Shown here piece by piece: positions 1-64,000 of a DNA stretch of 64,000 bases. Numbering within the stretch: position 1 is the first letter of the stretch; every line of letters begins with the position of its first letter. Under the pieces are notes generated by a model that searched no databases, was not told the DNA's origin, and worked only from the letters and a program-made list of their open reading frames with translations. The position numbers and the translations under genes were made by a program. The stretch covers positions 134,205 through 198,204 of the forward strand of contig NZ_LT629731.1 of NCBI RefSeq assembly GCF_900104575.1, written 5' to 3'. The stretch is from Bacillus tuaregi. GTDB lineage: Bacteria > Bacillota > Bacilli > Bacillales > Cytobacillaceae.

Positions 1-170
1 TGAGGATTTGCGACGGTAATCAAATCGGTTGGACTATTGAAAACACCTCCGCCAATCATCGAGCCGACCCCAAGGGCAATTAAAAGCCCAAGCCCCAGCT
101 TCTTTTCCTTTTCCTCCCCTGTCTGATTCATCTTAATCCGGACATTCTCATTTCTCATTGCTTGATCCAA
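1..170 (-). CDS. Basic amino-acid antiporter, APC family (N-terminal part only)
   Basis: The gene runs off the left edge, so only about 56 N-terminal residues are visible. After a short charged cytoplasmic start comes KLGLGLLIALGVGSMIGGGV followed by FNSPTDL, the first transmembrane helix with the GSMIGGG substrate-binding turn typical of arginine:ornithine antiporters and lysine permeases (ArcD/YvsH type). A TTG at 170 has a GGAGGG ribosome site 7 nt upstream; an ATG at 158 is the alternative. From the family it should exchange basic amino acids or polyamines across the cytoplasmic membrane. The exact substrate cannot be told from this fragment. Confidence 0.75.
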   Translation of the reverse strand, partial: MDQAMRNENVRIKMNQTGEEKEKKLGLGLLIALGVGSMIGGGVFNSPTDLITVANP

Positions 171-444
171 AAACAATCCCTCCAGTGCCATTTCATCATA
201 CGAGTTATTGTTGCTCGAGCCGATTGAATTATTCTCTCTTATTGATGGTCGGTCTATGGTCCACGTAGTGGCTACAATAAAAATTAACAATCATGTTTAT
301 GGGGAATTTGCAACAGCATAAAAAGGAATATAGCCAAATTTGTTTCATATTTAATCGATTCTAGTTTATTATGGAAGAATGACAGGAACTTTTTAGCAGA
401 AAATTGTCGCAAAAATGAGTGAAGCCATAAAAGGAAGGTCATTT

Positions 445-1611
445 ATGATAGAAGAGAATATTACAAGAATCCAGTTGGACGGGAAGGAATTTATTCTAAT
501 TGGAACCGCACATGTTTCGAAGCATAGTGCTGAGCAGGTAAAAGAGGTCATTGAGGCGGAAAAACCAGACGCAGTCTGTGTGGAGCTGGATGAACAAAGA
601 TATCAATCCATAACAGAGGGAAATAAATGGAGTGAAATGGATATCTTTAAGGTCATTAAAGAAAAAAAAGCCACACTACTATTAATGAACCTGGCACTTT
701 CCTCCTTTCAAAAACGGATGGCTGCACAATTTGGTATTAATGCAGGCCAGGAAATGATTCAAGGCATAGAGTCAGCTAAGGAGGCGGGGGCCCAGCTCGT
801 TTTAGCCGACAGGGACATCCAAGTTACTTTTTCCCGCATCTGGCATAATGTCGGCTGGTGGGGAAAAATGCAGCTGATTACGCAGGTCGTTTACAGTATC
901 TTCAGTAAGGAAACCATCTCAGAGGAAGAACTAGAAAAAATGAAATCCCAGGACATGCTCAATACGATTCTGAGTGAGTTTACGGAGGGTTTTCCAAAGC
1001 TTAAAACACCGCTTATTGATGAGCGTGACCAATATTTAGCCCAGAAAATCAGAGAGGCACCGGGTACAAAAATAGTCGCTGTCTTAGGTGCTGCCCATGT
1101 TCCAGGTATTAAAGAGGAAATCAAGAAGGATCATGACTTAACATTGATAACAGAGAGGCCGCCGAAATCAAAGCTACCAAAGGTGCTTGGTTGGGCGATT
1201 CCATTATTGATTATTGCAATGATTGCTTATACCTTCTATGCAAATCCAGAGGCAGGCATGCAGCAGACCATCAGCTGGTGGCTATGGCATGGTGTCCTTT
1301 CAGCGCTCGGAACGGCGATTGCGTTTGGACATCCACTGACAATCCTAACAGCCTTTATAGCAGCCCCTATCACAGCTCTGGATCCCATTACAGCAGCAGG
1401 CTGGTTTACAGGAATCGTTCAAGCCTATTTACGGAGACCAAGTGTGAGGGACTTCGAAAATCTTGCAGAGGACGTCTACAGTGTGAAGGGGTTTTGGAAT
1501 AATAAAGTGACCCGGATTCTGCTTGTTGTGGTGCTGGCAAACATCGGAAGCTCATTAGGAACCTTTATTGGCGGAATGGATGTTGTCCGTCTATTCATTA
1601 ACAGTCTGTAG
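445..1611 (+). CDS. TraB/PrgY-like family membrane protein
   Basis: A 388-aa protein of the TraB (pheromone shutdown-related) family. The soluble N-terminal part has the GTAHVSKHS motif (about residues 20-28), a VELDEQR motif (about 46-52) and later LGAAHVPG, the conserved histidine and acidic residues of this EreA/ChaN-like hydrolase fold. The last 130 residues hold several hydrophobic helices, so the protein should be membrane anchored. The frame is open from 415, but the ATG at 445 has AAGGAAGG at good spacing and is preferred. It is followed 31 nt later by another membrane protein, probably one operon. Enterococcal relatives inactivate peptide pheromones; a proteolytic role here is only inferred. 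Confidence 0.8.
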   Translation: MIEENITRIQLDGKEFILIGTAHVSKHSAEQVKEVIEAEKPDAVCVELDEQRYQSITEGNKWSEMDIFKVIKEKKATLLLMNLALSSFQKRMAAQFGINAGQEMIQGIESAKEAGAQLVLADRDIQVTFSRIWHNVGWWGKMQLITQVVYSIFSKETISEEELEKMKSQDMLNTILSEFTEGFPKLKTPLIDERDQYLAQKIREAPGTKIVAVLGAAHVPGIKEEIKKDHDLTLITERPPKSKLPKVLGWAIPLLIIAMIAYTFYANPEAGMQQTISWWLWHGVLSALGTAIAFGHPLTILTAFIAAPITALDPITAAGWFTGIVQAYLRRPSVRDFENLAEDVYSVKGFWNNKVTRILLVVVLANIGSSLGTFIGGMDVVRLFINSL

Positions 1612-1642
1612 ACGGGAAATGGTCAAGGGAGAGAGTTAAGAC

Positions 1643-2971
1643 ATGAGAAGCTATCTCATTTTAGGAATGTGTACACTGTTTATCGTGCAATATTTTCTCG
1701 ATGCTGCCTGGCTGCAATATCTCGTGGTCCTGCTCTCCCTGATGGCTTTTCTTGGAAGTGCAGGCAAGGCCGACAGGTTTCCACGTATGCTTGGTTTAGT
1801 GATGATGAGCGTTGGAATTGCACTTGAATGGAGCAAAGGAACCGGTGTGGCTGGAATTAGTGAGGGAATCTTTCTGATTCTTCCCTTGCTTAGCCTGATT
1901 ACACTAGCACCGCTTTTGGCGATTCCGCTGAAGCTTGGAGGCTACTTTGAAGCAGTGTCCCGCTTATTACATAACCTGCTTCACCATCCGCAAAAGTTAT
2001 ATGCCGGAATAACAGGAACGTTATTTTTTGTCAGTCCAATATTAAATTTAGGCTCTGTGAGAATCGTGAATGAGTTTTTAGAGGACTTGGAGCTACCATC
2101 AGAGATGTCGGCAAAAAGCTATATTGTTGGTTTTTCGACGGCTCTGATGTGGTCTCCCTATTTTGCATCAGTGTCATTGGTGCTTCATTATTTAAATGTC
2201 CCTTTTAAAGACTATTTTGTTTATGGAATGGGCATTTCGATTCTTTCTTTATTGGTTGGAAATTTATTTTTTGTCCTTTGGGAGAAAAGAAATCCGATGG
2301 TTTGTGATCAAGCTTCGATACAGCCTATTGAAAAAAAGCAGCGCAGAAAGCTGACAGAAATGGTGCTGTTTGTTGCTCTGTTAATGGCCGCCTGCTTAAT
2401 CATTGAAGCTGTCACGAAATGGTCGATGATAGTCATTGTCTGTCTTATTTCAATCTCTGTTCCGCTGCTTATGACGGCTGTTACGTCTAAATGGAAGCAG
2501 GCTAAGCCGTTATGGACTGATTTCCGGGACCGTGCTGTCCCACTGATGAATAATGAAATTATGCTGTTTATGAGTGCAGGGATGCTGGCATTCGCATTAA
2601 AGGGGACCAGTGTCATGAATGGGGTCAGCCATATTCTTAAGCTGCTGGCTCATCAGTCCTTTTTCTTATTTGCGATAGCTGTCTTATTGATTGTATTCTG
2701 CTTAACCTATATCGGCATTCACCAAATTGCTGTCGTAGGTGCACTGGCAATGCAGTTGAATCCAGCAGAGCTTGGCATCAACAGTATTGCTTTGGCCTTT
2801 ATTCTACTATTAACCTGGTATATTTCGACGGCCTTAAGTCCATTTTCAGGGCTGAATTTAATGGTGAGCCGTTTTTCCCATCTTTCCGGTGTTCAGGTTG
2901 GACTAAGGACAAACGGACTGTATATCTTGACGGTTGTCACAATTGGAGTGGCAGCAATTTCCTTTTTGTAA
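1643..2971 (+). CDS. Polytopic membrane protein, permease-like, unknown substrate
   Basis: A 442-aa, very hydrophobic protein with roughly 11-12 predicted membrane segments and a charged central loop (about residues 213-232, EKRNP...EKKQRRK). The overall pattern resembles ion-transporter-like permeases (two bundles with short breaks such as NLGSVRIVNEF and TALSPFSGLNLM), but no diagnostic motif was recognised, so no substrate is assigned. A GGGAGAG ribosome site precedes the ATG. It lies 31 nt after the TraB-like gene on the same strand and is followed by a terminator, so the two probably form a two-gene unit. Alternative: a transporter of the citrate/C4-dicarboxylate superfamily. Confidence 0.7.
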   Translation: MRSYLILGMCTLFIVQYFLDAAWLQYLVVLLSLMAFLGSAGKADRFPRMLGLVMMSVGIALEWSKGTGVAGISEGIFLILPLLSLITLAPLLAIPLKLGGYFEAVSRLLHNLLHHPQKLYAGITGTLFFVSPILNLGSVRIVNEFLEDLELPSEMSAKSYIVGFSTALMWSPYFASVSLVLHYLNVPFKDYFVYGMGISILSLLVGNLFFVLWEKRNPMVCDQASIQPIEKKQRRKLTEMVLFVALLMAACLIIEAVTKWSMIVIVCLISISVPLLMTAVTSKWKQAKPLWTDFRDRAVPLMNNEIMLFMSAGMLAFALKGTSVMNGVSHILKLLAHQSFFLFAIAVLLIVFCLTYIGIHQIAVVGALAMQLNPAELGINSIALAFILLLTWYISTALSPFSGLNLMVSRFSHLSGVQVGLRTNGLYILTVVTIGVAAISFL

Positions 2972-3014
2972 TGATAGATTGCTAGTCTGAATGAAGTTAA
3001 ATAGATTAGAAGGT

Positions 3015-3053
3015 AGAGAGACTCATATGAATCAGGTGGGTTTCTCTTTTTTT
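3015..3053 (+). terminator. Rho-independent terminator
   Basis: AGAGAGACTCA pairs with TGGGTTTCTCT (11 bp with two G-T pairs) and is followed by seven T. It ends the TraB-like/permease unit ahead of the 3-hydroxybutyrate dehydrogenase gene. Confidence 0.7.
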
Positions 3054-3159
3054 ATCAAACTAGAGGGTTTGGCAACTATTTATCGAAATAGATTCATATC
3101 TTGTAATAAGGCAAACGGAAGTGGAAGGATAAGAATGTTGAAAAATAGGGAGGTAGGAT

Positions 3160-3945
3160 ATGCAAAAATCTCTAATGGGAAAGACGGCATTTGTTACAGG
3201 CTCTGCAAGTGGAATTGGTTTGGAGCTGGTTAAGCGGTTTGCTGAAGAAGGCGCAAAGGTCGTGATTTCTGACCTTAATCAAGAAAGGTGCAAGCAAATT
3301 GCAGAGGAATTAAGGGAGAATGGCTATGAAGCCTTATCAGCTCCATGTGATGTGACCAATGAGGAAGCCTATAAAAGGGCCATCGAGTATGCCCATAAAA
3401 CCTTTGGTACCTTAGATATCCTTGTTAACAATGCAGGTCTTCAATATGTGGCACCTATTGAGGAATTCCCGACAGAGAAATTCGAACAGTTGTTAAAGGT
3501 TATGGTTACTGGTTCCTTTATTGGAATTAAAACTGTATTTCCGATTATGAAGGCTCAGAAGTGTGGGCGAATTATTAATATGGCTTCCATCAACGGGTTG
3601 ATTGGCTTTGCTGGCAAGGCAGGCTATAACAGTGCCAAGCATGGTGTAATTGGCCTAACAAAGGTAGCCGCCTTAGAATGTGCCAGAGATGGAATTACCG
3701 TCAATGCCCTTTGCCCAGGCTATGTTGACACACCCCTTGTCCGTGGCCAAATAGCTGACCTAGCAAGGACAAGAAAGGTTAGTCTTGAGAGTGTGCTTGA
3801 GGATGTGATTTTGGCAATGGTTCCACAAAAGAGATTATTAGCAGCCACTGAAATTGCGAATTACACGATTTTTTTAGCGAGTGAAAAAGGAGCAGGCATT
3901 ACCGGTCAAGCGGTTGTGTTGGATGGGGGTTATACGGCTCAGTAA
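3160..3945 (+). CDS. bdhA: D-3-hydroxybutyrate dehydrogenase
   Basis: A 261-aa short-chain dehydrogenase that interconverts (R)-3-hydroxybutyrate and acetoacetate with NAD. The NAD site TGSASGIG lies at residues 13-20, the NNAG motif at 90-93, and the catalytic S143, Y156 and K160 are in place. The LQYVAPIEEF stretch after NNAG, with a Gln at about 95, matches the substrate-binding segment of 3-hydroxybutyrate dehydrogenases and separates it from the FabG/PhaB reductases elsewhere in the window. GGGAGGT precedes the ATG. It is monocistronic. With the PHA cluster 9 kb away it would feed monomers from storage polymer breakdown back into central metabolism (inference). Confidence 0.88.
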   Translation: MQKSLMGKTAFVTGSASGIGLELVKRFAEEGAKVVISDLNQERCKQIAEELRENGYEALSAPCDVTNEEAYKRAIEYAHKTFGTLDILVNNAGLQYVAPIEEFPTEKFEQLLKVMVTGSFIGIKTVFPIMKAQKCGRIINMASINGLIGFAGKAGYNSAKHGVIGLTKVAALECARDGITVNALCPGYVDTPLVRGQIADLARTRKVSLESVLEDVILAMVPQKRLLAATEIANYTIFLASEKGAGITGQAVVLDGGYTAQ

Positions 3946-4080
3946 AGCCTAGGTAAAAAATCCTATCTGGTAAAATAATCGCTATTTCCGATTGCTAGAA
4001 TATCGGTTATATTAAAGAGGATAATGTCAAATTTGAACACAGCTTAATTCCCCTTTTGAAAAGCAAGGAGATGATTCCGT

Positions 4081-4902
4081 TTGAAAATCAAGAAAATATT
4101 AAATAATAATGCTGTGGTGATTAGTGATCAGAATGAGGAAAAAATTGCGATTGGGACGGGAATTGCTTTTCAAAAAGGGAAAAACGATTTAGTGAATCCA
4201 AGAAAAATTGAAAAGCTATTTGTGCTGAAGGAGAATGAGAGATTTCAACAGATGCTTAAGCAAATCCCGGCAGCGCACTTTACTATCTCAGAGGAAATTA
4301 TTGACCATGCCGAGCGTTTTCTTGGGACGAAATTAAACGGCCATATCCATATTGCCCTTACCGATCACGTGTCCTTTGCGATTGAAAGAGTGAAGGATGG
4401 GGTGAATTTTACGAATAAGCTTTTCAATGAAATTAAACTCCTCTATAAGCCAGAATTTGAAATCGGGCTATGGGCACTCAAGCATATTGAAGAGAAAATG
4501 GGTGTCAAAATGCCAGTTGATGAAGCAGCCTATATTGCGATACATATTCATACCGCCAAAATCCAAGGCTCGAATATGAAGCAAACCTTGAGGCAGACCG
4601 CTATCCTTAGTCACATCATCCAGACAATTAAAGAATTTATGCAATTGAAGGTCGATGAAGAGGAGCTATCCTACCAACGGTTAATCACACATCTCCGCTT
4701 TGCTGTCACTAGAATCGGGCAATTTAATACAAATCCAATGGACGAAGAGATGTTAAGGATGATTAAGGCTAAATTTCCAATTTCCTATAAATGCGCTCTA
4801 AAGGTGGCTGACAATCTTGCTCACCAATATTCCATCTGTCTTCCAGAGCATGAGCTGGGCTACCTGACGATACATATAGAACGGTTGCAAAAATCAGAAT
4901 AG
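4081..4902 (+). CDS. glcT: PRD-containing transcription antiterminator, BglG/LicT/GlcT family
   Basis: A 273-aa RNA-binding antiterminator. Residues 1-60 form the CAT RNA-binding domain (MKIKKILNNNAVVI, GTGIAFQKGKND), followed by two PTS regulation domains at about 65-170 (NGHIHIALTDH, DEAAYIAIHIHTA) and 175-273 (LITHLRFAVTRI, ELGYLTIHIERL), which carry the phosphorylatable histidines. The start is a TTG with AAGGAG about 9 nt upstream. It is convergent with a PTS permease whose leader carries a GlcT-type RNA target (6673-6704), so it very likely controls that gene: substrate-bound permease stops phosphorylating the PRDs and the dimer binds the RNA. LicT-type specificity cannot be excluded from the protein alone. 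Confidence 0.82.
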   Translation: MKIKKILNNNAVVISDQNEEKIAIGTGIAFQKGKNDLVNPRKIEKLFVLKENERFQQMLKQIPAAHFTISEEIIDHAERFLGTKLNGHIHIALTDHVSFAIERVKDGVNFTNKLFNEIKLLYKPEFEIGLWALKHIEEKMGVKMPVDEAAYIAIHIHTAKIQGSNMKQTLRQTAILSHIIQTIKEFMQLKVDEEELSYQRLITHLRFAVTRIGQFNTNPMDEEMLRMIKAKFPISYKCALKVADNLAHQYSICLPEHELGYLTIHIERLQKSE

Positions 4903-4907
4903 AAATA

Positions 4908-4981
4908 AACGCTTGGAGACTAATCCTCAGTCGAGACAGTAAGGGAATCTATTGTCCGTCTTGGAAGGGTCTTCAAGCGTT
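4908..4981. terminator. Large inverted repeat between convergent genes
   Basis: AACGCTTGGAGAC (4908-4920) pairs with GTCTTCAAGCGTT (4969-4981), 13 bp with one G-T pair, around a 48-nt structured middle. It sits exactly between two convergent genes and probably ends both transcripts, although the T-runs are weak. Confidence 0.5.
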
Positions 4982-4991
4982 ATTTGTTTAT

Positions 4992-6446
4992 TTAAGAAAC
5001 GTGTTTATGATTGCGAATGAGGTCAATTTCATCGGCAACAAATTGGACATTCGTTCCGACAATGACTTGTATATTATTTTTACCAACAATCTTAATCCCC
5101 GGTATGCCCGCAGATTTAATTTTCTTCTCGTCAACGACCTCCATATCCTTTACTTCCACACGTAAACGGGTAATACAGTTGTCGACAGAAATTACGTTAG
5201 CATCTCCACCTAGGCCTTCGTAAATAATGGATGCCATAGCAGTAAATTTATTACCAGCGGTGAAACTTCCTGTACCTTCTTCTTCAAAATCGTCCTCACG
5301 ACCTGGAGTCATCAGGTTGAACTTTGTGATCATGAAGCGGAACACGAAATAGTAGACAGCCGCAAACGCAAGTCCTTGAACTAACAGCATATATGGCTGG
5401 TTTGCAATTGGAATTCTCAAGCTAAGGAAAAAGTCTACAAAACCGGCACTAAAGCCAAAGCCTGCTGTCCAATGGAACATCGCTGCGATTGTTAAGGAAA
5501 TACCAGTTAACACCGCGTGTACGACGTATAATAGTGGAGCAACAAACATAAAAGCAAATTCAAGTGGTTCAGTAACACCGGTAAAGAAGGCTGCAACTGC
5601 GCCTGCTAACATTAAGGCAGCTACTGTCTTTTTCTTAGCATCCTTTGCCGTATGATACATCGCTAAAGCAGCAGCAGGAAGGCCAAACATCATAACAGGG
5701 AAGAAACCGGCTTGGTACATACCCGTGATCCCCTTTTCACCTTCACTTGCCCAGAAATTACCGATATCATTAATGCCGGCAACATCAAACCAGAATACTG
5801 AGTTCAAGGCATGGTGTAATCCGACTGGTATTAATAAACGATTGAAGAAACCATAGAGACCTGCACCAATTGCACCTAAGTCACTGATTCCTTTACCAAA
5901 GGCAACTAGGCCTGAATAGACAACCGGCCAGACAAAGAATAGAACAACTGAAGCAGCTAACATCGCGACAGAAGTCATTATTGGTACAAGACGCTTTCCG
6001 CTAAAGAAGGACAAGGCATCAGGTAATTGCACATGGCTGAAGCGATTGTACATGGCAGCGGCGATTAAACCGGAAATAATACCAATGAATTGGTTACCGA
6101 TTTTTCCAAATGCTGCATTTACCTCTTCAACTGGAACGGCTTGAAGCATGGCAACGGTATCGGAAGAAAGAATGGTCGTCACAACAAGGTAGCCGACCAA
6201 GCCGCTTAGTGCCGCTGATCCGTCCTTCGTTTTTGCCATACCAAGGGCTACGCCGACCGCAAATAGAACGGCCATATTGTCAATAATCGCACCACCTGCC
6301 TTAATGAAGAAGGCAGCAACTGGACTTTCAGCCCCCCAGCCGGTTGGATCGATCCAATAACCAATACCCATTAAAATCGCTGCTGCAGGTAGTACTGCAA
6401 CTGGAAGCATTAAAGAGCGGCCAAGTTTTTGTAAATATTTCATCAT
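4992..6446 (-). CDS. nagE: PTS permease subunit IICB, N-acetylglucosamine type
   Basis: A 484-aa sugar transporter that couples uptake to phosphorylation. Residues 1-385 are the multi-span IIC domain, with LPVAVLPAAAILMGIG at the N-terminus, GLHHALNSVFWFDVAG and the GVTEPLEF substrate-site motif. Residues about 405-484 are the IIB domain with the phosphorylated Cys424 in DNCITRLR. The IIC pattern (ALSFFSGKRLVPI, AGFSFSAG-like segments) is closer to NagE/NagP than to PtsG. No IIA domain is present, so it must borrow one. TAGGAGGT lies 8 nt before the ATG. The leader holds a RAT/terminator pair matching the convergent antiterminator. Glucose as substrate remains possible because the RNA site is of GlcT type. 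Confidence 0.83.
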   Translation of the reverse strand: MMKYLQKLGRSLMLPVAVLPAAAILMGIGYWIDPTGWGAESPVAAFFIKAGGAIIDNMAVLFAVGVALGMAKTKDGSAALSGLVGYLVVTTILSSDTVAMLQAVPVEEVNAAFGKIGNQFIGIISGLIAAAMYNRFSHVQLPDALSFFSGKRLVPIMTSVAMLAASVVLFFVWPVVYSGLVAFGKGISDLGAIGAGLYGFFNRLLIPVGLHHALNSVFWFDVAGINDIGNFWASEGEKGITGMYQAGFFPVMMFGLPAAALAMYHTAKDAKKKTVAALMLAGAVAAFFTGVTEPLEFAFMFVAPLLYVVHAVLTGISLTIAAMFHWTAGFGFSAGFVDFFLSLRIPIANQPYMLLVQGLAFAAVYYFVFRFMITKFNLMTPGREDDFEEEGTGSFTAGNKFTAMASIIYEGLGGDANVISVDNCITRLRVEVKDMEVVDEKKIKSAGIPGIKIVGKNNIQVIVGTNVQFVADEIDLIRNHKHVS

Positions 6447-6620
6447 GACTTTTTACCTCCTAAAAAGGGGATTCTGTGAAAAATGAATAAAGGAAAATAA
6501 TTTCAAAAAAATTAAGTGGAGACTTGAAGGGAATCAGTATAGGAAGACAACCACCTCCTTTAATGCACGTGATATTTGTTCATGATGTAGGATGCTGGTA
6601 TAGATTGGTGATAGGTAAAA

Positions 6621-6680
6621 ATTAAAAGGCATGGAGGTACAATAAAAGGTTAAAAAACCCTCTACATTACCACCATGCCT
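6621..6680 (-). terminator. Leader attenuator of the PTS permease gene
   Basis: Read on the minus strand, AGGCATGGTGGTA pairs with TACCTCCATGCCT (13 bp, one mismatch) and is followed by TTTTAATTTTT. Its 5' arm overlaps the antiterminator site, the classical arrangement in which protein binding prevents terminator folding. Confidence 0.8.
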
Positions 6681-6704
6681 GATCGTATCAGTAACATGTG
6701 ATCC
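6673..6704 (-). promoter_or_regulatory. RAT (ribonucleic antiterminator) site of GlcT type
   Basis: On the minus strand the leader reads CATGTTACTGATACGATCAG followed by GCATGG. From memory this is very close to the ptsG RAT of Bacillus subtilis bound by GlcT (TGTTACTGATTCGATCAGGC). It lies about 230 nt upstream of the permease start and overlaps the attenuator stem, so it should decide read-through. Confidence 0.8.
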
Positions 6705-6979
6705 TATTAATATGAGTAAATCATACCATATAACAATAAATGTTAAAATATTACTTTTACCCTCTATTGTTACAAATTCTTGAATTTCAGCGTGTTTATC
6801 AGCCTAAATGAAAGCTTCTTCACAATCCTCCTTCTATGATATCTTTCTTAATTTTTCACTATTAAAAAAGTGATATATTTCATTATGTGATTTGAGTCCT
6901 CTTTTTGAAGGGTGTTACTAGTGTAAGATGAGTCTAGTTGATAAGAACTCTCATTACCGTTTAGGAGGATTTTTAATAG

Positions 6980-8212
6980 ATGATGAATCATGTAGAATTA
7001 GCGAACGATATTTACTGGGTAGGAAAGATTGATAATCGCGAGGTTCCCTTTCACCGTTTAATTTTAGCGAGAGGCACGACTTATAATGCGTATTTGATTA
7101 AATCAGAAAAGCCGACTGTGATTGATACAGTAGATATAGAGTTTGGTAGAGAGTTTGTTGAATACTTAAGTGAATTAATTGATCCAAAGGAAATTCAATA
7201 CATTGTCGTTAACCATACAGAGCCAGACCATTCAGGCGGAATGGCTGCATTAGCCGGTAAGGCGCCAAATGCAACGATCGTGTGTACAGAGCCTGCCGTT
7301 GAGGAACTTAAAGAAATGTACAAGTTACATAGCCGTAATTTCCTTGTAGTAAAAGATGGCGATACATTAGATATTGGCGGAAAAACATTGAAATTTAAAG
7401 AAACTCCATATTTGCATACGGCTGAAACGATGATTACCTATACAGTCGAGGATAAGATTCTATTCCCATGTGATATCTTCAGTACGCATGTGGCAGTGGA
7501 GAATATTTTTGCTGACGAAGCTGGTTTTGATATTAAGGATGATTTTGTCGGCTATTATAGTGCTATTATTCACCCGCACCGCAGATATGTTAGAACCTTA
7601 ATTGATGCATTAGAAGAGCTTGATGTTCAAATGATTGCTCCTTCCCACGGCTTTATTCTAAGGAAGGATATTCAGCAGTACATTGACCTTTATGCAACAA
7701 TGAGTGCGGATACTGTACAGGATAAAAAAGTGACTATCGTCTATACAACGATTAAAAATAACACGAAGAAAATGGCAAACCACCTGCAGCGAATCTTTGA
7801 AGAAAATCAGATTCAAGCAACGGTATTCAATGCGGATAAGTCAGAGAAAGCGGATATTATTGAAAGCATTAAAGCATCTGATGCCGTCTTTATTGGAAGC
7901 TCAACAAGATATGCTGACATGATTGGAAACCTTGAGGACGTTCTTAAGGAGCTTCCAGAAATGAATTTAGAAGGTAAAATTGGAGCTGCCTTCGGTTCCT
8001 ATGGCTGGAGCGGAGAAGCTATTGAAGTCATTCAGGATTACTTGAATCAAACCAATATGGATGTCCAAAGTACGTCAAAGGTGATTAAAACTACAGGTAT
8101 GACGCATGTTGAATTCCCGGTTCGCGTCAGATTCTCACCGAAGGACGAGCAGCTGGCTAAGATTGAACATTCAGCAGGCTTTGTAGCCGATCTATTAAGA
8201 AGTGCTATCTAA
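6980..8212 (+). CDS. Flavodiiron protein (O2/NO reductase)
   Basis: A 410-aa cytoplasmic FMN/diiron enzyme that reduces O2 to water and/or NO to N2O. The N-terminal metallo-beta-lactamase-like domain has all iron ligands: H79-x-E81-x-D83-H84 (NHTEPDHSGG), H146 (YLHTAET), D165 (FPCDIF) and H223 (PSHGF). A flavodoxin domain follows from about residue 250 (VYTTIKNNTKKMA, GSSTRYADM, GSYGWSGEA). It is the first gene of an operon with a rubredoxin reductase and a rubredoxin, giving a complete NADH-to-diiron electron chain. AGGAGG lies 11 nt upstream of the ATG; a second ATG follows directly. A Crp/Fnr regulator lies just downstream and may respond to the same stress (inference). Confidence 0.9.
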   Translation: MMNHVELANDIYWVGKIDNREVPFHRLILARGTTYNAYLIKSEKPTVIDTVDIEFGREFVEYLSELIDPKEIQYIVVNHTEPDHSGGMAALAGKAPNATIVCTEPAVEELKEMYKLHSRNFLVVKDGDTLDIGGKTLKFKETPYLHTAETMITYTVEDKILFPCDIFSTHVAVENIFADEAGFDIKDDFVGYYSAIIHPHRRYVRTLIDALEELDVQMIAPSHGFILRKDIQQYIDLYATMSADTVQDKKVTIVYTTIKNNTKKMANHLQRIFEENQIQATVFNADKSEKADIIESIKASDAVFIGSSTRYADMIGNLEDVLKELPEMNLEGKIGAAFGSYGWSGEAIEVIQDYLNQTNMDVQSTSKVIKTTGMTHVEFPVRVRFSPKDEQLAKIEHSAGFVADLLRSAI

Positions 8213-8234
8213 GAAAACACGGACTAGAATAGAA

Positions 8235-8250
8235 TGTTTCACATGAAACA
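8235..8250. promoter_or_regulatory. parS-like site (Spo0J/ParB binding)
   Basis: TGTTTCACATGAAACA differs from the consensus TGTTTCACGTGAAACA at a single central base. It lies in the 72-nt gap between the flavodiiron and rubredoxin-reductase genes. Intact parS sites in Bacillus lie mostly in the origin half of the chromosome. One mismatch may weaken ParB loading. Confidence 0.6.
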
Positions 8251-8284
8251 AGATGCTCAGGAAGCAGAAATCTGAGAGAAGCTG

Positions 8285-9520
8285 GTGAAAAAAATGAATA
8301 AAAACTATTGTATTATCGGATCGGGTGTCGCTGCAGTGAATGCAGCGAAGGCCATCCGTGATCATGATAAAGAAGCGAATATCCATGTCTTTGGTGCTGA
8401 AAAGTCATTACCCTATAATCGAATTAAGCTATCAAAGGATTTGTATTCCGATTTACACGCTGAAAAGGTTTTGATTAAAAAGGAAAAATGGTATCAGGAT
8501 CAAAATATACTCGTCCATATCGACTCAAAAATTACGGCTCTTAACACAGATATGCATGAGATTGTAACGGAAAGCGGCGAGATTTACAGCTATGATAAGC
8601 TCCTCATTTGTACGGGCTCGCAAAACAGAAAGCTAACGATTGATGGTGCTGAAAAAAAAGGTGTCTTTACCATTCGGGAAATGCAGGAAGCGGATGATTT
8701 CAAAGCCTTTATTGAGGATAAGCAGCATGTGGTCAATATTGGCGGCGGAATACAAGGCTTGGAAACAGCCTGGTCGATTCATAAGCAGGGCAAGCAGGTG
8801 TCCATCATTGAAGCAGCCCCACGTCTAATGGCAAGACAGCTTGATGAAAAGACATCTGAGCTGCTGAAAATGAAAATAGAAGCGGCCGGTGTTCAGGTGC
8901 TTGTAAACTCTTCTATCGAAAAAATCAATGGTGAAGCAGACGTAGCAGGAATCGTTGTGAACCACCAAGAGCTGGCATGCGACAGTGTTATTTACGCAAT
9001 CGGAGTAATTCCGAATGTAGAGCTAGTGAAAAATACAGACATCGCTGTTAACCGCGGTATCATCGTTAATGACCGGATGCAGACAACTGTTGCAGATGTC
9101 TACGCTGCCGGTGATGTGGCAGAGTGGAACGGTGAAGTAGCTGCCCTTTGGAATCCAGCTATGGACCAAGGCAAGGTAGCAGGAAAGAATATGGCTGCTG
9201 CCTCCTCCCTTACGTATCAAAGGAGTATCCCGCTTACCGTATTCAACGCCTTTGATTTCGCATTATTTTCCATTGGTCTTGTCGATGAAAACCAATGTGA
9301 TACAACCATTATCGAGGAAGATGAAGCAGGAAATTATACAAGAGTGTTTATTAAGGATGAAAAAATGGTTGGGGCTATTTCCCTTGAAGGTGTAGTTGCT
9401 TCATTGCCGTATAAGGCAGCAATTGAAAATGAAGTGTCATTGGCGGGGATTGAGCTTGGTCAGGTTACCGTGAGTGAATTAATGAGCCAATTGAAAAAGA
9501 GACAAAAGCTGTCGGCATAA
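8285..9520 (+). CDS. NADH:rubredoxin reductase-like FAD oxidoreductase
   Basis: A protein of about 411 aa of the pyridine-nucleotide-disulphide oxidoreductase superfamily without a redox disulphide. It has an FAD site (IIGSGVAAVNAA) at the N-terminus, LPYNRIKLSKDL, an NAD site (NIGGGIQGLETA) near residue 155 and the second FAD motif VYAAGDVAEW near 275. This is the NorW/rubredoxin-reductase layout. The next gene, 15 nt downstream, is a rubredoxin and the previous one a flavodiiron protein, so it should pass electrons from NADH to rubredoxin. The start is either GTG at 8285 or ATG at 8294; the latter has GGTGA 5 nt upstream and is slightly favoured. Confidence 0.85.
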   Translation: MKKMNKNYCIIGSGVAAVNAAKAIRDHDKEANIHVFGAEKSLPYNRIKLSKDLYSDLHAEKVLIKKEKWYQDQNILVHIDSKITALNTDMHEIVTESGEIYSYDKLLICTGSQNRKLTIDGAEKKGVFTIREMQEADDFKAFIEDKQHVVNIGGGIQGLETAWSIHKQGKQVSIIEAAPRLMARQLDEKTSELLKMKIEAAGVQVLVNSSIEKINGEADVAGIVVNHQELACDSVIYAIGVIPNVELVKNTDIAVNRGIIVNDRMQTTVADVYAAGDVAEWNGEVAALWNPAMDQGKVAGKNMAAASSLTYQRSIPLTVFNAFDFALFSIGLVDENQCDTTIIEEDEAGNYTRVFIKDEKMVGAISLEGVVASLPYKAAIENEVSLAGIELGQVTVSELMSQLKKRQKLSA

Positions 9521-9535
9521 ATAAGGAGATTGATT

Positions 9536-9700
9536 ATGAAAAAGTATATTTGTATTCCATGTGGTTATATTTATGATCCTGCAATCGGAGACCCTGATGA
9601 AGATATAGCTCCAGGAACAGCATTTGAGGACCTGCCAGAGGATTGGGTTTGTCCTGTTTGCGGCGATGATAAGAGCCACTTTGCAGAAGTAGAAGAATAG
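9536..9700 (+). CDS. Rubredoxin
   Basis: A 54-aa iron protein too short for ordinary ORF cut-offs. It starts [15 protein letters not shown] and has the two metal-binding knuckles C-I-P-C-G (residues 6-10) and C-P-V-C-G (39-43), the conserved [11 protein letters not shown] loop and the [10 protein letters not shown] segment. Four cysteines bind one iron. AAGGAG stands before the ATG, 15 nt after the reductase stop. It should carry electrons from the NADH-dependent reductase to the flavodiiron protein. A strong terminator follows. Confidence 0.95.
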
Positions 9701-9706
9701 AAACAA

Positions 9707-9748
9707 AGAGTGCCGAGAAACTAAGTCGTATTTCGGCACTTTCTTATT
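9707..9748 (+). terminator. Terminator of the flavodiiron operon
   Basis: AGTGCCGA and TCGGCACT form an 8-bp stem around a 16-nt loop, followed by TTTCTTATTT, 8 nt after the rubredoxin stop codon. Confidence 0.75.
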
Positions 9749-9913
9749 TGATTTAATTTTCGTCATAGGCACGAAAACTAAGACTCGTAAGGTGATTTAA
9801 AACACAATTTGTAAGAAAACACTATGCTATATTCATAATATGTACATTTTTACTGCGATATTGTTATGATTTTAGAAAAAATGGCCCAACTTCTATAACA
9901 AGGGGGATGCGAA

Positions 9914-10624
9914 ATGAATGAACATGTTTGCAATCATATAGAGAATGAGCCCTGCACAAAAAAGGTTCCGATTTTCAGCTCGTTGTCCCATGATGAGTTT
10001 GTCAAGATAGCAAAGCTGATTCGGCATGTCCACTATCAAAAGGGACAAATGCTGATTCAGGAAGGGGAAAAGTCCGATACCTTATATATTATCCATGAGG
10101 GAAAGGTCAAATTATCCAAGTATACTGTTGATGGAAAAGAGCAGATTCTCTACCTTATGACAACAGGCGACTTCTTTGGTGAGCTGAATCTTTTTAACGA
10201 TGATGAGGTCAATAACTTCAGTGTCTTTGCAATTGAGGATACGGAAATCTGCCAGCTTACGAAGGCGGATATGGATTTAATTATGCTGGAAAACCCAGAA
10301 ATCTCACTAAAGCTTTTAAAGGCCATCACAAAGCGATTAGCCCACACGGAGAATCTGGCGCAAAACCTAGCGACGAAGGATCCAGAGGTTCGAATTGTCA
10401 GTATGATTCTCGAGTTTTGCCAAAAGTTTGGAACGAAGATGAATCAGGGTACCTTGATTCACTTACCGATAACGAGAGAAGAAATCGCCAGCTATGTAGG
10501 GGTTACAAGAGAAACGATTAGCCGGAAATTTAGTAAATTTGAAGACCTCGGATTAATTACCATCTCAGGTACAAAGCAAATTTTTGTAAAAGACCAGCTG
10601 AAATTAAAAGCTTATTTAGAATAG
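9914..10624 (+). CDS. Crp/Fnr family transcriptional regulator
   Basis: A 236-aa regulator with a cyclic-nucleotide-binding-like beta barrel (about 18-130, GEKSDTLYIIHEGKVKLSKY, GDFFGELNLF) and a C-terminal winged helix (ITREEIASYVGVTRETISRKF, about 186-206). It has four cysteines: C6, C14, C113 and C169. C113 sits in DTEICQL, the position of FNR Cys122, and C6/C14 are in a short N-terminal extension, so iron-sulphur or thiol redox sensing is plausible. The spacing differs from Escherichia coli FNR and from the C-terminal cluster of B. subtilis Fnr. It lies directly behind the flavodiiron operon, an obvious candidate target. The start has an AGGGGG ribosome site. Confidence 0.85.
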   Translation: MNEHVCNHIENEPCTKKVPIFSSLSHDEFVKIAKLIRHVHYQKGQMLIQEGEKSDTLYIIHEGKVKLSKYTVDGKEQILYLMTTGDFFGELNLFNDDEVNNFSVFAIEDTEICQLTKADMDLIMLENPEISLKLLKAITKRLAHTENLAQNLATKDPEVRIVSMILEFCQKFGTKMNQGTLIHLPITREEIASYVGVTRETISRKFSKFEDLGLITISGTKQIFVKDQLKLKAYLE

Positions 10625-10630
10625 ATGATT

Positions 10631-10672
10631 ACATGAAAAAGAGCAGTCCTCGGAGACTGCTCTTTTTCATGT
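10631..10672. terminator. Bidirectional terminator
   Basis: An 18-bp perfect stem (ACATGAAAAAGAGCAGTC and its complement) with a 6-nt loop lies between the convergent Crp/Fnr and CapA-like genes; A- and T-runs on both sides let it work in both directions. Confidence 0.85.
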
Positions 10673-10682
10673 ATTAACTCTG

Positions 10683-12128
10683 TTAAAGAAAAGGATCAAA
10701 ATAATCATATTCCGTTACACCATTTTCAATCGGAGAGCTAATACTGCTTAGTTCTTCAACAATATCGGCTGCTTCCTTTCCGAATACAGGCAGGGGCTGG
10801 TAGTTATTTTCAGTCGTGCTGCCATCGGAATTTTCCAGTGTTGGGACAATGGTTAAGCCTTTCATGACAACAGTATCGTTTTCTTTAGCAAACCGCACTC
10901 GAAACATCGCTGTTTGCCTAGAAAGCAGGGTTGGGTCTGCACCGAAGGCATAATCACCCATGCTGTAAATAATGTATTTTCCGTTATAATTCTCGATACT
11001 TTCGAGGCGATGCGGATGTCCGCCCATAATGATATCTGCACCGGCATCAAGAATACTTCTGCCAAACTGTGTTTGATAGTAGACGGGTGTTTCACGGTAT
11101 TCAACGCCCCAGTGCATATTCACAATCACTAAATTATCCTTCCGCTTATGTTGCTTTACTTCCTCGACAATCCGGGCTAAATATTCAGGGCTCTGCTGAC
11201 TCATTCGGCAGTCATAGCCAAGAAAAATGGTTTCAATCTTGCCGATTTTAGTCGTAAGCGGCATTCCGTCATTAAATATGGCTACTTTATTCTCGGCAAA
11301 CGCCTCAAGCGTATCCTCATAACCAACTTCAAAGTAATCCTTCGTATGATTGTTTGCTAGATTAGCAGCCTCTATGCCGCTCGCAGGTAAAAAAGCAACA
11401 TGGGCTGGGTCACTTTTTATCCGCCACATTTTATTTTCAGCCTTTATCTCATTGGTAAAGGCACTTTCTGCGTTGATAATTGTATAGTCGTCTGAGTTAA
11501 ACCATGGCAGGCTGTTTTTGAAGACATATTGGTTATCACCATTATTTTCCTTGAATACATGATCAAATTTCAAGTGCTCAGGCGTCTCGGGATAGGTCCC
11601 AAAGGAATTATCACCGACAAACGTCAGGGTAATTTCGCTGTCCTTTTTTCTCCCTTGCTCATAAGCTGCAGCCGCTGCATAGAACCAATCATATTGTGTA
11701 GGCTCGCTTAATTCAATTGTGGTGTCCTCCTGCATCAGTCTGTCAACTGCTGCTACATAATCGGGGTACACTTTACCTAGCTCTTTTTGCTCGGCCTTTC
11801 CCGTGCTATAGTCCATAAGGGCCTGTAAGCAGCTCTTTAAGCTCTTTACATAATGACTGAATCCGTTATTCTCATATTTGTATTGGTCCAGCTTATTCAT
11901 GAGTTTGTTGACCTTTTGCTGCTCCTCCTTAGCACCTCCGGATGTGGCGAGGTTTTGAAGAATCTGCAGAGACTGTGAGGACAGCTCTTCAACCGCTTCC
12001 TTAGTGAGGCTGATTTTTTCTGCATCCTTGTCTACTTTGACAGGCTCTGTGATAGCTGCCTTGTTTGGCATACAGCCTGCAATGATAAATGATATAAATA
12101 TAATAGATATAAAGCCTAGTCTCTTCAT
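10683..12128 (-). CDS. CapA/PgsA-family lipoprotein
   Basis: A 481-aa secreted lipoprotein: signal peptide with lipobox IIAGC (Cys19), a helical, charged segment (about 30-150), then a CapA domain (about 160-450). The domain has FVGDNSFG, ANLANNHTKDY, VIVNMHWGVEY and IIMGGHPHRLES, the metal-binding motifs of the poly-gamma-glutamate capsule protein family, which has a metallophosphatase-like fold. GAGGAG precedes the ATG. No other capsule gene (capB, capC) is adjacent, so a role in polyglutamate export or release is not supported here; these orphan CapA proteins are common in Bacillaceae and their substrate is usually unknown. Confidence 0.82.
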   Translation of the reverse strand: MKRLGFISIIFISFIIAGCMPNKAAITEPVKVDKDAEKISLTKEAVEELSSQSLQILQNLATSGGAKEEQQKVNKLMNKLDQYKYENNGFSHYVKSLKSCLQALMDYSTGKAEQKELGKVYPDYVAAVDRLMQEDTTIELSEPTQYDWFYAAAAAYEQGRKKDSEITLTFVGDNSFGTYPETPEHLKFDHVFKENNGDNQYVFKNSLPWFNSDDYTIINAESAFTNEIKAENKMWRIKSDPAHVAFLPASGIEAANLANNHTKDYFEVGYEDTLEAFAENKVAIFNDGMPLTTKIGKIETIFLGYDCRMSQQSPEYLARIVEEVKQHKRKDNLVIVNMHWGVEYRETPVYYQTQFGRSILDAGADIIMGGHPHRLESIENYNGKYIIYSMGDYAFGADPTLLSRQTAMFRVRFAKENDTVVMKGLTIVPTLENSDGSTTENNYQPLPVFGKEAADIVEELSSISSPIENGVTEYDYFDPFL

Positions 12129-12692
12129 TATTAACTCCTCTCAAATAACCAGAAAAATGTCAAATACTAGTTTCTAAGAAAAGTATACAAGTCTTTTTAG
12201 ACAGCGGCATTAGTTTTTTTTTTTACTAAAAAAGCGAAGTGCCTGAAACGAAAATCAACACTCCTGTTTAACGACCCAAAAACTTAGATTAATCGACCTT
12301 TTTGTAAAAATAATAGATTTATTGTATGAAAGCTTTATCGGTTTAAAAAAACTTTTCAACAATTTTCGCCGAAATTTTATGAAATTCAACGTAGCTTTCT
12401 CAATCATTTATTAATATATCTATAATCTAATAATTACTTTAAATATATTAAAGTAAATAGTATTCTTCGCTGATAATACAATAGTTTACACGGTATTTCA
12501 TAGAATTTAATAAGGTTATTTCCGCCCCCAATTAACTAAAAAGTGTTTGTCAGATAGGGTTTGTAAAGTTTCTGAAATAATTTATTAATCAGAATTTGTC
12601 GAATAATTTGTCACTCAAGCGTCGTAATTTTGTAGTATTATAACAACGTCGAATATTCAGAATATAAAACGAACGCATGGGAGGAAATTCAA
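12129..12692. other. 564-nt AT-rich intergenic region between divergent genes
   Basis: It carries the promoters of the CapA-like gene and of the thiolase gene, a repeat remnant at 12231-12270, and an inverted repeat TTCTGA/TCAGAA at 12570-12594. No clear -35/-10 pair of normal spacing could be fixed and no reading frame of interest was seen. Confidence 0.6.
12231..12270. repeat. Remnant of a dispersed Bacillaceae intergenic repeat
   Basis: These 40 nt match 52383-52422 at 37 of 40 positions (AAGCGAAGTGCC, then ACGAAAATCAACACTC). The other copy is the end of a longer GC-rich element, so this is a truncated relic. Confidence 0.75.
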
Positions 12693-13877
12693 TTGTCAAA
12701 CGAAGTCGTTATTGTAAGTGCTGTAAGAACACCAATCGGTAGTTTCCTAGGAAGCTTAACAAATGTTGCTGCAACTCAGCTTGGAGCAATCGTAATAAAA
12801 GGCGCATTAGAAAAAGCAGGCGTAAGCGCTGATCAGGTAGATGACGTAATCATGGGTAACGTATTACAAGCAGGTCTTGGACAAAACCCTGCAAGACAAG
12901 CGGCATTAGCTGCGGGCGTTCCACAAGAAGCATCTGCTATTACAATCAACAAAGTTTGTGGATCTGGTCTACAATCTGTTCATATGGCAACACAAGCTAT
13001 TCTAGCAGGCGACGCTGAAATCGTAGTTGCGGGCGGTATGGAAAATATGAGTGCTGCTTCTTATGTATTAAAAGGCGCTCGTAATGGATTTAAAATGGGA
13101 GATCAAAAAATTCAAGATTCTATGATCCAAGACGGATTATGGTGCGCAATGAATGATTACCACATGGGTGTTACAGCTGAAAACTTAGCTGCTAAATATG
13201 AAATTTCTCGTGAAGAACAAGATGAATTCTCTGCATGGAGCCAACAAAAAGCACAAGCTGCAATCGAAGCGAACCGTTTTGCAGATGAAATCATCCCTGT
13301 AGAAATTCCAGGACGTAAAGGCCAAGTAACAGTATTCAGCCAAGATGAATTCCCACGCTTTAACACAACTGCAGAAAGCTTAGGAAAGCTTCGTCCTGCA
13401 TTCAAGAAAGATGGTTCTGTAACAGCTGGTAATGCTTCAGGTATCAATGACGGTGCTGCAGCATTTGTTGTAATGAGCCGTAAAAAAGCTGAAGAGTTAG
13501 GCGTAAAGCCATTAGTAACAGTAAAAGCGAATGCAAGTGCTGGTGTGGATCCAAGCATCATGGGTATCGGACCTGTTCCTGCAGTGAAAAAGGCGTTAGA
13601 GAAAGCTTCTGTTTCATTAGAGGATATCGATTTAGTAGAAGCGAACGAAGCATTTGCAGCACAATCTATCGCTGTAGACCGTGAGCTTCAATTCAATAAA
13701 GAAAAATTAAACGTAAACGGCGGCGCGATTGCGCTTGGACACCCTATCGGTGCAAGTGGTGCGAGAATCCTAGTATCTTTAATTCACGAAATGCAGAAGA
13801 GAGATGCTAAGACTGGTTTAGCAACATTATGTATCGGTGGCGGACAAGGTGTAGCTACAATCGTAGAAAAGGCATAA
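12693..13877 (+). CDS. phaA: Acetyl-CoA C-acetyltransferase (thiolase)
   Basis: A 394-aa biosynthetic thiolase that condenses two acetyl-CoA to acetoacetyl-CoA. The nucleophile Cys89 lies in [11 protein letters not shown], the second active-site group is in [17 protein letters not shown] (His about 349) and the proton-donating Cys in [10 protein letters not shown] (about 379). The start is TTG with GGGAGG 8 nt upstream. Although it is separated from phaRBC, its position beside the PHA cluster and its high use of lysine/alanine-favouring optimal codons suggest it supplies the first step of 3-hydroxybutyrate synthesis; fatty acid or mevalonate use is also possible. A strong terminator follows. 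Confidence 0.88.
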
Positions 13878-13895
13878 TTATTCCTGACAACATAG

Positions 13896-13934
13896 AAAAA
13901 GCGAGGCTCAACATAGGGAGTCCTCGCTTTTTTA
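13896..13934 (+). terminator. Rho-independent terminator after thiolase
   Basis: AAAAAGCGAGG pairs with CCTCGCTTTTT (11 bp) around a 16-nt loop and ends in a T-run. Confidence 0.85.
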
Positions 13935-13950
13935 TCAGACAAATAAGTAA

Positions 13951-14080
13951 AGGTAGTGGGTAGTAGTTAGTAATTAGTAGTTAGTAGTTGGTAGTTGGGA
14001 ACTGCTGATCTTCCCTAACCAACTAACCCCTAACCAACTAACCCCTAACCAACTAACCAACTAACCACCAACCAACCAAC
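13951..14080. repeat. Low-complexity GT-rich / AC-rich inverted repeat
   Basis: The left half (13951-14000) is built from TAGTAGTTAG / TAGTTGG units; the right half (14012-14080) from repeated CTAACCAA and CCCCTAACCAA units, broadly the reverse complement of the left. It runs right up to the stop codon of the reductase gene at 14080. It looks like a slippage-prone hairpin rather than a coding sequence. Confidence 0.75.
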
Positions 14081-14814
14081 TATATAACTAACCCACCATC
14101 AACACTGAGGATGGTTCCGTTTACATAATTGGCATCATCTGATGCTAAGTATAGGTAAGCATTCGCAATATCTTCCGGTTTTCCGAGTTTCTTTAGCGGT
14201 GTCTTATCCTTCATGAAATCTAAGACCTTTTGTGGTACGGCAGCTGTCATACCAGTTTCAATGAAGCCTGGTGCTACCGCATTCACGCGAATTCCCTTTG
14301 GACCAAATTCCTTTGCCCAGCTTTTTGTTAACCCGATGACGCCAGCCTTTGTTGCTGCATAATTGGTTTGACCAATATTCCCATAAAGTCCGACGACAGA
14401 AGAGGCATTTAGGATGACACCTGAGCCCTGCTGAAGCATAACGGAAGCAACCGCCTTCGTACATTTATAGACACCGGATAGGTTAACAGCAATGACCTTT
14501 TCCCAGGCTGCTTCGTCCATTTTGGTTAAAAATCCATCAACGGTAATTCCTGCATTGTTCACGAGTATATCAATTCTGCCATGTTTATTAACTGCTGCCT
14601 GAACGACTTTTGCAATCTGAGCACTATCGGTCACATCAACTTTAAAAAAGTCTGCGTTTTCATTACCGAACTCTTCAAGGGTAGCGAGGCCTGCCTTCTC
14701 GTCGTAATCACAGATAACGACTTTGGCACCTTCTTGAAGAAATCTTTTAGCTGTTTCTTTCCCAATACCTTGAGCTCCACCAGTAATTAAAGCAACCTTT
14801 TCAGTTAATTTCAA
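14080..14814 (-). CDS. FabG-type short-chain reductase (3-oxoacyl/acetoacetyl-CoA reductase)
   Basis: A 244-aa NAD(P)-dependent short-chain dehydrogenase: cofactor motif TGGAQGIGKETA, NNAGITVDGF, catalytic serine in LNASSVVG, tyrosine and lysine in TNYAATKAG, and the C-terminal ILSVDGGLVI. The frame stays open to 14934, but a TTG at 14814 has GAGGTGG upstream and begins exactly where the family begins (KLTEKVALITGG), so the longer form is rejected. It is a paralogue of phaB and lies on the edge of the PHA cluster in opposite orientation. It may reduce acetoacetyl-CoA or act in fatty acid synthesis; sequence alone does not decide. Confidence 0.82.
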   Translation of the reverse strand: MKLTEKVALITGGAQGIGKETAKRFLQEGAKVVICDYDEKAGLATLEEFGNENADFFKVDVTDSAQIAKVVQAAVNKHGRIDILVNNAGITVDGFLTKMDEAAWEKVIAVNLSGVYKCTKAVASVMLQQGSGVILNASSVVGLYGNIGQTNYAATKAGVIGLTKSWAKEFGPKGIRVNAVAPGFIETGMTAAVPQKVLDFMKDKTPLKKLGKPEDIANAYLYLASDDANYVNGTILSVDGGLVI

Positions 14815-15090
14815 AACTACCACCTCTTTTTTGCTAATGTGTCCAGAATCAACAGCAGACAGTAAGGTGAATCCTCCATCAGAAGCGGTTAGCGACTGAT
14901 GGTCAGCTGAATCAATGTAATCTTCACAGACCAATTCACGTCCATTTTATGCCTTCAGTGATGATTGAAAGCCCTGCAGCAGGAGGAATTCGGTCTATGA
15001 AGATAGAAATAATACTCACTAGATTCAATACAATGCAACTTGGCAATAGGTGAAATTTTCATTAGCCATTTTATATTATTCTTTTTTTCG

Positions 15091-15120
15091 AAAAAAAAGA
15101 ACAGCGAAAATCCGCTGTCC
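15091..15120 (-). terminator. Terminator after phaP
   Basis: On the minus strand GGACAGCGGATTTTCGCTGT is followed by TCTTTTTTTT, directly after the phasin stop codon. Confidence 0.85.
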
Positions 15121-15651
15121 TTATTTAAATAAACCAAGGGCTAATTTTGAATTGGCTTCAACGATATCGTTAAAGATTTTTTGAGAAGCTTTTACTTGCT
15201 CAGTAAGATCTTGACGAAGCTTTTGTTGTTGTTCAATTCCGTTAACGATTGTTTGTTGGAATTGCTCTTGAGATTGAACTAAAAGGTTTAAACCTTCTTT
15301 GTAAGGAGCTACTGATAATTCTTGAACGCGGCTTGCTACTTCATCAAATTGTGCATTGAATTGCTCGTATGCTTTACCAGCAGTTGGTCCAAATACACGT
15401 TGGATGTTTAATTTGATTTGCTCGCGAACTTCATCAATGAATTTCTTTTGCTCTGCTTCAATTTTAGAAAGGTCATCAGAAAGCTTAGAGTAAGTTTCTT
15501 TTTGAGTTTCTAATGCTTGAAGGAAAAGATTTTCGATTTCTTTGCGGGAATTGTAAACCAAGTCTAACCCGTTTGTCCAACTGTTGAATAGTGAATCACC
15601 AATATGAGTAGCTGCTTCTTGAGCTGCTTTAGTAGCTGTTGCTTGTGCCAT
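15121..15651 (-). CDS. phaP: Phasin, PHA granule-associated protein
   Basis: A 176-aa protein of the Bacillus PhaP type. It is almost entirely helical, rich in Gln, Glu, Ala and Lys with long amphipathic coiled-coil stretches (about 35-90 and 100-165), and has no signal peptide or membrane helix. Phasins coat polyhydroxybutyrate granules, limit their coalescence and raise polymer yield. A strong AGGAGG site is present. It lies downstream of phaQ on the same strand and divergent from phaRBC, the gene order known from Bacillus megaterium. A perfect 15-nt palindrome lies in its leader region. Confidence 0.9.
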   Translation of the reverse strand: MAQATATKAAQEAATHIGDSLFNSWTNGLDLVYNSRKEIENLFLQALETQKETYSKLSDDLSKIEAEQKKFIDEVREQIKLNIQRVFGPTAGKAYEQFNAQFDEVASRVQELSVAPYKEGLNLLVQSQEQFQQTIVNGIEQQQKLRQDLTEQVKASQKIFNDIVEANSKLALGLFK

Positions 15652-15687
15652 TGTAAAACCTCCTGAATAAATGTAATTTATTATGAT

Positions 15688-15702
15688 TGCAGTATTACTG
15701 CA
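15688..15702. promoter_or_regulatory. Perfect palindrome upstream of phaP
   Basis: TGCAGTATTACTGCA is a perfect 15-nt palindrome 36 nt before the phaP start, in the phaQ-phaP gap. There is no T-run, so an operator is likelier than a terminator. The regulator is unknown; PhaQ is a candidate. Confidence 0.4.
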
Positions 15703-15732
15703 GAATCATTAGTTTGACTGAAAGGCAAAGTG

Positions 15733-16155
15733 TTACTTGTCCTTGTCATCTTTGTCCTTATCTTTATATGACGATAAAGATCCTGGCATGAACATATCCA
15801 TGTACATGGAGAAAAAGCGGTTAATAATGGATTGATATTGTTCTAGTGCATCTGAGCAGGTTTTTAAATAGGCTTCTCCTGCTTCTGTAATTGAATAAAT
15901 GCGTTTTGCTGGGCCTCCAGTTGATGTATCCCATTCAGACTTAATCATATTATCTTTTTCTAACTGTCTTAATGTACGATATACATTCCCATGATCTATA
16001 GAAGAAAAGCCAAAGCGCGTCAACTCTTGAATGAGTCTATAGCCATGCAAATTAATATTTCGGAGACTTAACAAAAGGGCAGGAACCATTAAGTTTTTTG
16101 GCATTGATGTGAATATCTTATCGTCTTTTGGCGGCTCATTCTTATTTGTTGTCAC
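15733..16155 (-). CDS. phaQ: PadR-family repressor of PHA genes
   Basis: A 140-aa PadR winged-helix regulator. The DNA-binding domain (about 20-95) has PALLLSLRNINLHGYRLIQEL, the helix DHGNVYRTLRQLEKDNMI and a wing with GGPAKRIYSITEAGEAYL; a C-terminal dimerisation helix and a lysine/aspartate-rich tail follow. In B. megaterium PhaQ represses phaP and itself and is relieved by polymer; the same role is inferred here from position between phaP and the divergent phaR. A palindromic operator-like sequence lies 31-43 nt upstream of its start, suggesting autoregulation. Confidence 0.88.
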   Translation of the reverse strand: MTTNKNEPPKDDKIFTSMPKNLMVPALLLSLRNINLHGYRLIQELTRFGFSSIDHGNVYRTLRQLEKDNMIKSEWDTSTGGPAKRIYSITEAGEAYLKTCSDALEQYQSIINRFFSMYMDMFMPGSLSSYKDKDKDDKDK

Positions 16156-16185
16156 AATGTATCACTCCTGTGTTAAAGTCCTTAT

Positions 16186-16198
16186 GTGTAATTTACAC
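16186..16198. promoter_or_regulatory. Candidate PhaQ operator
   Basis: GTGTAATTTACAC is a perfect 13-nt palindrome just upstream of phaQ. PadR regulators bind similar ATGT/ACAT-type inverted repeats close to their own genes, so autorepression is inferred. Confidence 0.45.
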
Positions 16199-16480
16199 CT
16201 ATATGCTTTTAAAGTCAATCATCTTTTTAAAAATTTTTAGATAATTTAAAAAAGCATGCATTTTATGAGTGTTTTTCTTATATATATTGAGATAGGTTTT
16301 TTAAACAAATCTATTAGGTAAGAAGCTGCTTTTAAGGCTAGCAAATGGGTATTATTCAGCTTTTCTCCTCTCTTACCCGCAAGAAAAGTCAAAAAGGTCC
16401 TGTTTGTCACAGTTTTTTCATATTGTTAATCCAATGAAACGTCAAATATCAACAAATTTTATCCACCTAGTTTGCTCTAG

Positions 16481-16496
16481 GGTAAAGCGTTTCCAA
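16481..16496. promoter_or_regulatory. Weak cre-like (CcpA) site in the phaQ-phaR intergenic region
   Basis: GGTAAAGCGTTTCCAA keeps the central AAAGCGTTT and the 3' CCA of a catabolite-responsive element but lacks the 5' TG. It lies upstream of the putative phaR promoter. The rest of this 546-nt gap is AT-rich without other clear signals. Confidence 0.3.
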
Positions 16497-16536
16497 GCAA
16501 GTGGTTAATAAACTCTGTCAATGTTTTGATAGGATT

Positions 16537-16565
16537 TTGCTATGGTTTTCGTATTGTCATATGAG
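16537..16565 (+). promoter_or_regulatory. Candidate sigma-A promoter for phaRBC
   Basis: TTGCTA, 17 nt, TATGAG, about 136 nt upstream of phaR. Three of the last -10 positions are non-consensus, so this is only a proposal. Confidence 0.3.
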
Positions 16566-16701
16566 TAGAATCATGTCGAAAAAACAATTAAAATATTTAG
16601 ATAATTTTAAATAATTAGGGTTTTTTTATTTTACGAAAATTAGTATGATAAATATGGCTATGAATTGTAAATAAAAAAAAAACAACTATGGAGGCGAAAA
16701 G

Positions 16702-17169
16702 ATGTCAAGAGATTACAATCTGTTTGAAATATGGAAAGACCTTTACGATCAATCCAGCAGCTATGTTGACGAAAAAGTAAAAGAAGACTTTCCATCCCAA
16801 GGGATCGGACAAATCCTTGAGATGAATCTTCTTTTTAAAAAATTCTTAAACGAAACAACAGAGAGTTATTTAGAGCAAGTGAATGTTCCGACACGTACGG
16901 ATATTGCTAACCTATCATCATTAGTTGTAAACGTTGATGCAAAGGTTGATAGCTTAGAAGAATTATTAGAAGACACGAAAGAGCAAGCAGGTCAGCCGGA
17001 GCTGCAACGCGAAGTGGCTAATCTGAAAAAAGATATGAAGAATCTAGATTCTAAGTTAAATCAAATCCTTGACTTGTTAAAGGAAACAAAGGAAGCACCG
17101 GCTGCGAGCGCACCTGAAAAGGCTGCACCAGCTAAAGCACAAGCAGTAAAATCACAAGCTAAAAACTAA
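16702..17169 (+). CDS. phaR: Class IV PHA synthase subunit PhaR
   Basis: A 155-aa helical protein that forms the class IV polyhydroxyalkanoate synthase together with PhaC. The N-terminal half (YNLFEIWKDLYDQSSSYVDEK, MNLLFKKFLNETTESYLEQVNVPTR) matches PhaR/PhaE family helices; residues about 80-125 form a heptad-rich coiled coil; the tail (about 128-155) is Ala/Pro/Lys-rich and probably disordered. GAGGCG lies before the ATG. It heads the phaR-phaB-phaC operon, divergent from phaQ-phaP. Confidence 0.9.
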   Translation: MSRDYNLFEIWKDLYDQSSSYVDEKVKEDFPSQGIGQILEMNLLFKKFLNETTESYLEQVNVPTRTDIANLSSLVVNVDAKVDSLEELLEDTKEQAGQPELQREVANLKKDMKNLDSKLNQILDLLKETKEAPAASAPEKAAPAKAQAVKSQAKN

Positions 17170-17253
17170 TTCAACTAGCAGTTATATCAGATTAAAATCT
17201 AATCCAACTAATGGATATAAAATAAATCAAACTAAGAGATGGAGTGTACAAAA

Positions 17254-18000
17254 ATGACAGTAGAACTTACAAACAAAGTAGCAATCGTAACAGGCGGAAG
17301 CAGAGGAATTGGATCTTCAATCGCATTAGAATTAGCTAAAGAAGGCGCAAACATCGTTATTAACTATAACAGCAACAGCGAAGCAGCTGACAAAATGGTT
17401 GCTCAAATTAAAGAATTAGGCGTAGAAGCAATTGCTGTTCAAGCAGACGTATCAAAAAGTGAAGATGCGGCAAAGCTTGTACAAGCTGCAGTTGAAAAAT
17501 TCGGTAAGCTAGACATCCTAGTTAACAACGCTGGTATCACTCGCGATACTACTTTCAAGAAAATGACTGAAGAAGATTGGAGAAAAGTAATCGATGTAAA
17601 CTTGAACAGCGTGTTCAATACAACGTCTGTTGCCTTACCACATCTTACTGAAGCAGAAGCTGGCCGCGTCATCAATATCTCTTCTATCATCGGTCAATTC
17701 GGCGGATTCGGACAAACAAACTATTCTGCTGCAAAAGCTGGATTACTTGGTTTCACTAAGTCTTTAGCGCTCGAAACAGCTAGAACTAATCTAACAGTTA
17801 ACGCAATTTGCCCAGGATATATCGGAACTGAAATGGTTCAAGCAATCCCTGAAAAGGTTCTTGATAAGCTAGTTGCTAAAATCCCTCAACAACGTTTAGG
17901 TGCGCCTTCAGAAATCGCTCGCGGAGTTGTGTTCTTATGTAAAGATGGCGCCTATATCACTGGTCAAGAACTAAACATCAACGGCGGAATTTACATGTAA
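17254..18000 (+). CDS. phaB: Acetoacetyl-CoA reductase
   Basis: A 248-aa short-chain dehydrogenase that reduces acetoacetyl-CoA to (R)-3-hydroxybutyryl-CoA, the monomer for polymer synthesis. Visible are the NADPH site TGGSRGIGSS, NNAGITRD, the catalytic Ser in NISSIIGQ, Tyr/Lys in TNYSAAKAG, and ELNINGGIYM at the C-terminus. The ATG at 17254 has GGAG 9 nt upstream; a longer frame from 17239 lacks a ribosome site. It lies between phaR and phaC in one operon with gaps of 84 and 74 nt. Confidence 0.9.
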   Translation: MTVELTNKVAIVTGGSRGIGSSIALELAKEGANIVINYNSNSEAADKMVAQIKELGVEAIAVQADVSKSEDAAKLVQAAVEKFGKLDILVNNAGITRDTTFKKMTEEDWRKVIDVNLNSVFNTTSVALPHLTEAEAGRVINISSIIGQFGGFGQTNYSAAKAGLLGFTKSLALETARTNLTVNAICPGYIGTEMVQAIPEKVLDKLVAKIPQQRLGAPSEIARGVVFLCKDGAYITGQELNINGGIYM

Positions 18001-18074
18001 GTTCATGCAATTTGCATGAACGCTCGTTCAATTTTTACAAATGAATTAACTATGCAAGTAAGGAGTGGATCACC

Positions 18075-19163
18075 ATTAGCGTTCTAATTAGAGAAGAGTG
18101 GAAAGAGTTTTCTGATATGCTGCCTGAGGAATATCAACAAATGTACACACGTGTTAAGAGGGCAACTCAAGTTTTAACAAAAGAGGCTGAACCTGAAGTA
18201 GGTCCAACACCAAAAGAAGTAATTTGGACAAAAAACAAAGCGAAGTTATATCGTTATATATCGGATGTACCAAAAAAACATAAAACTCCACTACTAATGG
18301 TATATGCACTTATTAATAAGCCTTATATTTTAGACTTAACTAAGGGTGGAAGCCTAATCGAATATCTAGTAAATCGCGGCTTTGATGTCTACCTTCTAGA
18401 TTGGGGTACACCAGGCTACGAGGATCGCAATATGAAGCTTGATGATTACGTTATGGATTATATCCCACGTGCAGTTCGTAAAGTGTTACGTACTTCAGGT
18501 GCTGATGATGTATCGATGCTTGGTTATTGCATGGGCGGTACCATTACATCTATGTTTGCGTCCCTTCATCCAGAATTACCAGTGAAAAATATCGTTTTCA
18601 TGACAAGCCCATTTGACTTTGAAGATACTGGTCTTTACGGTGCCATGCTTGATGAGCGTTATTTTGATATCGATAAAGTGGTTGAAACACTTGGTGTGAT
18701 TCCTCCGGAAATGATCGACTTTGGTAATAAGCTGATTAAGCCGATGACAAACTTCTATGGTCCATATGTAAGCCTTGTTGATCGTGCCGAAAATGAGAAG
18801 TTCATCAAGAGCTTTAAGCTTTTACAAAAATGGCTGAATGACGGAATTCCTTTCCCTGGCGAAGCCTATCGCCAATGGATCAGAGATTTCTACCAACAGA
18901 ATAAGCTGATCAAAGGTGAAATGGTAATTCGTGGACGTAAGGTAAGCCTGGAAAATATTAAGTGTAACGTCCTTAACCTAGCTGGACAAAGCGACCTTAT
19001 CGCTCAGCCGCATATGGTTGAAGCTTTAATGGATGCTATCTCTAGTAAGGATAAGGAATATAAGAACCTTCCAGTTGGTCATACCTCCATTACGTTCGGA
19101 AGTAAAGCAAACAAAATTACTTACCCAACCATTGGAGATTGGTTAGCAGAGCGTTCAAACTAA
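18075..19163 (+). CDS. phaC: Class IV PHA synthase catalytic subunit, apparent ATT start
   Basis: The catalytic subunit that polymerises 3-hydroxyacyl-CoA. It has an alpha/beta-hydrolase fold with the nucleophile Cys152 in the lipase-like box GYCMGG, Asp307 in GQSDLIAQP and His336 in VGHTSITF. The first ATG (18117) has no ribosome site and would cut off a conserved segment. In frame upstream, AAGGAG (18060-18065) stands 9 nt before an ATT at 18075, which adds 14 residues ending REEWKEFSD and yields 362 aa, the length and N-terminal pattern (EW...EEY) I recall for Bacillus PhaC. No ATG, GTG or TTG lies in between, so an AUU start is proposed. Confidence 0.88.
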   Translation: MSVLIREEWKEFSDMLPEEYQQMYTRVKRATQVLTKEAEPEVGPTPKEVIWTKNKAKLYRYISDVPKKHKTPLLMVYALINKPYILDLTKGGSLIEYLVNRGFDVYLLDWGTPGYEDRNMKLDDYVMDYIPRAVRKVLRTSGADDVSMLGYCMGGTITSMFASLHPELPVKNIVFMTSPFDFEDTGLYGAMLDERYFDIDKVVETLGVIPPEMIDFGNKLIKPMTNFYGPYVSLVDRAENEKFIKSFKLLQKWLNDGIPFPGEAYRQWIRDFYQQNKLIKGEMVIRGRKVSLENIKCNVLNLAGQSDLIAQPHMVEALMDAISSKDKEYKNLPVGHTSITFGSKANKITYPTIGDWLAERSN

Positions 19164-19184
19164 GTAGAATAATAGCCTTCTTTG

Positions 19185-19217
19185 AAAAAGTGTCCCATAT
19201 TCCTGGGGCGCTTTTTT
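19185..19217 (+). terminator. Terminator of phaRBC
   Basis: AAAAAGTGTCCC pairs with GGGGCGCTTTTT (two G-T pairs) and ends in TTTTTT, 22 nt after phaC. Confidence 0.75.
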
Positions 19218-19255
19218 ATGTGGTGCAAGGGGATAAAAGGATATGAGGGTGGGCT

Positions 19256-19765
19256 AAAGGACAAAAGGGGTGAAGTTTGCGTGTGGGGAGTCCTTTATAA
19301 GGCTTCTAAAGGACAAAAGGGGTGAAGTTTGCGGATAGAGTGTCTTTTACAAGGCTTCTAAAGGACAAAAGAGGTGAAATCAGAGGGTGAAGTGTCTTTT
19401 ATAAGGCTTCTAAAGGACAAAAGGGGTGAAATCAGAGGGTGGAGTGTCTCTTATAAGGCTTCTAAAGGACAAAAGAGGTGAAATCAGAGGGTGGAGTGTC
19501 TTTTATAAGGCTTCTAAAGGACAAAAGAGGTGAAATCAGAGGGTGAAGTGTCTTTTATAAGGCTTCTAAAGGACAAAAGAGGTGAAATCAGAGGGTGGAG
19601 TGTCTTTTACAAGGCTTCTAAAGGACAAAATGTGTGAAATCAGAGGGTGAAGAGTCTTTTACAAGGCTTCTAAAGGACAAAAGCTATGGAATCCGAGAGT
19701 TGACTGTCTATAATAGAGGTCTTAAAGGACAAAATGCACGAAAAACATGAGCAAGTTGTCCTTTA
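19256..19765. repeat. Tandem array of a 52-bp unit, nine full copies plus a partial
   Basis: The anchor AAAGGACAAAA recurs at 19256, 19308, 19360, 19412, 19464, 19516, 19568, 19620, 19672 and 19724, exactly 52 bp apart each time. Inner copies differ at only a few bases; edge copies are more diverged. Each junction carries an inverted repeat (best in the first: TCCTTTA ... TAAAGGA). 52 is not a multiple of 3 and there is no variable spacer, so it is neither coding nor CRISPR. It fills most of the gap between convergent genes; outside the array (19766-19793) nothing is seen. Confidence 0.95.
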
Positions 19766-19793
19766 CCCATCATCATGCCGTGCTTTTAAGAAT

Positions 19794-20531
19794 CTATGAC
19801 ACACACTGAGCAATAAATCTCCCGACATACTGGTTAAAATACTCTTTTCTTTCAATATTGCTTAAATGTCCTGTTTTACGTAAGAGAGCTATACGTACGT
19901 TTCTAAAATAAGGTTTCATAAGAAATAGATTGCCAACAGGCGTTATACGGTCCTGTGTACCTCCAATTAACAATACAGGTTTCTTGATTGTTGGTAGTAG
20001 CGGGAAATAATTGATTCCAACTGGAGCCCAAGCTGATTGTAGATAGGTATCACGAATAAGAAAGGAATTCTTTGCCTCCTCCTGATAGGAGTGGTCATAT
20101 AAGGATGACTTCACAATTTGCTCTACTAGTCTTTCACGCCTTCCCATTTTTAAGTGAAAAGAGGCGGCTCGAATGCCGTGGAAGGCCAGTAATGACGGGA
20201 TATAGGATGTCGTGTTGGAAAGTATCAATCCTCTAACCATGTCAGGCTGCTACTTATACAGCTCCTGAGCAACCATTCCTCCTAGCGATAAGCCGCATAT
20301 AAAGGCGTCTGGGATTCGCAGGTATTCGATTAGGTTCCGAATATCCTTTGCGAAGTTTTGCATCGTAAAGCTGTCATTAAAGCTTGTTTCACCATGTCCC
20401 CGTAAATCGGGAATAATTAGTCGATATCTTGCAGCCAGCTCATATTGTGGTTTCCAGGCTTCTTTTCTGCTGCCAAGACCGTGGATTAGGACTAGCGGTA
20501 TACCACTGCCAATATCATGATATGCTAACAT
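19794..20531 (-). pseudogene. Alpha/beta hydrolase interrupted by an in-frame TAG
   Basis: The 246-codon frame from the ATG at 20531 to 19794 is intact except for a TAG at 20250-20252, between ELYK and QPDMVRG. The first part has the oxyanion region LVLIHGLGSRKEAW and the nucleophile box GLSLGG (Ser about 84); the second part has the acid in GGTQDRITP and the histidine in KTGHLSN. The stop therefore separates the nucleophile from the rest of the triad and the 93-aa product should be inactive. The rest of the frame is undamaged, so the event is recent, a sequencing error, or read through. The substrate of this esterase/peptidase-like family is not predictable. Confidence 0.8.
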
Positions 20532-20702
20532 GCTGGAATGCTCCTTGCTTGTTTGTTAGAAGCAGTATGGACAGTAAATACACTATTTAAACGTTATAAT
20601 CTATTAAAAAAACCTTCTTTTTCCTTTTTCATAGATATTTATATGGTAGATTTGCTATCTTGAAGATAAGTAAGATATAGGTTAGTGAAGGGATGATAGT
20701 GA

Positions 20703-21353
20703 ATGAATGCACCTATGATTTATGAACTAAGAAAACCGAAACGAATTATACCTAATAAAAAATATCCAGCCCTGTTTTTAATTCATGGTAAGGGTAGTAA
20801 TGAACAGAATATTTTTGATGTTGTTGAGGGATTAGAAAAGGAATTCTTTATTTTTAGCATTAGAGGTCATATTCCACAGCCGCCAGGCTACTCATTTTTT
20901 ACCTTTAAAGTGTACGGACAGCCGGACCGGGACGGCTTTGATGAAGGCGTTGAACGAATAACGAGCTTTATCGATTATGCTGTGAAGGAGTATCCAGTAG
21001 ACAGGAGCCACTTGTACCTCCTGGGTTTCAGTCAAGGAGCGGTTATGTCCATGACGCTTGCGTTAACATTAGGACATAAAATAAGGGGGATTGTCGCGCT
21101 TAGCGGCTATATTCCGCAGTTTGTTCTGGAGGAATATGATATTAAGCCGGTTGACGGGCAATCAGTCTTTATTTCCCATGGCGAAAAGGATCCAGTATTG
21201 CCCTATCAGTGGGGTGTTGCTGCACAGGAATATTTCAACGAAATGAAGGCTTCCGTATCGTTTCATTCCTATCAAGAGGGACATACCGTTTCCGCGAAGA
21301 ATCAAGAGGATTTGACCAATTGGCTGATGAACGATCTGAAGGGTAAAGGATAA
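20703..21353 (+). CDS. Alpha/beta hydrolase, phospholipase/carboxylesterase type
   Basis: A 216-aa cytoplasmic esterase-like protein. It has LFLIHGKGSNEQN near the N-terminus, the nucleophile Ser in GFSQGAVMS (about 113), the acid Asp in GEKDPVLP (about 167) and His in EGHTVS (about 199). The layout is that of the short carboxylesterase / dienelactone-hydrolase group. A weak AGTGAAGGGATG ribosome site precedes the start. It is divergent from the broken hydrolase gene and lies just before an IS1182-family element; the two hydrolases are not obvious duplicates. The natural substrate is unknown. Confidence 0.75.
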   Translation: MNAPMIYELRKPKRIIPNKKYPALFLIHGKGSNEQNIFDVVEGLEKEFFIFSIRGHIPQPPGYSFFTFKVYGQPDRDGFDEGVERITSFIDYAVKEYPVDRSHLYLLGFSQGAVMSMTLALTLGHKIRGIVALSGYIPQFVLEEYDIKPVDGQSVFISHGEKDPVLPYQWGVAAQEYFNEMKASVSFHSYQEGHTVSAKNQEDLTNWLMNDLKGKG

Positions 21354-21392
21354 GAGATGTGGAGGCTGGGACATAACTAGCTTCTATAAATG

Positions 21393-21430
21393 AAAAAGGT
21401 GAAATCGCGCAGTCGATTTCACCTTTTTCA
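21393..21430. terminator. Hairpin at the left end of the IS1182 element
   Basis: AAAAAGGTGAAATCG pairs perfectly with CGATTTCACCTTTTT (15 bp) around CGCAGT; it would terminate the transposase transcript and reading from outside. Confidence 0.8.
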
Positions 21431-21459
21431 TTTTATTCTTGGTTTATGCGACTGAGGGG

Positions 21460-23028
21460 TTACCCCCTTGCCGCATATTTTCTTAAATTCACGGCCATCA
21501 ATGCGAGACCGATTTCATTCTCAACCTTCGGTTTTCCACGAACTGAAAATCGTGTGAAACCTAAATTAGCCTTCAGGAACCCGAACACTGGTTCTACATC
21601 AATTTTACGTTGACGATAAATTGAACCGGTTTCTTCTTCTGAAAGCTTATTTCGTACATATTCTTTTTGTTGTTCCCATTTCTCATTTACCATGAGCCTA
21701 CGATTCGTACCTTCTCTCGCTTTTGTACATAATGATCGCAACGGACAATCTGTACACTCTTCGCATTCATAAACCTTAAATTGACGCTGGAATCCTGTTT
21801 TATCTGTACGTGTTGAATGGTATTGAAACGTCAGTTGTTTCTCATTGGGACACGTGTAGGTATCACTCGCTTCTTCATAAGCCCAGTTACTTGTTTTGAA
21901 CGGATCCTTTTTGAACTTTCTTTTCTGCTCATTTAAGTAGTGATTGTATGTAATCAATGGCGTTCTATTACGTTTCGATAAAATATCTTCATAATTCTGT
22001 TCACTGCCGTAACCGGCATCCGCCACAATATGTTCTGGTAATTCAAAGTACTGTTCTTCTATTTGATCAAGGAAGGGCGTTAATGTTTTCGTATCGGTTG
22101 GGTTAGCGAAAACACCGTACGCTAATGTGTATTGCCTTTCGGTTGCGATTTGTACATTATAGCCGGGTTTTAGTTGTCCGTTTTTCATATAATCGTCTTT
22201 CATTCGCATAAACGTCGCATCTTTGTCTGTTTTTGAATAGCTGTTACGTGTGCCAAAAATCTCAAAATCCTTTTCGTACTTCTGCTTACGTGTAATCCAG
22301 TCATATACTTGTTTCACGATTTGCTTGGGTGTTTTTCGTTCACTACGTAATTGTTTACGCATAGCGACATCATCGGAGCGGTCAATTTTTTGTGAATAGT
22401 CCTCGACAACCTCTTCTAACTTTTTAGCGATTTGTGTGAGCTCTTCAATCGACAGCTGCTCCTCATCTTCACGTTTTATTTCTGGAATGATTTGTTTTTC
22501 AAGTAGCTCGTTGTACAGTTGATTTGATTTTTCAACGAGATTATTGTGATGCTTCTCCACAGCTTTCTTCCAAGTGAACGTGAATTTATTGGCATTCGCT
22601 TCAATTTTCGTACCATCAATAAAAATAGCCTCTTGATCAATGAGCTTTTCTTGGACCAATTGACAACGGAACTGGACAAAACATTGGCGAATTAGCTCTT
22701 TCATATTAGGATCAACTCGGAAACGATTAATCGTACGGTAACTTGGCTCGTAGCCTTGTGCCAACCACATCATACGGATACTGTCTTTCGTCAAGTCTTC
22801 AATTTTACGACCTGAAAAGGCGGATTGCGTATAACCACATAAAATAATTTTAAGCATCATGCGTGGGTGATAGGATGGACAACCAGTATAACGGACGAAG
22901 GAATCGAAAGCTTCGTGAGGAATACTTTCAACTAAATGGTGGATAGAAAAGGCGATATCATTTTCTTGTAATCTAACTGCTAAATCTAGAGGCAAAACTA
23001 GTTGATTCATGTTATAATCTTTAAACAT
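21460..23028 (-). CDS. IS1182-family DDE transposase
   Basis: A 522-aa transposase. The N-terminal domain (HPRMMLKIILCGYTQSAFSGRKIEDL) is the DUF772-type domain of this family; the catalytic core has FIDGTKIEANANKFTF (first Asp), VADAGYGSEQNYE (second Asp) and a terminal DVEPVFGFLKANLGFTRFSVRGK region with the catalytic Glu. A cysteine cluster (CEECTDCPLRSLCTKA) precedes the C-terminus. The length is full and there is no frameshift. It lies between the terminal inverted repeats of the element described above. Confidence 0.92.
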   Translation of the reverse strand: MFKDYNMNQLVLPLDLAVRLQENDIAFSIHHLVESIPHEAFDSFVRYTGCPSYHPRMMLKIILCGYTQSAFSGRKIEDLTKDSIRMMWLAQGYEPSYRTINRFRVDPNMKELIRQCFVQFRCQLVQEKLIDQEAIFIDGTKIEANANKFTFTWKKAVEKHHNNLVEKSNQLYNELLEKQIIPEIKREDEEQLSIEELTQIAKKLEEVVEDYSQKIDRSDDVAMRKQLRSERKTPKQIVKQVYDWITRKQKYEKDFEIFGTRNSYSKTDKDATFMRMKDDYMKNGQLKPGYNVQIATERQYTLAYGVFANPTDTKTLTPFLDQIEEQYFELPEHIVADAGYGSEQNYEDILSKRNRTPLITYNHYLNEQKRKFKKDPFKTSNWAYEEASDTYTCPNEKQLTFQYHSTRTDKTGFQRQFKVYECEECTDCPLRSLCTKAREGTNRRLMVNEKWEQQKEYVRNKLSEEETGSIYRQRKIDVEPVFGFLKANLGFTRFSVRGKPKVENEIGLALMAVNLRKYAARG

Positions 23029-23108
23029 AAGGACCCTTCTTTCTGATTTTATTTGGTGTGGTAACTTAATTTTATCAGAAGTGGTCCTTATTTAATGTAA
23101 AAATATTT

Positions 23109-23151
23109 AAAACCGGTGAAATTTTACTTGTCGTAAAATTTCACCGGTTTT
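23109..23151. terminator. Hairpin at the right end of the IS1182 element
   Basis: A 19-bp perfect stem (AAAACCGGTGAAATTTTAC and its complement) with a 5-nt loop and T-run upstream of the transposase gene, likely blocking read-in from the flank. Confidence 0.75.
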
Positions 23152-23337
23152 TTCATTTCAGAGGAGGGTTTTGTCCCAGCCTCTTTTTCTTGAGTAAAAA
23201 ATCCAACCATAAGCATCTAAAGGTGGTTCATACTCATTCTTGGTTATAATAAATGGTGCAAGGATACTGAATAGGAATTAGGATTACTTTCTCAGGATGA
23301 TTTGAGAAAGTCCGCAGCCTAAAAGGAGGAATACGAA

Positions 23338-24120
23338 ATGATGCCTTCCCTTTTTATTGCCCATGGAGCACCGCTGCTAGCGATTGAGGAGAATGAGTAT
23401 ACACAGTTTTTGCGTGAGCTGGGAAAAGCATGGCCAAAGCCAAAGGCTGTTGTCCTCTTTTCTGCCCACTGGGAGAGCGTAGTGCAAAAGGTAAGTGATG
23501 TAGAAGAGTTTGATACGATTTATGATTTTGGCGGCTTCCCTGAGGCGTTATACAGGATTCAATATCCGGCAAAGGGAGATCAAAAGATTACCGAGGAAAT
23601 AAAAGCACTATTTGCTCAGCAGCGTATTCCCTTTGAGGTAGACACAATGCGGGGCTTAGACCATGGTGCATGGGTCGTGCTAAGAATGCTTTATCCCCAT
23701 GCTGATATACCAGTTATTTCTATGTCTGTGAACCAGCGGCTAAAGCCTGAGCAGCATTATGAAATTGGCAGGGCCCTGTCAGCTTTACGAGAACAGGATA
23801 TATTGATGATTGGCAGCGGGGGGACGGTTCATAACCTTCGAGCGGTAAATTGGGAAATGGACGGCAAGGGGACTGAAGCCTGGGCAGCAGAATTTGATGA
23901 GTGGATTGAACAGAAGCTGACCAGCTGGGAAACTGCTGAGCTGTTTAACTATGAAACGTTAGCTCCGCATGCTAGCTTTGCTGTTCCACCGTATGGAAAG
24001 GAGCATTTTGTTCCATTGCTTTATGCGATGGGAGCGGCGGATGCTTCGAAGAGGGCCAAGCTTCTACACCGTAGCTTCCGGTATGGAAACCTCAGCCACA
24101 GCGTGTGGCAGTTTGGCTGA
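23338..24120 (+). CDS. Extradiol ring-opening dioxygenase, 4,5-DOPA dioxygenase type
   Basis: A 260-aa class III (LigB-like) dioxygenase. Expected metal and catalytic histidines are seen in FIAHGAPLLA (near residue 8), LFSAHWES (near 43), GLDHGAWVVL (near 105) and GSGGTVHNLR (near 165); the last part GKEHFVPLLYAMGAA is also conserved. The family cleaves aromatic ortho-diols such as DOPA; the natural substrate in Bacillaceae is not established. AAAGGAGG precedes the first of two ATG codons. It sits alone between two insertion sequences, so it may have travelled with them (inference). Confidence 0.85.
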   Translation: MMPSLFIAHGAPLLAIEENEYTQFLRELGKAWPKPKAVVLFSAHWESVVQKVSDVEEFDTIYDFGGFPEALYRIQYPAKGDQKITEEIKALFAQQRIPFEVDTMRGLDHGAWVVLRMLYPHADIPVISMSVNQRLKPEQHYEIGRALSALREQDILMIGSGGTVHNLRAVNWEMDGKGTEAWAAEFDEWIEQKLTSWETAELFNYETLAPHASFAVPPYGKEHFVPLLYAMGAADASKRAKLLHRSFRYGNLSHSVWQFG

Positions 24121-24145
24121 TAAGTTAGATAAACAGAAGATAAAC

Positions 24146-24192
24146 GGTGTCAGGCACCACAAATGGAAAGTCGAGAATAATTGGTGGTGCCT
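24146..24192. repeat. GGTGYC..GRCACC palindromic repeat, split by the IS110 element
   Basis: GGTGTCAGGCACC at 24146-24158 and GGTGGTGCC at 24183-24191 resemble the paired palindromes at 47011-47073 (shared CACCACARATGG). The right half breaks off after GGTGCCT and resumes as GGCACCG at 26110, across the inserted element. Confidence 0.75.
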
Positions 24193-24218
24193 AGTATAGT
24201 AAATAGTTATAAGTAAAT

Positions 24219-24229
24219 AAAAAAAGGCC
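24219..24229 (+). repeat. Left subterminal inverted repeat of the IS110-family element
   Basis: AAAAAAAGGCC, 26 nt inside the left end. The reverse complement is at 26061-26071. Confidence 0.7.
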
Positions 24230-24303
24230 ACCGTTTTCATTGTAAAATGGAAGTACCTATCACAGAACTTCCAACTACAATTCCCTACCACAAGGAGATG
24301 AAA

Positions 24304-25713
24304 ATGATGGCTTATAACTTATTCAATCATATTCAGGGCAAAAACGGAAGTCGATGGGCACAATTTATTAGGGAAACAGGTACAGAGAATTTATTACTGG
24401 TGGCAGTAGATGCAGCGAAATATACACATAAGGCCATGATCTCTACATTTTATGGCGACATAATAGTAAAACCATTTGAGTTTGATGCTTCCTTAACTGG
24501 TTTTGAGGTACTAAAAAAACAAATCCAAACAGCGATTGTTCACAACGATATGAAGGTAGTTGTAGGGGTTGAAACGACAGGGCATTATTATGAGGCTCTA
24601 GTAAGAAAGTGTTATTCCGAAGCTTTTCATGTCCGTATCTTGAATGCAGCGACCACAGCTAGGGAACGAGAAGCTCTTCTAAACTGGTCAAAGACAGATA
24701 ACTTAGATTTGATGGCTATACTTCAGTCGATTATTCATGGGCGGGGGACATCTAATGAGCTCCCTAGTGGAGATGTTCACAGACTACAAAAATTGACTCG
24801 TGCCCGTCGTGAGTTAGTCCAAGAACAAACGGCTACAAAAAATCTTATTCGTGTGTATGTGGACCATATATTTCGTGAGTTTCAAGGGAAAAGTGTATGG
24901 ATAAATGGAAAGCGTAAACATGTACAAATTTTTTCGGATTTCTGGGGAAAGTCTTCACTCTATTTTATGCGTCATTGTCTCCATCCAAGTGACATCCTTA
25001 CCCTTGGAAAAAAGGGATTACGAGCCCTTTCAAAACAAGTAAATCTTAAGTTGCGCGAACAAACCATTGATTGTCTGCTTGATTACGCAAAACATTCCAT
25101 TTCTCAAGCGAAAGAACAATTAGAAGTCGAACAATTTTTACTTATTCAAAGTCTAGATCGACTAGATATGTTGGATACGCAGATTAAATTATTAGAAAGA
25201 AAAATTGAAGATTTATTTGTTCAAACGGACGGAGCCGTCATCCTTAGTGTTCCCGGAATTGGAGTTGTCACTGGAGCAGAACTATATGCCGAGATGGGGG
25301 ATATTTCTGATTTCGACCATGCAGGGCAGCTAATTAAAATGGCAGGAACGAATCCTATCGTTAAGCAATCGGGAGGGAAAAAGCCCTCTTATCATGCGAT
25401 ATCTAAGCAAGGAAGGCGAACCTTTCGAAATATAACATATCAAGTGGGAAAATCCCTGTCTATGAACAACCCTGAAATGAAACAGAAGTATGCGGCATTA
25501 AGAGATCGTGGAAAACTTCCAGGTCAGGCGTATATCGCTCTAGGAAACCGAATGATTCGTCTAGCTTTTTCAATGATCAAACACCAAACATTATATCGTA
25601 CAGACCAACCTGACTACGTTTTATACAAACAATTACGAAAGAAACTGTACAAGGCCAATGTTAAACAATTCTATGAAAGGTTTGTCATCTCAACAAGTTC
25701 CCAGATTGCCTAG
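24304..25713 (+). CDS. IS110-family transposase (DEDD recombinase)
   Basis: A 469-aa recombinase. The RuvC-like N-terminal domain has the acidic residues in VAVDAAKYTHKAM, GVETTGHYY and WSKTDNLDLMAI (DEDD); a long coiled-coil region follows (about 150-300); the C-terminal transposase_20 domain has LSVPGIGVVTGAELYAEMG and AGTNPIVKQSGGKK with the catalytic serine. The frame is open from 24247, but AAGGAG stands 6 nt before the ATG at 24304. IS110 enzymes act with an RNA guide made from the element's own non-coding end; here the 3' side carries a suitable structured region. No frameshift is visible, so the element may be active. Confidence 0.92.
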   Translation: MMAYNLFNHIQGKNGSRWAQFIRETGTENLLLVAVDAAKYTHKAMISTFYGDIIVKPFEFDASLTGFEVLKKQIQTAIVHNDMKVVVGVETTGHYYEALVRKCYSEAFHVRILNAATTAREREALLNWSKTDNLDLMAILQSIIHGRGTSNELPSGDVHRLQKLTRARRELVQEQTATKNLIRVYVDHIFREFQGKSVWINGKRKHVQIFSDFWGKSSLYFMRHCLHPSDILTLGKKGLRALSKQVNLKLREQTIDCLLDYAKHSISQAKEQLEVEQFLLIQSLDRLDMLDTQIKLLERKIEDLFVQTDGAVILSVPGIGVVTGAELYAEMGDISDFDHAGQLIKMAGTNPIVKQSGGKKPSYHAISKQGRRTFRNITYQVGKSLSMNNPEMKQKYAALRDRGKLPGQAYIALGNRMIRLAFSMIKHQTLYRTDQPDYVLYKQLRKKLYKANVKQFYERFVISTSSQIA

Positions 25714-25811
25714 ACTATGTGTTTATTTCAAAAATTCTACCCTTTTGTGCCTATTACAATATTAATTTATGTAAGTAAAGTAGACTCTTAATTAGATTTG
25801 ATTTTATTTAA

Positions 25812-25997
25812 ATGGAGCTCCTCTAGGACGTTAGATCACATTGTACCTCGTGCCTGAGGCATAGACCTCGTGTGCCAGCCTTATGGATCTTGTCCTGCAA
25901 GTACGAATAATACGTGAAAACTAAGTTTATATTCACTAGGCTGTATCCTCTGCAAGATGAAAACGCAAGATCCTTTCACGTTCTAGAGGAGCTCTAT
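25812..25997 (+). ncRNA. Candidate bridge/seek RNA of the IS110-family element
   Basis: Downstream of the transposase gene. The ends pair over 19 nt (25812-25830 with 25979-25997, two G-T). Inside is a hairpin with outer stem AGGAC..AGATC (25825-25837) / GATCT..GTCCT (25886-25896), an inner stem GAGG/CCTC (25856-25859 / 25866-25869), and, flanking the inner stem, GTGCCTG (25850-25856) and GTGCCAG (25872-25878). These equal the top and bottom strand of the insertion site around its CT core. A second hairpin with inner stem GTGAA/TTCAC has ATACG (25910-25914) and ACTAG (25935-25939) beside it, matching the right end (top) and left end (bottom) of the element. Transcription was not shown; the fold was found by eye. 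Confidence 0.65.
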
Positions 25998-26060
25998 ATA
26001 AAAACTCTGTGATAGTTGAACTAGTTCCAAAAATTGGAAACCCTAGTTTTACTTTAGGTC

Positions 26061-26071
26061 GGCCTTTTTTT
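26061..26071 (-). repeat. Right subterminal inverted repeat of the IS110-family element
   Basis: GGCCTTTTTTT, reverse complement of 24219-24229, 38 nt inside the right end. Confidence 0.7.
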
Positions 26072-26121
26072 GATAAATTTCACGCTTGACTAATTTACCA
26101 TTATACGCTGGCACCGTTGAT

Positions 26122-27216
26122 TTACGCATGCGCTTTTATATATTTTTCTAAATTCCGTATTGCTTCACTAACGATAGCTGCGGTCATTTCACCTGGTAGG
26201 ACATGAATAGATTCTTCGGGTACGACGGTTTTCTCAGCCACTGCAATGATTTTTTCCTCAGTAACCTCTTGGACACCTAAGTCTTCTAAGGATACAGGCA
26301 ATGCCAGCTCTCGGTAGAATCGCAGAATACTTGCGAGCTCATCCCATTTGTCTTCCAAAATCAGTTGAATGAGAATTCCATAGGCGATCTTTTCACCATG
26401 CAGGGCATGATGGGTTTCCTCCAACACCGTCAGCCCGTTATGGACAGCGTGGGCACCGGCAACACGACCATAACGATCTCCAAAGCCGCCTACCATTCCG
26501 CCAAGCATGATAATTGCCTCGGCGACCTTGATAAAATCCTCGTTAAGAATGCCAGTCCTAGCTGCACTGACAGCGCTCTTAGAATGCTTTAACAATAGGT
26601 CCTTACATTGCTTTGCAGTAAAATAGCATATTTCTAATGGAACTGATTTATCTTCAATTGCAGCCAATTGGACATCTGCTTCATACCATTTCGCAAGAGT
26701 ATCAGCAATTCCCGCAATAAGCATATCAACAGGTCCCTGGAGAAGAATCCGCGGCTCTACAAGCACGAGGGAGGCACTGACAGGATAGATGTCAAATCGC
26801 AGGAATCTACCTGAATCATCATAAATAACGCTTACCGGTGTCCATGGTGAGCAGTTGGAGGTCAGGGTCGGGATTAACACGACCGGCTTATGTGTTAGGT
26901 GTCCAGCTGATTTCGTAAGGTCGAGAACCTTACCGCCGCCAACACCAATTATGGCATCGAAGCCGCCCTCAACCGTCAGCCTTGAAACTGTCGCAATTTC
27001 CGTAAGTGAGTTCTCGCCATTGTAAATATATTCGGTGCTCTCAACTGTATCCAGTGCAGGCCAGAACGGGCTTGCTGCCTTCCATGACTTTTGCCCATGA
27101 ACAATGAGGATCTTCTGAAGTCCGCGCTCCAGTAATTTAGCCTCTAATTGATCCAAAATCCCTTTTTGGAGTACATATTCACCAGGTGCTCCATGTACAT
27201 AGATCGTTTCCATCAT
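26122..27216 (-). CDS. Iron-containing alcohol dehydrogenase family protein (GldA/HcxA-like)
   Basis: A 364-aa NAD(P)-dependent dehydrogenase of the glycerol-dehydrogenase-like branch: dinucleotide site GVGGGKVLDLTKSAG, PTLTSNCSPWTPVSV, and metal ligands in GIADTLAKWYEA (Asp), VAGAHAVHNGL and ETHHALHGE (His). The ATG at 27216 follows AAGGAGA; the frame remains open further upstream into metQ without a ribosome site. It lies directly behind metNIQ on the same strand and could be co-transcribed under the SAM riboswitch. Escherichia coli HcxA (2-oxo acid reduction) is a similar protein, so a role with a methionine-derived 2-oxo acid is possible but unproven. Confidence 0.75.
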   Translation of the reverse strand: MMETIYVHGAPGEYVLQKGILDQLEAKLLERGLQKILIVHGQKSWKAASPFWPALDTVESTEYIYNGENSLTEIATVSRLTVEGGFDAIIGVGGGKVLDLTKSAGHLTHKPVVLIPTLTSNCSPWTPVSVIYDDSGRFLRFDIYPVSASLVLVEPRILLQGPVDMLIAGIADTLAKWYEADVQLAAIEDKSVPLEICYFTAKQCKDLLLKHSKSAVSAARTGILNEDFIKVAEAIIMLGGMVGGFGDRYGRVAGAHAVHNGLTVLEETHHALHGEKIAYGILIQLILEDKWDELASILRFYRELALPVSLEDLGVQEVTEEKIIAVAEKTVVPEESIHVLPGEMTAAIVSEAIRNLEKYIKAHA

Positions 27217-27235
27217 TCGATTCTCCTTTTTAAAA

Positions 27236-27248
27236 GGTGCCAGGCACC
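27236..27248. repeat. GGTGCC-A-GGCACC palindrome
   Basis: GGTGCCAGGCACC between metQ and the dehydrogenase gene is the reverse complement of the reconstructed IS110 insertion site 1 kb away, so it is a potential further target. Confidence 0.7.
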
Positions 27249-27256
27249 GTAATCCA

Positions 27257-28096
27257 TTATTTTGCCATCCACGTTGGTTTTCCAAAGCCTTGAAAGTCTT
27301 CATCAATGGCTTTTTCGAAGGCTTCAGATTCAACGACGGCTTTAATATCCTGTGCTAGCTGTGTATCCTTGTTAGCTGTTGTTACGGCAACGACATTACG
27401 ATATTTATCGTCCATATTTTCAAGCTGAAGGGCATCAAGCAGGTTCATGCCGGCAGCTAATGCGAAGTTACCTGGTACTGCTGATAAATCGGCGCTTTCC
27501 ACCGCACGAGGCAGCTGGCCTGCTTCAATTGGCTGGAAGGTAAGGTTTTTCTTGTTGTCATCAATATCCTTTTCAGATACTGTCAGTGGGTCTGCGTCTT
27601 TGCTTACGGTAATTAAGCCTGCATCCTGAAGTGTATTGAAGGCACGGGCTGCATTGGTTGGATCGTTCGGAATCGCAACGGTTGCTCCATCTTGAATGTC
27701 GTCTAATGACTTAAAGCTGTTTGAATAAATACCCATTGGTGCTGTTGGTACGGAAATTAAGCCTGTTAAATCCATCTTGTTTTCCTTAGCAAAGGTTTCG
27801 AGATAAATAGAATGCTGGAATAGGTTAGCATCGATATCGCCTGTATCTAAGGCATTATTCGGCTGAATGTAGTCACTGAACTCCACTAGCTTTACTGTGT
27901 AGCCTTTTTCCTCTAAGCCTGGCTTGATGATTTTTGTAACCATGTCACTATAGGGTCCTGCTGTTGCACCAAATTTGATTTCCTTTGATTCTGTTGTCGA
28001 TGCTTCTTGCGTTTCACTCTTTTCTTCATTGCCGCCGCAGGCTGCGAGGACGACTGCTGCAAGTAGTAAGATAAAACTAATAAGCCATTTTTTCAT
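27257..28096 (-). CDS. metQ: D/L-methionine ABC transporter substrate-binding lipoprotein
   Basis: A 279-aa lipoprotein with signal peptide and lipobox VLAAC (Cys20), then a NlpA/MetQ-type binding domain (about 38-279): IKFGATAGPYSDMV, GYTVKLVEFSDYIQPNNAL, DANLFQHSIYLE, SVPTAPMGIYS and AIPNDPTNAARA are characteristic. It captures methionine outside the membrane and delivers it to MetI/MetN. It lies 39 nt after metI in the operon led by an S-box riboswitch. The ribosome site AGAAGGAATC is good. Confidence 0.9.
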   Translation of the reverse strand: MKKWLISFILLLAAVVLAACGGNEEKSETQEASTTESKEIKFGATAGPYSDMVTKIIKPGLEEKGYTVKLVEFSDYIQPNNALDTGDIDANLFQHSIYLETFAKENKMDLTGLISVPTAPMGIYSNSFKSLDDIQDGATVAIPNDPTNAARAFNTLQDAGLITVSKDADPLTVSEKDIDDNKKNLTFQPIEAGQLPRAVESADLSAVPGNFALAAGMNLLDALQLENMDDKYRNVVAVTTANKDTQLAQDIKAVVESEAFEKAIDEDFQGFGKPTWMAK

Positions 28097-28135
28097 GTGT
28101 GATTCCTTCTTTCTGTTATTTAATTTTTTATTGTA

Positions 28136-28807
28136 TTATCGTTTATCAACGGCTTTGGAGATAAAGTCTCCAAGCAGCTGGATGAGCTGAACGAGTACGA
28201 TTAAGATGACGACAGTGGCAATCATTATCGTGTTGTCGTAGCGGTAATAGCCGAAGCGAATGGCTAAATCACCAATTCCACCGCCGCCGACCGTACCGGC
28301 CATCGCTGAGAATCCAATTAAACTAATTAGAGTTAGTGTAATACCAGAAATAATGCCCGATTTAGCCTCTAAGAGGAGAACATCCTTGATGATCATCCAT
28401 GGAGTAGCACCAGCCGCAATGGCTGCCTCAATCACCCCTTTATCGATTTCTCGTAGGGCTGTTTCAACGATGCGGGCAAAGAACGGAATCGCCGCAACGG
28501 AAAGCGAAACACTTGCTGCTGTTGGTCCTATCGTTGTTCCGACTAATGATTTCGTCAATGGAATTAACGCGACCAGCAGGATGATAAAGGGGATGGAGCG
28601 TACCATATTCACAATAAAGCCAAGAACACTTTGCACGAGTCGGTTTTCCCAGAATAGCTCTTTATCTGTTACATAAAGCAGAACTCCAATCGGAAGACCG
28701 ATGACAATCGCAATGATTAAGGAAATGCCAATCATATAAATGGTCTGGAAAAATGCAGTGTTAATATCAGGAATGAGTTCGATTAAATGGTTGAAGTCAA
28801 ATGCCAT
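28136..28807 (-). CDS. metI: Methionine ABC transporter permease
   Basis: A 223-aa membrane protein with about five transmembrane helices and the cytoplasmic EAA-loop (ETALREIDKGVIEAAIAAGATPWMIIKDVLL), which docks on the ATPase. It is full length for MetI. The start overlaps the end of metN by 11 nt, indicating translational coupling, and an AGGTGGAGGT-like ribosome site lies inside metN. It forms the channel of the MetNIQ importer. Confidence 0.9.
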   Translation of the reverse strand: MAFDFNHLIELIPDINTAFFQTIYMIGISLIIAIVIGLPIGVLLYVTDKELFWENRLVQSVLGFIVNMVRSIPFIILLVALIPLTKSLVGTTIGPTAASVSLSVAAIPFFARIVETALREIDKGVIEAAIAAGATPWMIIKDVLLLEAKSGIISGITLTLISLIGFSAMAGTVGGGGIGDLAIRFGYYRYDNTIMIATVVILIVLVQLIQLLGDFISKAVDKR

Positions 28808-29810
28808 TCTGAATCACCTCCACCTGTGCGGTTCGTTTTTCAATAAAATGAAGCGCCTGATTGATTTCTTCTTTTTGACCATTCAGCTCCATGACAAAGA
28901 TCCCAAGCGGTGCTTCACCGATATACTCAATTGAGCCGTGAAGAAAATTGCCATTCACATTAAACCGCTGCAGTGTATCCGAAATCACACTGTCACCGGC
29001 AACATCGCCTTTGAAGGTGACTTTTACAATGATGCCTTTACACTTTTGTAAAATAGCTTCTGGAATCTCAAAGGAAACTACACTTTTAATAAATTCCTTT
29101 GCCAGGTCTGTCTGTGGGTTAGAGAAAATATCATACACAGGACCTTCTTCGATAACCCTTCCCTTTTGCATAATGGCCACCCGGTGACAGATTTCCTTTA
29201 CCACGTTCATCTCGTGAGTAATTAAGACAATCGTAATATTTAATTCTCGATTAATCTTCTTTAATAGCTCAAGGATGGACCTTGTTGTCGTTGGGTCCAA
29301 CGCAGAGGTTGCTTCATCACATAATAGGACGGATGGGTTATTCGCCAGTGCCCTTGCAATGCCGACACGCTGCTTTTGACCGCCACTGAGCTGTGACGGA
29401 TAGACATCCTTTTTGTCAGCAAGTCCAACCATTTCAAGCAGCTCTTCAACACGTCCATTGATTTGATTTGCTGGTGTTTTGGCTGCCTTTAAGGAAAATG
29501 CAATATTTTCAGAGACGGTTTTTTGACTGATTAAGTGAAAATGCTGGAAAATCATGCCGATCCTTAAACGCTGCTTACGTAAGCTATCGCTATTTAGCTT
29601 AGTCAGGTCAATTCCATTCACACTAATGATGCCTGACGACGGTCGCTCTAGTAGATTAATGCAGCGAAGCAACGAGCTTTTTCCGGCTCCAGAATAACCG
29701 ACAATCCCATAGATTTCGCCTTTTTTTATGAAAAGGGACACGTTATCTACACCTTTGACAGGGCCGCTTTTCGTTTGATAAGTCTTTGAAAGATTTTGAA
29801 TATTAATCAT
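28797..29810 (-). CDS. metN: Methionine ABC transporter ATP-binding protein
   Basis: A 337-aa ATPase. Walker A GYSGAGKSS lies near residues 38-46, the Q-loop near IFQHFHL, the signature LSGGQKQRVGIARAL near 141, Walker B VLLCDEATSALD near 165 and the H-loop ITHEMNVV near 200. The C-terminal 85 residues are the NIL/ACT-like regulatory domain (VKVTFKGDVAGDSVISDTL) that binds methionine and causes trans-inhibition. A GGAGGGG site precedes the ATG. It is the first gene behind the SAM riboswitch. Confidence 0.92.
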   Translation of the reverse strand: MINIQNLSKTYQTKSGPVKGVDNVSLFIKKGEIYGIVGYSGAGKSSLLRCINLLERPSSGIISVNGIDLTKLNSDSLRKQRLRIGMIFQHFHLISQKTVSENIAFSLKAAKTPANQINGRVEELLEMVGLADKKDVYPSQLSGGQKQRVGIARALANNPSVLLCDEATSALDPTTTRSILELLKKINRELNITIVLITHEMNVVKEICHRVAIMQKGRVIEEGPVYDIFSNPQTDLAKEFIKSVVSFEIPEAILQKCKGIIVKVTFKGDVAGDSVISDTLQRFNVNGNFLHGSIEYIGEAPLGIFVMELNGQKEEINQALHFIEKRTAQVEVIQNGI

Positions 29811-29904
29811 AGAATCCCCTCCTTTTTCAAAAGTCTATTAAACCAATTTATTTAGGTGGTTTTATAAGTGAACTAGCTCCTCGTTATTAGAAAATCCCTT
29901 TCTA

Positions 29905-29937
29905 CTAAAAAATGCTTCTTTCAATTGAAAGAAGCAT
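29905..29937 (-). terminator. Riboswitch-controlled terminator
   Basis: ATGCTTCTTTC-AATT-GAAAGAAGCAT followed by TTTTT on the minus strand, about 95 nt before metN. The upstream half can instead pair with the sequence behind the aptamer to form the antiterminator. Confidence 0.88.
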
Positions 29938-29960
29938 CGAAACTCGGTCTATCATTTCGA

Positions 29961-30062
29961 CTTATCTTTCAGAATGAAAGTCATTCTGCAGGATTTGGCA
30001 CCTTCCCATGTGGGGGTTGCCGGACGTCATAGGGCCTTGTCCCTCGGTCACTCTGGATAAGT
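29961..30062 (-). promoter_or_regulatory. SAM (S-box) riboswitch aptamer
   Basis: On the minus strand CTTATC-CAGAGTGACCGAGGG opens the aptamer, followed by the S-box core blocks CCCTATGACGTCCGGCAACC and GGAAGGTGCCAAATCC, and closing GATAAG, which pairs with the opening CTTATC to form P1. S-adenosylmethionine binding stabilises the aptamer and lets the terminator at 29905-29937 form, shutting off metNIQ when SAM is plentiful. Confidence 0.95.
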
Positions 30063-30248
30063 TAGGTATTTAGTTATGATTAGTATAGTACTAATATTAT
30101 AATCATCTGTCAATATATTAAATTCACTTTTTTAAGAAAATAATAAAAGTGGATGTTTAACTTCATTCAGCAATTGCTTTTTGTACCGAAAGCTTGCGAC
30201 AGGTACAGAAGTCCTCCACTTCTATCAACCTGCATAACTTTAACAGAG

Positions 30249-31028
30249 TCAATTATATAAGTCTGTTCGTCTGTCCTGGAAAATTGGGATGGTGCGACGG
30301 ACTTTTTCCACCTCTTGTAAATCGATCTCTGCATAGTAGATGGCCTCTTCTGTATGACCGCCAATTAGAATTTCCCCCCATGGAGCAATAACCATCGAAT
30401 GACCGTTAAAGGCATTGTTCGGGTCTGACCCAACGCGGTTTACGGCGACAACATAGCATTGGTTTTCAATCGCACGAGCCTGTAACAATAACTGCCAATG
30501 GTCGATCCTTGGTGTCGGCCATTCAGCTGGAATAAACATTATGTTAGCACCATTCAAGACATGGGCACGAATCCATTCAGGAAAACGGAGGTCATAGCAA
30601 ATGACACCACCACATGTCGTACCGTCTAACTCAAAGGTATTCATTGTTTGACCGGCATCCAAATAGACATGTTCATCCATTAGTTTAAATAGGTGGGCTT
30701 TGTCATATTCCGAAATGATCTGTCCGTCTCGGTCCGCAATATACATCGTATTATAGAATTTACCCTGTCTTTTTGTTGAAACCGACCCACCTACAATATT
30801 TACTCTATATTCCTTTGCCAGATTTGAGAAAAGAGTTTTTGTCCGTTCACCATTAGGATCTGCTAGTATGTCAAGCTGCTTTAGGGCATAGCCGGTGTTC
30901 CACATTTCTGGCAGTACTACTACATCTGCCTGGTTTTTTGCAGCCTTTCTAATCGCTTCATCAACCTTTGGATAATTCTTTTCTGGCTGCCCATATTCGA
31001 TATCCATTTGCACTACTGCTATTTTCAT
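30249..31028 (-). CDS. mtnU: Carbon-nitrogen hydrolase, methionine salvage omega-amidase type
   Basis: A 259-aa nitrilase-superfamily protein. The catalytic triad is visible: Glu in VLPEMWNTGY, Lys in EYDKAHLFK, Cys in GGVICYDLRFPE. The length and the pair with the divergent aminotransferase match B. subtilis MtnU, thought to hydrolyse the 2-oxo-amide left when glutamine is amino donor in the last salvage step. The frame is open to 31088, but the protein family begins at MKIAVVQMD (ATG 31028). The activity is inferred from family and context. Confidence 0.83.
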   Translation of the reverse strand: MKIAVVQMDIEYGQPEKNYPKVDEAIRKAAKNQADVVVLPEMWNTGYALKQLDILADPNGERTKTLFSNLAKEYRVNIVGGSVSTKRQGKFYNTMYIADRDGQIISEYDKAHLFKLMDEHVYLDAGQTMNTFELDGTTCGGVICYDLRFPEWIRAHVLNGANIMFIPAEWPTPRIDHWQLLLQARAIENQCYVVAVNRVGSDPNNAFNGHSMVIAPWGEILIGGHTEEAIYYAEIDLQEVEKVRRTIPIFQDRRTDLYN

Positions 31029-31172
31029 TTCATCACCACCGCTAGACAAGTTACTATAAAGATTATAGAATCTTACGTAAAATCGCAAACTATTTTATTC
31101 ACTATTCTGTATGATAAATAATAGATTTTTCTAATCAGCTACTGCTATTTTCATAAAAAGAGGGGATGTCTC

Positions 31173-32336
31173 ATGAATTATTCTGATCGATTAAAAAGGT
31201 TACCAGTGCAATTTTTCTCAACACTTGTAAATAAAGTGAACAAAGCGATTGGGGAGGGGAGGGATATTATTAACCTGGGACAGGGTAACCCAGACCAGCC
31301 GACACCTCCTCATATTGTTAAGGCTTTGCAGCAGGCAGCCGAGGATCCCCAGACACATAAATACTCTTTGTTTCGCGGTTTGCCCCAATTAAAAGAGGCC
31401 GCCTGTGATTTTTATTATAAACAATACGGTGTTGAATTGAATCCAGAAACAGAGGTAGCGATTCTCTTCGGAACGAAGACAGGGCTTGTCGAATTACCAA
31501 TGTGCCTCCTAAATGAGGATGAATTGATGCTGCTCCCAGATCCGGGTTACCCTGACTATTTATCAGGTGTTGTGCTTGGGAATGTACAGTATGATACCTT
31601 GCCGCTGCTTGAGAAAAATCAGTTTTTACCGGATTATTCTATGCTCACCGAGGCGCAAAAGGAAGCAGCACGGTTAATGTATTTAAATTATCCTAATAAT
31701 CCAACCGGTGCTACCGCTGATATTTCTTTTTTTGAAGAGACTGTCAGGTTTGCTAAGGAAAATGATATTACGGTATTACATGATTTTGCCTATGGTGCAA
31801 TCGGTTATGATGGAAATAGACCTGTTAGCTTTCTTGAGGCAGAGGGTGCGAAGGATGTCGGGATTGAAATGTACACGCTATCGAAAACCTATAATATGGC
31901 AGGCTGGCGTGTTGGCTTTGCGGTTGGAAATGCTGAGATTATTGAAGCAATTAATTTGATTCAGGATCATTTGTATTGCAGTCTGTTTCCAGCTGTTCAA
32001 ATGGCGGCAGTTGCTGCACTGACAGAGGATCAGCAATGTGTTGCGGAGCTTGTGGAGCGTTATGAAAAACGAAGGGATACGTTTGTGGCTGCCTGTCAAA
32101 AAATTGGCTGGGATGTAAAGCTGCAAGGAGGGTCCTTCTTTGTCTGGCTACCTGTTCCTAATGGTTATACAAGTGAAGAGTTTGCCAACCTATTATTGGA
32201 CAAGGCAGATGTAGCTGTGGCCGCTGGCAATGGTTTTGGGAAATATGGCGAAGGCTATATTAGGGTAGGGTTATTACTAGAGGAGGACCGTTTAGAGGAA
32301 GCGGTAAGCAGAATAGAGAAGCTGAATCTTTTTTAA
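31173..32336 (+). CDS. mtnE: Aminotransferase of methionine salvage
   Basis: A 387-aa PLP-dependent class I/II aminotransferase. The N-terminus (DRLKRLPVQFF, INLGQGNPDQPTPPHIV) is nearly the same as in B. subtilis MtnE; NYPNNPTGA and the PLP lysine in YTLSKTYNMAGWR are present, and the C-terminal arginine lies in GEGYIRVGLL. It converts 4-methylthio-2-oxobutanoate to methionine. A GAGGGG site precedes the ATG. It is divergent from mtnU with a 144-nt shared promoter region and close to the methionine importer. Confidence 0.88.
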   Translation: MNYSDRLKRLPVQFFSTLVNKVNKAIGEGRDIINLGQGNPDQPTPPHIVKALQQAAEDPQTHKYSLFRGLPQLKEAACDFYYKQYGVELNPETEVAILFGTKTGLVELPMCLLNEDELMLLPDPGYPDYLSGVVLGNVQYDTLPLLEKNQFLPDYSMLTEAQKEAARLMYLNYPNNPTGATADISFFEETVRFAKENDITVLHDFAYGAIGYDGNRPVSFLEAEGAKDVGIEMYTLSKTYNMAGWRVGFAVGNAEIIEAINLIQDHLYCSLFPAVQMAAVAALTEDQQCVAELVERYEKRRDTFVAACQKIGWDVKLQGGSFFVWLPVPNGYTSEEFANLLLDKADVAVAAGNGFGKYGEGYIRVGLLLEEDRLEEAVSRIEKLNLF

Positions 32337-32386
32337 GGTCATTCAGCAGAAGTCTTCTACTTCTACACGTGGGGGATGTAGTGATG

Positions 32387-32430
32387 GGGTCTATTGCTTT
32401 TCTTAAGGAATGAGCAGCAGGCCCTTTTTG
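32387..32430 (+). terminator. Terminator after mtnE
   Basis: GGGTCT/AGGCCC with a further TTGC/GCAG pairing after one mismatch, then TTTTT. Upstream, 32343-32378, is a fragment (CATTCAGCAGAAGTC, TACTTCTA) that also occurs in variant form at 30160-30215 and may be a dispersed repeat. Confidence 0.55.
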
Positions 32431-32539
32431 TTTTTGCTATAAATCTGCCTTTTTTTACAAATACTTACATGGATGTCTAGGGTCTTACAGATGGAGCACA
32501 GGTAATTCATCAATGAAAAAAATCTGTAAAAAGTTAAAT

Positions 32540-32735
32540 ATGCAAATTTGCATACAAGTATATGATTTTGTACACATGTATACGAAATGTATACAATTGT
32601 TTACGGAAAATGTTTACATGTATACAATACTGTTTGCAAGTTTACAAACCTGTAAGCATCCCTATAAATCAACATGTATACAAATTTGTATTGCAAGTTT
32701 ACAAGTATCGTAAACTTGTATGCATGTAAACGTGT
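32540..32735. repeat. Iteron field, putative centromere (parC-like) of the partition cassette
   Basis: About 195 bp packed with short palindromes. ATGTATAC[AG] occurs at 32576, 32587, 32618 and 32674; GTTTACA or its complement TGTAAAC occurs at 32611, 32640, 32698, 32710-32715 and 32726; a perfect inverted repeat CAAGTTTAC-N7-GTAAACTTG spans 32694-32718; GCAAATTTGC lies at 32542. It directly precedes an actin-like ATPase and a ribbon-helix-helix-like protein, the position of parC in type II partition systems. A 66-codon frame over it is a by-product of the repeats. Confidence 0.8.
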
Positions 32736-32879
32736 TTGTTTGCTTGTTACACTTTTATTACTTTTTACTTTCGTTTATTGAAAAACCTACCAATCTTGTG
32801 TAATCTAAAAGAACACAACTAGATCATTTAATAGATTTATTTGTATCCTATTTTATGGAAATGGAAAGGAAGTATGTTG

Positions 32880-34082
32880 ATGTCAAATTCTAGAATTGCC
32901 GCTGTCGATGTAGGTAATGATTCTATTAAAGCTATTTTTGGAGTATTAGATTATGAACTGAATATCCCTAATATTATTGCGAGAGATGTCGAAGATCGCC
33001 CGGTTATCGGGATTGAAGAATTAAATAGCAAAAATCCTCTAGACGGAATCCACGTAAGAGTCCACTCCCCTGCTCTTAAAGAGAATAATGTGATTTATCG
33101 TGTGGGGAACCTTGCTACAAAGAGCAACAATACAACGGAGCTTGATCCCGGAAGCAGTAAATCCGAAGAAGATCAAACATTAATTATGCTTTTCACGACA
33201 TTAGCATTGGATGCTGTGAGAGATGAAAATGCTCAGCTTTTCCGCAAGAATGGAAATGTCATTGATGCACAATATACTTTAGGTACTGGCCTCCCCCTTC
33301 GCGAAGTAAAGGAAGGAAGAGATGCAGGCTATCGTTCTAGATTGCTAGGATCTGTACACCAGGTTGAATTTTTAGTGACACCGAAATACCAAGGCATCAA
33401 GGTCAATTTGAAGTTTGATGAGGTTAAGGTGTATCCGGAAGGGTTTGCGGCTTATATTAACCTTGTTATGGATAATAATTTAAACATTATTAATAAGGAT
33501 CTAATCGATAAGCGTATTCTTATTCAGGATATTGGTGGACTTTCAACTGATATCGCTGTTATTAAGAATAGAAACGTGGATGATGATAAAGCACAGGGCT
33601 TTAATCTAGGTGTTTCTGAATCATTGGAGCAGATTCGTGAGGAAATCAGACAGAAGCATGGCGTTGAATTGGACAGCCGTAGAGATGTAGTTGAAATTTT
33701 AACGAAAAAGCATGATCGCAACCATATTATGGTGAAGGGAAGCCGTACAAGCGTTCATGATATTACGGATCGAATTCTGTTAGACTTAGCTAAAAAACAG
33801 TATCGTTTATTACGTAATACTTGGCAGAAGAATTCGCAAACAGAAATTTGCTATTTTGTTGGCGGTGGTTCTAATGTGCTAAAGGATTATCTAAAGACTT
33901 TAAATAACAGCCTTGATGGCTATAATATTGATTTCTTTGAGGATGAGAAGGAAAGTATTTGGATGATGGCCAATGCTTATTACAAGCTCATTACTGACTT
34001 TATGCGTAAACAGGAAAAGGCAAAAGCAAAACAAGCTGAGCCTAAGGCAGGAGAATCGAAAAAATCAGCAAATGTAAAATAA
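32880..34082 (+). CDS. Actin-like ATPase, ParM/StbA family
   Basis: A 400-aa actin-fold protein. Phosphate-1 motif AVDVGNDSIKAIFG has Asp10, phosphate-2 motif QDIGGLSTDIAVI lies at 216-228 and the adenosine motif FVGGGSNVLKDY at 326-337. The C-terminal 20 residues are rich in Lys, Ala and Ser. ParM proteins polymerise with ATP and push DNA molecules apart. The ATG at 32880 has AAAGGAAG 7 nt upstream; a TTG-started longer frame from 32841 has none. It is followed after 9 nt by a ParR-like gene and preceded by an iteron field. It is unusual to find such a cassette surrounded by ordinary chromosomal metabolic genes. Confidence 0.85.
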   Translation: MSNSRIAAVDVGNDSIKAIFGVLDYELNIPNIIARDVEDRPVIGIEELNSKNPLDGIHVRVHSPALKENNVIYRVGNLATKSNNTTELDPGSSKSEEDQTLIMLFTTLALDAVRDENAQLFRKNGNVIDAQYTLGTGLPLREVKEGRDAGYRSRLLGSVHQVEFLVTPKYQGIKVNLKFDEVKVYPEGFAAYINLVMDNNLNIINKDLIDKRILIQDIGGLSTDIAVIKNRNVDDDKAQGFNLGVSESLEQIREEIRQKHGVELDSRRDVVEILTKKHDRNHIMVKGSRTSVHDITDRILLDLAKKQYRLLRNTWQKNSQTEICYFVGGGSNVLKDYLKTLNNSLDGYNIDFFEDEKESIWMMANAYYKLITDFMRKQEKAKAKQAEPKAGESKKSANVK

Positions 34083-34091
34083 GGTGATTAA

Positions 34092-34697
34092 ATGAAAAGG
34101 ACTTCGGCAAATGAGATTACGAGGGGGCAAACGATATCCTTTCGGATCCCTTCTGATACACCAGACCATATATTAAAACAATTGACGCGATTAAAGGAAA
34201 CAGAGCGCAGGAATTTTTCTAGTAAAATCGCTGACTTCGTAATCGAAGGAGTGAACAGCTCTTCCTTAAGAGACAGAGAAATGGTTACGATTCCGCTACC
34301 GAAGAGCTTAACAAAGGCACATCGGGACTGGCTGAAGCATGAACACTCGGAAGCCTTGTTAGGTAGTATCCTCTATCAGATCATTTCAGACCCGGTTCGG
34401 GCCTCTTCCTTGCTGGCATCCTTTAACAGCAATCGGCTTGATTTGGATGAAGCGCTGTACCTTCAGGAGGAAGCAGGACTTCCGCATGTAGCAGCTGCAA
34501 AAGAAAGTTTGTTGAACGAGGATTCTGAGCTGGATGAGCAGACTGCGAATGAACCGTTACTTGATTTTGATGATGATTTAGACAGCTTTGATTGGGATAG
34601 TGCGAAACAAGAGGAAGCGGAGGAAGCAGAAGATAATGCCGAGGAACTGGACGTTGATGACCTGCTTGGCGGTTTCCTAGATAAAATGAATAGTTAA
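34092..34697 (+). CDS. ParR-like partition adaptor (putative)
   Basis: A 201-aa protein with no close family recognised. Residues about 12-52 (TISFRIPSDTPDHILKQLTRLKE) suggest a strand plus two helices as in ribbon-helix-helix DNA-binding domains. The centre is helical; residues 145-185 are strongly acidic (DFDDDLDSFDWD, EEAEEAEDNAEE) and the extreme C-terminus DVDDLLGGFLDKM is a short amphipathic helix, like the ParR tail that caps ParM filaments. The AAGGTGATT ribosome site overlaps the parM-like stop codon, so the two are coupled. DNA binding to the iterons is inferred from context. Confidence 0.65.
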   Translation: MKRTSANEITRGQTISFRIPSDTPDHILKQLTRLKETERRNFSSKIADFVIEGVNSSSLRDREMVTIPLPKSLTKAHRDWLKHEHSEALLGSILYQIISDPVRASSLLASFNSNRLDLDEALYLQEEAGLPHVAAAKESLLNEDSELDEQTANEPLLDFDDDLDSFDWDSAKQEEAEEAEDNAEELDVDDLLGGFLDKMNS

Positions 34698-34698
34698 T

Positions 34699-34729
34699 AA
34701 AAAAGGAGGCGGAATTCGCCTCCTTTTTT
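34699..34729 (+). terminator. Terminator of the partition cassette
   Basis: AAAAAAGGAGGC pairs perfectly with GCCTCCTTTTTT around GGAATTC, immediately after the stop codon. Confidence 0.88.
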
Positions 34730-34743
34730 ATGTCGTCTTCTTT

Positions 34744-34790
34744 AACACAGTAAAGCAGTGGGGGACTGTCCCCCACTGCTTTACTGTGTT
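34744..34790. repeat. Perfect 47-nt palindrome
   Basis: Two 23-nt arms, AACACAGTAAAGCAGTGGGG plus GAC and their exact complement, flank a single central T. It lies between convergent genes. The core GGGGGAC-T-GTCCCCC resembles palindromic intergenic repeats found throughout Bacillaceae. Confidence 0.85.
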
Positions 34791-34796
34791 GCAGGA

Positions 34797-36203
<1,407 letters not shown>

Positions 36204-36258
36204 TTAATATATAAAGGTTTATAATTTAAGTTTTTATGTCTACCCATATTTTATATGC

Positions 36259-36319
36259 GATAAGTTATCTAAACAATATATAATATAGATATAACTAATG
36301 CCGATATGAGATAATATCT
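36259..36319. promoter_or_regulatory. Paired palindromes between gdhA and gltC, candidate LysR operator
   Basis: GATAAGTTATC (36259-36269) and AGATAATATCT (36309-36319) are perfect 11-nt palindromes with centres 50 bp apart in the divergent gap. LysR regulators bind paired dyads of this kind (ATCT...AGAT in the B. subtilis gltC-gltA region). The rest of the 320-nt gap is AT-rich with nothing else recognised. Confidence 0.4.
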
Positions 36320-36490
36320 AATTTTATTGCAATTTCGACAGTGATTCATGCTATAATTAGATATAATTATGTAAAAAATTACAAAAAACTAGTCAAAAAC
36401 GATACTGATGTGAATGTTATACAAATATTGTATCGGTTGTGGATTATTGATGCCGGTATGAGATTAATGGGCAATGGAGCGGTGGATATA

Positions 36491-37399
36491 ATGGAGCTTA
36501 GACAAATTCAATACTTCATAGAAGTGGCAAAAAGAGAGCATGTAACAGATGCTGCCCTACATTTACATGTAGCACAATCAGCTGTCAGTCGTCAAATTTT
36601 CAATCTGGAATCAGAGCTTGGTGTGGATCTGTTTGTGAGGGAAGGAAGGAATGTCAAGCTGACACCTATAGGCAGGATTTTTCTTGAGCATATGGAGGAA
36701 GCTGTCACCATTCTTGAGAATGCACAGCGCGAAATAAGTGAATATTTAGACCCCGGGCAAGGAACGATTCGGGTCGGGTTCCCAAGCAGTCTGGCTACAC
36801 ATACAATGCCAACCGCTATATCAGGTTTCCGTGAGCGCTATCCTAATGTAAAGTTCCAGCTGAAGCAGGGTGCCTACTATCACCTTATTGAGCTAGTGGC
36901 AAAGGGAGAAATTGATATGGCGCTGCTTGGTCCAGTACCAATGGATGAAAAGAAGGTGAAGGGAAGCATCTTCTTTACCGAGGACCTTGTTGCCTTACTG
37001 CCAAAAGATCATAGACTCGCAGGGGAGACATCATTAAAGCTAAGCCAGCTGAGAGATGATTCATTTATATTGTTTCCGAATGGTTTTATTCTAAGAGAGG
37101 TCCTTGTTGAAGCCTGTGCGAAGCTTGGTTTTCAACCGAATGTATCCTTTGAGGGTGAGGATATTGATGCGATTAAGGGACTGGTTGCGGCAGGTCTAGG
37201 TGTTACGTTAATCCCGGAGGTGACCATTTTTGATAACCGGCCGAAATCAACGGTTATCATACCTGTTATAGAGCCTAAAGTAACAAGGACTGTCGGTGTA
37301 ATTATTCCAAGGCACCGTCAGCTTCTGCCAACACAGAATCTTTTCTACCACTTTTTAATGGACTTTTTCTCACGACATGAGCAGTATCAGGATGAATAA
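36491..37399 (+). CDS. gltC: LysR-family regulator of glutamate metabolism
   Basis: A 302-aa LysR regulator closely resembling GltC of B. subtilis: MELRQIQYFIEVAKREHVTDAALHLHVAQSAVSRQI (helix-turn-helix, 1-40), EYLDPGQGTIRVGFPSSLA, ALLGPVP, and GEDIDAIKGLVAAGLGVTLIPE in the effector domain. The frame opens at 36341, but the family starts at the ATG at 36491. In B. subtilis GltC activates gltAB and responds to 2-oxoglutarate and glutamate. Here it is divergent from gdhA instead, so gdhA is the likely target and regulation through the paired palindromes between them is proposed. Confidence 0.85.
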   Translation: MELRQIQYFIEVAKREHVTDAALHLHVAQSAVSRQIFNLESELGVDLFVREGRNVKLTPIGRIFLEHMEEAVTILENAQREISEYLDPGQGTIRVGFPSSLATHTMPTAISGFRERYPNVKFQLKQGAYYHLIELVAKGEIDMALLGPVPMDEKKVKGSIFFTEDLVALLPKDHRLAGETSLKLSQLRDDSFILFPNGFILREVLVEACAKLGFQPNVSFEGEDIDAIKGLVAAGLGVTLIPEVTIFDNRPKSTVIIPVIEPKVTRTVGVIIPRHRQLLPTQNLFYHFLMDFFSRHEQYQDE

Positions 37400-37405
37400 A
37401 CGTTT

Positions 37406-37446
37406 AACCAAAACAAGGATGTCACATGGACATCCTTGTTTTGGTT
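37406..37446. terminator. Bidirectional terminator between gltC and ecfT
   Basis: An 18-bp perfect stem (AACCAAAACAAGGATGTC and complement) with a 5-nt loop between convergent genes. Confidence 0.85.
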
Positions 37447-37458
37447 AGATATGTAAAA

Positions 37459-38271
37459 TCAATGCAGTATGCTGCCTTCAGCTCTGAGCACTGCCAGACC
37501 TATCGTGAGTGCTAGCATGAATAATAAACAAAGCGTATCTCGTTTTTGCCAGTTTAATTGGCGGAAGGTTGAGCGTTTTTCGCCCGTCTGGTAGCCTCTA
37601 ACCTCCATGGCATTAGCGAGCTCCTCTGCCCGGTTTAGGGAGCTGACAAACAAGGGGAGGAAGATTGGCACGAGTGTTTTCATCTGTTTTAAAAGAGAGC
37701 CTTCACCGAACTCAGTACCCCTTGCACGCTGAGCATCCATTACCTTTTGCGTTTCATCAAGCAGATTCGGGATAAATCTTAGGGAAATGGATAGCATTAA
37801 GGCAAACTCATCAACCGGTACCTTCAAAGCTCGGAGTGGCCGTAGTAAGGAGTTAATGCCGTCAGTCAGGTCAATCGGTTTGGTCGTCAATGTAACAACA
37901 GTTGAGACAAAGACAATCATGACAAATCGGCAGAAAATATAGACGCCGTTTGTTAATCCAAACTCAGAAATCGTGATCGGTCCCCAATCAATGTAAATAG
38001 TCCCACCGGATGTGAATAATATTTGTAAAAAGACCGTAAATAGGATGAGCCAAATCAACGGTCTGACACCGCGCAGATAGGTCTTAAAGCTGACCCCGGA
38101 TAAATACATAACCAATAGCGTGAACGCCCAAAGCAGTACATAGGTCTGCCAGTTATTAGCTAAAAATAAGACAAAAATAAAGTATATACACGCGAGCAGC
38201 TTTGACCGTGGGTCAAGCTGATGAATCCAAGAATCACCTGGGAAATAACGTCCTAAAATTAATTTATTCAT
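37459..38271 (-). CDS. ecfT: ECF transporter transmembrane subunit, electron-transfer locus copy
   Basis: A 270-aa membrane protein of the CbiQ/EcfT family with about five to six helices and the two cytoplasmic coupling-helix motifs that contact the ATPases (AQRARGTEFGEGS and NAMEVRGYQTGEKR). It overlaps ecfA2 by 4 nt (ATGA). The housekeeping EcfA1A2T module normally lies in the ribosomal protein cluster; this one lies with DHNA prenyltransferase and ApbE genes, as the FmnA component does in the Listeria electron transfer locus, where it helps move FAD/flavin out of the cell. No substrate-binding S component is in the window. Confidence 0.85.
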   Translation of the reverse strand: MNKLILGRYFPGDSWIHQLDPRSKLLACIYFIFVLFLANNWQTYVLLWAFTLLVMYLSGVSFKTYLRGVRPLIWLILFTVFLQILFTSGGTIYIDWGPITISEFGLTNGVYIFCRFVMIVFVSTVVTLTTKPIDLTDGINSLLRPLRALKVPVDEFALMLSISLRFIPNLLDETQKVMDAQRARGTEFGEGSLLKQMKTLVPIFLPLFVSSLNRAEELANAMEVRGYQTGEKRSTFRQLNWQKRDTLCLLFMLALTIGLAVLRAEGSILH

Positions 38272-39131
38272 GCAAGCCCCACCTCAATAAATGCATCGGC
38301 TAAATCATCGACGGTTAGACAAACCTTTGGCAGCTTGATTCCGGTTTTTGTTTCAAAGTCGAGCTGGAACCTTCTTGCTTCAGGCACATCAAGATGCCAT
38401 TTTTCCAATTGCTCCTGGTCTGCAAATACCGCTTTTACATCATCATGACGTGCAATCTGTCCCTTTTCCATCACAATCACACGGTCTGCATATGTAACGA
38501 CATCCTCCATATCATGTGTCACGAGCACGGTTGTCATGCTTCTGTCACGATGCCATGAGGAAATCAAATCCATAATCTCCTTGCGGCCGTTAGGGTCAAG
38601 CCCTGCACCAGGCTCATCTAGAACAAGAATATCCGGCTGCATGGCGAGAATTCCCGCAATGGCCACTCGTCTTTTTTGGCCGCCTGACAGGGAGAATGGA
38701 GATTTTGCTAAAATATCCTCCTGCAAGCCAACCTGCTCTAAGGTCTTTCTTGCCATTTCCTTCGCCTCATCCAGGGGAATACCGAAGTTAATTGGACCAA
38801 AGCAGATATCCTTTTCAACGGTTTCGGCAAATAATTGCGATTCAGGAAACTGAAACACCATACCAACCCGTTTGCGGATCGTTTTCAAGGCCTGTTTATT
38901 TTTATCGGCCTTAATCACGATATCCCCCACTGCCACCTGCCCTTCCTTTGGCAACAGCAAACCGTTCATAGCCTTAAGTAGACTGGATTTACCGGCTCCG
39001 GTATAGCCAACTACTGCTGTATAGGAGCCGGATTCAATGCTGACATCGACAGCGTTGAGCACTAACGGGCTCCGAATGGGTCCTAATTGATAATCTGCAG
39101 ATACCTTTTCAAATCTTACTTCCATAGCCAT
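38268..39131 (-). CDS. ecfA2: ECF transporter ATP-binding protein 2
   Basis: A roughly 287-aa ABC ATPase: Walker A GYTGAGKSS, Q-loop FQFPESQLFAETV, signature LSGGQKRRVAIAGIL, Walker B ILVLDEPGAGLD and H-loop VTHDMEDV. The FQFPE form after Walker A is typical of EcfA2. A longer frame (to 39227) overlaps ecfA1 too far; ATG 39131 with GAGGAAG 10 nt upstream is preferred, ATG 39125 being possible. It overlaps both neighbours by a few nucleotides, showing a tightly coupled ecfA1-ecfA2-ecfT unit. Confidence 0.88.
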   Translation of the reverse strand: MAMEVRFEKVSADYQLGPIRSPLVLNAVDVSIESGSYTAVVGYTGAGKSSLLKAMNGLLLPKEGQVAVGDIVIKADKNKQALKTIRKRVGMVFQFPESQLFAETVEKDICFGPINFGIPLDEAKEMARKTLEQVGLQEDILAKSPFSLSGGQKRRVAIAGILAMQPDILVLDEPGAGLDPNGRKEIMDLISSWHRDRSMTTVLVTHDMEDVVTYADRVIVMEKGQIARHDDVKAVFADQEQLEKWHLDVPEARRFQLDFETKTGIKLPKVCLTVDDLADAFIEVGLA

Positions 39132-39928
39132 TGCACCATTTCTTCCTCTGTCATATAGCGGTTCGGAACGCCGCGGTTTCGTTCTAATAATGTTCGTCTT
39201 AACCGCTCTGCGAACGGTGGCTCCCATTCCAGCTCACCTTGAAATACAGCCTGCGGCGAACCGCACTTCACGATTCGTCCCTCGCGTAGCATGAGAATTC
39301 GGTCGGCTGCTGCTGCTTCATTCATATCATGGGTAATCGAAATAATCGTAATATTTTGCTCCGTATTGAGCTGCTTTAGTGAGGAAAGGAGCTCGCGACG
39401 GCTCTTTGGATCCAGCATCACTAGTGCTTCATCGAGCACAAGCACATCCGGCTTTAAGGCGAGAACACCTGCAATCGCGACCCGTTGCTTCTGCCCTCCT
39501 GACAGCCGAGAAGGGTCATGCTCACGAAAGGCAGACATCTCAACCAGCTCAAGTGCCTCGTTAATTCTTGCTTTCATTTCAGGATAGGACATATTAACAT
39601 TTTCGAGACAGAAGGCGACATCATCCTGTACGGTAGTGCCGATGAATTGGTTATCAGGGTTTTGAAACACCATACCAATGCGACGACGCAGCTCCCATTT
39701 GCTCTTTTCATTCATTTCACTACCAGCAATCTTGATTCGTCCGCTTTGCGGAGTTAATAAGCCCACCAGCATACGGGCTAATGTGGATTTACCAGAGCCG
39801 TTGTGTCCGACAATGGCTACCCATTCTCCTTTAGGGATGGAAAAAGAAACGTCTGCCAACGTTTCCTTTTTCAAGCGTGTATCATAACGAAAGGTGAGGT
39901 TTTCCACTTCTATAATCGGTGTGGACAT
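39116..39928 (-). CDS. ecfA1: ECF transporter ATP-binding protein 1
   Basis: A 270-aa ABC ATPase: Walker A GHNGSGKST, Q-loop VFQNPDNQFIGTTV, signature LSGGQKQRVAIAGVL, Walker B VLVLDEALVMLD, then ITHDMNEAA. FQNPDNQ is typical of EcfA1. The Walker B Glu is followed by AL rather than the usual AT/PT. AAGGAGG stands 7 nt before the ATG at 39928. It follows the DHNA prenyltransferase gene by only 12 nt, so the transporter and menaquinone-branch gene are one transcript. Confidence 0.88.
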   Translation of the reverse strand: MSTPIIEVENLTFRYDTRLKKETLADVSFSIPKGEWVAIVGHNGSGKSTLARMLVGLLTPQSGRIKIAGSEMNEKSKWELRRRIGMVFQNPDNQFIGTTVQDDVAFCLENVNMSYPEMKARINEALELVEMSAFREHDPSRLSGGQKQRVAIAGVLALKPDVLVLDEALVMLDPKSRRELLSSLKQLNTEQNITIISITHDMNEAAAADRILMLREGRIVKCGSPQAVFQGELEWEPPFAERLRRTLLERNRGVPNRYMTEEEMVQWLWK

Positions 39929-39940
39929 GTCCATACCTCC

Positions 39941-40879
39941 TTAAACAATAAAGGATACGACCATCATCGTAATAATGGATCCGTTCACGAGTACTAGATT
40001 TTTAATGGCGAGATGAAAGGTTTCGGATTTAATTTGTTTCTTGTTGAAGAGAGAAATATGCTTGGATACCGGGATGATAATAAATAGGCTAAGCAGCATG
40101 ATGGTTGGTAAAACGTCAAATATCACTGCTGTTAAAATGGATACAAAGGTCGCAACATATAGAACATTATATAAGACAATGGCGCTTTTTTTACCAATAT
40201 AATACGGTAGTGTAAAGCGGAAATTCTTGATATCATCCTCTAAATCACAAATATTATTAGCCAGCATAATATTAGCAATGGTAAAAATACAAGGCAGCGA
40301 AACCCAGATGACTTCACCTAATAGAGCTAAATTAGCTTCAAACGATAAGGTATAACCATTAATAAACAAATTGGCAATCCCCTGGTCATAGGCATTCACA
40401 TAGACGACTAAGAAGAGAATTCCAAAGCCCATTGTTACCCCTGAAAATACTTCACCAAGCGGCATCCGGGATATGGGAACAGGTCCATACGTATAAAAGA
40501 CACCAATAATAAAGCAAAGGATGCCAAGTAAAAGCACGAGTAAATCGGTACGGAATACTAGCCAAATACCGAGTCCTATTGCTAGTAATAGCATGGTTAT
40601 GATGGTGTTGCGAACTAAGCTAACAGAGATGTTAGCTTGACCAATAATATTTTCTCGTTTGCGATATTCATCTGTCGTTGCTTTTTTATAATCCATATAG
40701 TTATTAATGGCTGTAGTCGTTAAGTCGAATATCAGCATTGATGAAAAGAAGATAATGGTATTGATTGGTTTAATCGACTCGAATCGATACATAACAAAGA
40801 GCAAGCCTACTAAGAAGGGAAAGAGGCTTGCCACCTTTGTTTGAATTTCGATGAGCTTTAAAAAGGTACGTAGTGACAT
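39941..40879 (-). CDS. dmkA: 1,4-dihydroxy-2-naphthoate prenyltransferase (UbiA family), electron-transfer type
   Basis: A 312-aa polytopic UbiA-family enzyme. The first aspartate-rich motif is recognisable in TTAINNYMDYKKATTDEYRKREN (about 56-78) and the second in NNICDLEDDIKNFRFTLP (about 208-225); about eight membrane helices are present. It is a MenA paralogue that would attach a prenyl chain to DHNA. In Listeria the corresponding gene makes the demethylmenaquinone used only for extracellular electron transfer. AAGGAGG precedes the ATG. It lies between the ApbE-type gene and the ECF module in one operon. Confidence 0.82.
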   Translation of the reverse strand: MSLRTFLKLIEIQTKVASLFPFLVGLLFVMYRFESIKPINTIIFFSSMLIFDLTTTAINNYMDYKKATTDEYRKRENIIGQANISVSLVRNTIITMLLLAIGLGIWLVFRTDLLVLLLGILCFIIGVFYTYGPVPISRMPLGEVFSGVTMGFGILFLVVYVNAYDQGIANLFINGYTLSFEANLALLGEVIWVSLPCIFTIANIMLANNICDLEDDIKNFRFTLPYYIGKKSAIVLYNVLYVATFVSILTAVIFDVLPTIMLLSLFIIIPVSKHISLFNKKQIKSETFHLAIKNLVLVNGSIITMMVVSFIV

Positions 40880-40905
40880 ATTAGGTCCTCCTTATGAGAT
40901 GGCTG

Positions 40906-41964
40906 CTATTCAGCCATCTCGAATTCATCGTTAGTTAACTCAAAGTTATCTTTTAAGCCTGAAGTGACGTAGACTTTATTATCTGTACTAATGAAAATAG
41001 CTTCTGTATCCTCGTACTGTTCAATAAACTCAAGTCCACCCTGGATCCCCTTTGAAAAGAGGGATGTCGACAATCCGTCTCCATCAATTGACTTTTCGGA
41101 GACAATAGAAACACCGGCAATATCATTCATATAAGGATATCCGTCGTCAGGGTTTAGGAGATGGTGGTAGGTCTTTCCGCCTACTTCTAGATAGCGCTCA
41201 TAAATACCAGAGGTGACAATCGATTTATTCGCCTCAGAAATTTTCCCGATGGTGGCGCCTCTTGTGGATAATGGGTCTTGAATCCCTACAGTCCATTCCC
41301 GTCCTGAAGGATTATTTCCCAAGACATAGATATTGCCACCTAGGTCGATAATGGCCGTTGTTACATCGTTTTCTTTTAACACTTCAACAACTTCATCGGC
41401 GATAAACCCTTTTGCAATCGAGCCTAAATCTAGCTGCATGCCTTGCTTTTTCAAGAAAACGGTCTGTTCCTTCTTATTTAATTCAACCTGTCCATAGTCA
41501 ATCAGTGGCAAGATAGCGTCGATTTCCGCCTGCTCTGGCTTACGAGCATCAGGAAAACCAATGCGCCATAGATTTGTCAGAGGTCCGATGGTAATGTCGA
41601 AGGAACCCTTCGTATCAATACTATAGGCTTCACCCGCCTCAATTAGCTCATAAATATCCTTTGATACCTTTACCGGTTCAACGCCAGCCTGGCGGTTAAT
41701 CTCATCTATTTCTGACTTCTCTTCATTTTCATTTACCGTAATATGGGCTGCTAAGTATTTAATCCGATCAAAGACTGATTCTAATACCGCTTCTTTTCCT
41801 TCATCGTAGATTTTTATCGTTACAACTGTTCCCATCATAAATTCGGTTTTCTTATAAGGGCTGGTTAGTAATTCCGGTCCCTTCGCTTCCTTTTCCTGGC
41901 CTGCACAGCCGGAAAGGAATAATAGGAACACCAAGAGTAGTGAGAGGAGCTTGTTTTTCTTCAT
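40906..41964 (-). CDS. fmnB: Extracytosolic FAD:protein FMN transferase (ApbE/FmnB)
   Basis: A roughly 352-aa lipoprotein with signal peptide and lipobox LFLSGC, then an ApbE domain: FMMGTVVTIKIYDEG, GSFDITIGPLTNLWRIGFPD, LDLGSIAKGFIADEVVEVL, ATGS-like ATIIDLGGNIYVLG, HHLLNPDDGYPY and VSEKSIDGDGLSTSLF. It transfers FMN from FAD to threonine residues of exported proteins. In Listeria FmnB flavinylates PplA; no PplA-like gene is present in this window. The ATG at 41964 has AAAGG 10 nt upstream; a TTG at 41973 is an alternative. It is the first gene of the leftward operon. Confidence 0.88.
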   Translation of the reverse strand: MKKNKLLSLLLVFLLFLSGCAGQEKEAKGPELLTSPYKKTEFMMGTVVTIKIYDEGKEAVLESVFDRIKYLAAHITVNENEEKSEIDEINRQAGVEPVKVSKDIYELIEAGEAYSIDTKGSFDITIGPLTNLWRIGFPDARKPEQAEIDAILPLIDYGQVELNKKEQTVFLKKQGMQLDLGSIAKGFIADEVVEVLKENDVTTAIIDLGGNIYVLGNNPSGREWTVGIQDPLSTRGATIGKISEANKSIVTSGIYERYLEVGGKTYHHLLNPDDGYPYMNDIAGVSIVSEKSIDGDGLSTSLFSKGIQGGLEFIEQYEDTEAIFISTDNKVYVTSGLKDNFELTNDEFEMAE

Positions 41965-42474
41965 CTTATTCAAACCTTTCTTTAGAAAAAACTTTCGAAA
42001 GAGATGCTTTCATTCATTACCGCTTTCGATGAATTGATATATGAGTGAAATCAATATTTCTGTAGATAATAACAGTAAGATTTAATAGGAATAGTATCTC
42101 CAACTATAGTGCATATATGAGGCATTTATAGCTCAGACCATTTTCCTCCTTTATATAGAATGAAGTCCTACTGTTTTTCCATTTTCGACAATAGGAATAA
42201 AGTTGCTTCAGCAGCTTCTTGTTAGGATAAAAGTCACTTGGTTGCAAGCATGCTGGATTTATGCATAGTTACCTATACTAAAGGACAAACTCATAATAGC
42301 CTTTTTTATATGAGATGTCTATGGGAGTAATACAACGATGCAAACCTGATTTTGGCTAATATAATGGTGAGATATGTATCTGTTTTAGCTAAAACATAGA
42401 CTTTATTATGGTTATTATCGGGATTTTATACATTTCGTGAACATGTCGGAATTTGTTAACTTTTAGTGAACAGT

Positions 42475-42504
42475 ATAGACAGTGTCTATCAATCGATGTA
42501 GTAT
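42475..42504 (+). promoter_or_regulatory. Candidate ndh2 promoter with overlapping operator
   Basis: TAGACA (42476-42481), 17 nt, TAGTAT (42499-42504) forms a sigma-A-like promoter. Over its -35 lies ATAGACAGTGTCTAT (42475-42489), a perfect 15-nt palindrome, a natural repressor site. It lies in the 607-nt gap between the two divergent arms of the electron-transfer locus; nothing else in the gap was identified. Confidence 0.5.
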
Positions 42505-42571
42505 ATAGGTTGTGGTTGTTCATTTATTCACAAAAAGAATTAATATCAACTTTTAGAGGGGAATGAGTCAA

Positions 42572-44419
42572 TTGGCAGAGAAAAAGATAGTGGTCATCGG
42601 AGCGGGTTATGCCGGTGTACACGCAGCCAAAAAACTTGCTAAAAAGTATAAACGTGACGATTCAGTTGAAATTACATTAATTGATCGCCATTCTTACCAT
42701 ACGATGATGACAGAGCTTCACGAAGTGGCTGCAAATCGTGTAGAACCAAAGGATATCCAATTTGATTTACGTAGACTGTTTAATCGTACAAAGGTTAATC
42801 TAGTTACAGATAACGTAAAGCATGTTGATCATGATAAAAAGGTAATCACAACAGAGCATGGCTCTTATAACTATGATTATTTAATCCTAGGTATGGGCGG
42901 CGAAGCAAATGACTTTGGAACACCTGGTGTTCAGGAGCATGGCTTTACGCTTTGGTCATGGGAAGCAGCTGTAAGACTGCGTGAGCATATTGAGCACACA
43001 GTTCGTAAAGCAGCAAATGTTCAAGACCCAGCAACACGCCGTGCGATGCTGACATTCACTGTCTGCGGTTCTGGTTTTACTGGAATTGAAATGGTCGGTG
43101 AACTGATTGAGTGGAAAACAACACTAGCAAAAGAGTACAAGCTTGACGAAGAAGAGTTCACTTTATATGTAGTGGAAGCTGCACCAACTATCCTAAATAT
43201 GCTTGATCGTAAGGATGCTGACAAAGCAGAAGGCTATTTAGTGAAGCAGGGTGTTAAGATTCTTAAGAATGCTCCTATCGTTGAAGTAAAAGCAGAATCC
43301 ATTGTATTGAAGTCTGGCGAGGAAATTCCAACTCATACTTTAATTTGGACTGCAGGTGTTAAAGCGAACTCTGATACAAAAGATTATGGTATGTCATCAG
43401 GTCGTGCAGGACGCTTAATTGTTAATGAATATATGGAAGCTGAAGGCAAAAAAGATACGTATGTTGTGGGTGACTTAGCATACTACGAGGAAGACGGTAA
43501 GCCAATTCCGCAAATCGTAGAGGCAGCTGAGCAAACAGGTGCAACAGCAGCGAAGAATATCATTGCTGAAATCAGCGGTGGAGAAAAAACAGCATTCCAA
43601 GGCAAATACCATGGCACAATGGTTTCTATCGGTGCGAGATATGGTGTGGCAAACTTAAGCGGTATGCATTTAAGCGGCTGGTTTGCAAACTTTATGAAGC
43701 ATATTGTTAATATCTACTACTTCTTAACAATCTCAAGTGGATACTACATTTGGCAATATATTAAGCACGAAATTTTCCATACGAAAGATAAGCGAAATAT
43801 CTTCCGTGATGTAACAACTCGTTATGGTAATGTTATTTGGAGCTTCCCATTACGTTTATTCCTTGGTTGGTTCTGGATTGAAGAAGGCGGTAAGAAGGTC
43901 TTTGGTGAAACAAACTGGGCAGCAGGGAAACTTAGCATCGGCAGCGATTCTTGGGTAAAAGATGCATCCGTAAAAATGCCTTTCGAATGGTTACAAACAG
44001 CAACAACAGGTGCCAGTGCGGCAGCTGAGGGCGGTGCGGAAGCAACAGTTATTGCACCTCCAATTTTAGATGCAATGCCAGGCTGGTTCGCAGCTATCAT
44101 GAAGCTTATGATGCCTACTCCAGAAGTGGCGATTTTCATGCAGCAAATGATCGGATTTGTTGAATTGATTATGGGTATTGCGATCGTTCTTGGTCTATTC
44201 ACATGGTTATTTAACTTTGTAAGTGTTGGAATGCTATGCATGTTCACACTAACAGCTATGCTTGGTTGGGATAAATTCTGGGCACTTCCTGCTTCTTTCG
44301 CCTTAATGAATGGTGCAGGCCGTTTCCTAGGCTTAGACTACTATGTATTACCTGCTTTAGCAAAAGGCCTTGGTGGCTGGTGGTACGGTAAAGAACGTTC
44401 CGTTTATAAAGATAAATAA
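42572..44419 (+). CDS. ndh2: Type II NADH dehydrogenase with C-terminal membrane domain
   Basis: A 615-aa flavoprotein. The N-terminal 400 residues are a classical NDH-2: FAD site VVIGAGYAGVHAAK, VCGSGFTGIEMVGEL (NADH site near 165), IWTAGVKAN and YVVGDLAYYEED, followed by QTGATAAKNI. The extra 200 residues include several membrane helices of the DoxX type (LRLFLGWFWIEEGGKK, GFVELIMGIAIVLGLF), as in the Listeria Ndh2 of extracellular electron transfer. It oxidises NADH and reduces a (demethyl)menaquinone. GAGGGG lies 10 nt before a TTG at 42572 but only 1 nt before the ATG at 42563, so TTG is preferred. Confidence 0.88.
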   Translation: MAEKKIVVIGAGYAGVHAAKKLAKKYKRDDSVEITLIDRHSYHTMMTELHEVAANRVEPKDIQFDLRRLFNRTKVNLVTDNVKHVDHDKKVITTEHGSYNYDYLILGMGGEANDFGTPGVQEHGFTLWSWEAAVRLREHIEHTVRKAANVQDPATRRAMLTFTVCGSGFTGIEMVGELIEWKTTLAKEYKLDEEEFTLYVVEAAPTILNMLDRKDADKAEGYLVKQGVKILKNAPIVEVKAESIVLKSGEEIPTHTLIWTAGVKANSDTKDYGMSSGRAGRLIVNEYMEAEGKKDTYVVGDLAYYEEDGKPIPQIVEAAEQTGATAAKNIIAEISGGEKTAFQGKYHGTMVSIGARYGVANLSGMHLSGWFANFMKHIVNIYYFLTISSGYYIWQYIKHEIFHTKDKRNIFRDVTTRYGNVIWSFPLRLFLGWFWIEEGGKKVFGETNWAAGKLSIGSDSWVKDASVKMPFEWLQTATTGASAAAEGGAEATVIAPPILDAMPGWFAAIMKLMMPTPEVAIFMQQMIGFVELIMGIAIVLGLFTWLFNFVSVGMLCMFTLTAMLGWDKFWALPASFALMNGAGRFLGLDYYVLPALAKGLGGWWYGKERSVYKDK

Positions 44420-44434
44420 TAAAATAGTGCAACA

Positions 44435-44475
44435 TAGTAAAGCGTGAGGTATTTATGTCTCGCGCTTTATTATCT
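44435..44475 (+). terminator. Hairpin after ndh2
   Basis: AAAGCGTGAG pairs with CTCGCGCTTT (one G-T pair), followed by ATTATCTTT. It probably attenuates transcription into eetA. Confidence 0.6.
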
Positions 44476-44566
44476 TTACATAATAATATTCTTTATCATG
44501 ATATTTTATTAGAAAAAGCTAGCTGTTATACTAAAATGTAGCTTGGATGTGAAGGAGTGAAAAGAA

Positions 44567-45025
44567 GTGAAGGGTTTTTCCACTATGATTAAACGCTGGG
44601 ATATTATTGTGACTCTCGTTCTTGTCCTGCTTTCTTTTCTTCCTGCTGCTGTTTTTAGTTACCAGCAAGCCGAGAAAACTAACGGGAATTATAATCAAGC
44701 TCATGGTGAGGGTCTTGAGGGGCCACGGGTTACCGTCGCTGTCATTTCTGTCAATAATGAGGAAGTGAGACGTATTACATTAACAGGCAATACCGAAAAT
44801 GAAGTTTTTGACGTATTTAGTTCTGATAAGGATTTTAATACGGTTGAAGTGAGAGGCGAGGAGATTCGCATAAAAGGAGCAAACTGCTCTGATCAGGTAT
44901 GTGTCCAATTTGGCTTCCTTTCCAAACCTGGCGAAACAGCTGTCTGCCTGCCGCATAATTTCATCATTGAGCTGGAAACAGTCGGTGGGACCGTCATTGA
45001 GGATGAACCAATAATCAGTTCGTAG
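44567..45025 (+). CDS. eetA: NusG domain II-containing membrane-anchored protein (EetA-like)
   Basis: A 152-aa protein with one N-terminal membrane anchor (about 10-32) and an extracytoplasmic NusG_II domain (about 50-140). The family cysteines are present in GANCSDQVCVQFGFLSKPGE and AVCLPHNF. The GTG start has GGAG 9 nt upstream. Together with the next gene it matches the eetA-eetB pair of the Listeria electron-transfer locus, whose products are needed for electron transfer but whose chemistry is not settled. In this order (ndh2-eetA-eetB) the assignment is well supported by context. Confidence 0.82.
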   Translation: MKGFSTMIKRWDIIVTLVLVLLSFLPAAVFSYQQAEKTNGNYNQAHGEGLEGPRVTVAVISVNNEEVRRITLTGNTENEVFDVFSSDKDFNTVEVRGEEIRIKGANCSDQVCVQFGFLSKPGETAVCLPHNFIIELETVGGTVIEDEPIISS

Positions 45026-45040
45026 ATGGGAGTATATAAA

Positions 45041-45565
45041 ATGACAAAAAATCAGCGCATCGTATACATAGCTTTATTAGCGGCTCAAGCTGTCATTATT
45101 AGCATACTCGAACGAGCCATTCCCTTCCCCTTTGCATTTGCGCCAGGGGCTAAATTAGGTTTGGCTAATATGATTACCTGTATGGCCCTTTATACTTTAT
45201 CCGTGAAGGATGTGACAAAGGTAGTGCTGATTCGCATTACACTCTCTGCGTTACTGGGTGGGAATTTGTCATCCTTTATGTACAGCGCTTCAGGTGCCAT
45301 CCTAAGCTTATTGGGTATGATACTTGTCAAACAATTAGGACCATCACGAATTAGTCTAATTGGTGTAAGTGTGGCTGGTGCGATTATGCATAATGTCGGA
45401 CAGCTTCTGATTGCTAGTACCATTGCCAAGACATGGACCGTGCTGCTCTACTTACCAGTTATGTCCTTCATCGGCATTCTGTCTGGAATTGCCATCGGTA
45501 TTATTGCTAACTATCTGCTGACACATGTTGAAAAATTAGTATATTACCGATATTTAAATGAATAG
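45041..45565 (+). CDS. eetB: Gx transporter family membrane protein (EetB-like)
   Basis: A 174-aa membrane protein of the Gx transporter / heptaprenyl diphosphate synthase component I family, with about five to six helices. IPFPFAFAPGAKLGLANM is the diagnostic loop, and ISALLGGNLSSFMYSASGA-like glycine-rich turns follow. The ATG at 45041 has GGGAG 8 nt upstream; the ATG at 45026 lacks one. It starts 15 nt behind eetA. The fold is related to ECF S components, so it may act with the ECF ATPases of the divergent operon (inference). The dmkB prenyl synthase of Listeria is not found here. Confidence 0.82.
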   Translation: MTKNQRIVYIALLAAQAVIISILERAIPFPFAFAPGAKLGLANMITCMALYTLSVKDVTKVVLIRITLSALLGGNLSSFMYSASGAILSLLGMILVKQLGPSRISLIGVSVAGAIMHNVGQLLIASTIAKTWTVLLYLPVMSFIGILSGIAIGIIANYLLTHVEKLVYYRYLNE

Positions 45566-45575
45566 AGACTTTGCG

Positions 45576-45606
45576 AAAGATTCCAGGGAGGCTTGGGGTC
45601 TTTTTT
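45576..45606 (+). terminator. Terminator of ndh2-eetAB
   Basis: GATTCCA pairs with TGGGGTC, extended by AAA/TTT, and is followed by TTTTTT. Confidence 0.65.
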
Positions 45607-45641
45607 GCTTGAGGGGATTTTTTAGCAAAGTGGTAAAGGAT

Positions 45642-45680
45642 CCAAAAAGACCTTCATCAGAGAGATAAAGGTCTTTTTGG
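45642..45680. terminator. Second terminator, bidirectional, before convergent pepT
   Basis: CCAAAAAGACCTT pairs perfectly with AAGGTCTTTTTGG around a 13-nt loop. Confidence 0.8.
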
Positions 45681-45723
45681 ATAATGATGCTGATTTCGTT
45701 ATTTCCTGAGCAATATTCTAACC

Positions 45724-46965
45724 TTACTTCTGTGTCATCTCTGCAGCCGTTAGCTTAGCGATTTCCACAATCACCTTCGCAGCCAGCACCATATTATCAA
45801 CAGAGACGTATTCAAAGCGTCCGTGAAAATTTTCTCCGCCAGCAAAGATGTTGGGTGTTGGTAAGCCCATATAGGATAGCTGAGAGCCATCCGTACCGCC
45901 GCGGATTGGCTTCACAATCGGCCTAATTCCGAGGTTCTCCATTGCCTTATGGGCAACATCGACAATCTCTTTTACAGGCTTAATTTTTTCTCCCATATTA
46001 TAATATTGATCATTCATTTCCAGCTCGACTCTTTCCGCGCCATAAATCTTCTGAATTTCATCTACAAGTGCTTCGACGGTCTTTTTCCGTGCTTCGAACT
46101 TTTCACGGTCATGGTCACGAATGATGTAATGGAGGACGCTTTCCTCTACCTCACCGTGGAAGGAAAGCAGGTGATAGAAGCCCTCATAGCCCTCCGTATG
46201 CTCTGGTGCTTCATCGGCAGGAAGACGGTTGTTAAAATCCATCGCCATTTTCATGGAATTCACCATTTTTCCCTTTGCCGTACCGGGGTGCACATTTGTC
46301 CCTTTAAAGGTAATTTTAGCTGCTGCGGCGTTAAAGCTTTCGTACTCTAATTCTCCAAGCGGACCGCCGTCAACCGTATAGGCATGTGACGCATTAAAGG
46401 CTTCAACATTAAATTTATGCGGGCCTCTGCCAATTTCCTCATCAGGAGTAAAGGCAACGCGGATTTTGCCATGCTCAATGTCAGGATGTTGGATCAGATA
46501 ATCCATTGCGGTCATAATCTCCGCAATGCCCGCCTTATCATCCGCTCCAAGCAGGGTTGTTCCATCTGTTGTAATCAGGGTGTGTCCTATGTAATTCGCT
46601 AATTCAGGGAATTTCTCACGTGTCAGCTTAATCTGTAATGCTTCATTTAGGGTGATATCTTTTCCATCATAGCTTTCCACGAGTTGAGGCTTCACGTCCT
46701 TGCCGGTAAAATCAGTGGCCGTATCAACATGGGCCAAAAATCCGATTGTCGGAACGTTCTTTTCCGTATTGGCTGGAAGGGTTGCCATCACATAGCCGTG
46801 TTCATCAATCGTTACCTCTTCCATGCCGATGGTCTTTAATTCCTCAACTAGCATATTGGCCAATGTCAGCTGCCCGGGTGTAGAGGGACAGTTCTCATCA
46901 TCAGCATTTGACTGCGTATCCACCTTAACATAGGAAGTAAATCGTCTAATCATCTCATCCTTCAT
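45724..46965 (-). CDS. pepT: Peptidase T (tripeptide aminopeptidase)
   Basis: A 413-aa zinc exopeptidase of the M20 family that releases N-terminal residues from tripeptides in the cytoplasm. Metal-binding residues are seen in [32 protein letters not shown] (catalytic Glu pair), [14 protein letters not shown] and the C-terminal [14 protein letters not shown]. It has full family length. A GGAG site lies upstream of the ATG. It is a single gene between bidirectional terminator and a palindromic repeat. Confidence 0.93.
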
Positions 46966-47010
46966 GCAACTATCAACTCCTATTATGTAATAGTCCTATC
47001 ATACATGAAA

Positions 47011-47073
47011 AAGGTGCCTGACACCACAGATGGACAAACTCGGGGATTTGTCTTTTGTGGTGCCTGACACCTT
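47011..47073. repeat. Paired GGTGCCTGACACC palindromic repeat
   Basis: AAGGTGCCTGACACCACA and TGTGGTGCCTGACACCTT bracket a smaller hairpin (GACAAA/TTTGTC). The same type is found at 24146-24192 and in reduced form at 27236-27248, so this is a dispersed intergenic family. Confidence 0.85.
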
Positions 47074-47083
47074 AGTGTGACGC

Positions 47084-48337
47084 TTAGACAGTGATGGTTT
47101 TTTTGAGCCAGTTTTTACCTTCGACGATTCTTGTGACCATCATGGCGCAGACGGTGTTGCCTGTTGAGTTGAGCAGGGTTGCGGGTGCGTCAATAATGGT
47201 CGAGATGACAGCGATAATTGGCAGAACCTCTGGTGGAAAGCCAAAGACGCTAAGTATGAGCATTTCGCCGATCATACCGCCGCCTGGAATGGCACCCATG
47301 ACCGCGCCTACGAGAAAGGAGACGGCAATGATGCTGATGATGCTTGAAAGGCTGGTTATATCCCGGCCGAATAAGCTAAATAGGAAGACAATTTTTAAGA
47401 CGCCTCCAAATACAGAACCATCCTTATGAGTATTGGCACCGAGTGGAATAATCGTTTCGGCAATATCCTTCGGAACGCCAATCTTTTTCACGGCTGCTAG
47501 GTTAATCGGAATGCAGGCTGCGCTGGAGCAGGTAGCAATCGCAGAGATGGACGGCGTAATCGCATTTTTCCAAAAGACCTTGATTCCTTCCTTTCCTCCG
47601 GATAAAAATGCATAGAGAGTAAAAAAGCCAAAGTAATAGATGACAGAAAGGATCAAATAAAGGACAAACGCTCTGACGTAGCCCTCTAGTATCTGCGGAC
47701 CGAGTTCACCAATGATAGCAGCGAAATAACAGCCAAGCCCAATTGGTGCATAGTACATCAGGATGGTGACCATCTTCATCATTACAGCTGAGCCAGCTGA
47801 TAATAGAGTGGAAACAGGCTTGGCCTTTTCACCGACTAAAGCCGTCGCTAGTCCGAATAATAGAGAGAAGACAATTAACTGGAGCATATTACTTTTTGTA
47901 AAAAGGAATTGAAAGTCTCCAACAGTAAAGGTGTTGACCAGCTGTGCGAGGAGTGATATCTCTTCGGCAGGCTCGACTGCTTCTGCTGTCTCCATTAGGT
48001 CCTTAATATGGGAGGTATCAGCATTTTCGAGCGGATTCATTAGACTGGTTCCAGCAAAACCGAGGATGGCAGATACTGCAGCTGTCAGAAGAAATACAAG
48101 AAAAATACTGCCCATGATTTTGCCGAGGCGCTTCATTCCGTTCATATCGGCAATGGCAGAAGCGATGCTGAAAAAAACAAGCGGAACGATGATTGTAAAC
48201 ATGAGATTTAGAAAAATATCTCCGAAGGGCTTTACGATTGCTGCTTTCGGACCGAAGACGAGTCCGGCAATCCCTCCAATCAAAATTGCTGCTAACAGCA
48301 GTAGTGATGCTTTATAACTGTTGAACAGATTCTTCAT
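47084..48337 (-). CDS. Dicarboxylate/amino acid:cation symporter (DAACS family)
   Basis: A 417-aa membrane protein of the glutamate/aspartate/C4-dicarboxylate symporter family. It has about eight helices plus re-entrant loops: TIIVPLVFFSIASA, the serine-rich hairpin SISAIATCSSAACIP, PLGANTHKDGSVFGG (HP/TM7 motif), the second hairpin GAIPGGGMIGEM and the substrate helix TIIDAPATLLNSTGNTV with the conserved Asp and Asn. The ATG at 48337 has AGGTGG upstream. The CSS pattern and the NTHKDG motif are near the variants that take serine/threonine or glutamate; the substrate is left open. Confidence 0.85.
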   Translation of the reverse strand: MKNLFNSYKASLLLLAAILIGGIAGLVFGPKAAIVKPFGDIFLNLMFTIIVPLVFFSIASAIADMNGMKRLGKIMGSIFLVFLLTAAVSAILGFAGTSLMNPLENADTSHIKDLMETAEAVEPAEEISLLAQLVNTFTVGDFQFLFTKSNMLQLIVFSLLFGLATALVGEKAKPVSTLLSAGSAVMMKMVTILMYYAPIGLGCYFAAIIGELGPQILEGYVRAFVLYLILSVIYYFGFFTLYAFLSGGKEGIKVFWKNAITPSISAIATCSSAACIPINLAAVKKIGVPKDIAETIIPLGANTHKDGSVFGGVLKIVFLFSLFGRDITSLSSIISIIAVSFLVGAVMGAIPGGGMIGEMLILSVFGFPPEVLPIIAVISTIIDAPATLLNSTGNTVCAMMVTRIVEGKNWLKKTITV

Positions 48338-48513
48338 ACTTGCCACCTATCTTTAATATAATTATAGAACTATAATAGATTAATTATATTATGAGCCTTC
48401 TAAAATTACATTACAATAGTATTTGGAATGTAAAAGGGCATTTTATTTTACTTTTAGAATGGAAAGAATTATGGTTAAAGAAGAATCACTTCAATAAAGA
48501 AAGGTGGATGTTT

Positions 48514-49080
48514 ATGTACGAAATCGTGATTATTGGTGGAGGCCCTGCTGGAGGAAGTGCGGCATTATTTGCTGCAAAGGCTGGTAAGAAAACCCTTTTG
48601 CTTGATTCAAATAAAAGTATGACAGCTAGAGCCTGGATGGAGAACCATTATGGTGTTGCGGCAATTTCTGGTCCTGATATGCTTGAAGTTGGTAGAAAAC
48701 AAGCGGGGAAATTTGGCGCTGAAATTAAGGAAGAAACAGTTGCTAATATTACCGGTGAAGCGGGTTCATTTGTGATTGAAACGGAAAGCGGTGCAAAATA
48801 TGAGGCAGGTCATATCATCATCGCAACAGGTGCATTAACAAACCTTGCTGAAGGCTTAGGCATCGAAACAAAGGATCACAGAGAGCCGAGATTCAAAACA
48901 GCTATCGCGGTTAATGCTGATGGTGAAACAAATAGAAAAGGCATTTGGGCTGCTGGAGCGGTTGCAGGTGTAAGTGTACATACGATTGTGACTGCTGGGG
49001 ACGGTGCCCGCGTTGCCATCAATGTTATCAGTGAAATCAACGGTGAACGCTACGTTGACCATGATCTATTAAAGGCATAA
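48514..49080 (+). CDS. Short FAD-dependent oxidoreductase (thioredoxin-reductase-like fold)
   Basis: A 188-aa protein with the FAD site YEIVIIGGGPAGGSAALFAA at the N-terminus and the second FAD motif IWAAGAVAGVSVHTIVTAGDG near residue 150. It lacks a CxxC redox motif and the NAD-binding insert of full thioredoxin reductases, so it is only about 60% of their length. Such single-domain flavoproteins are common in Bacillales; reaction and partner are not known. AAAGGTGG lies 7 nt before the ATG at 48514; the frame is open to 48391 without a ribosome site. Confidence 0.75.
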   Translation: MYEIVIIGGGPAGGSAALFAAKAGKKTLLLDSNKSMTARAWMENHYGVAAISGPDMLEVGRKQAGKFGAEIKEETVANITGEAGSFVIETESGAKYEAGHIIIATGALTNLAEGLGIETKDHREPRFKTAIAVNADGETNRKGIWAAGAVAGVSVHTIVTAGDGARVAINVISEINGERYVDHDLLKA

Positions 49081-49223
49081 GGAAGATAAAGAAGACTACT
49101 ATCAGGGGGCGGGAATGCGGCCCGTTAAGACTGAGATAGAGTCATTCTACAGCCCGTTTCGAAACAGAACGGTGGCTGGGTTTATATATCCATTCTATAA
49201 TTCTGAAAAGTATAGATACTTAA

Positions 49224-49257
49224 AAGTCTTGTCACTACGGTTGACAAGGCTTTTTTT
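49224..49257 (+). terminator. Rho-independent terminator
   Basis: AAGTCTTGTCA pairs with TGACAAGGCTT (one G-T pair) and is followed by TTTTTT. Confidence 0.75.
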
Positions 49258-49331
49258 ATGGTTTAAATGTTAACTATTGTATATTTTATTGTGATGGAGT
49301 CATGAACCATTATGAGTTGTGAGGTGATTGA

Positions 49332-50087
49332 GTGGGACTTAGTAATAACCAAATTGCCAGGATTGTGGAGCTTTGTCTGCTTGCAGGTGAAATTATGATT
49401 AAAAGCGGGGCGGAAACCACCCGGGTTGAGGATACGATGATGAGAATTGCTGCATCCTTTGGAGTGCCTGAAGCGCAGAGCTTTGTCACACCGACAGGGA
49501 TTGTTTTTTCCTCTAACCGGGAGGATCGAGCGAAGTTGGTCCGTGTAGCAGAGCGGTCAACCGATTTAGAGAAGGTGGCTATTGTTAATAGTATTTCCCG
49601 GCAAATAAGTAATGGTGAATTGACTGTTGAAGAGGCTTTGTTAAAGCTCAAAAAAATTGCAAAAGCAGATTTGTCGTATCCGTTATGGCTGCAAATCCTC
49701 AGTGCAGCGATTGCCAGCGGCTGTTTTTTAATTATGTTCCAAGGAGTATGGATGGATTTCATTCCGGCAATGATTGCGGGTGGAATCGGGCACATGCTTT
49801 TTATTTATTTGCATAAATACATAAAGGTTAAGTTTTTCGCTGAGGGTGTCTCCTCCTTTGTGATTGGTTTGCTTGCCGTTATGGCAGTATACAGCGGCTT
49901 TGGTACAGACCTTGATACGATTATTATTTCTTCTGTCATGCCTCTCGTTCCGGGACTCTTAATTACAAATGCAGTCCGTGATTTAATGGATGGTCATTTC
50001 ATGTCCGCTATGGCCAAGGGTGCCGATGCCTTTTTGACATCCTTAGCGATTGGTTCAGGAATAGCGATTGTTGTTGCGTTTATTTAA
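49332..50087 (+). CDS. Threonine/serine exporter subunit, ThrE N-terminal half (YjjP-like)
   Basis: A 251-aa protein: a soluble N-terminal domain (about 1-120) with MIKSGAETTRVEDTMMRIA and SFVTPTGIVFSS, typical of the DUF1212/ThrE domain, then about four to five helices with LVPGLLITNAVRDLMDGHFMSA. A GTG start follows GAGGTGATT. The next gene encodes the complementary small membrane subunit. In Corynebacterium the two parts are fused in ThrE, which exports threonine and serine; the split form in Bacillales is assumed to do the same. Confidence 0.82.
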   Translation: MGLSNNQIARIVELCLLAGEIMIKSGAETTRVEDTMMRIAASFGVPEAQSFVTPTGIVFSSNREDRAKLVRVAERSTDLEKVAIVNSISRQISNGELTVEEALLKLKKIAKADLSYPLWLQILSAAIASGCFLIMFQGVWMDFIPAMIAGGIGHMLFIYLHKYIKVKFFAEGVSSFVIGLLAVMAVYSGFGTDLDTIIISSVMPLVPGLLITNAVRDLMDGHFMSAMAKGADAFLTSLAIGSGIAIVVAFI

Positions 50088-50158
50088 TGCTCAATAAATA
50101 TCGGGACGTAAATTCGACGGACGAATTTGATTGACCTAAAAGAGAGGAGTCGGTTGAC

Positions 50159-50635
50159 ATGACTGTTATTATCCAGCAGTTAGTGACGAGCTATATAGCG
50201 TCCGCAGCGTTTGGACTGCTTTTTAATGTTCCCCAAAAACAGCTGCTGCAGGGCGGGTTGTCAGGAATGATTGGCTGGATTTTCTATTTCCTGCTCGTTC
50301 AAAACGGAATAGATTCCATCCTCGCCTCCATTTTTGCCTCCATCCTGATTGGCGGAATCGGGCAAACCTTTGCAAAGGTGTACAAGCAGCCTGTTATTGT
50401 CTTTAATGTGTCGGGGATTATTCCATTGGTGCCCGGCGGACTTGCCTATGATGCCATGCGGCATTTTGTCAGTAATGATTATGATATCGCAATCCAGTTG
50501 GCAGCAAAGGCGCTGCTGATTTCAGGCGGCATTGCGGCCGGCCTCGTGGTGTCTGAGGTGTTCACTCGTCTGATTGTCCAAAATAGACTGAAGCAAAAAA
50601 GCGCTCTAAGAGGAAAAGTAAAAGCACGCTCCTAG
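50159..50635 (+). CDS. Threonine/serine exporter subunit, ThrE C-terminal half (YjjB-like)
   Basis: A 158-aa membrane protein with about four to five helices and the motif FNVSGIIPLVPGGLAYDAMRHFV, matching the DUF3815/ThrE_2 domain. It ends with a basic tail (KQKSALRGKVKARS). GAGAGGAG lies upstream of the ATG. It follows the N-terminal-half gene after 71 nt and should form the exporter with it. Confidence 0.82.
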   Translation: MTVIIQQLVTSYIASAAFGLLFNVPQKQLLQGGLSGMIGWIFYFLLVQNGIDSILASIFASILIGGIGQTFAKVYKQPVIVFNVSGIIPLVPGGLAYDAMRHFVSNDYDIAIQLAAKALLISGGIAAGLVVSEVFTRLIVQNRLKQKSALRGKVKARS

Positions 50636-50759
50636 ACAACAGATGGAGACTGTCTTTCATGGGATTTTTGCCGTTTGGTTATGCTAATAGGATAGGCGGC
50701 TTTAGATGGAACAGAGCCTGTTCATTTGGAAGCAGTCGTATTTACCTAGGAGTGATGGA

Positions 50760-51665
50760 ATGAAGTATGATTGTCTTATTATCGGCGGCGGCATTGCTGG
50801 TTTGCAGGCGGCAATCCAGCTGGGGCGCTATATGCACAGCGTGCTTGTGATTGACTCAGGTGACGGGCGCTCCACGTTATGCCGAAGCTATCATAATATA
50901 CTTGGCTATCCTGATGGGGTCAGTGGTCAGCACCTTCGACAGACAGGCCGAAAACAGGCTGAAGCATTAGGTGTCCATTTCCTGCACGGGAAAGCGGAGT
51001 CTGCAGCTAAGACTGAGGCAGGCTTTGCGGTCACGGTCTCGAATGGGGAAACCTACAGCAGTAAGCGGTTATTACTCGCAACAGGTGTGATGGACCGTAT
51101 TCCAGCTGAGCTTCTGCCCTCCTTAGTACCTTGTCTTGGAATCAGCGTCTATGTCTGTCCTGACTGTGACGGCTATCAGGTAAAAGGAAAACCGGTGATT
51201 GTGATTGGGGCAGGCGTTGCGGGGGTAAATATGGTTAAAACCCTGCTTTATTGGACAAACGAATTGGTTTATATCAATCATGAGCAGAAGCTTGGAGATG
51301 ATGACAGGAAATTTTTACAGGAGAATGGAATTTCTTGTATAGATGCTTCCATTAAGCAAGCAGTAGCGAAGGGTGCCGAGCTGGAAGGGTTTTTACTTGA
51401 AAATGGGGAAATAGTAAAGGGTCATCATGCCTTTACTGCGTTTGGCGGCAATGAAGTTCGATCACAGCTGGCAAAGCAGCTAGGTGTTGAGCTGCTAGAG
51501 AATAAGCATATCGTAGCTGACCCGCGGACCAAGATGACCAATGTTCACGGAGTATGGGCAGCGGGTGATGTGGCTGTCCATTCCGAGCAGGTAACGATTG
51601 CAATGGGCGAAGGCTCCCAGGCGGCGATTTGGATACATAAGGATATTATTCAGGAGCAGGGTTAG
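50760..51665 (+). CDS. Thioredoxin-reductase-like FAD/NAD(P) oxidoreductase
   Basis: A 301-aa flavoprotein: FAD site DCLIIGGGIAGLQAAIQLGR, redox disulphide in YVCPDCDGYQ (CxxC near residue 136), NAD(P) site VIVIGAGVAGVNM near 155 and the second FAD motif GVWAAGDVAVHSEQVTIAMGEG near 270. It is shorter and more diverged than housekeeping TrxB, and its CPDC differs from CATC, so the partner may be another thiol protein or none. The ATG at 50760 has AGGAG 7 nt upstream; the ATG at 50706 lacks a site. It precedes ybaK by 33 nt and may share its transcript. Confidence 0.82.
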   Translation: MKYDCLIIGGGIAGLQAAIQLGRYMHSVLVIDSGDGRSTLCRSYHNILGYPDGVSGQHLRQTGRKQAEALGVHFLHGKAESAAKTEAGFAVTVSNGETYSSKRLLLATGVMDRIPAELLPSLVPCLGISVYVCPDCDGYQVKGKPVIVIGAGVAGVNMVKTLLYWTNELVYINHEQKLGDDDRKFLQENGISCIDASIKQAVAKGAELEGFLLENGEIVKGHHAFTAFGGNEVRSQLAKQLGVELLENKHIVADPRTKMTNVHGVWAAGDVAVHSEQVTIAMGEGSQAAIWIHKDIIQEQG

Positions 51666-51698
51666 TCTGGGGATAGAAAAAAGTGAGGAGAAACAAAT

Positions 51699-52187
51699 AT
51701 GGCACAGATAAAGACAAATGCGATGCGGATTCTAGATGCGAAAAAGATTAGCTATGGGATGAAAACCTATGAGACGGCAGATGGAAAAATCGATGGCGTT
51801 TCTGTTGCTCATAAGGTGAATCGAAATCCAAACGAAGTTTATAAAACATTAGTCACCCAGGGGACGAGCATGGGAGTTTATGTTTTTGTTATTCCGGTTG
51901 AAGCGGAGCTGGACCTAAAAAAGGCAGCGAAGGCAGCGAAGGAAAAGAAAGTCGACATGATTGCGGTGAAGGATATTCAAAAGCTAACAGGCTATATTCG
52001 TGGCGGATGTTCGCCGGTCGGTATGAAAAAGCAGTATCCAACCTTCATCGATAAATGTGCCGAAGGGCTGAAGCAAATGGTTGTCAGCGGTGGAAAAATA
52101 GGTGTTCAGATTGAAATAAAGCCACAGGACCTGATTCAGGTTACAAATGGCTGGTTTGCTGAAGTAACGAAGGATGCTGTGGATTGA
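51699..52187 (+). CDS. ybaK: Cys-tRNA(Pro)/Cys-tRNA(Cys) deacylase
   Basis: A 162-aa editing protein of the YbaK/EbsC family that hydrolyses cysteine misattached to tRNA(Pro). Typical segments are VAHKVNRNPNEVYKTLVTQG, VFVIPVEAELDLKKAAKA and the catalytic-lysine region RGGCSPVGMKKQYPTFID. It is full length. GTGAGGAG precedes the ATG. A strong terminator follows 24 nt after the stop. Confidence 0.9.
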   Translation: MAQIKTNAMRILDAKKISYGMKTYETADGKIDGVSVAHKVNRNPNEVYKTLVTQGTSMGVYVFVIPVEAELDLKKAAKAAKEKKVDMIAVKDIQKLTGYIRGGCSPVGMKKQYPTFIDKCAEGLKQMVVSGGKIGVQIEIKPQDLIQVTNGWFAEVTKDAVD

Positions 52188-52210
52188 TACATATGAGAAT
52201 ATCAGGTTCA

Positions 52211-52240
52211 GGACCCTTTAGCTAAGGGGTCTTTTTTTTT
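52211..52240 (+). terminator. Terminator after ybaK
   Basis: GACCCTTTA / TAAGGGGTC stem with a GC loop, followed by nine T. Confidence 0.85.
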
Positions 52241-52292
52241 GCAACGGGCTATGTTAAAGCACATATTTGATTTTTATTGCAGGTTGATTGTA

Positions 52293-52425
52293 GTGGAAGG
52301 CACGCAGACTCCTGCAGGAGAAGTGAAACAGACGAGACCCCGCAGACACGTAGTGTCGAGGAGGCTCGGCGGTCGCCTGCGGAAAGCGAAGTGCCAGGAA
52401 CGAAAATCAACACTCATGTTTAACA
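52293..52425. repeat. GC-rich dispersed Bacillaceae intergenic repeat
   Basis: About 133 nt of much higher GC than its surroundings: GCAGACTCCTGCAGGAG, GACGAGACCCCGCAGACACG, GAGGAGGCTCGGCGG, GCCTGCGGAAAGCGAAGTGC, ending in ACGAAAATCAACACTC. From memory this pattern (ACTCCTGCGGGA ... GAGACCCCGCAGG ... GCGGAAAGCGA) is spread through many Bacillaceae genomes. Its 3' 40 nt recur at 12231-12270. Function unknown; a 70-codon frame over it is not considered real. Confidence 0.8.
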
Positions 52426-52598
52426 AAGCCTTCGCAAAAAAATGGAGTTAGCTTAGGCTTTCACCCATTTAGGTGGCGCTGCATATTGTAAAGAGAATGA
52501 ACAAAAATGTCGAGCCTCTAATAGAGGATCTGCTGAAAGGCTAATCAGGAAAGCAGTTTGTGCTGCTTAAAAGCTATGATAACAGGGAGGAAATGTCT

Positions 52599-53702
52599 AT
52601 GGCAGGCAATATCATCCGATACTTTGCAGGTGGCAATACTGCCCGTGGATTTTACAGCCTATTTGACTCCAGCTTAGAAGGATTAGAAAGAGTGTATATT
52701 TTAAAGGGCGGACCAGGTACAGGTAAATCAACCTTGATGAAGGAGATAGGAGAATACTGGTCGGAAAAGGATTACAGCATTGAATACTTACATTGCTCCT
52801 CAGACCCTGATTCGGTTGACGGTGTCATCATTCCTTCGTTAAAAGTGGGGATTGTGGATGGAACTGCCCCGCATGTGATTGAACCAAAGCTGCCTGGGGC
52901 TGTTGAGGATTATGTCAACCTTGGCGAGGCTTGGGATGCACAGGAGTTAGCAAAGCAAAGGCAAACGATACAGGAGCTGTCCCAACAGGTAAGCGCGGCC
53001 TTCCAGAATGCTTATAAAACCTTTGCCGAAGCGCTTCGAGTCCATGATGATTGGGAGAAAATTTATATAGAAAACATGGATTTTGAAAAAGCGAATGAGC
53101 TGACGAATCGGTTAATGAATAGCTTCTATGGGACTGTGTTATTGAATAAACAGTCGAAGGTCCGTCATCGTTTCCTCGGGGCTGCTACGCCGAAGGGGGC
53201 TGTGGATTTTGTTCCGAATCTGACAGCAGATATTCAAAAGCGGTACTTTATAAAAGGCAGACCGGGCTCAGGTAAGTCAACGATGCTGAAGCGAATTGCC
53301 GCAGAGGGTGAAAGTAGAGGGTTTGATTTGGAGATTTACCATTGTGGGTTTGATCCAAACAGCCTTGATATGGTCGTGATTAGAGAACTGGGCATTGCCA
53401 TTTTTGACAGTACGGCACCGCATGAGTATTTCCCTAGCCGGGATGGGGATGAAATCCTTGATATGTACGGAACGATTATTGCTCCAGGAACGGATGAACT
53501 TTTTGCAGAACAAATTCAGGATGTTCAGGGCAAATATAAAGCTAATATGAAAAAGGCAATTGGATTTCTAGCGGAGGCAAAGGCTCTCCGTGACGAGCTG
53601 GAGGCGATTTATATTCCGGCAATGGACTTTGATATTGTCAATAGACATAAAGAAAAGATTCAAAATGAGATTAGGATGATTGCTGAGCTACATCAAGCAT
53701 GA
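52599..53702 (+). CDS. Protein with two tandem P-loop NTPase domains, unknown function
   Basis: A 367-aa protein made of two similar halves. The first has Walker A KGGPGTGKSTLMKE (about 35-48) and YLHCSSDPDSVDGVIIPSLKVGIVDGTAPH; the second has Walker A KGRPGSGKSTMLKR (about 218-231) and YHCGFDPNSLDMVVIRELGIAIFDSTAPHEY. The repeated H-C-x-x-D-P-x-S-x-D and D-x-T-A-P-H motifs show internal duplication. No signal peptide or membrane helix is seen. GGGAGG lies 8 nt before the ATG at 52599. I know conserved relatives in Bacillales and Clostridia but no assigned role; it is monocistronic. Confidence 0.75.
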   Translation: MAGNIIRYFAGGNTARGFYSLFDSSLEGLERVYILKGGPGTGKSTLMKEIGEYWSEKDYSIEYLHCSSDPDSVDGVIIPSLKVGIVDGTAPHVIEPKLPGAVEDYVNLGEAWDAQELAKQRQTIQELSQQVSAAFQNAYKTFAEALRVHDDWEKIYIENMDFEKANELTNRLMNSFYGTVLLNKQSKVRHRFLGAATPKGAVDFVPNLTADIQKRYFIKGRPGSGKSTMLKRIAAEGESRGFDLEIYHCGFDPNSLDMVVIRELGIAIFDSTAPHEYFPSRDGDEILDMYGTIIAPGTDELFAEQIQDVQGKYKANMKKAIGFLAEAKALRDELEAIYIPAMDFDIVNRHKEKIQNEIRMIAELHQA

Positions 53703-53730
53703 GGCAGCCAGTTTAATTAGACAGGAGTAG

Positions 53731-53758
53731 GCATCGCGTTTATGCGGTGTTTTTTTTT
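53731..53758 (+). terminator. Terminator after the double P-loop gene
   Basis: GCATCGC pairs with GCGGTGT (G-T pairs) around a short loop and is followed by nine T. Confidence 0.7.
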
Positions 53759-53788
53759 AGGGAAGGACCGGGTTTAGGAGATAATAGA

Positions 53789-54107
53789 GGTTATAGGCGA
53801 CCGAAGCGTGAGGAAAAGAGGAAATACGGTAGCATAAGCGGGTTATAAGCGACCGAAGCGCGAGGAAAAGAGGAAATACGGTAGCATAAGCGGGTTATAA
53901 GCGACCGAAGCGTGAGGAAAAGAGGAAATAGGGTAGCGTAAGCGGGTTATAGGCGACTGAAGCGTGAGGAAAAGAGGAAATAGGGTAGCGTAAGCAGGTT
54001 ATAGGCGACCGAAAAGTGAGGAAAAGAGGAAATAGGGTAGCATAAGCGGGTTATAGGCGACCGAAAAGTGAGGAAAACAGGGATTCCAGTAGCATAAGCA
54101 GGTTATT
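53789..54107. repeat. Tandem array of a second 52-bp unit, six copies plus a partial
   Basis: The anchor GGTTATAGGCGA/GGTTATAAGCGA recurs at 53789, 53841, 53893, 53945, 53997, 54049 and 54101, exactly 52 bp apart. Each copy contains CGACCGAAGCGTGAGGAAAA and a GGTAGCRTAAGC end. Copies are 90% or more alike except the last. It is unrelated in sequence to the array at 19256 but has the same period. It is not CRISPR (no spacers) and not coding. Confidence 0.95.
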
Positions 54108-54168
54108 GCTAAAAGTGATAAGATACGTCCATAATAGTCAGAGCATGAATGGAAGAGGTGTACAAGGT

Positions 54169-54834
54169 ATGAATGAGATGATGGCAATGATTAAGTTTCA
54201 TTTTGAACATAATCGAAATGAGCAAAATGCTGAGCCGATGAAGAAATATATGAAGGATTTATTCCCTTTTTTAGGCATCAAGACGCCGGAGCGGACGAAG
54301 CTGACGAAGCAATTTTACCAGCAAAGCGGAATCTTAAAGCAGGAGTTTCAGCATGATTTCGTGCTGTGGCTTTGGGAGCAGCCGGAAAGGGAATATCAAT
54401 ATGCCGCAATTGATTATATCAGCAGGTCCTTGAAGAAGCTTGTGAAGGAGGATCTTCCTTTTTTCGAAAAGCTGATTACAACAAAATCCTGGTGGGATAC
54501 AGTGGATATGCTGGCCCAGAAGCCGGTGGGGACTATCGCGGCTCAATACCCCGAGGTCATTAAGGAAACAATCGATGCCTGGGCATTCGGAGATCAGCTA
54601 TGGTTAAGAAGAACGGCCATCCTGTTTCAGCTTAAATATAAGGAAAAAACAGACGAAGAGCTGTTGTACCGTTATATAGAACAGAATAAAGACAGCAAGG
54701 AATTTTTTATTCAAAAAGCGATTGGCTGGGCTCTTCGCGAATATTCGAAAACAAATCGGGAATCGGTTAAAGCCTTTATTGAAGGCCATACATTGGCTCC
54801 GCTAAGTGTGCGGGAAGGAAGCAAATATTTATAG
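54169..54834 (+). CDS. DNA alkylation repair protein, AlkD-like
   Basis: A 221-aa all-helical HEAT-like-repeat protein. FLGIKTPERTKLTKQF, WEQPEREYQYAAIDYI, TTKSWWDTVDMLA with the Trp and catalytic-type Asp, and DQLWLRRTAILFQLKYK, KAIGWALREYSKTN are the AlkD signature segments. AlkD glycosylases excise bulky alkylated purines without base flipping. The ATG at 54169 follows GAGGTG at 8 nt; longer forms from 54106 would begin in the tandem repeat and are rejected. It is a single gene. Confidence 0.85.
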   Translation: MNEMMAMIKFHFEHNRNEQNAEPMKKYMKDLFPFLGIKTPERTKLTKQFYQQSGILKQEFQHDFVLWLWEQPEREYQYAAIDYISRSLKKLVKEDLPFFEKLITTKSWWDTVDMLAQKPVGTIAAQYPEVIKETIDAWAFGDQLWLRRTAILFQLKYKEKTDEELLYRYIEQNKDSKEFFIQKAIGWALREYSKTNRESVKAFIEGHTLAPLSVREGSKYL

Positions 54835-54847
54835 GATTAATCAGGAC

Positions 54848-54877
54848 CTGCGGCGGCTTCAGGGCGTACCGCCGCAG
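54848..54877. terminator. GC-rich hairpin between convergent genes
   Basis: CTGCGGCGG pairs perfectly with CCGCCGCAG around a 12-nt loop; no T-run on either side, so termination is uncertain. Confidence 0.45.
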
Positions 54878-54886
54878 TCATAAGCT

Positions 54887-56746
54887 TTAGCCGTACTTTT
54901 TTTTGTAATGTGACAGAGCTAGAAGCGGGAAAATATAGCGGTAGCTGTGATAGTGGATATAGAAGGCGCCGCCCATTCCCTGACCCTTTGGATAATCTGT
55001 TGTCCAATCATTCTTTTTCAGTGAGTCTACTAAATAAGAGATTCCCCTTTCGATTTCCTCTGTAGGTTTGTCGGAAAGGGCTATTAAAGCATCCAGTGCC
55101 CAAGCGGTATGTGTCAGTGTACTATGACATAGGGGAATATATTTGCGTTTGATATCGCTGTGGCATGATTCCCCCCAGCCGCCGTCAGGATTCTGAATCA
55201 GCTTTAACCAGGCGGCAGCTTTTTGCAGATGCGGGTCGGAGCTTGGAACACCGACAGCCTGTAAGCCCGTAATGGCTGCCCAGGTGCCATACGTATAGCA
55301 TATTCCCCAGCGTCCATACCACGAGCCGTCCTTTCTTTGCTCCTTCCAAAGCCAACCAATCGCCTTTTTCATGTGCCGATGGTTTTTCGGTAGGCGGGTG
55401 TAGTTCCCTAGAAACTCAAGTGTCCTGCCGGTTAGGTCAGCGCTTGACGGGTCAAGCAGCAAAAATTCACCCTTTTCAAACGGGAGCATTTTCAACAACA
55501 TGGAATCTGTATTCCTTTCAAAGGCCGGCCAGCCGCCATCGTCATTTTGCATCGATAATGTCCAACTGATGCCTCTATTCCAGGCTGCTTTTTCGGTACG
55601 GGCAATTTTGACAATCGAGCGAAGTGAAGCGGTAGTATCATCAACATCGGTATGGATGGTGTTAACATTAGAGAATCCCCAGCCTCCAGGCAGGCTGTTA
55701 GGATTCTGAATCGCCCAGTCCCCATATTTATGGTGCTGGCGGCTTAACAGAAAGCGGTTGGCCTTTTTGACCATCACATCATCCGGTTCAAGCCCCGCCG
55801 ATTGCAGGGCATAGCCAATCAAGGCGGTATTCCAAACCGTGGCAGTTGTATACTGCATATGCGGATGCCCGTTTATATCACATTTCATCTTCTTTAATCC
55901 TTCAACGGCCTTCATAATAACGGGATCGTTTCTTTTGTAGCCAAGAGAAAGGAGAGCAAATATCATCAGAAAGGTACTGCTGAAATAACTGAGAAAGGTT
56001 CCGTCCTCCTCGATTCTGTCTAGCATATAATGTTTAGCTCGTTCAATCGCCAAATTCCGCAGCTGATCGGGAAGGCCGATTAACCTTTTTATCCCCTCCT
56101 CTATAAAATAAAGAAGCGACCGCCATTCTCTTGAAGCATTCCATTCCTCCTCGTCATCCCGAGCCTGCTTTAAATCACTTAAATCAGGAGCATACTCCGA
56201 GGTAATGGTAAACCTTTTGGCAGCAAGAACCATAATCGGTGTTAGATTCGCTCTCCCGAAGGATGAAAAGGAATAGAAATGAACCGGTAAAAAGCTTGGT
56301 AATAGTATGACTTCAATAGGCAAGGGAGAGCGGGACGACCATTTATATTGTCCGGTCAGAGACAGCATGATTTTCGTGAAAATGCTAACCTCCTTTAGAC
56401 CGCCATGGGCGATAATAAATTCCTTAGCTCTACGTATATTAGGATCATCCTTATGGTAATAGCCAGAAAACAGCAGAGCGTAGTAGGCTTCGACTGTTGC
56501 GGAGATATTCCCGTCCCCTTCATCGTAAAAAAGCTTCCAGGCCCCGTTTTTTTCCTGCTTGCTTAAAATCCGTCTGCAAAGACCCTGAATCAATTCTTCA
56601 TCATGTATCTTTAAAGTCCTTAATAAAATGATCATATAGGCATCTGTGGAAATTCCGGTTTCAAATGGATGATTCCATGAGCCATCGGCGGATTGGTCTT
56701 TTCGGAGGGCTTCAACTATCCATTCTATACTAGGTTTAGTGTCCAA
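54887..56746 (-). CDS. sqhC: Squalene-hopene / terpene cyclase
   Basis: A 619-aa membrane-associated triterpene cyclase. The acid motif DVDDTTAS (DxDD form, catalytic protonation) is near residue 350; QW-type repeats are seen in QSADGSW, QNDDGGWPAFE, QRKDGSWYGRWG and QNPDGGWGES. The Bacillus branch includes enzymes that cyclise C35 sesquarterpenes, so the substrate may not be squalene. The frame is open to 57013 but the family starts near IEWIVEALRKDQSADGSW; a TTG at 56746 with AAAGGAG 11 nt upstream is chosen. The longer form would overlap the divergent gene at 56917. Confidence 0.87.
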   Translation of the reverse strand: MDTKPSIEWIVEALRKDQSADGSWNHPFETGISTDAYMIILLRTLKIHDEELIQGLCRRILSKQEKNGAWKLFYDEGDGNISATVEAYYALLFSGYYHKDDPNIRRAKEFIIAHGGLKEVSIFTKIMLSLTGQYKWSSRSPLPIEVILLPSFLPVHFYSFSSFGRANLTPIMVLAAKRFTITSEYAPDLSDLKQARDDEEEWNASREWRSLLYFIEEGIKRLIGLPDQLRNLAIERAKHYMLDRIEEDGTFLSYFSSTFLMIFALLSLGYKRNDPVIMKAVEGLKKMKCDINGHPHMQYTTATVWNTALIGYALQSAGLEPDDVMVKKANRFLLSRQHHKYGDWAIQNPNSLPGGWGFSNVNTIHTDVDDTTASLRSIVKIARTEKAAWNRGISWTLSMQNDDGGWPAFERNTDSMLLKMLPFEKGEFLLLDPSSADLTGRTLEFLGNYTRLPKNHRHMKKAIGWLWKEQRKDGSWYGRWGICYTYGTWAAITGLQAVGVPSSDPHLQKAAAWLKLIQNPDGGWGESCHSDIKRKYIPLCHSTLTHTAWALDALIALSDKPTEEIERGISYLVDSLKKNDWTTDYPKGQGMGGAFYIHYHSYRYIFPLLALSHYKKKYG

Positions 56747-56916
56747 TAAGATGTTCACTCCTTTGCTAAAAGCAATGGATGATTTCTGCGTTACTGCCAA
56801 TTGGGTTGTGCTCTGTTTTTTAGCATAGGCAGCTGGCAGACATACATCCTTTCGTAAAACTCCTAAGCTATACATATTCCGAATGGGCAGGAACCATTCA
56901 TCAGGGAGGGGCTGCA

Positions 56917-58035
56917 ATGTTTTTTTGGAGACATCGGGAGAAAACGCCGCTTGAAAGGATTCGGGAGGAGTTGAAGCAAAAAGGCAAAAATCCTCAAGCT
57001 GGTCTAGCGCCAATATCCTTGAAGGAGCAAGGCTTACTTGAGGAAATCAGGAAGGAAACTGCGAAGCATAATCTTAATAATGTCACGAGAACAAAGGCTT
57101 ATCTTGACTACTATCTGCGTTATCCGGAAATTCAGTGGGCTTTTTTAGGTCATATGGTTTCAAGAAACGGCGGGTACAGTATGACTGATTTGCAGGGGGA
57201 GCTCTTGACAAGACTGCTTTCAAAGAAGGAGCGAACCTGGTTTTTCTCGTTTTTGGAGCGCGGCAATTGGCTGATTTTCCAGGATGTCTATCCGCAATTT
57301 CTCCTCTATCAGGAGAGCCTACGGAGAGGGAAAAAGCTGTTTTATCTTCTACCGCATTTACAGGTTTCAAGCTTTATGGAGACGATTTGGAACCATTTTT
57401 GGGTGGAACAGGACCGGTATATTCACTGCATCGCGCTTGTTATTAATGAACAAAGCTATTTGGAAAAAAGAGTCATCCAGAATCCTGTCTATCAAAAGGA
57501 GGTGCTGGGGAAGTTTGAATTTTTCCTTCAGGATGTGCTCTCCTTTAACCATATACTTTTCCCATATGATAACAAAGGTCTTAAAGGCTTGACGCTTCAC
57601 CAATTTCAATCCCTTCATGAGCGAATTTTATTAGGGAAGCGACTGTATGCGGTTCTTTTTAAAAATAAGGATATTCATAGACAGATGTTAGCTTGGGCGA
57701 AGAGTCATCCACATACAGGCTCGAGAAAGGATTATTGGCCGCATCTTTTTAATAGTGTGAAAGAGGGAGTCCCGGGGATTTTCTACCCGCTTCGCCTAAA
57801 GTCCTGCAGGCTTCGCAAGGGGGCAAGCCGGTTTTACAGCCCAAAGCTTGAAAATGCGTGGAAGAATGTTAGTCAGCCTGAGGCTGAAGCAGGAGATTGG
57901 TTTCAGGATGACCTTGTAGCGGATTATTTAGAGGACGATATTGAGATGATAGATGGGGAGATAAAGGATGAATATTGTAAAACACTTGAAAGGCTTGAAA
58001 TTGCCGCCCTTGCCAAAAAGACAATCCTTTTCTAA
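56917..58035 (+). CDS. DUF2515 family protein (YppC-like)
   Basis: A 372-aa protein of unknown function resembling B. subtilis YppC. It is rich in aromatic and basic residues (LNNVTRTKAYLDYYLRYPEIQWAFLGHMVSRNGGY near the N-terminus; SRKDYWPHLFNSVKEG near 260), has no signal peptide and no clear membrane helix. GGGAGGGG lies before the ATG. It is divergent from the terpene cyclase and overlaps the next membrane-protein gene by 68 nt in another frame, so the two are co-expressed. No motif points to a reaction. Confidence 0.72.
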   Translation: MFFWRHREKTPLERIREELKQKGKNPQAGLAPISLKEQGLLEEIRKETAKHNLNNVTRTKAYLDYYLRYPEIQWAFLGHMVSRNGGYSMTDLQGELLTRLLSKKERTWFFSFLERGNWLIFQDVYPQFLLYQESLRRGKKLFYLLPHLQVSSFMETIWNHFWVEQDRYIHCIALVINEQSYLEKRVIQNPVYQKEVLGKFEFFLQDVLSFNHILFPYDNKGLKGLTLHQFQSLHERILLGKRLYAVLFKNKDIHRQMLAWAKSHPHTGSRKDYWPHLFNSVKEGVPGIFYPLRLKSCRLRKGASRFYSPKLENAWKNVSQPEAEAGDWFQDDLVADYLEDDIEMIDGEIKDEYCKTLERLEIAALAKKTILF

Positions 58036-58411
58036 AAAGGAATACATCGTTACGGCAATATTAGCTTCATTAATAGGGACCTACCTGGACCTTTATTTTG
58101 TCGGGAAAGGAATATACGAATTTCCTCAGCGTCCGCTGCCAGAGTTTTTTACAATCCATATAGGCTTTACGTTATTTGGCTTGCCGGTATCTGTCATCCT
58201 ATTATTATCTTTTCTCTCCCGTTTAAATAATGGGAGAAAAATAGTCTTCATTCTAATTGTAAGTCTCTTAATGGCTGTATTTGAAAGATTTTCCGAGCTA
58301 CTCGGTTTTTTCCAGCATAGTGCGGAATGGAAGCATTACTACACTTTCTTTGGGTATGCGTTATTTTTAATCATCCTAACCGTGTTTTTTCATTGGGTGA
58401 AAAAACAGTAA
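57968..58411 (+). CDS. Small membrane protein, CBO0543 family type
   Basis: A 147-aa protein with about four membrane helices after a basic N-terminus (KEYIVTAILASLIGTYLDLYFVGKGIYEFPQRPLP...). The YLDLYFVGKGIYEFP pattern matches the CBO0543 family of Bacillus/Clostridium membrane proteins, which are of unknown function. GGGGAGATAAAGG provides the ribosome site, and the start lies 68 nt inside the preceding gene. It is probably translated from the same mRNA. Confidence 0.7.
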   Translation: MNIVKHLKGLKLPPLPKRQSFSKKEYIVTAILASLIGTYLDLYFVGKGIYEFPQRPLPEFFTIHIGFTLFGLPVSVILLLSFLSRLNNGRKIVFILIVSLLMAVFERFSELLGFFQHSAEWKHYYTFFGYALFLIILTVFFHWVKKQ

Positions 58412-58536
58412 AGGAAATGAATCGATATCAAGCCTTTTAATTAGATTATTATCATGTCTCCTTGTATAATGTAAATCAAAATATTTTATTTTCAAGATTA
58501 CCATTAACGTTCTTGATTTGGGAAGGAGTAGGGTCC

Positions 58537-58794
58537 ATGATGAAGAAGAATGACACAGAGGTTGGTAATTTATTAAATACAATAAGAGTAAAGCTTGAAA
58601 CGATGCCTGTCCGTAATAGTAAAATTATGAAAAGCTTTGAAATCCTGGATCGACTCGAAGCATTGGTAGGAAAGCAGCAGGATAAACTAGCGATTGAAAG
58701 CTCTGTCAACTTTTTATCCTCCATCACACTGGCACCGATTAAGCCGGAAATCAATCAATTGAAGCAGCATTTACGTTTAGGATTTAAGAACTGA
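58537..58794 (+). CDS. Small hypothetical protein
   Basis: An 85-aa (or 84-aa, two adjacent ATG codons) soluble, mainly helical protein starting MMKKNDTEVGNLLNTI. GGAAGGAG lies 8 nt upstream, which is why this start is chosen over 58462. It contains two amphipathic helices joined by a Pro-rich turn (ITLAPIKPEI). No family is recognised. It has its own leader and a strong bidirectional terminator behind it, so it looks like an independent gene. Confidence 0.6.
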   Translation: MMKKNDTEVGNLLNTIRVKLETMPVRNSKIMKSFEILDRLEALVGKQQDKLAIESSVNFLSSITLAPIKPEINQLKQHLRLGFKN

Positions 58795-58838
58795 TTGATT
58801 CAATATTTTAAAGAAGCATAAGTGCACTGTATATGAAA

Positions 58839-58871
58839 AAAATGGGGTTGTCTTTATGACAGCCCCATTTT
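58839..58871. terminator. Bidirectional terminator
   Basis: AAAATGGGGTTGTC pairs with GACAGCCCCATTTT (one G-T pair) between convergent genes. Confidence 0.82.
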
Positions 58872-58873
58872 GA

Positions 58874-59548
58874 TTAGAATTTATAAGTCCAAAAACGCTC
58901 CGTATTCATTCTCGTTATGACTTCGATATCGCCTTGGTTATATCTTTCCTTCATATCTGCTACCATCAATTGTGCCTGTGAGGCATGTGATAGGATCGCA
59001 TCCATTTTCGTCTGTGCTACCTTGCTCACATCATACACGATATCTGCTTGGCCGATTTCCTCTTCACAGCCGTGTGAAAAGGCAAGGCAGTGCAGCTTAG
59101 GTCGTTTGTTTTCTGGAATTCGTTCAAGTGTTTTGACAACGGCCGCGCCTGTCGCATCATGATCGGGATGGACAGCATAGCCTGGATAAAAGCTAATGAC
59201 AAGCGTTGGGTTTACCTCTTCAATAATCGATGTGAAGTCGTGAATCAGCTTTTCAACATCTTCGAATTCAACCGTTTTATCACGATATCCCAGCATTCTT
59301 AAATCCTGAATCCCAAGTACGTTGGCAGCATTCTGCAGCTCTTGTTTACGAATCAGCGGCAATGACTCCCTTGTAGCAAATGGAGGGTCGCCAAGATTTC
59401 GTCCCATTTCACCAAGCGTTAAACATGCATAGGTGACAGGGGTTCCATTTGCAATATGAGCGGCAATGGTTCCGGACGCGCCAAAGGCTTCGTCGTCAGG
59501 GTGGGGAAGAACAACCAAAACATGCTGTTCTTTTTCCATTTTATCCAT
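58874..59548 (-). CDS. bshB2: Bacillithiol biosynthesis deacetylase BshB2
   Basis: A 224-aa zinc hydrolase of the LmbE/PIG-L family. The zinc site is in VLPHPDDEAFG (residues 14-24) and YAVHPDHDATG (about 125-135), with GASGTIAAHI and CLTLGEMGRN near the substrate pocket. It removes acetate from GlcNAc-malate during synthesis of the low-molecular-weight thiol bacillithiol, and may also act as a conjugate amidase. AGAAGGA precedes the ATG. It follows yojF on the same strand, as in B. subtilis (yojF-yojG). Confidence 0.9.
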   Translation of the reverse strand: MDKMEKEQHVLVVLPHPDDEAFGASGTIAAHIANGTPVTYACLTLGEMGRNLGDPPFATRESLPLIRKQELQNAANVLGIQDLRMLGYRDKTVEFEDVEKLIHDFTSIIEEVNPTLVISFYPGYAVHPDHDATGAAVVKTLERIPENKRPKLHCLAFSHGCEEEIGQADIVYDVSKVAQTKMDAILSHASQAQLMVADMKERYNQGDIEVITRMNTERFWTYKF

Positions 59549-59643
59549 TCGATCCTTCTCCTTACTTTTATTATTTAGCTCCGCCGTAGGGGGTTATATT
59601 CGTTACGTTATGGCGACAAAATCGCCTTTATGCGAGCGGTTAT

Positions 59644-59994
59644 TTAGGCAAAGGGAGTGGTGCTAATTTCAAGGCAAACGGCCAGTTTTCCTTGGTAGTC
59701 GTGACCTGCTAGTAGCAGTCTTCCCTCTGAGTCCACTTCAAAATGGGTAATACCTTCTGCATAAATCCAGCCAATCGCCAATTTGAGGCCGACCCGGTAG
59801 GATGGACCTGTTCCAGCAATTTTCCCTCTTTCATATTGAACGAGTGCATTGCGGATAAAAGCTCCAGAGGAGAAGACCTTTTCATCGAAATGCGAGGCAT
59901 ATGCACCAGCCGTTGTTTCAAGATGAAGATAGATATCCTGGTTTGCCAATCTGTCAATTTCCTCTTGGACTGCTTCTACGATTACCGGTTCCAT
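59644..59994 (-). CDS. yojF: YojF family protein (DUF1806)
   Basis: A 116-aa protein of the YojF family: VQEEIDRLANQDIYLHLETTAGAYASHFDEK at the N-terminus and GPSYRVGLKLAIGWIYAEGITHFE in the centre, a small beta-rich fold without signal or membrane helix. It is nearly always beside bshB2 in Bacillales, so a link with bacillithiol metabolism is inferred; no biochemical activity is known to me. GGAGG lies 8 nt before the ATG. The gap to bshB2 is 95 nt. Confidence 0.85.
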   Translation of the reverse strand: MEPVIVEAVQEEIDRLANQDIYLHLETTAGAYASHFDEKVFSSGAFIRNALVQYERGKIAGTGPSYRVGLKLAIGWIYAEGITHFEVDSEGRLLLAGHDYQGKLAVCLEISTTPFA

Positions 59995-60121
59995 AATGAC
60001 AAGCCTCCTTTCCTTTTCCGAAAATGGTTCATAAAAAAACGATATTTTTATCTTACTAAAAATGTGACAGAAAAGCGAAATTTTAAGCTTGTATTCTAAT
60101 GTTCGTAATTACGCAAAAAAT

Positions 60122-60153
60122 AAAAAAAGCCCTTCATCACATAGATGAAGGAC
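60122..60153 (-). terminator. Terminator after the YhfP-like gene
   Basis: On the minus strand GTCCTTCATC / GATGAAGGGC stem followed by TTTTTTTATTTTTTG. Confidence 0.85.
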
Positions 60154-60165
60154 TGTCGCAAGTCA

Positions 60166-61158
60166 TTACATTTTCACTAATATACGTCCGCGAGCCTGGG
60201 CCTTTAATAGAATCGGTAGATGCTCTGGAAGCTCTTCAAGCGTAATTTCCTTTTGTATGGATTGGAGCAAGTTCTCCGGCTTTAGGTCGGTCGCCATGCG
60301 GTCCCAAACTCTTTTCCGAATCTCCATTGGACAGTAGACCGAGTCAATCCCAAGGAGGTTAACCCCGCGCAGAATAAACGGAAAGACGGAGGTTGGAACA
60401 TTGCCGCCGCCGGTTAAACCGCTGACAGCCACAGAGCCGCCGTAAGTGATCTTGCTTAGGATTGCAGCGAGTGTTTCCCCGCCGACAGGGTCCACGGCAG
60501 CCGCCCATAGCTGCTTATCAAGTGCTTTAATTTTGCCATTATGTACGTCTTCACGGGTAACCACCTCTGAAGCACCAAGCTTATGCAGGAATTCATGCTC
60601 AGATTCTTTGCCTGTGCTTGCGACCACTTTATAGCCCAATTTAGCAAGCATTGAAACAGCTAAGCTGCCAACTCCGCCGGTGGCTCCTGTTACAAGAACC
60701 TTGCCTTTCTCAGGAGTCACTCCGTTGTCCTCAAGTCTCTGTATCGAAAGGGCTGCAGTTAAACCGGCTGTGCCATAGACCATGGCCTCTTTCAAAGAAA
60801 GTCCCTCAGGAAGCGGAACAATCCAGTCGCCTGGAATTCGAGCATACTCGCTGTAGCCACCATAATGCGATACGCCAATTTCATAGCTTGTCGCAATGAC
60901 TTCATCACCCTCCTGGAAACGGGGGTCTGAGGAAGCTACGACCGTACCTGTTAAATCAATACCAGGTACAAATGGGTAGGAGCGGACAATTTTTCCATCT
61001 GGTGTCGAGGCCAGTCCATCCTTATAGTTAATGCTGGAATAGGCTACCTTGATCAGGACGTCAGCCTCCGGTAAATCCTGTAGTGTAAGCTCATTAACCG
61101 ATACGCGGAAATCTGCTTCATGTTTATCAACAATTAGTGCTTTGAATCTTTCTGCCAT
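60166..61158 (-). CDS. NADPH-dependent acryloyl-CoA/quinone reductase, YhdH/YhfP family
   Basis: A 330-aa zinc-free medium-chain reductase. The N-terminal GroES-like part has SSINYKDGLASTPDGKIVRSYPFVPGIDLTG, and the Rossmann domain has VLVTGATGGVGSLAVSMLAKLGY (about 150-172). The C-terminus GRILVKM is typical. This group includes E. coli AcuI/YhdH, which reduces acryloyl-CoA, and B. subtilis YhfP; the substrate here is not certain. A GGAGCGATT site precedes the ATG. It is monocistronic between two terminators. Confidence 0.85.
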   Translation of the reverse strand: MAERFKALIVDKHEADFRVSVNELTLQDLPEADVLIKVAYSSINYKDGLASTPDGKIVRSYPFVPGIDLTGTVVASSDPRFQEGDEVIATSYEIGVSHYGGYSEYARIPGDWIVPLPEGLSLKEAMVYGTAGLTAALSIQRLEDNGVTPEKGKVLVTGATGGVGSLAVSMLAKLGYKVVASTGKESEHEFLHKLGASEVVTREDVHNGKIKALDKQLWAAAVDPVGGETLAAILSKITYGGSVAVSGLTGGGNVPTSVFPFILRGVNLLGIDSVYCPMEIRKRVWDRMATDLKPENLLQSIQKEITLEELPEHLPILLKAQARGRILVKM

Positions 61159-61217
61159 TACAATCGCTCCTTTATGACCAGCCTAATGTGAAAAGGGTTA
61201 CAAATGGGTGTGCAAGA

Positions 61218-61256
61218 AAGGTGTCATCCGCCTCGTCTGTGGCATAAAGACACCTT
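61218..61256 (-). terminator. Hairpin after pdxK
   Basis: AAGGTGTC pairs with GACACCTT (8 bp) around a 23-nt loop just downstream of the kinase stop codon. Confidence 0.5.
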
Positions 61257-61265
61257 GAAAAGAAA

Positions 61266-62105
61266 CTATTTTGTCAAATGCGCTGCTTCCTGACGACCAG
61301 CACCGTATAGACGGTAGGCACCATGCATAGTTGGTCCCACATATTCATTCAGCTTCCAGCCATGACGGATGGCTTCTGTAATAAAGTCCTTTGCCACCTC
61401 AATCGCTTCCAGAACTGTTTTACCCTTTGCTAGCTCAGCTGTAATAGCCGCAGAGAAGGTACAGCCAGCACCATGAGTATAAGGGGTATTAATTTTTTCG
61501 CTTTCATAAATGGTGAAGTCTTTGCCGTCAAATAAGACATCAACCGCTTTTTCCGTATGTAATTTACTTCCGCCCTTAATCATGACATATTTAGCACCAA
61601 GCTCATGAATCTTTACCGCAGCGGCCTTCATGTCATCGACGTTTTGGATAGGGGCTGTTTGTGCCAGCTGGCTTGCCTCAAAAAGATTCGGTGTCACAAC
61701 GGTGGCAAGTGGTGTCAGAACACTGCGGAGAGCACCAGCCACTTCAGGATTCAGGACCTCGTCTTCTCCTTTACATACCATAACAGGATCAATGACCACA
61801 TTTTGAATTCCGGATTCTTTAATCCGTCTAGCAGCTGTTTCTACGGTTTCTACTGTAGCGAGCATCCCTGTTTTAACCGCATCGATGCCGACTGATAGGG
61901 CTGTGTCCAATTGCTTTTCCAACACTTCGATTTCAATCGGGAATACGCCGTGGCTCCAGTTATGATTTGGGTCCATTGTAGCAATAACCGTCAGAGCGGT
62001 CATTCCATATACGCCAAGCTCCTGGAACGTTTTTAAATCTGCTTGAATACCGGCACCGCCGCTTGTATCAGAGCCGGCTATCGTTAAAGCCTTTTTCAAA
62101 GTCAT
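61266..62105 (-). CDS. pdxK: Pyridoxine/pyridoxal kinase (ThiD-like)
   Basis: A roughly 279-aa ribokinase-fold kinase: KALTIAGSDTSGGAGIQADLKTFQELGVYGMTALTVI, IDPVMVCKG, VTPNLFEAS and the catalytic anion hole in YTHGAGCTFSAAITAELAKG. The whole resembles B. subtilis PdxK, a ThiD-derived enzyme that makes pyridoxal phosphate in the salvage path; HMP kinase activity for thiamin is also possible. GGGAGG lies 7 nt before the ATG at 62105; the ATG at 62108 and a longer frame to 62192 are less likely. No TPP riboswitch is seen upstream, which supports PdxK over ThiD. Confidence 0.83.
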   Translation of the reverse strand: MTLKKALTIAGSDTSGGAGIQADLKTFQELGVYGMTALTVIATMDPNHNWSHGVFPIEIEVLEKQLDTALSVGIDAVKTGMLATVETVETAARRIKESGIQNVVIDPVMVCKGEDEVLNPEVAGALRSVLTPLATVVTPNLFEASQLAQTAPIQNVDDMKAAAVKIHELGAKYVMIKGGSKLHTEKAVDVLFDGKDFTIYESEKINTPYTHGAGCTFSAAITAELAKGKTVLEAIEVAKDFITEAIRHGWKLNEYVGPTMHGAYRLYGAGRQEAAHLTK

Positions 62106-62520
62106 CATTATTCCTCCCATGCTGTAAAGTTTGCTTCGAGCAAGCTGTCTGACAAGGGACCAGTGTGTGCCAAACCTGCTAACTTTCGACAAAATGCCAT
62201 AAATTTTTATCCTTTCCTTCAGCGAAGGATTTTACCTATTCATTATAACAATAAATTGCCCAGGGACAATCATTCCCATGCTATTTATTAACGTTTTAAA
62301 TAAGTGAGAAAACTTATGAATAACAGTGAAATGTTCACAAGAAATTCATAAATGCCATTTTTATGGTGATAAAAGTTACTGTCCGGGCAGGAAAATGGGA
62401 TTAGGATAGTGGTATGGGATTCCTTTAAAGCATCTATACACTATTACAAAATAATAAGGTATGGAATCTAATAGATAAATAGGAACCCTGGTAATTGACT
62501 ATATCTTATAGGTTAAGTGA

Positions 62521-62536
62521 ATGAAAGCGTTTTACT
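62521..62536 (+). promoter_or_regulatory. Candidate cre (CcpA) site upstream of fdhD
   Basis: ATGAAAGCGTTTTACT matches WTGNNARCGNWWWCAW at all but the last CA. It is 64 nt before fdhD. The rest of the 494-nt gap (62106-62599) is AT-rich and shows nothing else of note. Confidence 0.4.
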
Positions 62537-62599
62537 TTTTATAAGCGGCTAAAGGGGTAACCCATTTCATTTGAAAAATGAATGAAAGAGGTGAGGGGA

Positions 62600-63376
62600 A
62601 TGCACAGAAAGAGTTGTCCTGAGGAATATCCGATTACGCTTATTGTAAATGGATATGAGGTGGCAGTATTTCAATTAACCAATCAGGATTTAGAGGACTG
62701 GGCTTATGGCTATATGTACTCTGAGGGCTTGATCGAACATAGGGATGATATTCAGTCGCTTCAAATCGATTCGGATTTTGGAGCGATTCGTGTTGTGTTA
62801 GACAATGCATTCGATGCTGAGAAAATGCTTACGAAGAAAAAGCATTATACGGCAGGCTGTGGAAGAGGAGTAACCTTCTTTTCCATGACAGATGTCAAAA
62901 CCTTCTCGAAGGTTCAGAGTCAAAAAACATATAGGCTGAGTGTTTTACTAAAAAAACGGGCGGAATTTGCCAAAAATTCCCCCCTTTATATAGAAACAGG
63001 CGGCATGCATGGAGCTTGTATCGTCCATGAAGACGGAGAAATGGTGATTCGTGAGGATATCGGGCGCCATAATGCAGTCGACAAGGTCATTGGTCATGGT
63101 ATTAGACAGGGATTAGATCCAAAGAATTTAGTCCTGTTGACGACCGGAAGAGTATCCTATGAAATGCTTTCGAAGGCTGCTAAATTTGGTTTTTCCATTA
63201 TTGGCTCTAGGACGGCGGCAACAAAGCAGGCCATCCAGCTGGCTAAATATTTAAATATCGAGCTAGTCGGTTATCTACGAGGCAAAATGGCGATTGTCTA
63301 TACATCAAAGGGCAGGGTTATTGATGATGTGACAGAGCAGGTGGGTACTCAACCTAATCTAAGGGTTCTACCATAA
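62600..63376 (+). CDS. fdhD: Formate dehydrogenase accessory sulfurtransferase
   Basis: A 258-aa protein that delivers sulphur to the molybdenum cofactor of formate dehydrogenase. Visible are LIVNGYEVAVFQLTNQDLEDWAYGYMYSEGLI, TAGCGRGVTFF (single cysteine where E. coli has CxxC), TGGMHGACIV, REDIGRHNAVDKVIG, TTGRVSYEMLSKAAKFGFSIIGSRTAAT. GAGGTGAGGGG precedes the ATG at 62600; the ATG at 62582 has no site. The next gene encodes a formate dehydrogenase catalytic subunit, fitting the role. Confidence 0.9.
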   Translation: MHRKSCPEEYPITLIVNGYEVAVFQLTNQDLEDWAYGYMYSEGLIEHRDDIQSLQIDSDFGAIRVVLDNAFDAEKMLTKKKHYTAGCGRGVTFFSMTDVKTFSKVQSQKTYRLSVLLKKRAEFAKNSPLYIETGGMHGACIVHEDGEMVIREDIGRHNAVDKVIGHGIRQGLDPKNLVLLTTGRVSYEMLSKAAKFGFSIIGSRTAATKQAIQLAKYLNIELVGYLRGKMAIVYTSKGRVIDDVTEQVGTQPNLRVLP

Positions 63377-63409
63377 AAAGGGTTTTACCATAAATAGGTT
63401 TTACCATAA
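63364..63409 (+). repeat. Three short direct repeats after fdhD
   Basis: GGTTYTACCATAA occurs three times (from 63364, 63381 and 63397); the first copy contains the fdhD stop codon, so the gene end appears to have been copied by slippage. Confidence 0.7.
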
Positions 63410-63464
63410 GAGGTTCTATTGTAACTACTACTATGAGGTACATCAAGTTAGGGGGAAAAGAAGC

Positions 63465-64000
63465 ATGGAAGTAACCAGAAGGCAGTTTCTAAAGATATCT
63501 GGTGCCATGGCAGCAACGTTGGCAGTTGTTGAGCTTGGGTTTGATGATAAACAAGCAAAAGCGGCTTCAGGCTCATTTAAAATTGCTGAATTAACACCAA
63601 CACCAACCATTTGTCCATATTGTTCAGTTGGTTGCGGCATACTTGTATATGCAAGCAAGGATGATGTGATTTACACAGAGGGTGACCCTGATCATCCTAT
63701 CAATGAAGGGACCCTTTGCAGTAAAGGGACAACCATTCGTCAGTTATACACAACAGAGAAGCGGATTACAACACCATTGTACCGCGCACCAGGCAGTGAC
63801 AAATGGGAAGAAGTAGATTGGGAGTTTGCTTACGAGAAGGTCGTAAAAAATATTAAAGAATCACGTGACAGAGGCATGATCCATCAAGAAAATGGTGTTG
63901 TGGTCAATCGTTTAGATAATATTGCATATCTTGGCGGAGCAGCACTAGATAATGAAGAATGTCATTTAAATCATAAATTATTCCGTGCTGGTTTAGGGTT
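63465..64000 (+). CDS. Formate dehydrogenase / molybdopterin oxidoreductase catalytic subunit (N-terminal part)
   Basis: The gene runs off the right edge; 178 residues are visible. The N-terminus has a Tat signal (TRRQFLKISGAMAATLAVVE), so the protein is exported folded. The 4Fe-4S site follows as CPYCSVGCG ... GTLCSKG (C-x2-C-x3-C-x~27-C). NRLDNIAYLGGAALDNEECHL fits the FdnG-type alpha subunit, in which an active-site Cys or Sec would come next, beyond the window. A GGGGG site precedes the ATG. With fdhD upstream it is probably a respiratory formate dehydrogenase donating electrons to quinone. Confidence 0.85.
   Translation, partial: MEVTRRQFLKISGAMAATLAVVELGFDDKQAKAASGSFKIAELTPTPTICPYCSVGCGILVYASKDDVIYTEGDPDHPINEGTLCSKGTTIRQLYTTEKRITTPLYRAPGSDKWEEVDWEFAYEKVVKNIKESRDRGMIHQENGVVVNRLDNIAYLGGAALDNEECHLNHKLFRAGLG

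Follow-up and report, generated by a model that had tools for sequence, protein, structure and literature searches.

Background

The described systems closest to the locus considered here are IS621, of the IS110 group (PMC11208160, PMC11208158), and the seekRNA elements of the IS1111 group, such as ISEc11, IS4321 and IS5075 (PMC11187229). IS621 combines a recombinase with an S/G motif and a CT core with an RNA comprising a target loop followed by a donor loop, each with the left guide on its 5' side and the right guide on its 3' side; the donor guides correspond to the element ends, and the stems hold a bulged A. The target and donor loops of one IS621 synapse are described as probably contributed by two RNA molecules, with ends ~80 A apart (PMC11208158). 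The IS1111 elements carry the RNA gene 3' of a transposase of 330-350 amino acids with a GL-P----S/TG motif, a junction promoter is reported for ISEc11 and a REP target for ISPa11, and the guide order of ISEc11 is the reverse of that of the IS110 member ISEc21, in which the left/bottom-strand guide precedes the right/top-strand guide (PMC11187229). Subterminal inverted repeats of 7-17 bp serve as a further criterion of the IS1111 group. The position of the RNA is stated to track the IS110/IS1111 split closely (PMC11208160), with IS110 members that have the region downstream among the reported exceptions (PMC11187229).

Here we analyze an insertion sequence in the window, by which we mean the whole 64,000-nucleotide stretch of the Bacillus tuaregi genome under study. 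Its likeness to IS621 extends to the recombinase family, the S/G motif, the CT core, the order of the loops and of the guides within them, the donor guides and the bulged A. It differs from IS621 in that its RNA is located on the 3' side of the gene, a long basal stem stands where IS621 has a 5' stem-loop, the 3' strand of its target loop can also pair with a segment past the donor loop, and the recombinase has 468 rather than 326 amino acids. With the IS1111 elements it shares the 3' RNA, a junction promoter motif, a REP-like target and, possibly, the subterminal inverted repeats (gapped here); it departs from them in its reversed guide order, a recombinase longer by ~130 amino acids, another C-terminal motif and its placement in a separate clade. 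Reading the sequence of this element and its relatives, we propose, with a probability of roughly 0.9, that it is an IS110-family element of the IS110 type, and not an IS1111 member, whose 3' bridge RNA guides both target and donor recognition.

The element, its recombinase and its target site

The element, as delimited by its flanks, domains and copies in the genome, extends from core to core over positions 24191..26109 of the window (this and all other features are on the plus strand unless stated otherwise). The left target half GGTGC (24186-24190) runs into the element's first CT (24191-24192), together 24186..24192, and on the other side the core CT (26108-26109) is followed by the right half GGCACC (26110-26115), together 26108..26115. 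Thus the flanks GGTGC-CT and CT-GGCACC given in the preliminary description are present, and removal of the element yields GGTGCCTGGCACC; the right end, placed there at 26116, requires a small correction to the core, 26107/26109. The insertion is site-specific and without target duplication, as the joined flanks recreate GGTGCCTGGCACC.

The recombinase gene (24307..25713) codes for a DEDD-type protein of 468 amino acids, and domain searches recover both Pfam IS110 domains (PF01548, E 4.4e-21; PF02371, E 1.9e-20) and the NCBIfam model transpos_IS110 (NF033542, 188.7 bits against a cutoff of 140), which upholds the original assignment to the IS110 family. Residues D35, E89, D131, D134, S355 and G356, which we take from family knowledge to be catalytic, are invariant across 18 aligned proteins. 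The solved structures that match the recombinase at E below 0.001 are those of IS621 and ISCro4. No Rfam family was detected inside the element at gathering thresholds, no relative was found among plasmids at E<=1e-40, and eight pattern matches in viral contigs included no relative. Elsewhere in the window there is a SAM riboswitch (29959-30063, minus strand) upstream, in the sense of that strand, of ORFs resembling those of a MetI/MetQ methionine transporter.

Besides the copy in the window, the genome contains a second copy (L005) and a short contig in which the left part of the first recurs. L005 lies on a gapped scaffold with N beside its left flank, and its right flank is again GGCACC. 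As its recombinase gene is interrupted by ~0.7 kb with N inside and beside, this copy is probably dead or misassembled. The short contig (C6, 3235 bp) corresponds to ~21.3-24.6 kb of the window, from an adjoining 522-aa transposase-like ORF to ~410 bases into the element, and is either an assembly duplicate or a real duplication.

The host site of the element is a REP-like doublet, comparable to doublets elsewhere in the genome, whose first palindrome is GGTGTCAGGCACC (24146..24158, without strand). The pattern GGTGYCNGGCACC matches the genome 45 times on the plus strand and 44 times on the minus strand, the reversed control pattern matching nowhere; by our count these sites comprise 24 intact GGTGCCWGGCACC palindromes, each matched on both strands, and 41 others, one of which sits on the duplicate contig C6. 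The proposal that the element inserted into a palindromic repeat of Bacillaceae is thereby supported. These palindromes form a high-copy set of about 65 sites, often as doublets ~48 bp apart, some with ATGGACAAA..TTTGTC in between; within the window they occur at 24146, 27236, 47013 and 47059, that at 27236 being an intact GGTGCCWGGCACC. Since the two strands of such a palindrome differ only at the central T/A, we predict that insertion would be oriented by nothing but the CT core. The publications retrieved as containing GGTGCCTGGCACC concern heart biology only, and those on Bacillus, IS110 and palindromes include nothing on such an insertion, in both cases as judged by title.

A predicted bridge RNA 3' of the recombinase gene

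Downstream of the recombinase gene we recognized a structured RNA gene of ~180 nt, the predicted bridge RNA (25814..25994), closed by a 12-pair basal stem (25815-25826 with 25983-25994). Folding of the 3' region beats 100 of 100 shuffles (z -3.46). Alignments were made of 26 sequences (A1) and of 29 including the 45%-identity clade (A2). The basal, inner target and donor stems, together with the helix B:C described below, are paired in 94.2% of 1026 cells, a figure that drops to 35-50% when the alignment is shifted by 1-3 columns; in the basal stem 86.2% of cells are paired and eight of the 12 pairs show two-sided changes. The covariation that the preliminary description had asked for was found: 15 pairs carry two-sided changes against 8.4 in shuffles (0/500).

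The target loop has the arrangement originally described, with GTGCCTG (25850-25856) and GTGCCAG (25872-25878) on either side of an inner GAGG/CCTC hairpin and within an outer AGGAC..AGATC / GATCT..GTCCT stem. The inner hairpin (25856..25869; GAGG at 25856-25859, CCTC at 25866-25869) is invariant in 26/26 sequences. By comparison with the flanks, the left target guide GTGCCT (25850..25855) would pair with the left half and core of the bottom strand, and the right target guide GTGCCAG (25872..25878) with the core and right half of the top strand. In the second loop, the left donor guide ATACG (25910..25914) equals the right end of the element, ATACG-CT, and the right donor guide ACTAG (25935..25939) is the reverse complement of the left end CTAGT, matching CT-AGT. 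The guides follow the order left/bottom strand, then right/top strand, in both loops.

The donor matches had been regarded as possibly due to chance, a caution that is eased by the relatives. The five nucleotides of the left donor guide equal the right end in 25/25 elements (ATACG, AAACG or GTACG); between the right donor guide and the left end, agreement is exact in 16/27 and extends to 27/27 with one G-T wobble allowed (CTAGT, CTATT, CTGGT). Full matches between guides and ends of different clades number 4/294 and 61/338. As ends and guides are both inherited, this agreement amounts to about two independent co-changes and not 27; nevertheless, chance seems an unlikely origin for the donor matches, because between clades the donor guides follow both element ends.

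Probable natural retargeting across relatives

Relatives were collected in successive searches, the counts including the genome of origin: 23 loci in a first search, then 9/193 genomes of the family, 13/397 of the order and 5/398 of the class, and a further search (13/397 genomes) that added one new element. A phylum-wide search with the most distant relative recovered 1/398 genomes, the genome of origin. Family searches for remoter members (3/7 and 2/18 genomes) gave further copies, of which L149, L152, L153 and L158 were read, and no new element type; in a Peribacillus asahii relative (28.7%) that we inspected, no comparable RNA could be made out. The flank table draws on 57 of the 73 loci; 13 of the 16 omitted are duplicates across collections with identical flanks, L039 and L043 end before the RNA, and L100 is a decayed copy without guides. 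The tallies are of flanks, which are not always separate insertions, and in the JVDT and Evansella drafts 5 right and 6 left flanks are shared contig ends of only 4-6 nt.

Comparison of the other copies, as the preliminary description had suggested, reveals that differing guides go with correspondingly differing sites on each side. The five nucleotides of the right guide beyond the core equal the right flank in 52/55 flanks (28 elements), the misfits being L034 and L027 (4/5 each) and L038 (2/5); the summed agreement is 135/140, against a permuted mean of 94.4 and maximum of 113 (0/20000 permutations). The left guide equals the left flank at 4/4 positions in 44/54 flanks (27 elements), with 3/4 in L036, L023, L071, L062, L070, L049, L065 and L027, 1/4 in L038 and 0/4 in L026; here the agreement is 96.3/108, the permuted mean 79.4 and maximum 92 (0/20000). 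Seven right-guide types (GTCAC, GACCC, GTCCC, GGCAC, GACAC, GTGCA and GTGTC) track their flanks, with a mismatch in one of the two flanks of the GTGCA type, and an eighth, AAACA (L038), does not.

Six copies (L149, L152, L153, L158, L115 and L128) were read after these statistics and stand outside them. Their right guides fit at 5/5 positions in 6/6, including the very different flank AAACG. The left guide fits at 4/4 only in L149, L152 and L128; L153 has one mismatch, L115 fits only with a one-base shift, and L158, whose left guide is TTTC as opposed to GAAC in its sister copies of that genome, does not fit, its site reading GGTAC-CT-GTCCC and its right guide being unchanged. Possibly the left guide of L158 was altered after insertion, and this copy would then represent an intermediate step of natural retargeting; TTTC-guided elements of the L115/L128 type are present in its genome as well. 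L115 and L128, which are 77% identical to L038, occupy the non-palindromic target TTTC-CT-AAACG just before a hairpin-like sequence, and within the 42%-identity sister lineage formed by the three they appear to have been retargeted to it from palindromes. Given the left-side misfits, in 10/54 flanks and in the later copies, left-side specificity is either looser or lagging behind guide change.

Further peculiarities concern individual copies. L064, L054 and L073 have the left guide GTGCATG in place of GTGCCTG, and hence a guide core CA, with all three insertions at CT. In L026, of the Sporosarcina type, the left end borders directly on TTGACATAGTACG, which in the 45%-identity clade forms the right end, as if L026 had inserted at or recombined with the end of another element; its left guide is mismatched there. 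Inspection by eye for covariation of the handshake guides with the target gave no consistent pattern (three rows were misread).

Affinities within the IS110 family and alternative readings

The recombinases of the lineage have 452-471 amino acids and share the motif GTNP----SG in 11/11, that of the window being GTNPIVKQSG. In our tree the 11 lineage members group together with support of 100/100, and five IS1111-type references make up a clade of their own (100/99) that excludes the window recombinase; long branches leave the deep backbone of this tree open, and two of the references, IS5708 and ISShdy1, were assigned to the IS1111 type because they are 38-40% identical to ISEc11. The guide order of ISEc11, also read directly from its sequence, is the reverse of that of the window element. 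On account of tree, length and guide order we therefore remove the IS1111-group label that had been attached to the element. Subterminal repeats were compared in ten elements with no shuffled control; they are gapped in the main clade and the Sporosarcina type, reach 7 ungapped bp in L075 and are weak in the 45% and 42% clades. Among the papers listed in our literature searches we found no description of the lineage.

Two readings compete with ours. One would make the element a true IS1111-group member with a seekRNA, in keeping with the position of its RNA 3' of the recombinase, an IS1111-side trait, and with gapped subterminal inverted repeats such as GTATA..GTAAA-TAG in the window element. 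We consider this improbable: the guide order is opposite to that of ISEc11, the protein has 468 amino acids against 330-350, and the IS1111-type references form their own clade; the motif is GTNP and not GL-P, even though IS621 also has GL-P, so that the motif alone does not decide. The other holds that guide matches merely mirror inherited similar flanks or the uniform repeats of Bacillaceae, the RNA being structural and the recombinase picking its sites itself. Most targets indeed fall into a single, loosely defined family of GC-rich palindromes (in 34/52 joined targets, 4 or 5 of the 5 positions fit a palindrome), left guides fully match the flanks of elements with another left guide in 40/877 comparisons, and L158 ignores its left guide. 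Nevertheless, right flanks follow right guides, the mean match being 4.91/5 to the own guide and 3.14 where guide and flank come from elements whose guides differ, with 0/1264 full matches among the latter, and the flanks GTCCC, GACCC, GTGC, GTGTC and AAACG are each paired with a matching guide; this reading hence appears scarcely credible to us. The lineage would then be IS110-type with a 3' RNA, an exception to the position rule for which the guide order can now be stated.

Two predicted, mutually exclusive helices

Three segments of the RNA can form two helices that exclude each other, both kept in four divergent clades. Segment A (AGATCACAT, 25833..25841), identified in the alignment as the 5' strand of the target-loop stem and bearing a bulged A, pairs with segment B (ATGGATCTTG, 25883..25892) to close the target loop, a helix extended further out by GGAC/GTCC. 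Segment B is shared, as it alternatively pairs beyond the donor loop with segment C (CAAGATCC, 25966..25973), and this B:C pairing is the one favored by RNAalifold; A would be its partner in the target state and C in the donor state. For stem strands picked by eye, exact complementarity to a second partner does not exceed 4 nt in ISEc11, nor does it downstream of the 9-nt strand in IS621. As the exclusive helices recur in four clades and the IS621 synapse probably uses two RNAs, we tentatively propose, as a possibility that may well prove mistaken, that the RNA is bistable: B would either close the target loop with A or extend the donor stem with C, each molecule serving one function, and the free RNA would mostly be outside the A:B form, which the recombinase or target DNA would select.

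The contrary view, which we regard as evenly balanced, is that no switch exists: the true fold would be B:C, with A:B arising incidentally from short conserved sequence, or vice versa. Of the two helices A:B is the less well supported: it has one pair with two-sided changes, a count not above shuffles (296/500), its covariation score is matched by 6/500 shuffles, and two pairs of its outer part are lost in five Sporosarcina-type sequences. In B:C every cell that contains a letter is paired, yet just 1/8 pairs shows two-sided changes. Across 26 sequences ViennaRNA gives B:C an average advantage of 3.85 kcal/mol, and A:B comes out lower in three of them, L030, L066 and L028; P(A:B) is <=0.02 in 22/26 and P(B:C) is <0.3 in seven, including the window, whose predicted minimum-energy fold pairs A with C and B with other segments. 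Against a by-product, the inner part of A:B is paired in 26/26, with variants that are G-U or C-G and never A-C, and A:B carries the bulged A described for IS621 stems. Moreover, A, B and C all vary across the four clades, and in a comparison of 11/31 sequences, 2-3 elements per clade, the own-clade energies of both A:B and B:C are the best of their row and column in all four. Single-element duplex p values span 0.00-0.09 for A:B and 0.00-0.02 for B:C among the eight listed, the A:B median being 0.063; the sequences around A and C also pair strongly, averaging -14.46, but include part of the basal stem and thus form no clean negative control. Among the matches listed in a literature search on alternative folds of bridge RNAs, no title was on this topic.

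Leader-tail pairing and the junction promoter motif

A further complementarity links CTATCACAGA in the recombinase leader (24257..24266) with TCTGTGATAG just 3' of the RNA (26006..26015), a sense-strand pairing of 10-12 bp. In other clades the letters are changed and the pairing is kept (CAATCACAGAAC/GTTCTGTGATTG, CTGACAGAAAAC/GTTTTCTGTCAG, TTAACCAAGTT/AACTTGGTTAA). Perfect runs of at least 10 occur in 19/29 elements against 0.8% of 5800 shuffles, to be read as four clades rather than 19 trials because the elements are related. Among 30 elements, L070 and L052 have no good helix; in the other 28, two of which (L060, L076) are copies of one element, positions 1-10 contain twelve G-U pairs and three mismatches, none of the latter being A-C or C-A. 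The presence of G-U without A-C or C-A points to pairing of the sense RNA rather than a DNA repeat. Positions 11-12 show nine mismatches of the A-C or C-A kind and three of other kinds, and many elements thus have a helix of 10 bp. As to its function, we can only guess at a processing signal or at translational control by an antisense mechanism; the helix could also form in RNA reading through the joined ends.

In the joined circle, TTGACT (26086..26091) would stand 17 nt from TAGTAT across the core. The corresponding motif TTGAC[T/C]-N17-TA[G/T]T[A/G]T is present in 8/8 of the main-clade and Sporosarcina-type junctions listed, and the two listed for the 45% clade have TTGACA-N18-[A/G]ATAAT instead. 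A consensus promoter scan of 24100-26250 returned 6 hits against 6.2 in shuffles.

By analogy with the described systems, the following course of events may be envisaged. Both strands of the target (GTGC-CT-GGCAC in the REP-like repeat occupied here) would pair with the first internal loop of the RNA, and the second loop would pair with the ends of the element once these are joined (ATACG-CT-AGT). The recombinase would bind this RNA and exchange strands at the CT core, presumably through the serine linkage suggested by published work, and a circular intermediate would form a promoter over the joined ends, from which both recombinase and RNA could be transcribed. Relatives would retarget through changed target guides.

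Conclusions

The element targets an intergenic repeat that its host carries in high copy number, and its relatives in Bacillaceae and Caryophanaceae constitute a naturally retargeted bridge-RNA series in which guides, flanks and ends are legible. If the leader-tail pairing is genuine, it could tie the supply of RNA to recombinase expression. The exclusive helices, if real, would provide a simple test of how one two-loop RNA is shared between target and donor complexes, and a bistable RNA would have built into it the division of labor that the IS621 structure only suggests. With an RNA placed 3' as in IS1111 and guides ordered as in IS110, RNA position and guide order are separable traits, which is of relevance to the divergence of the two groups.
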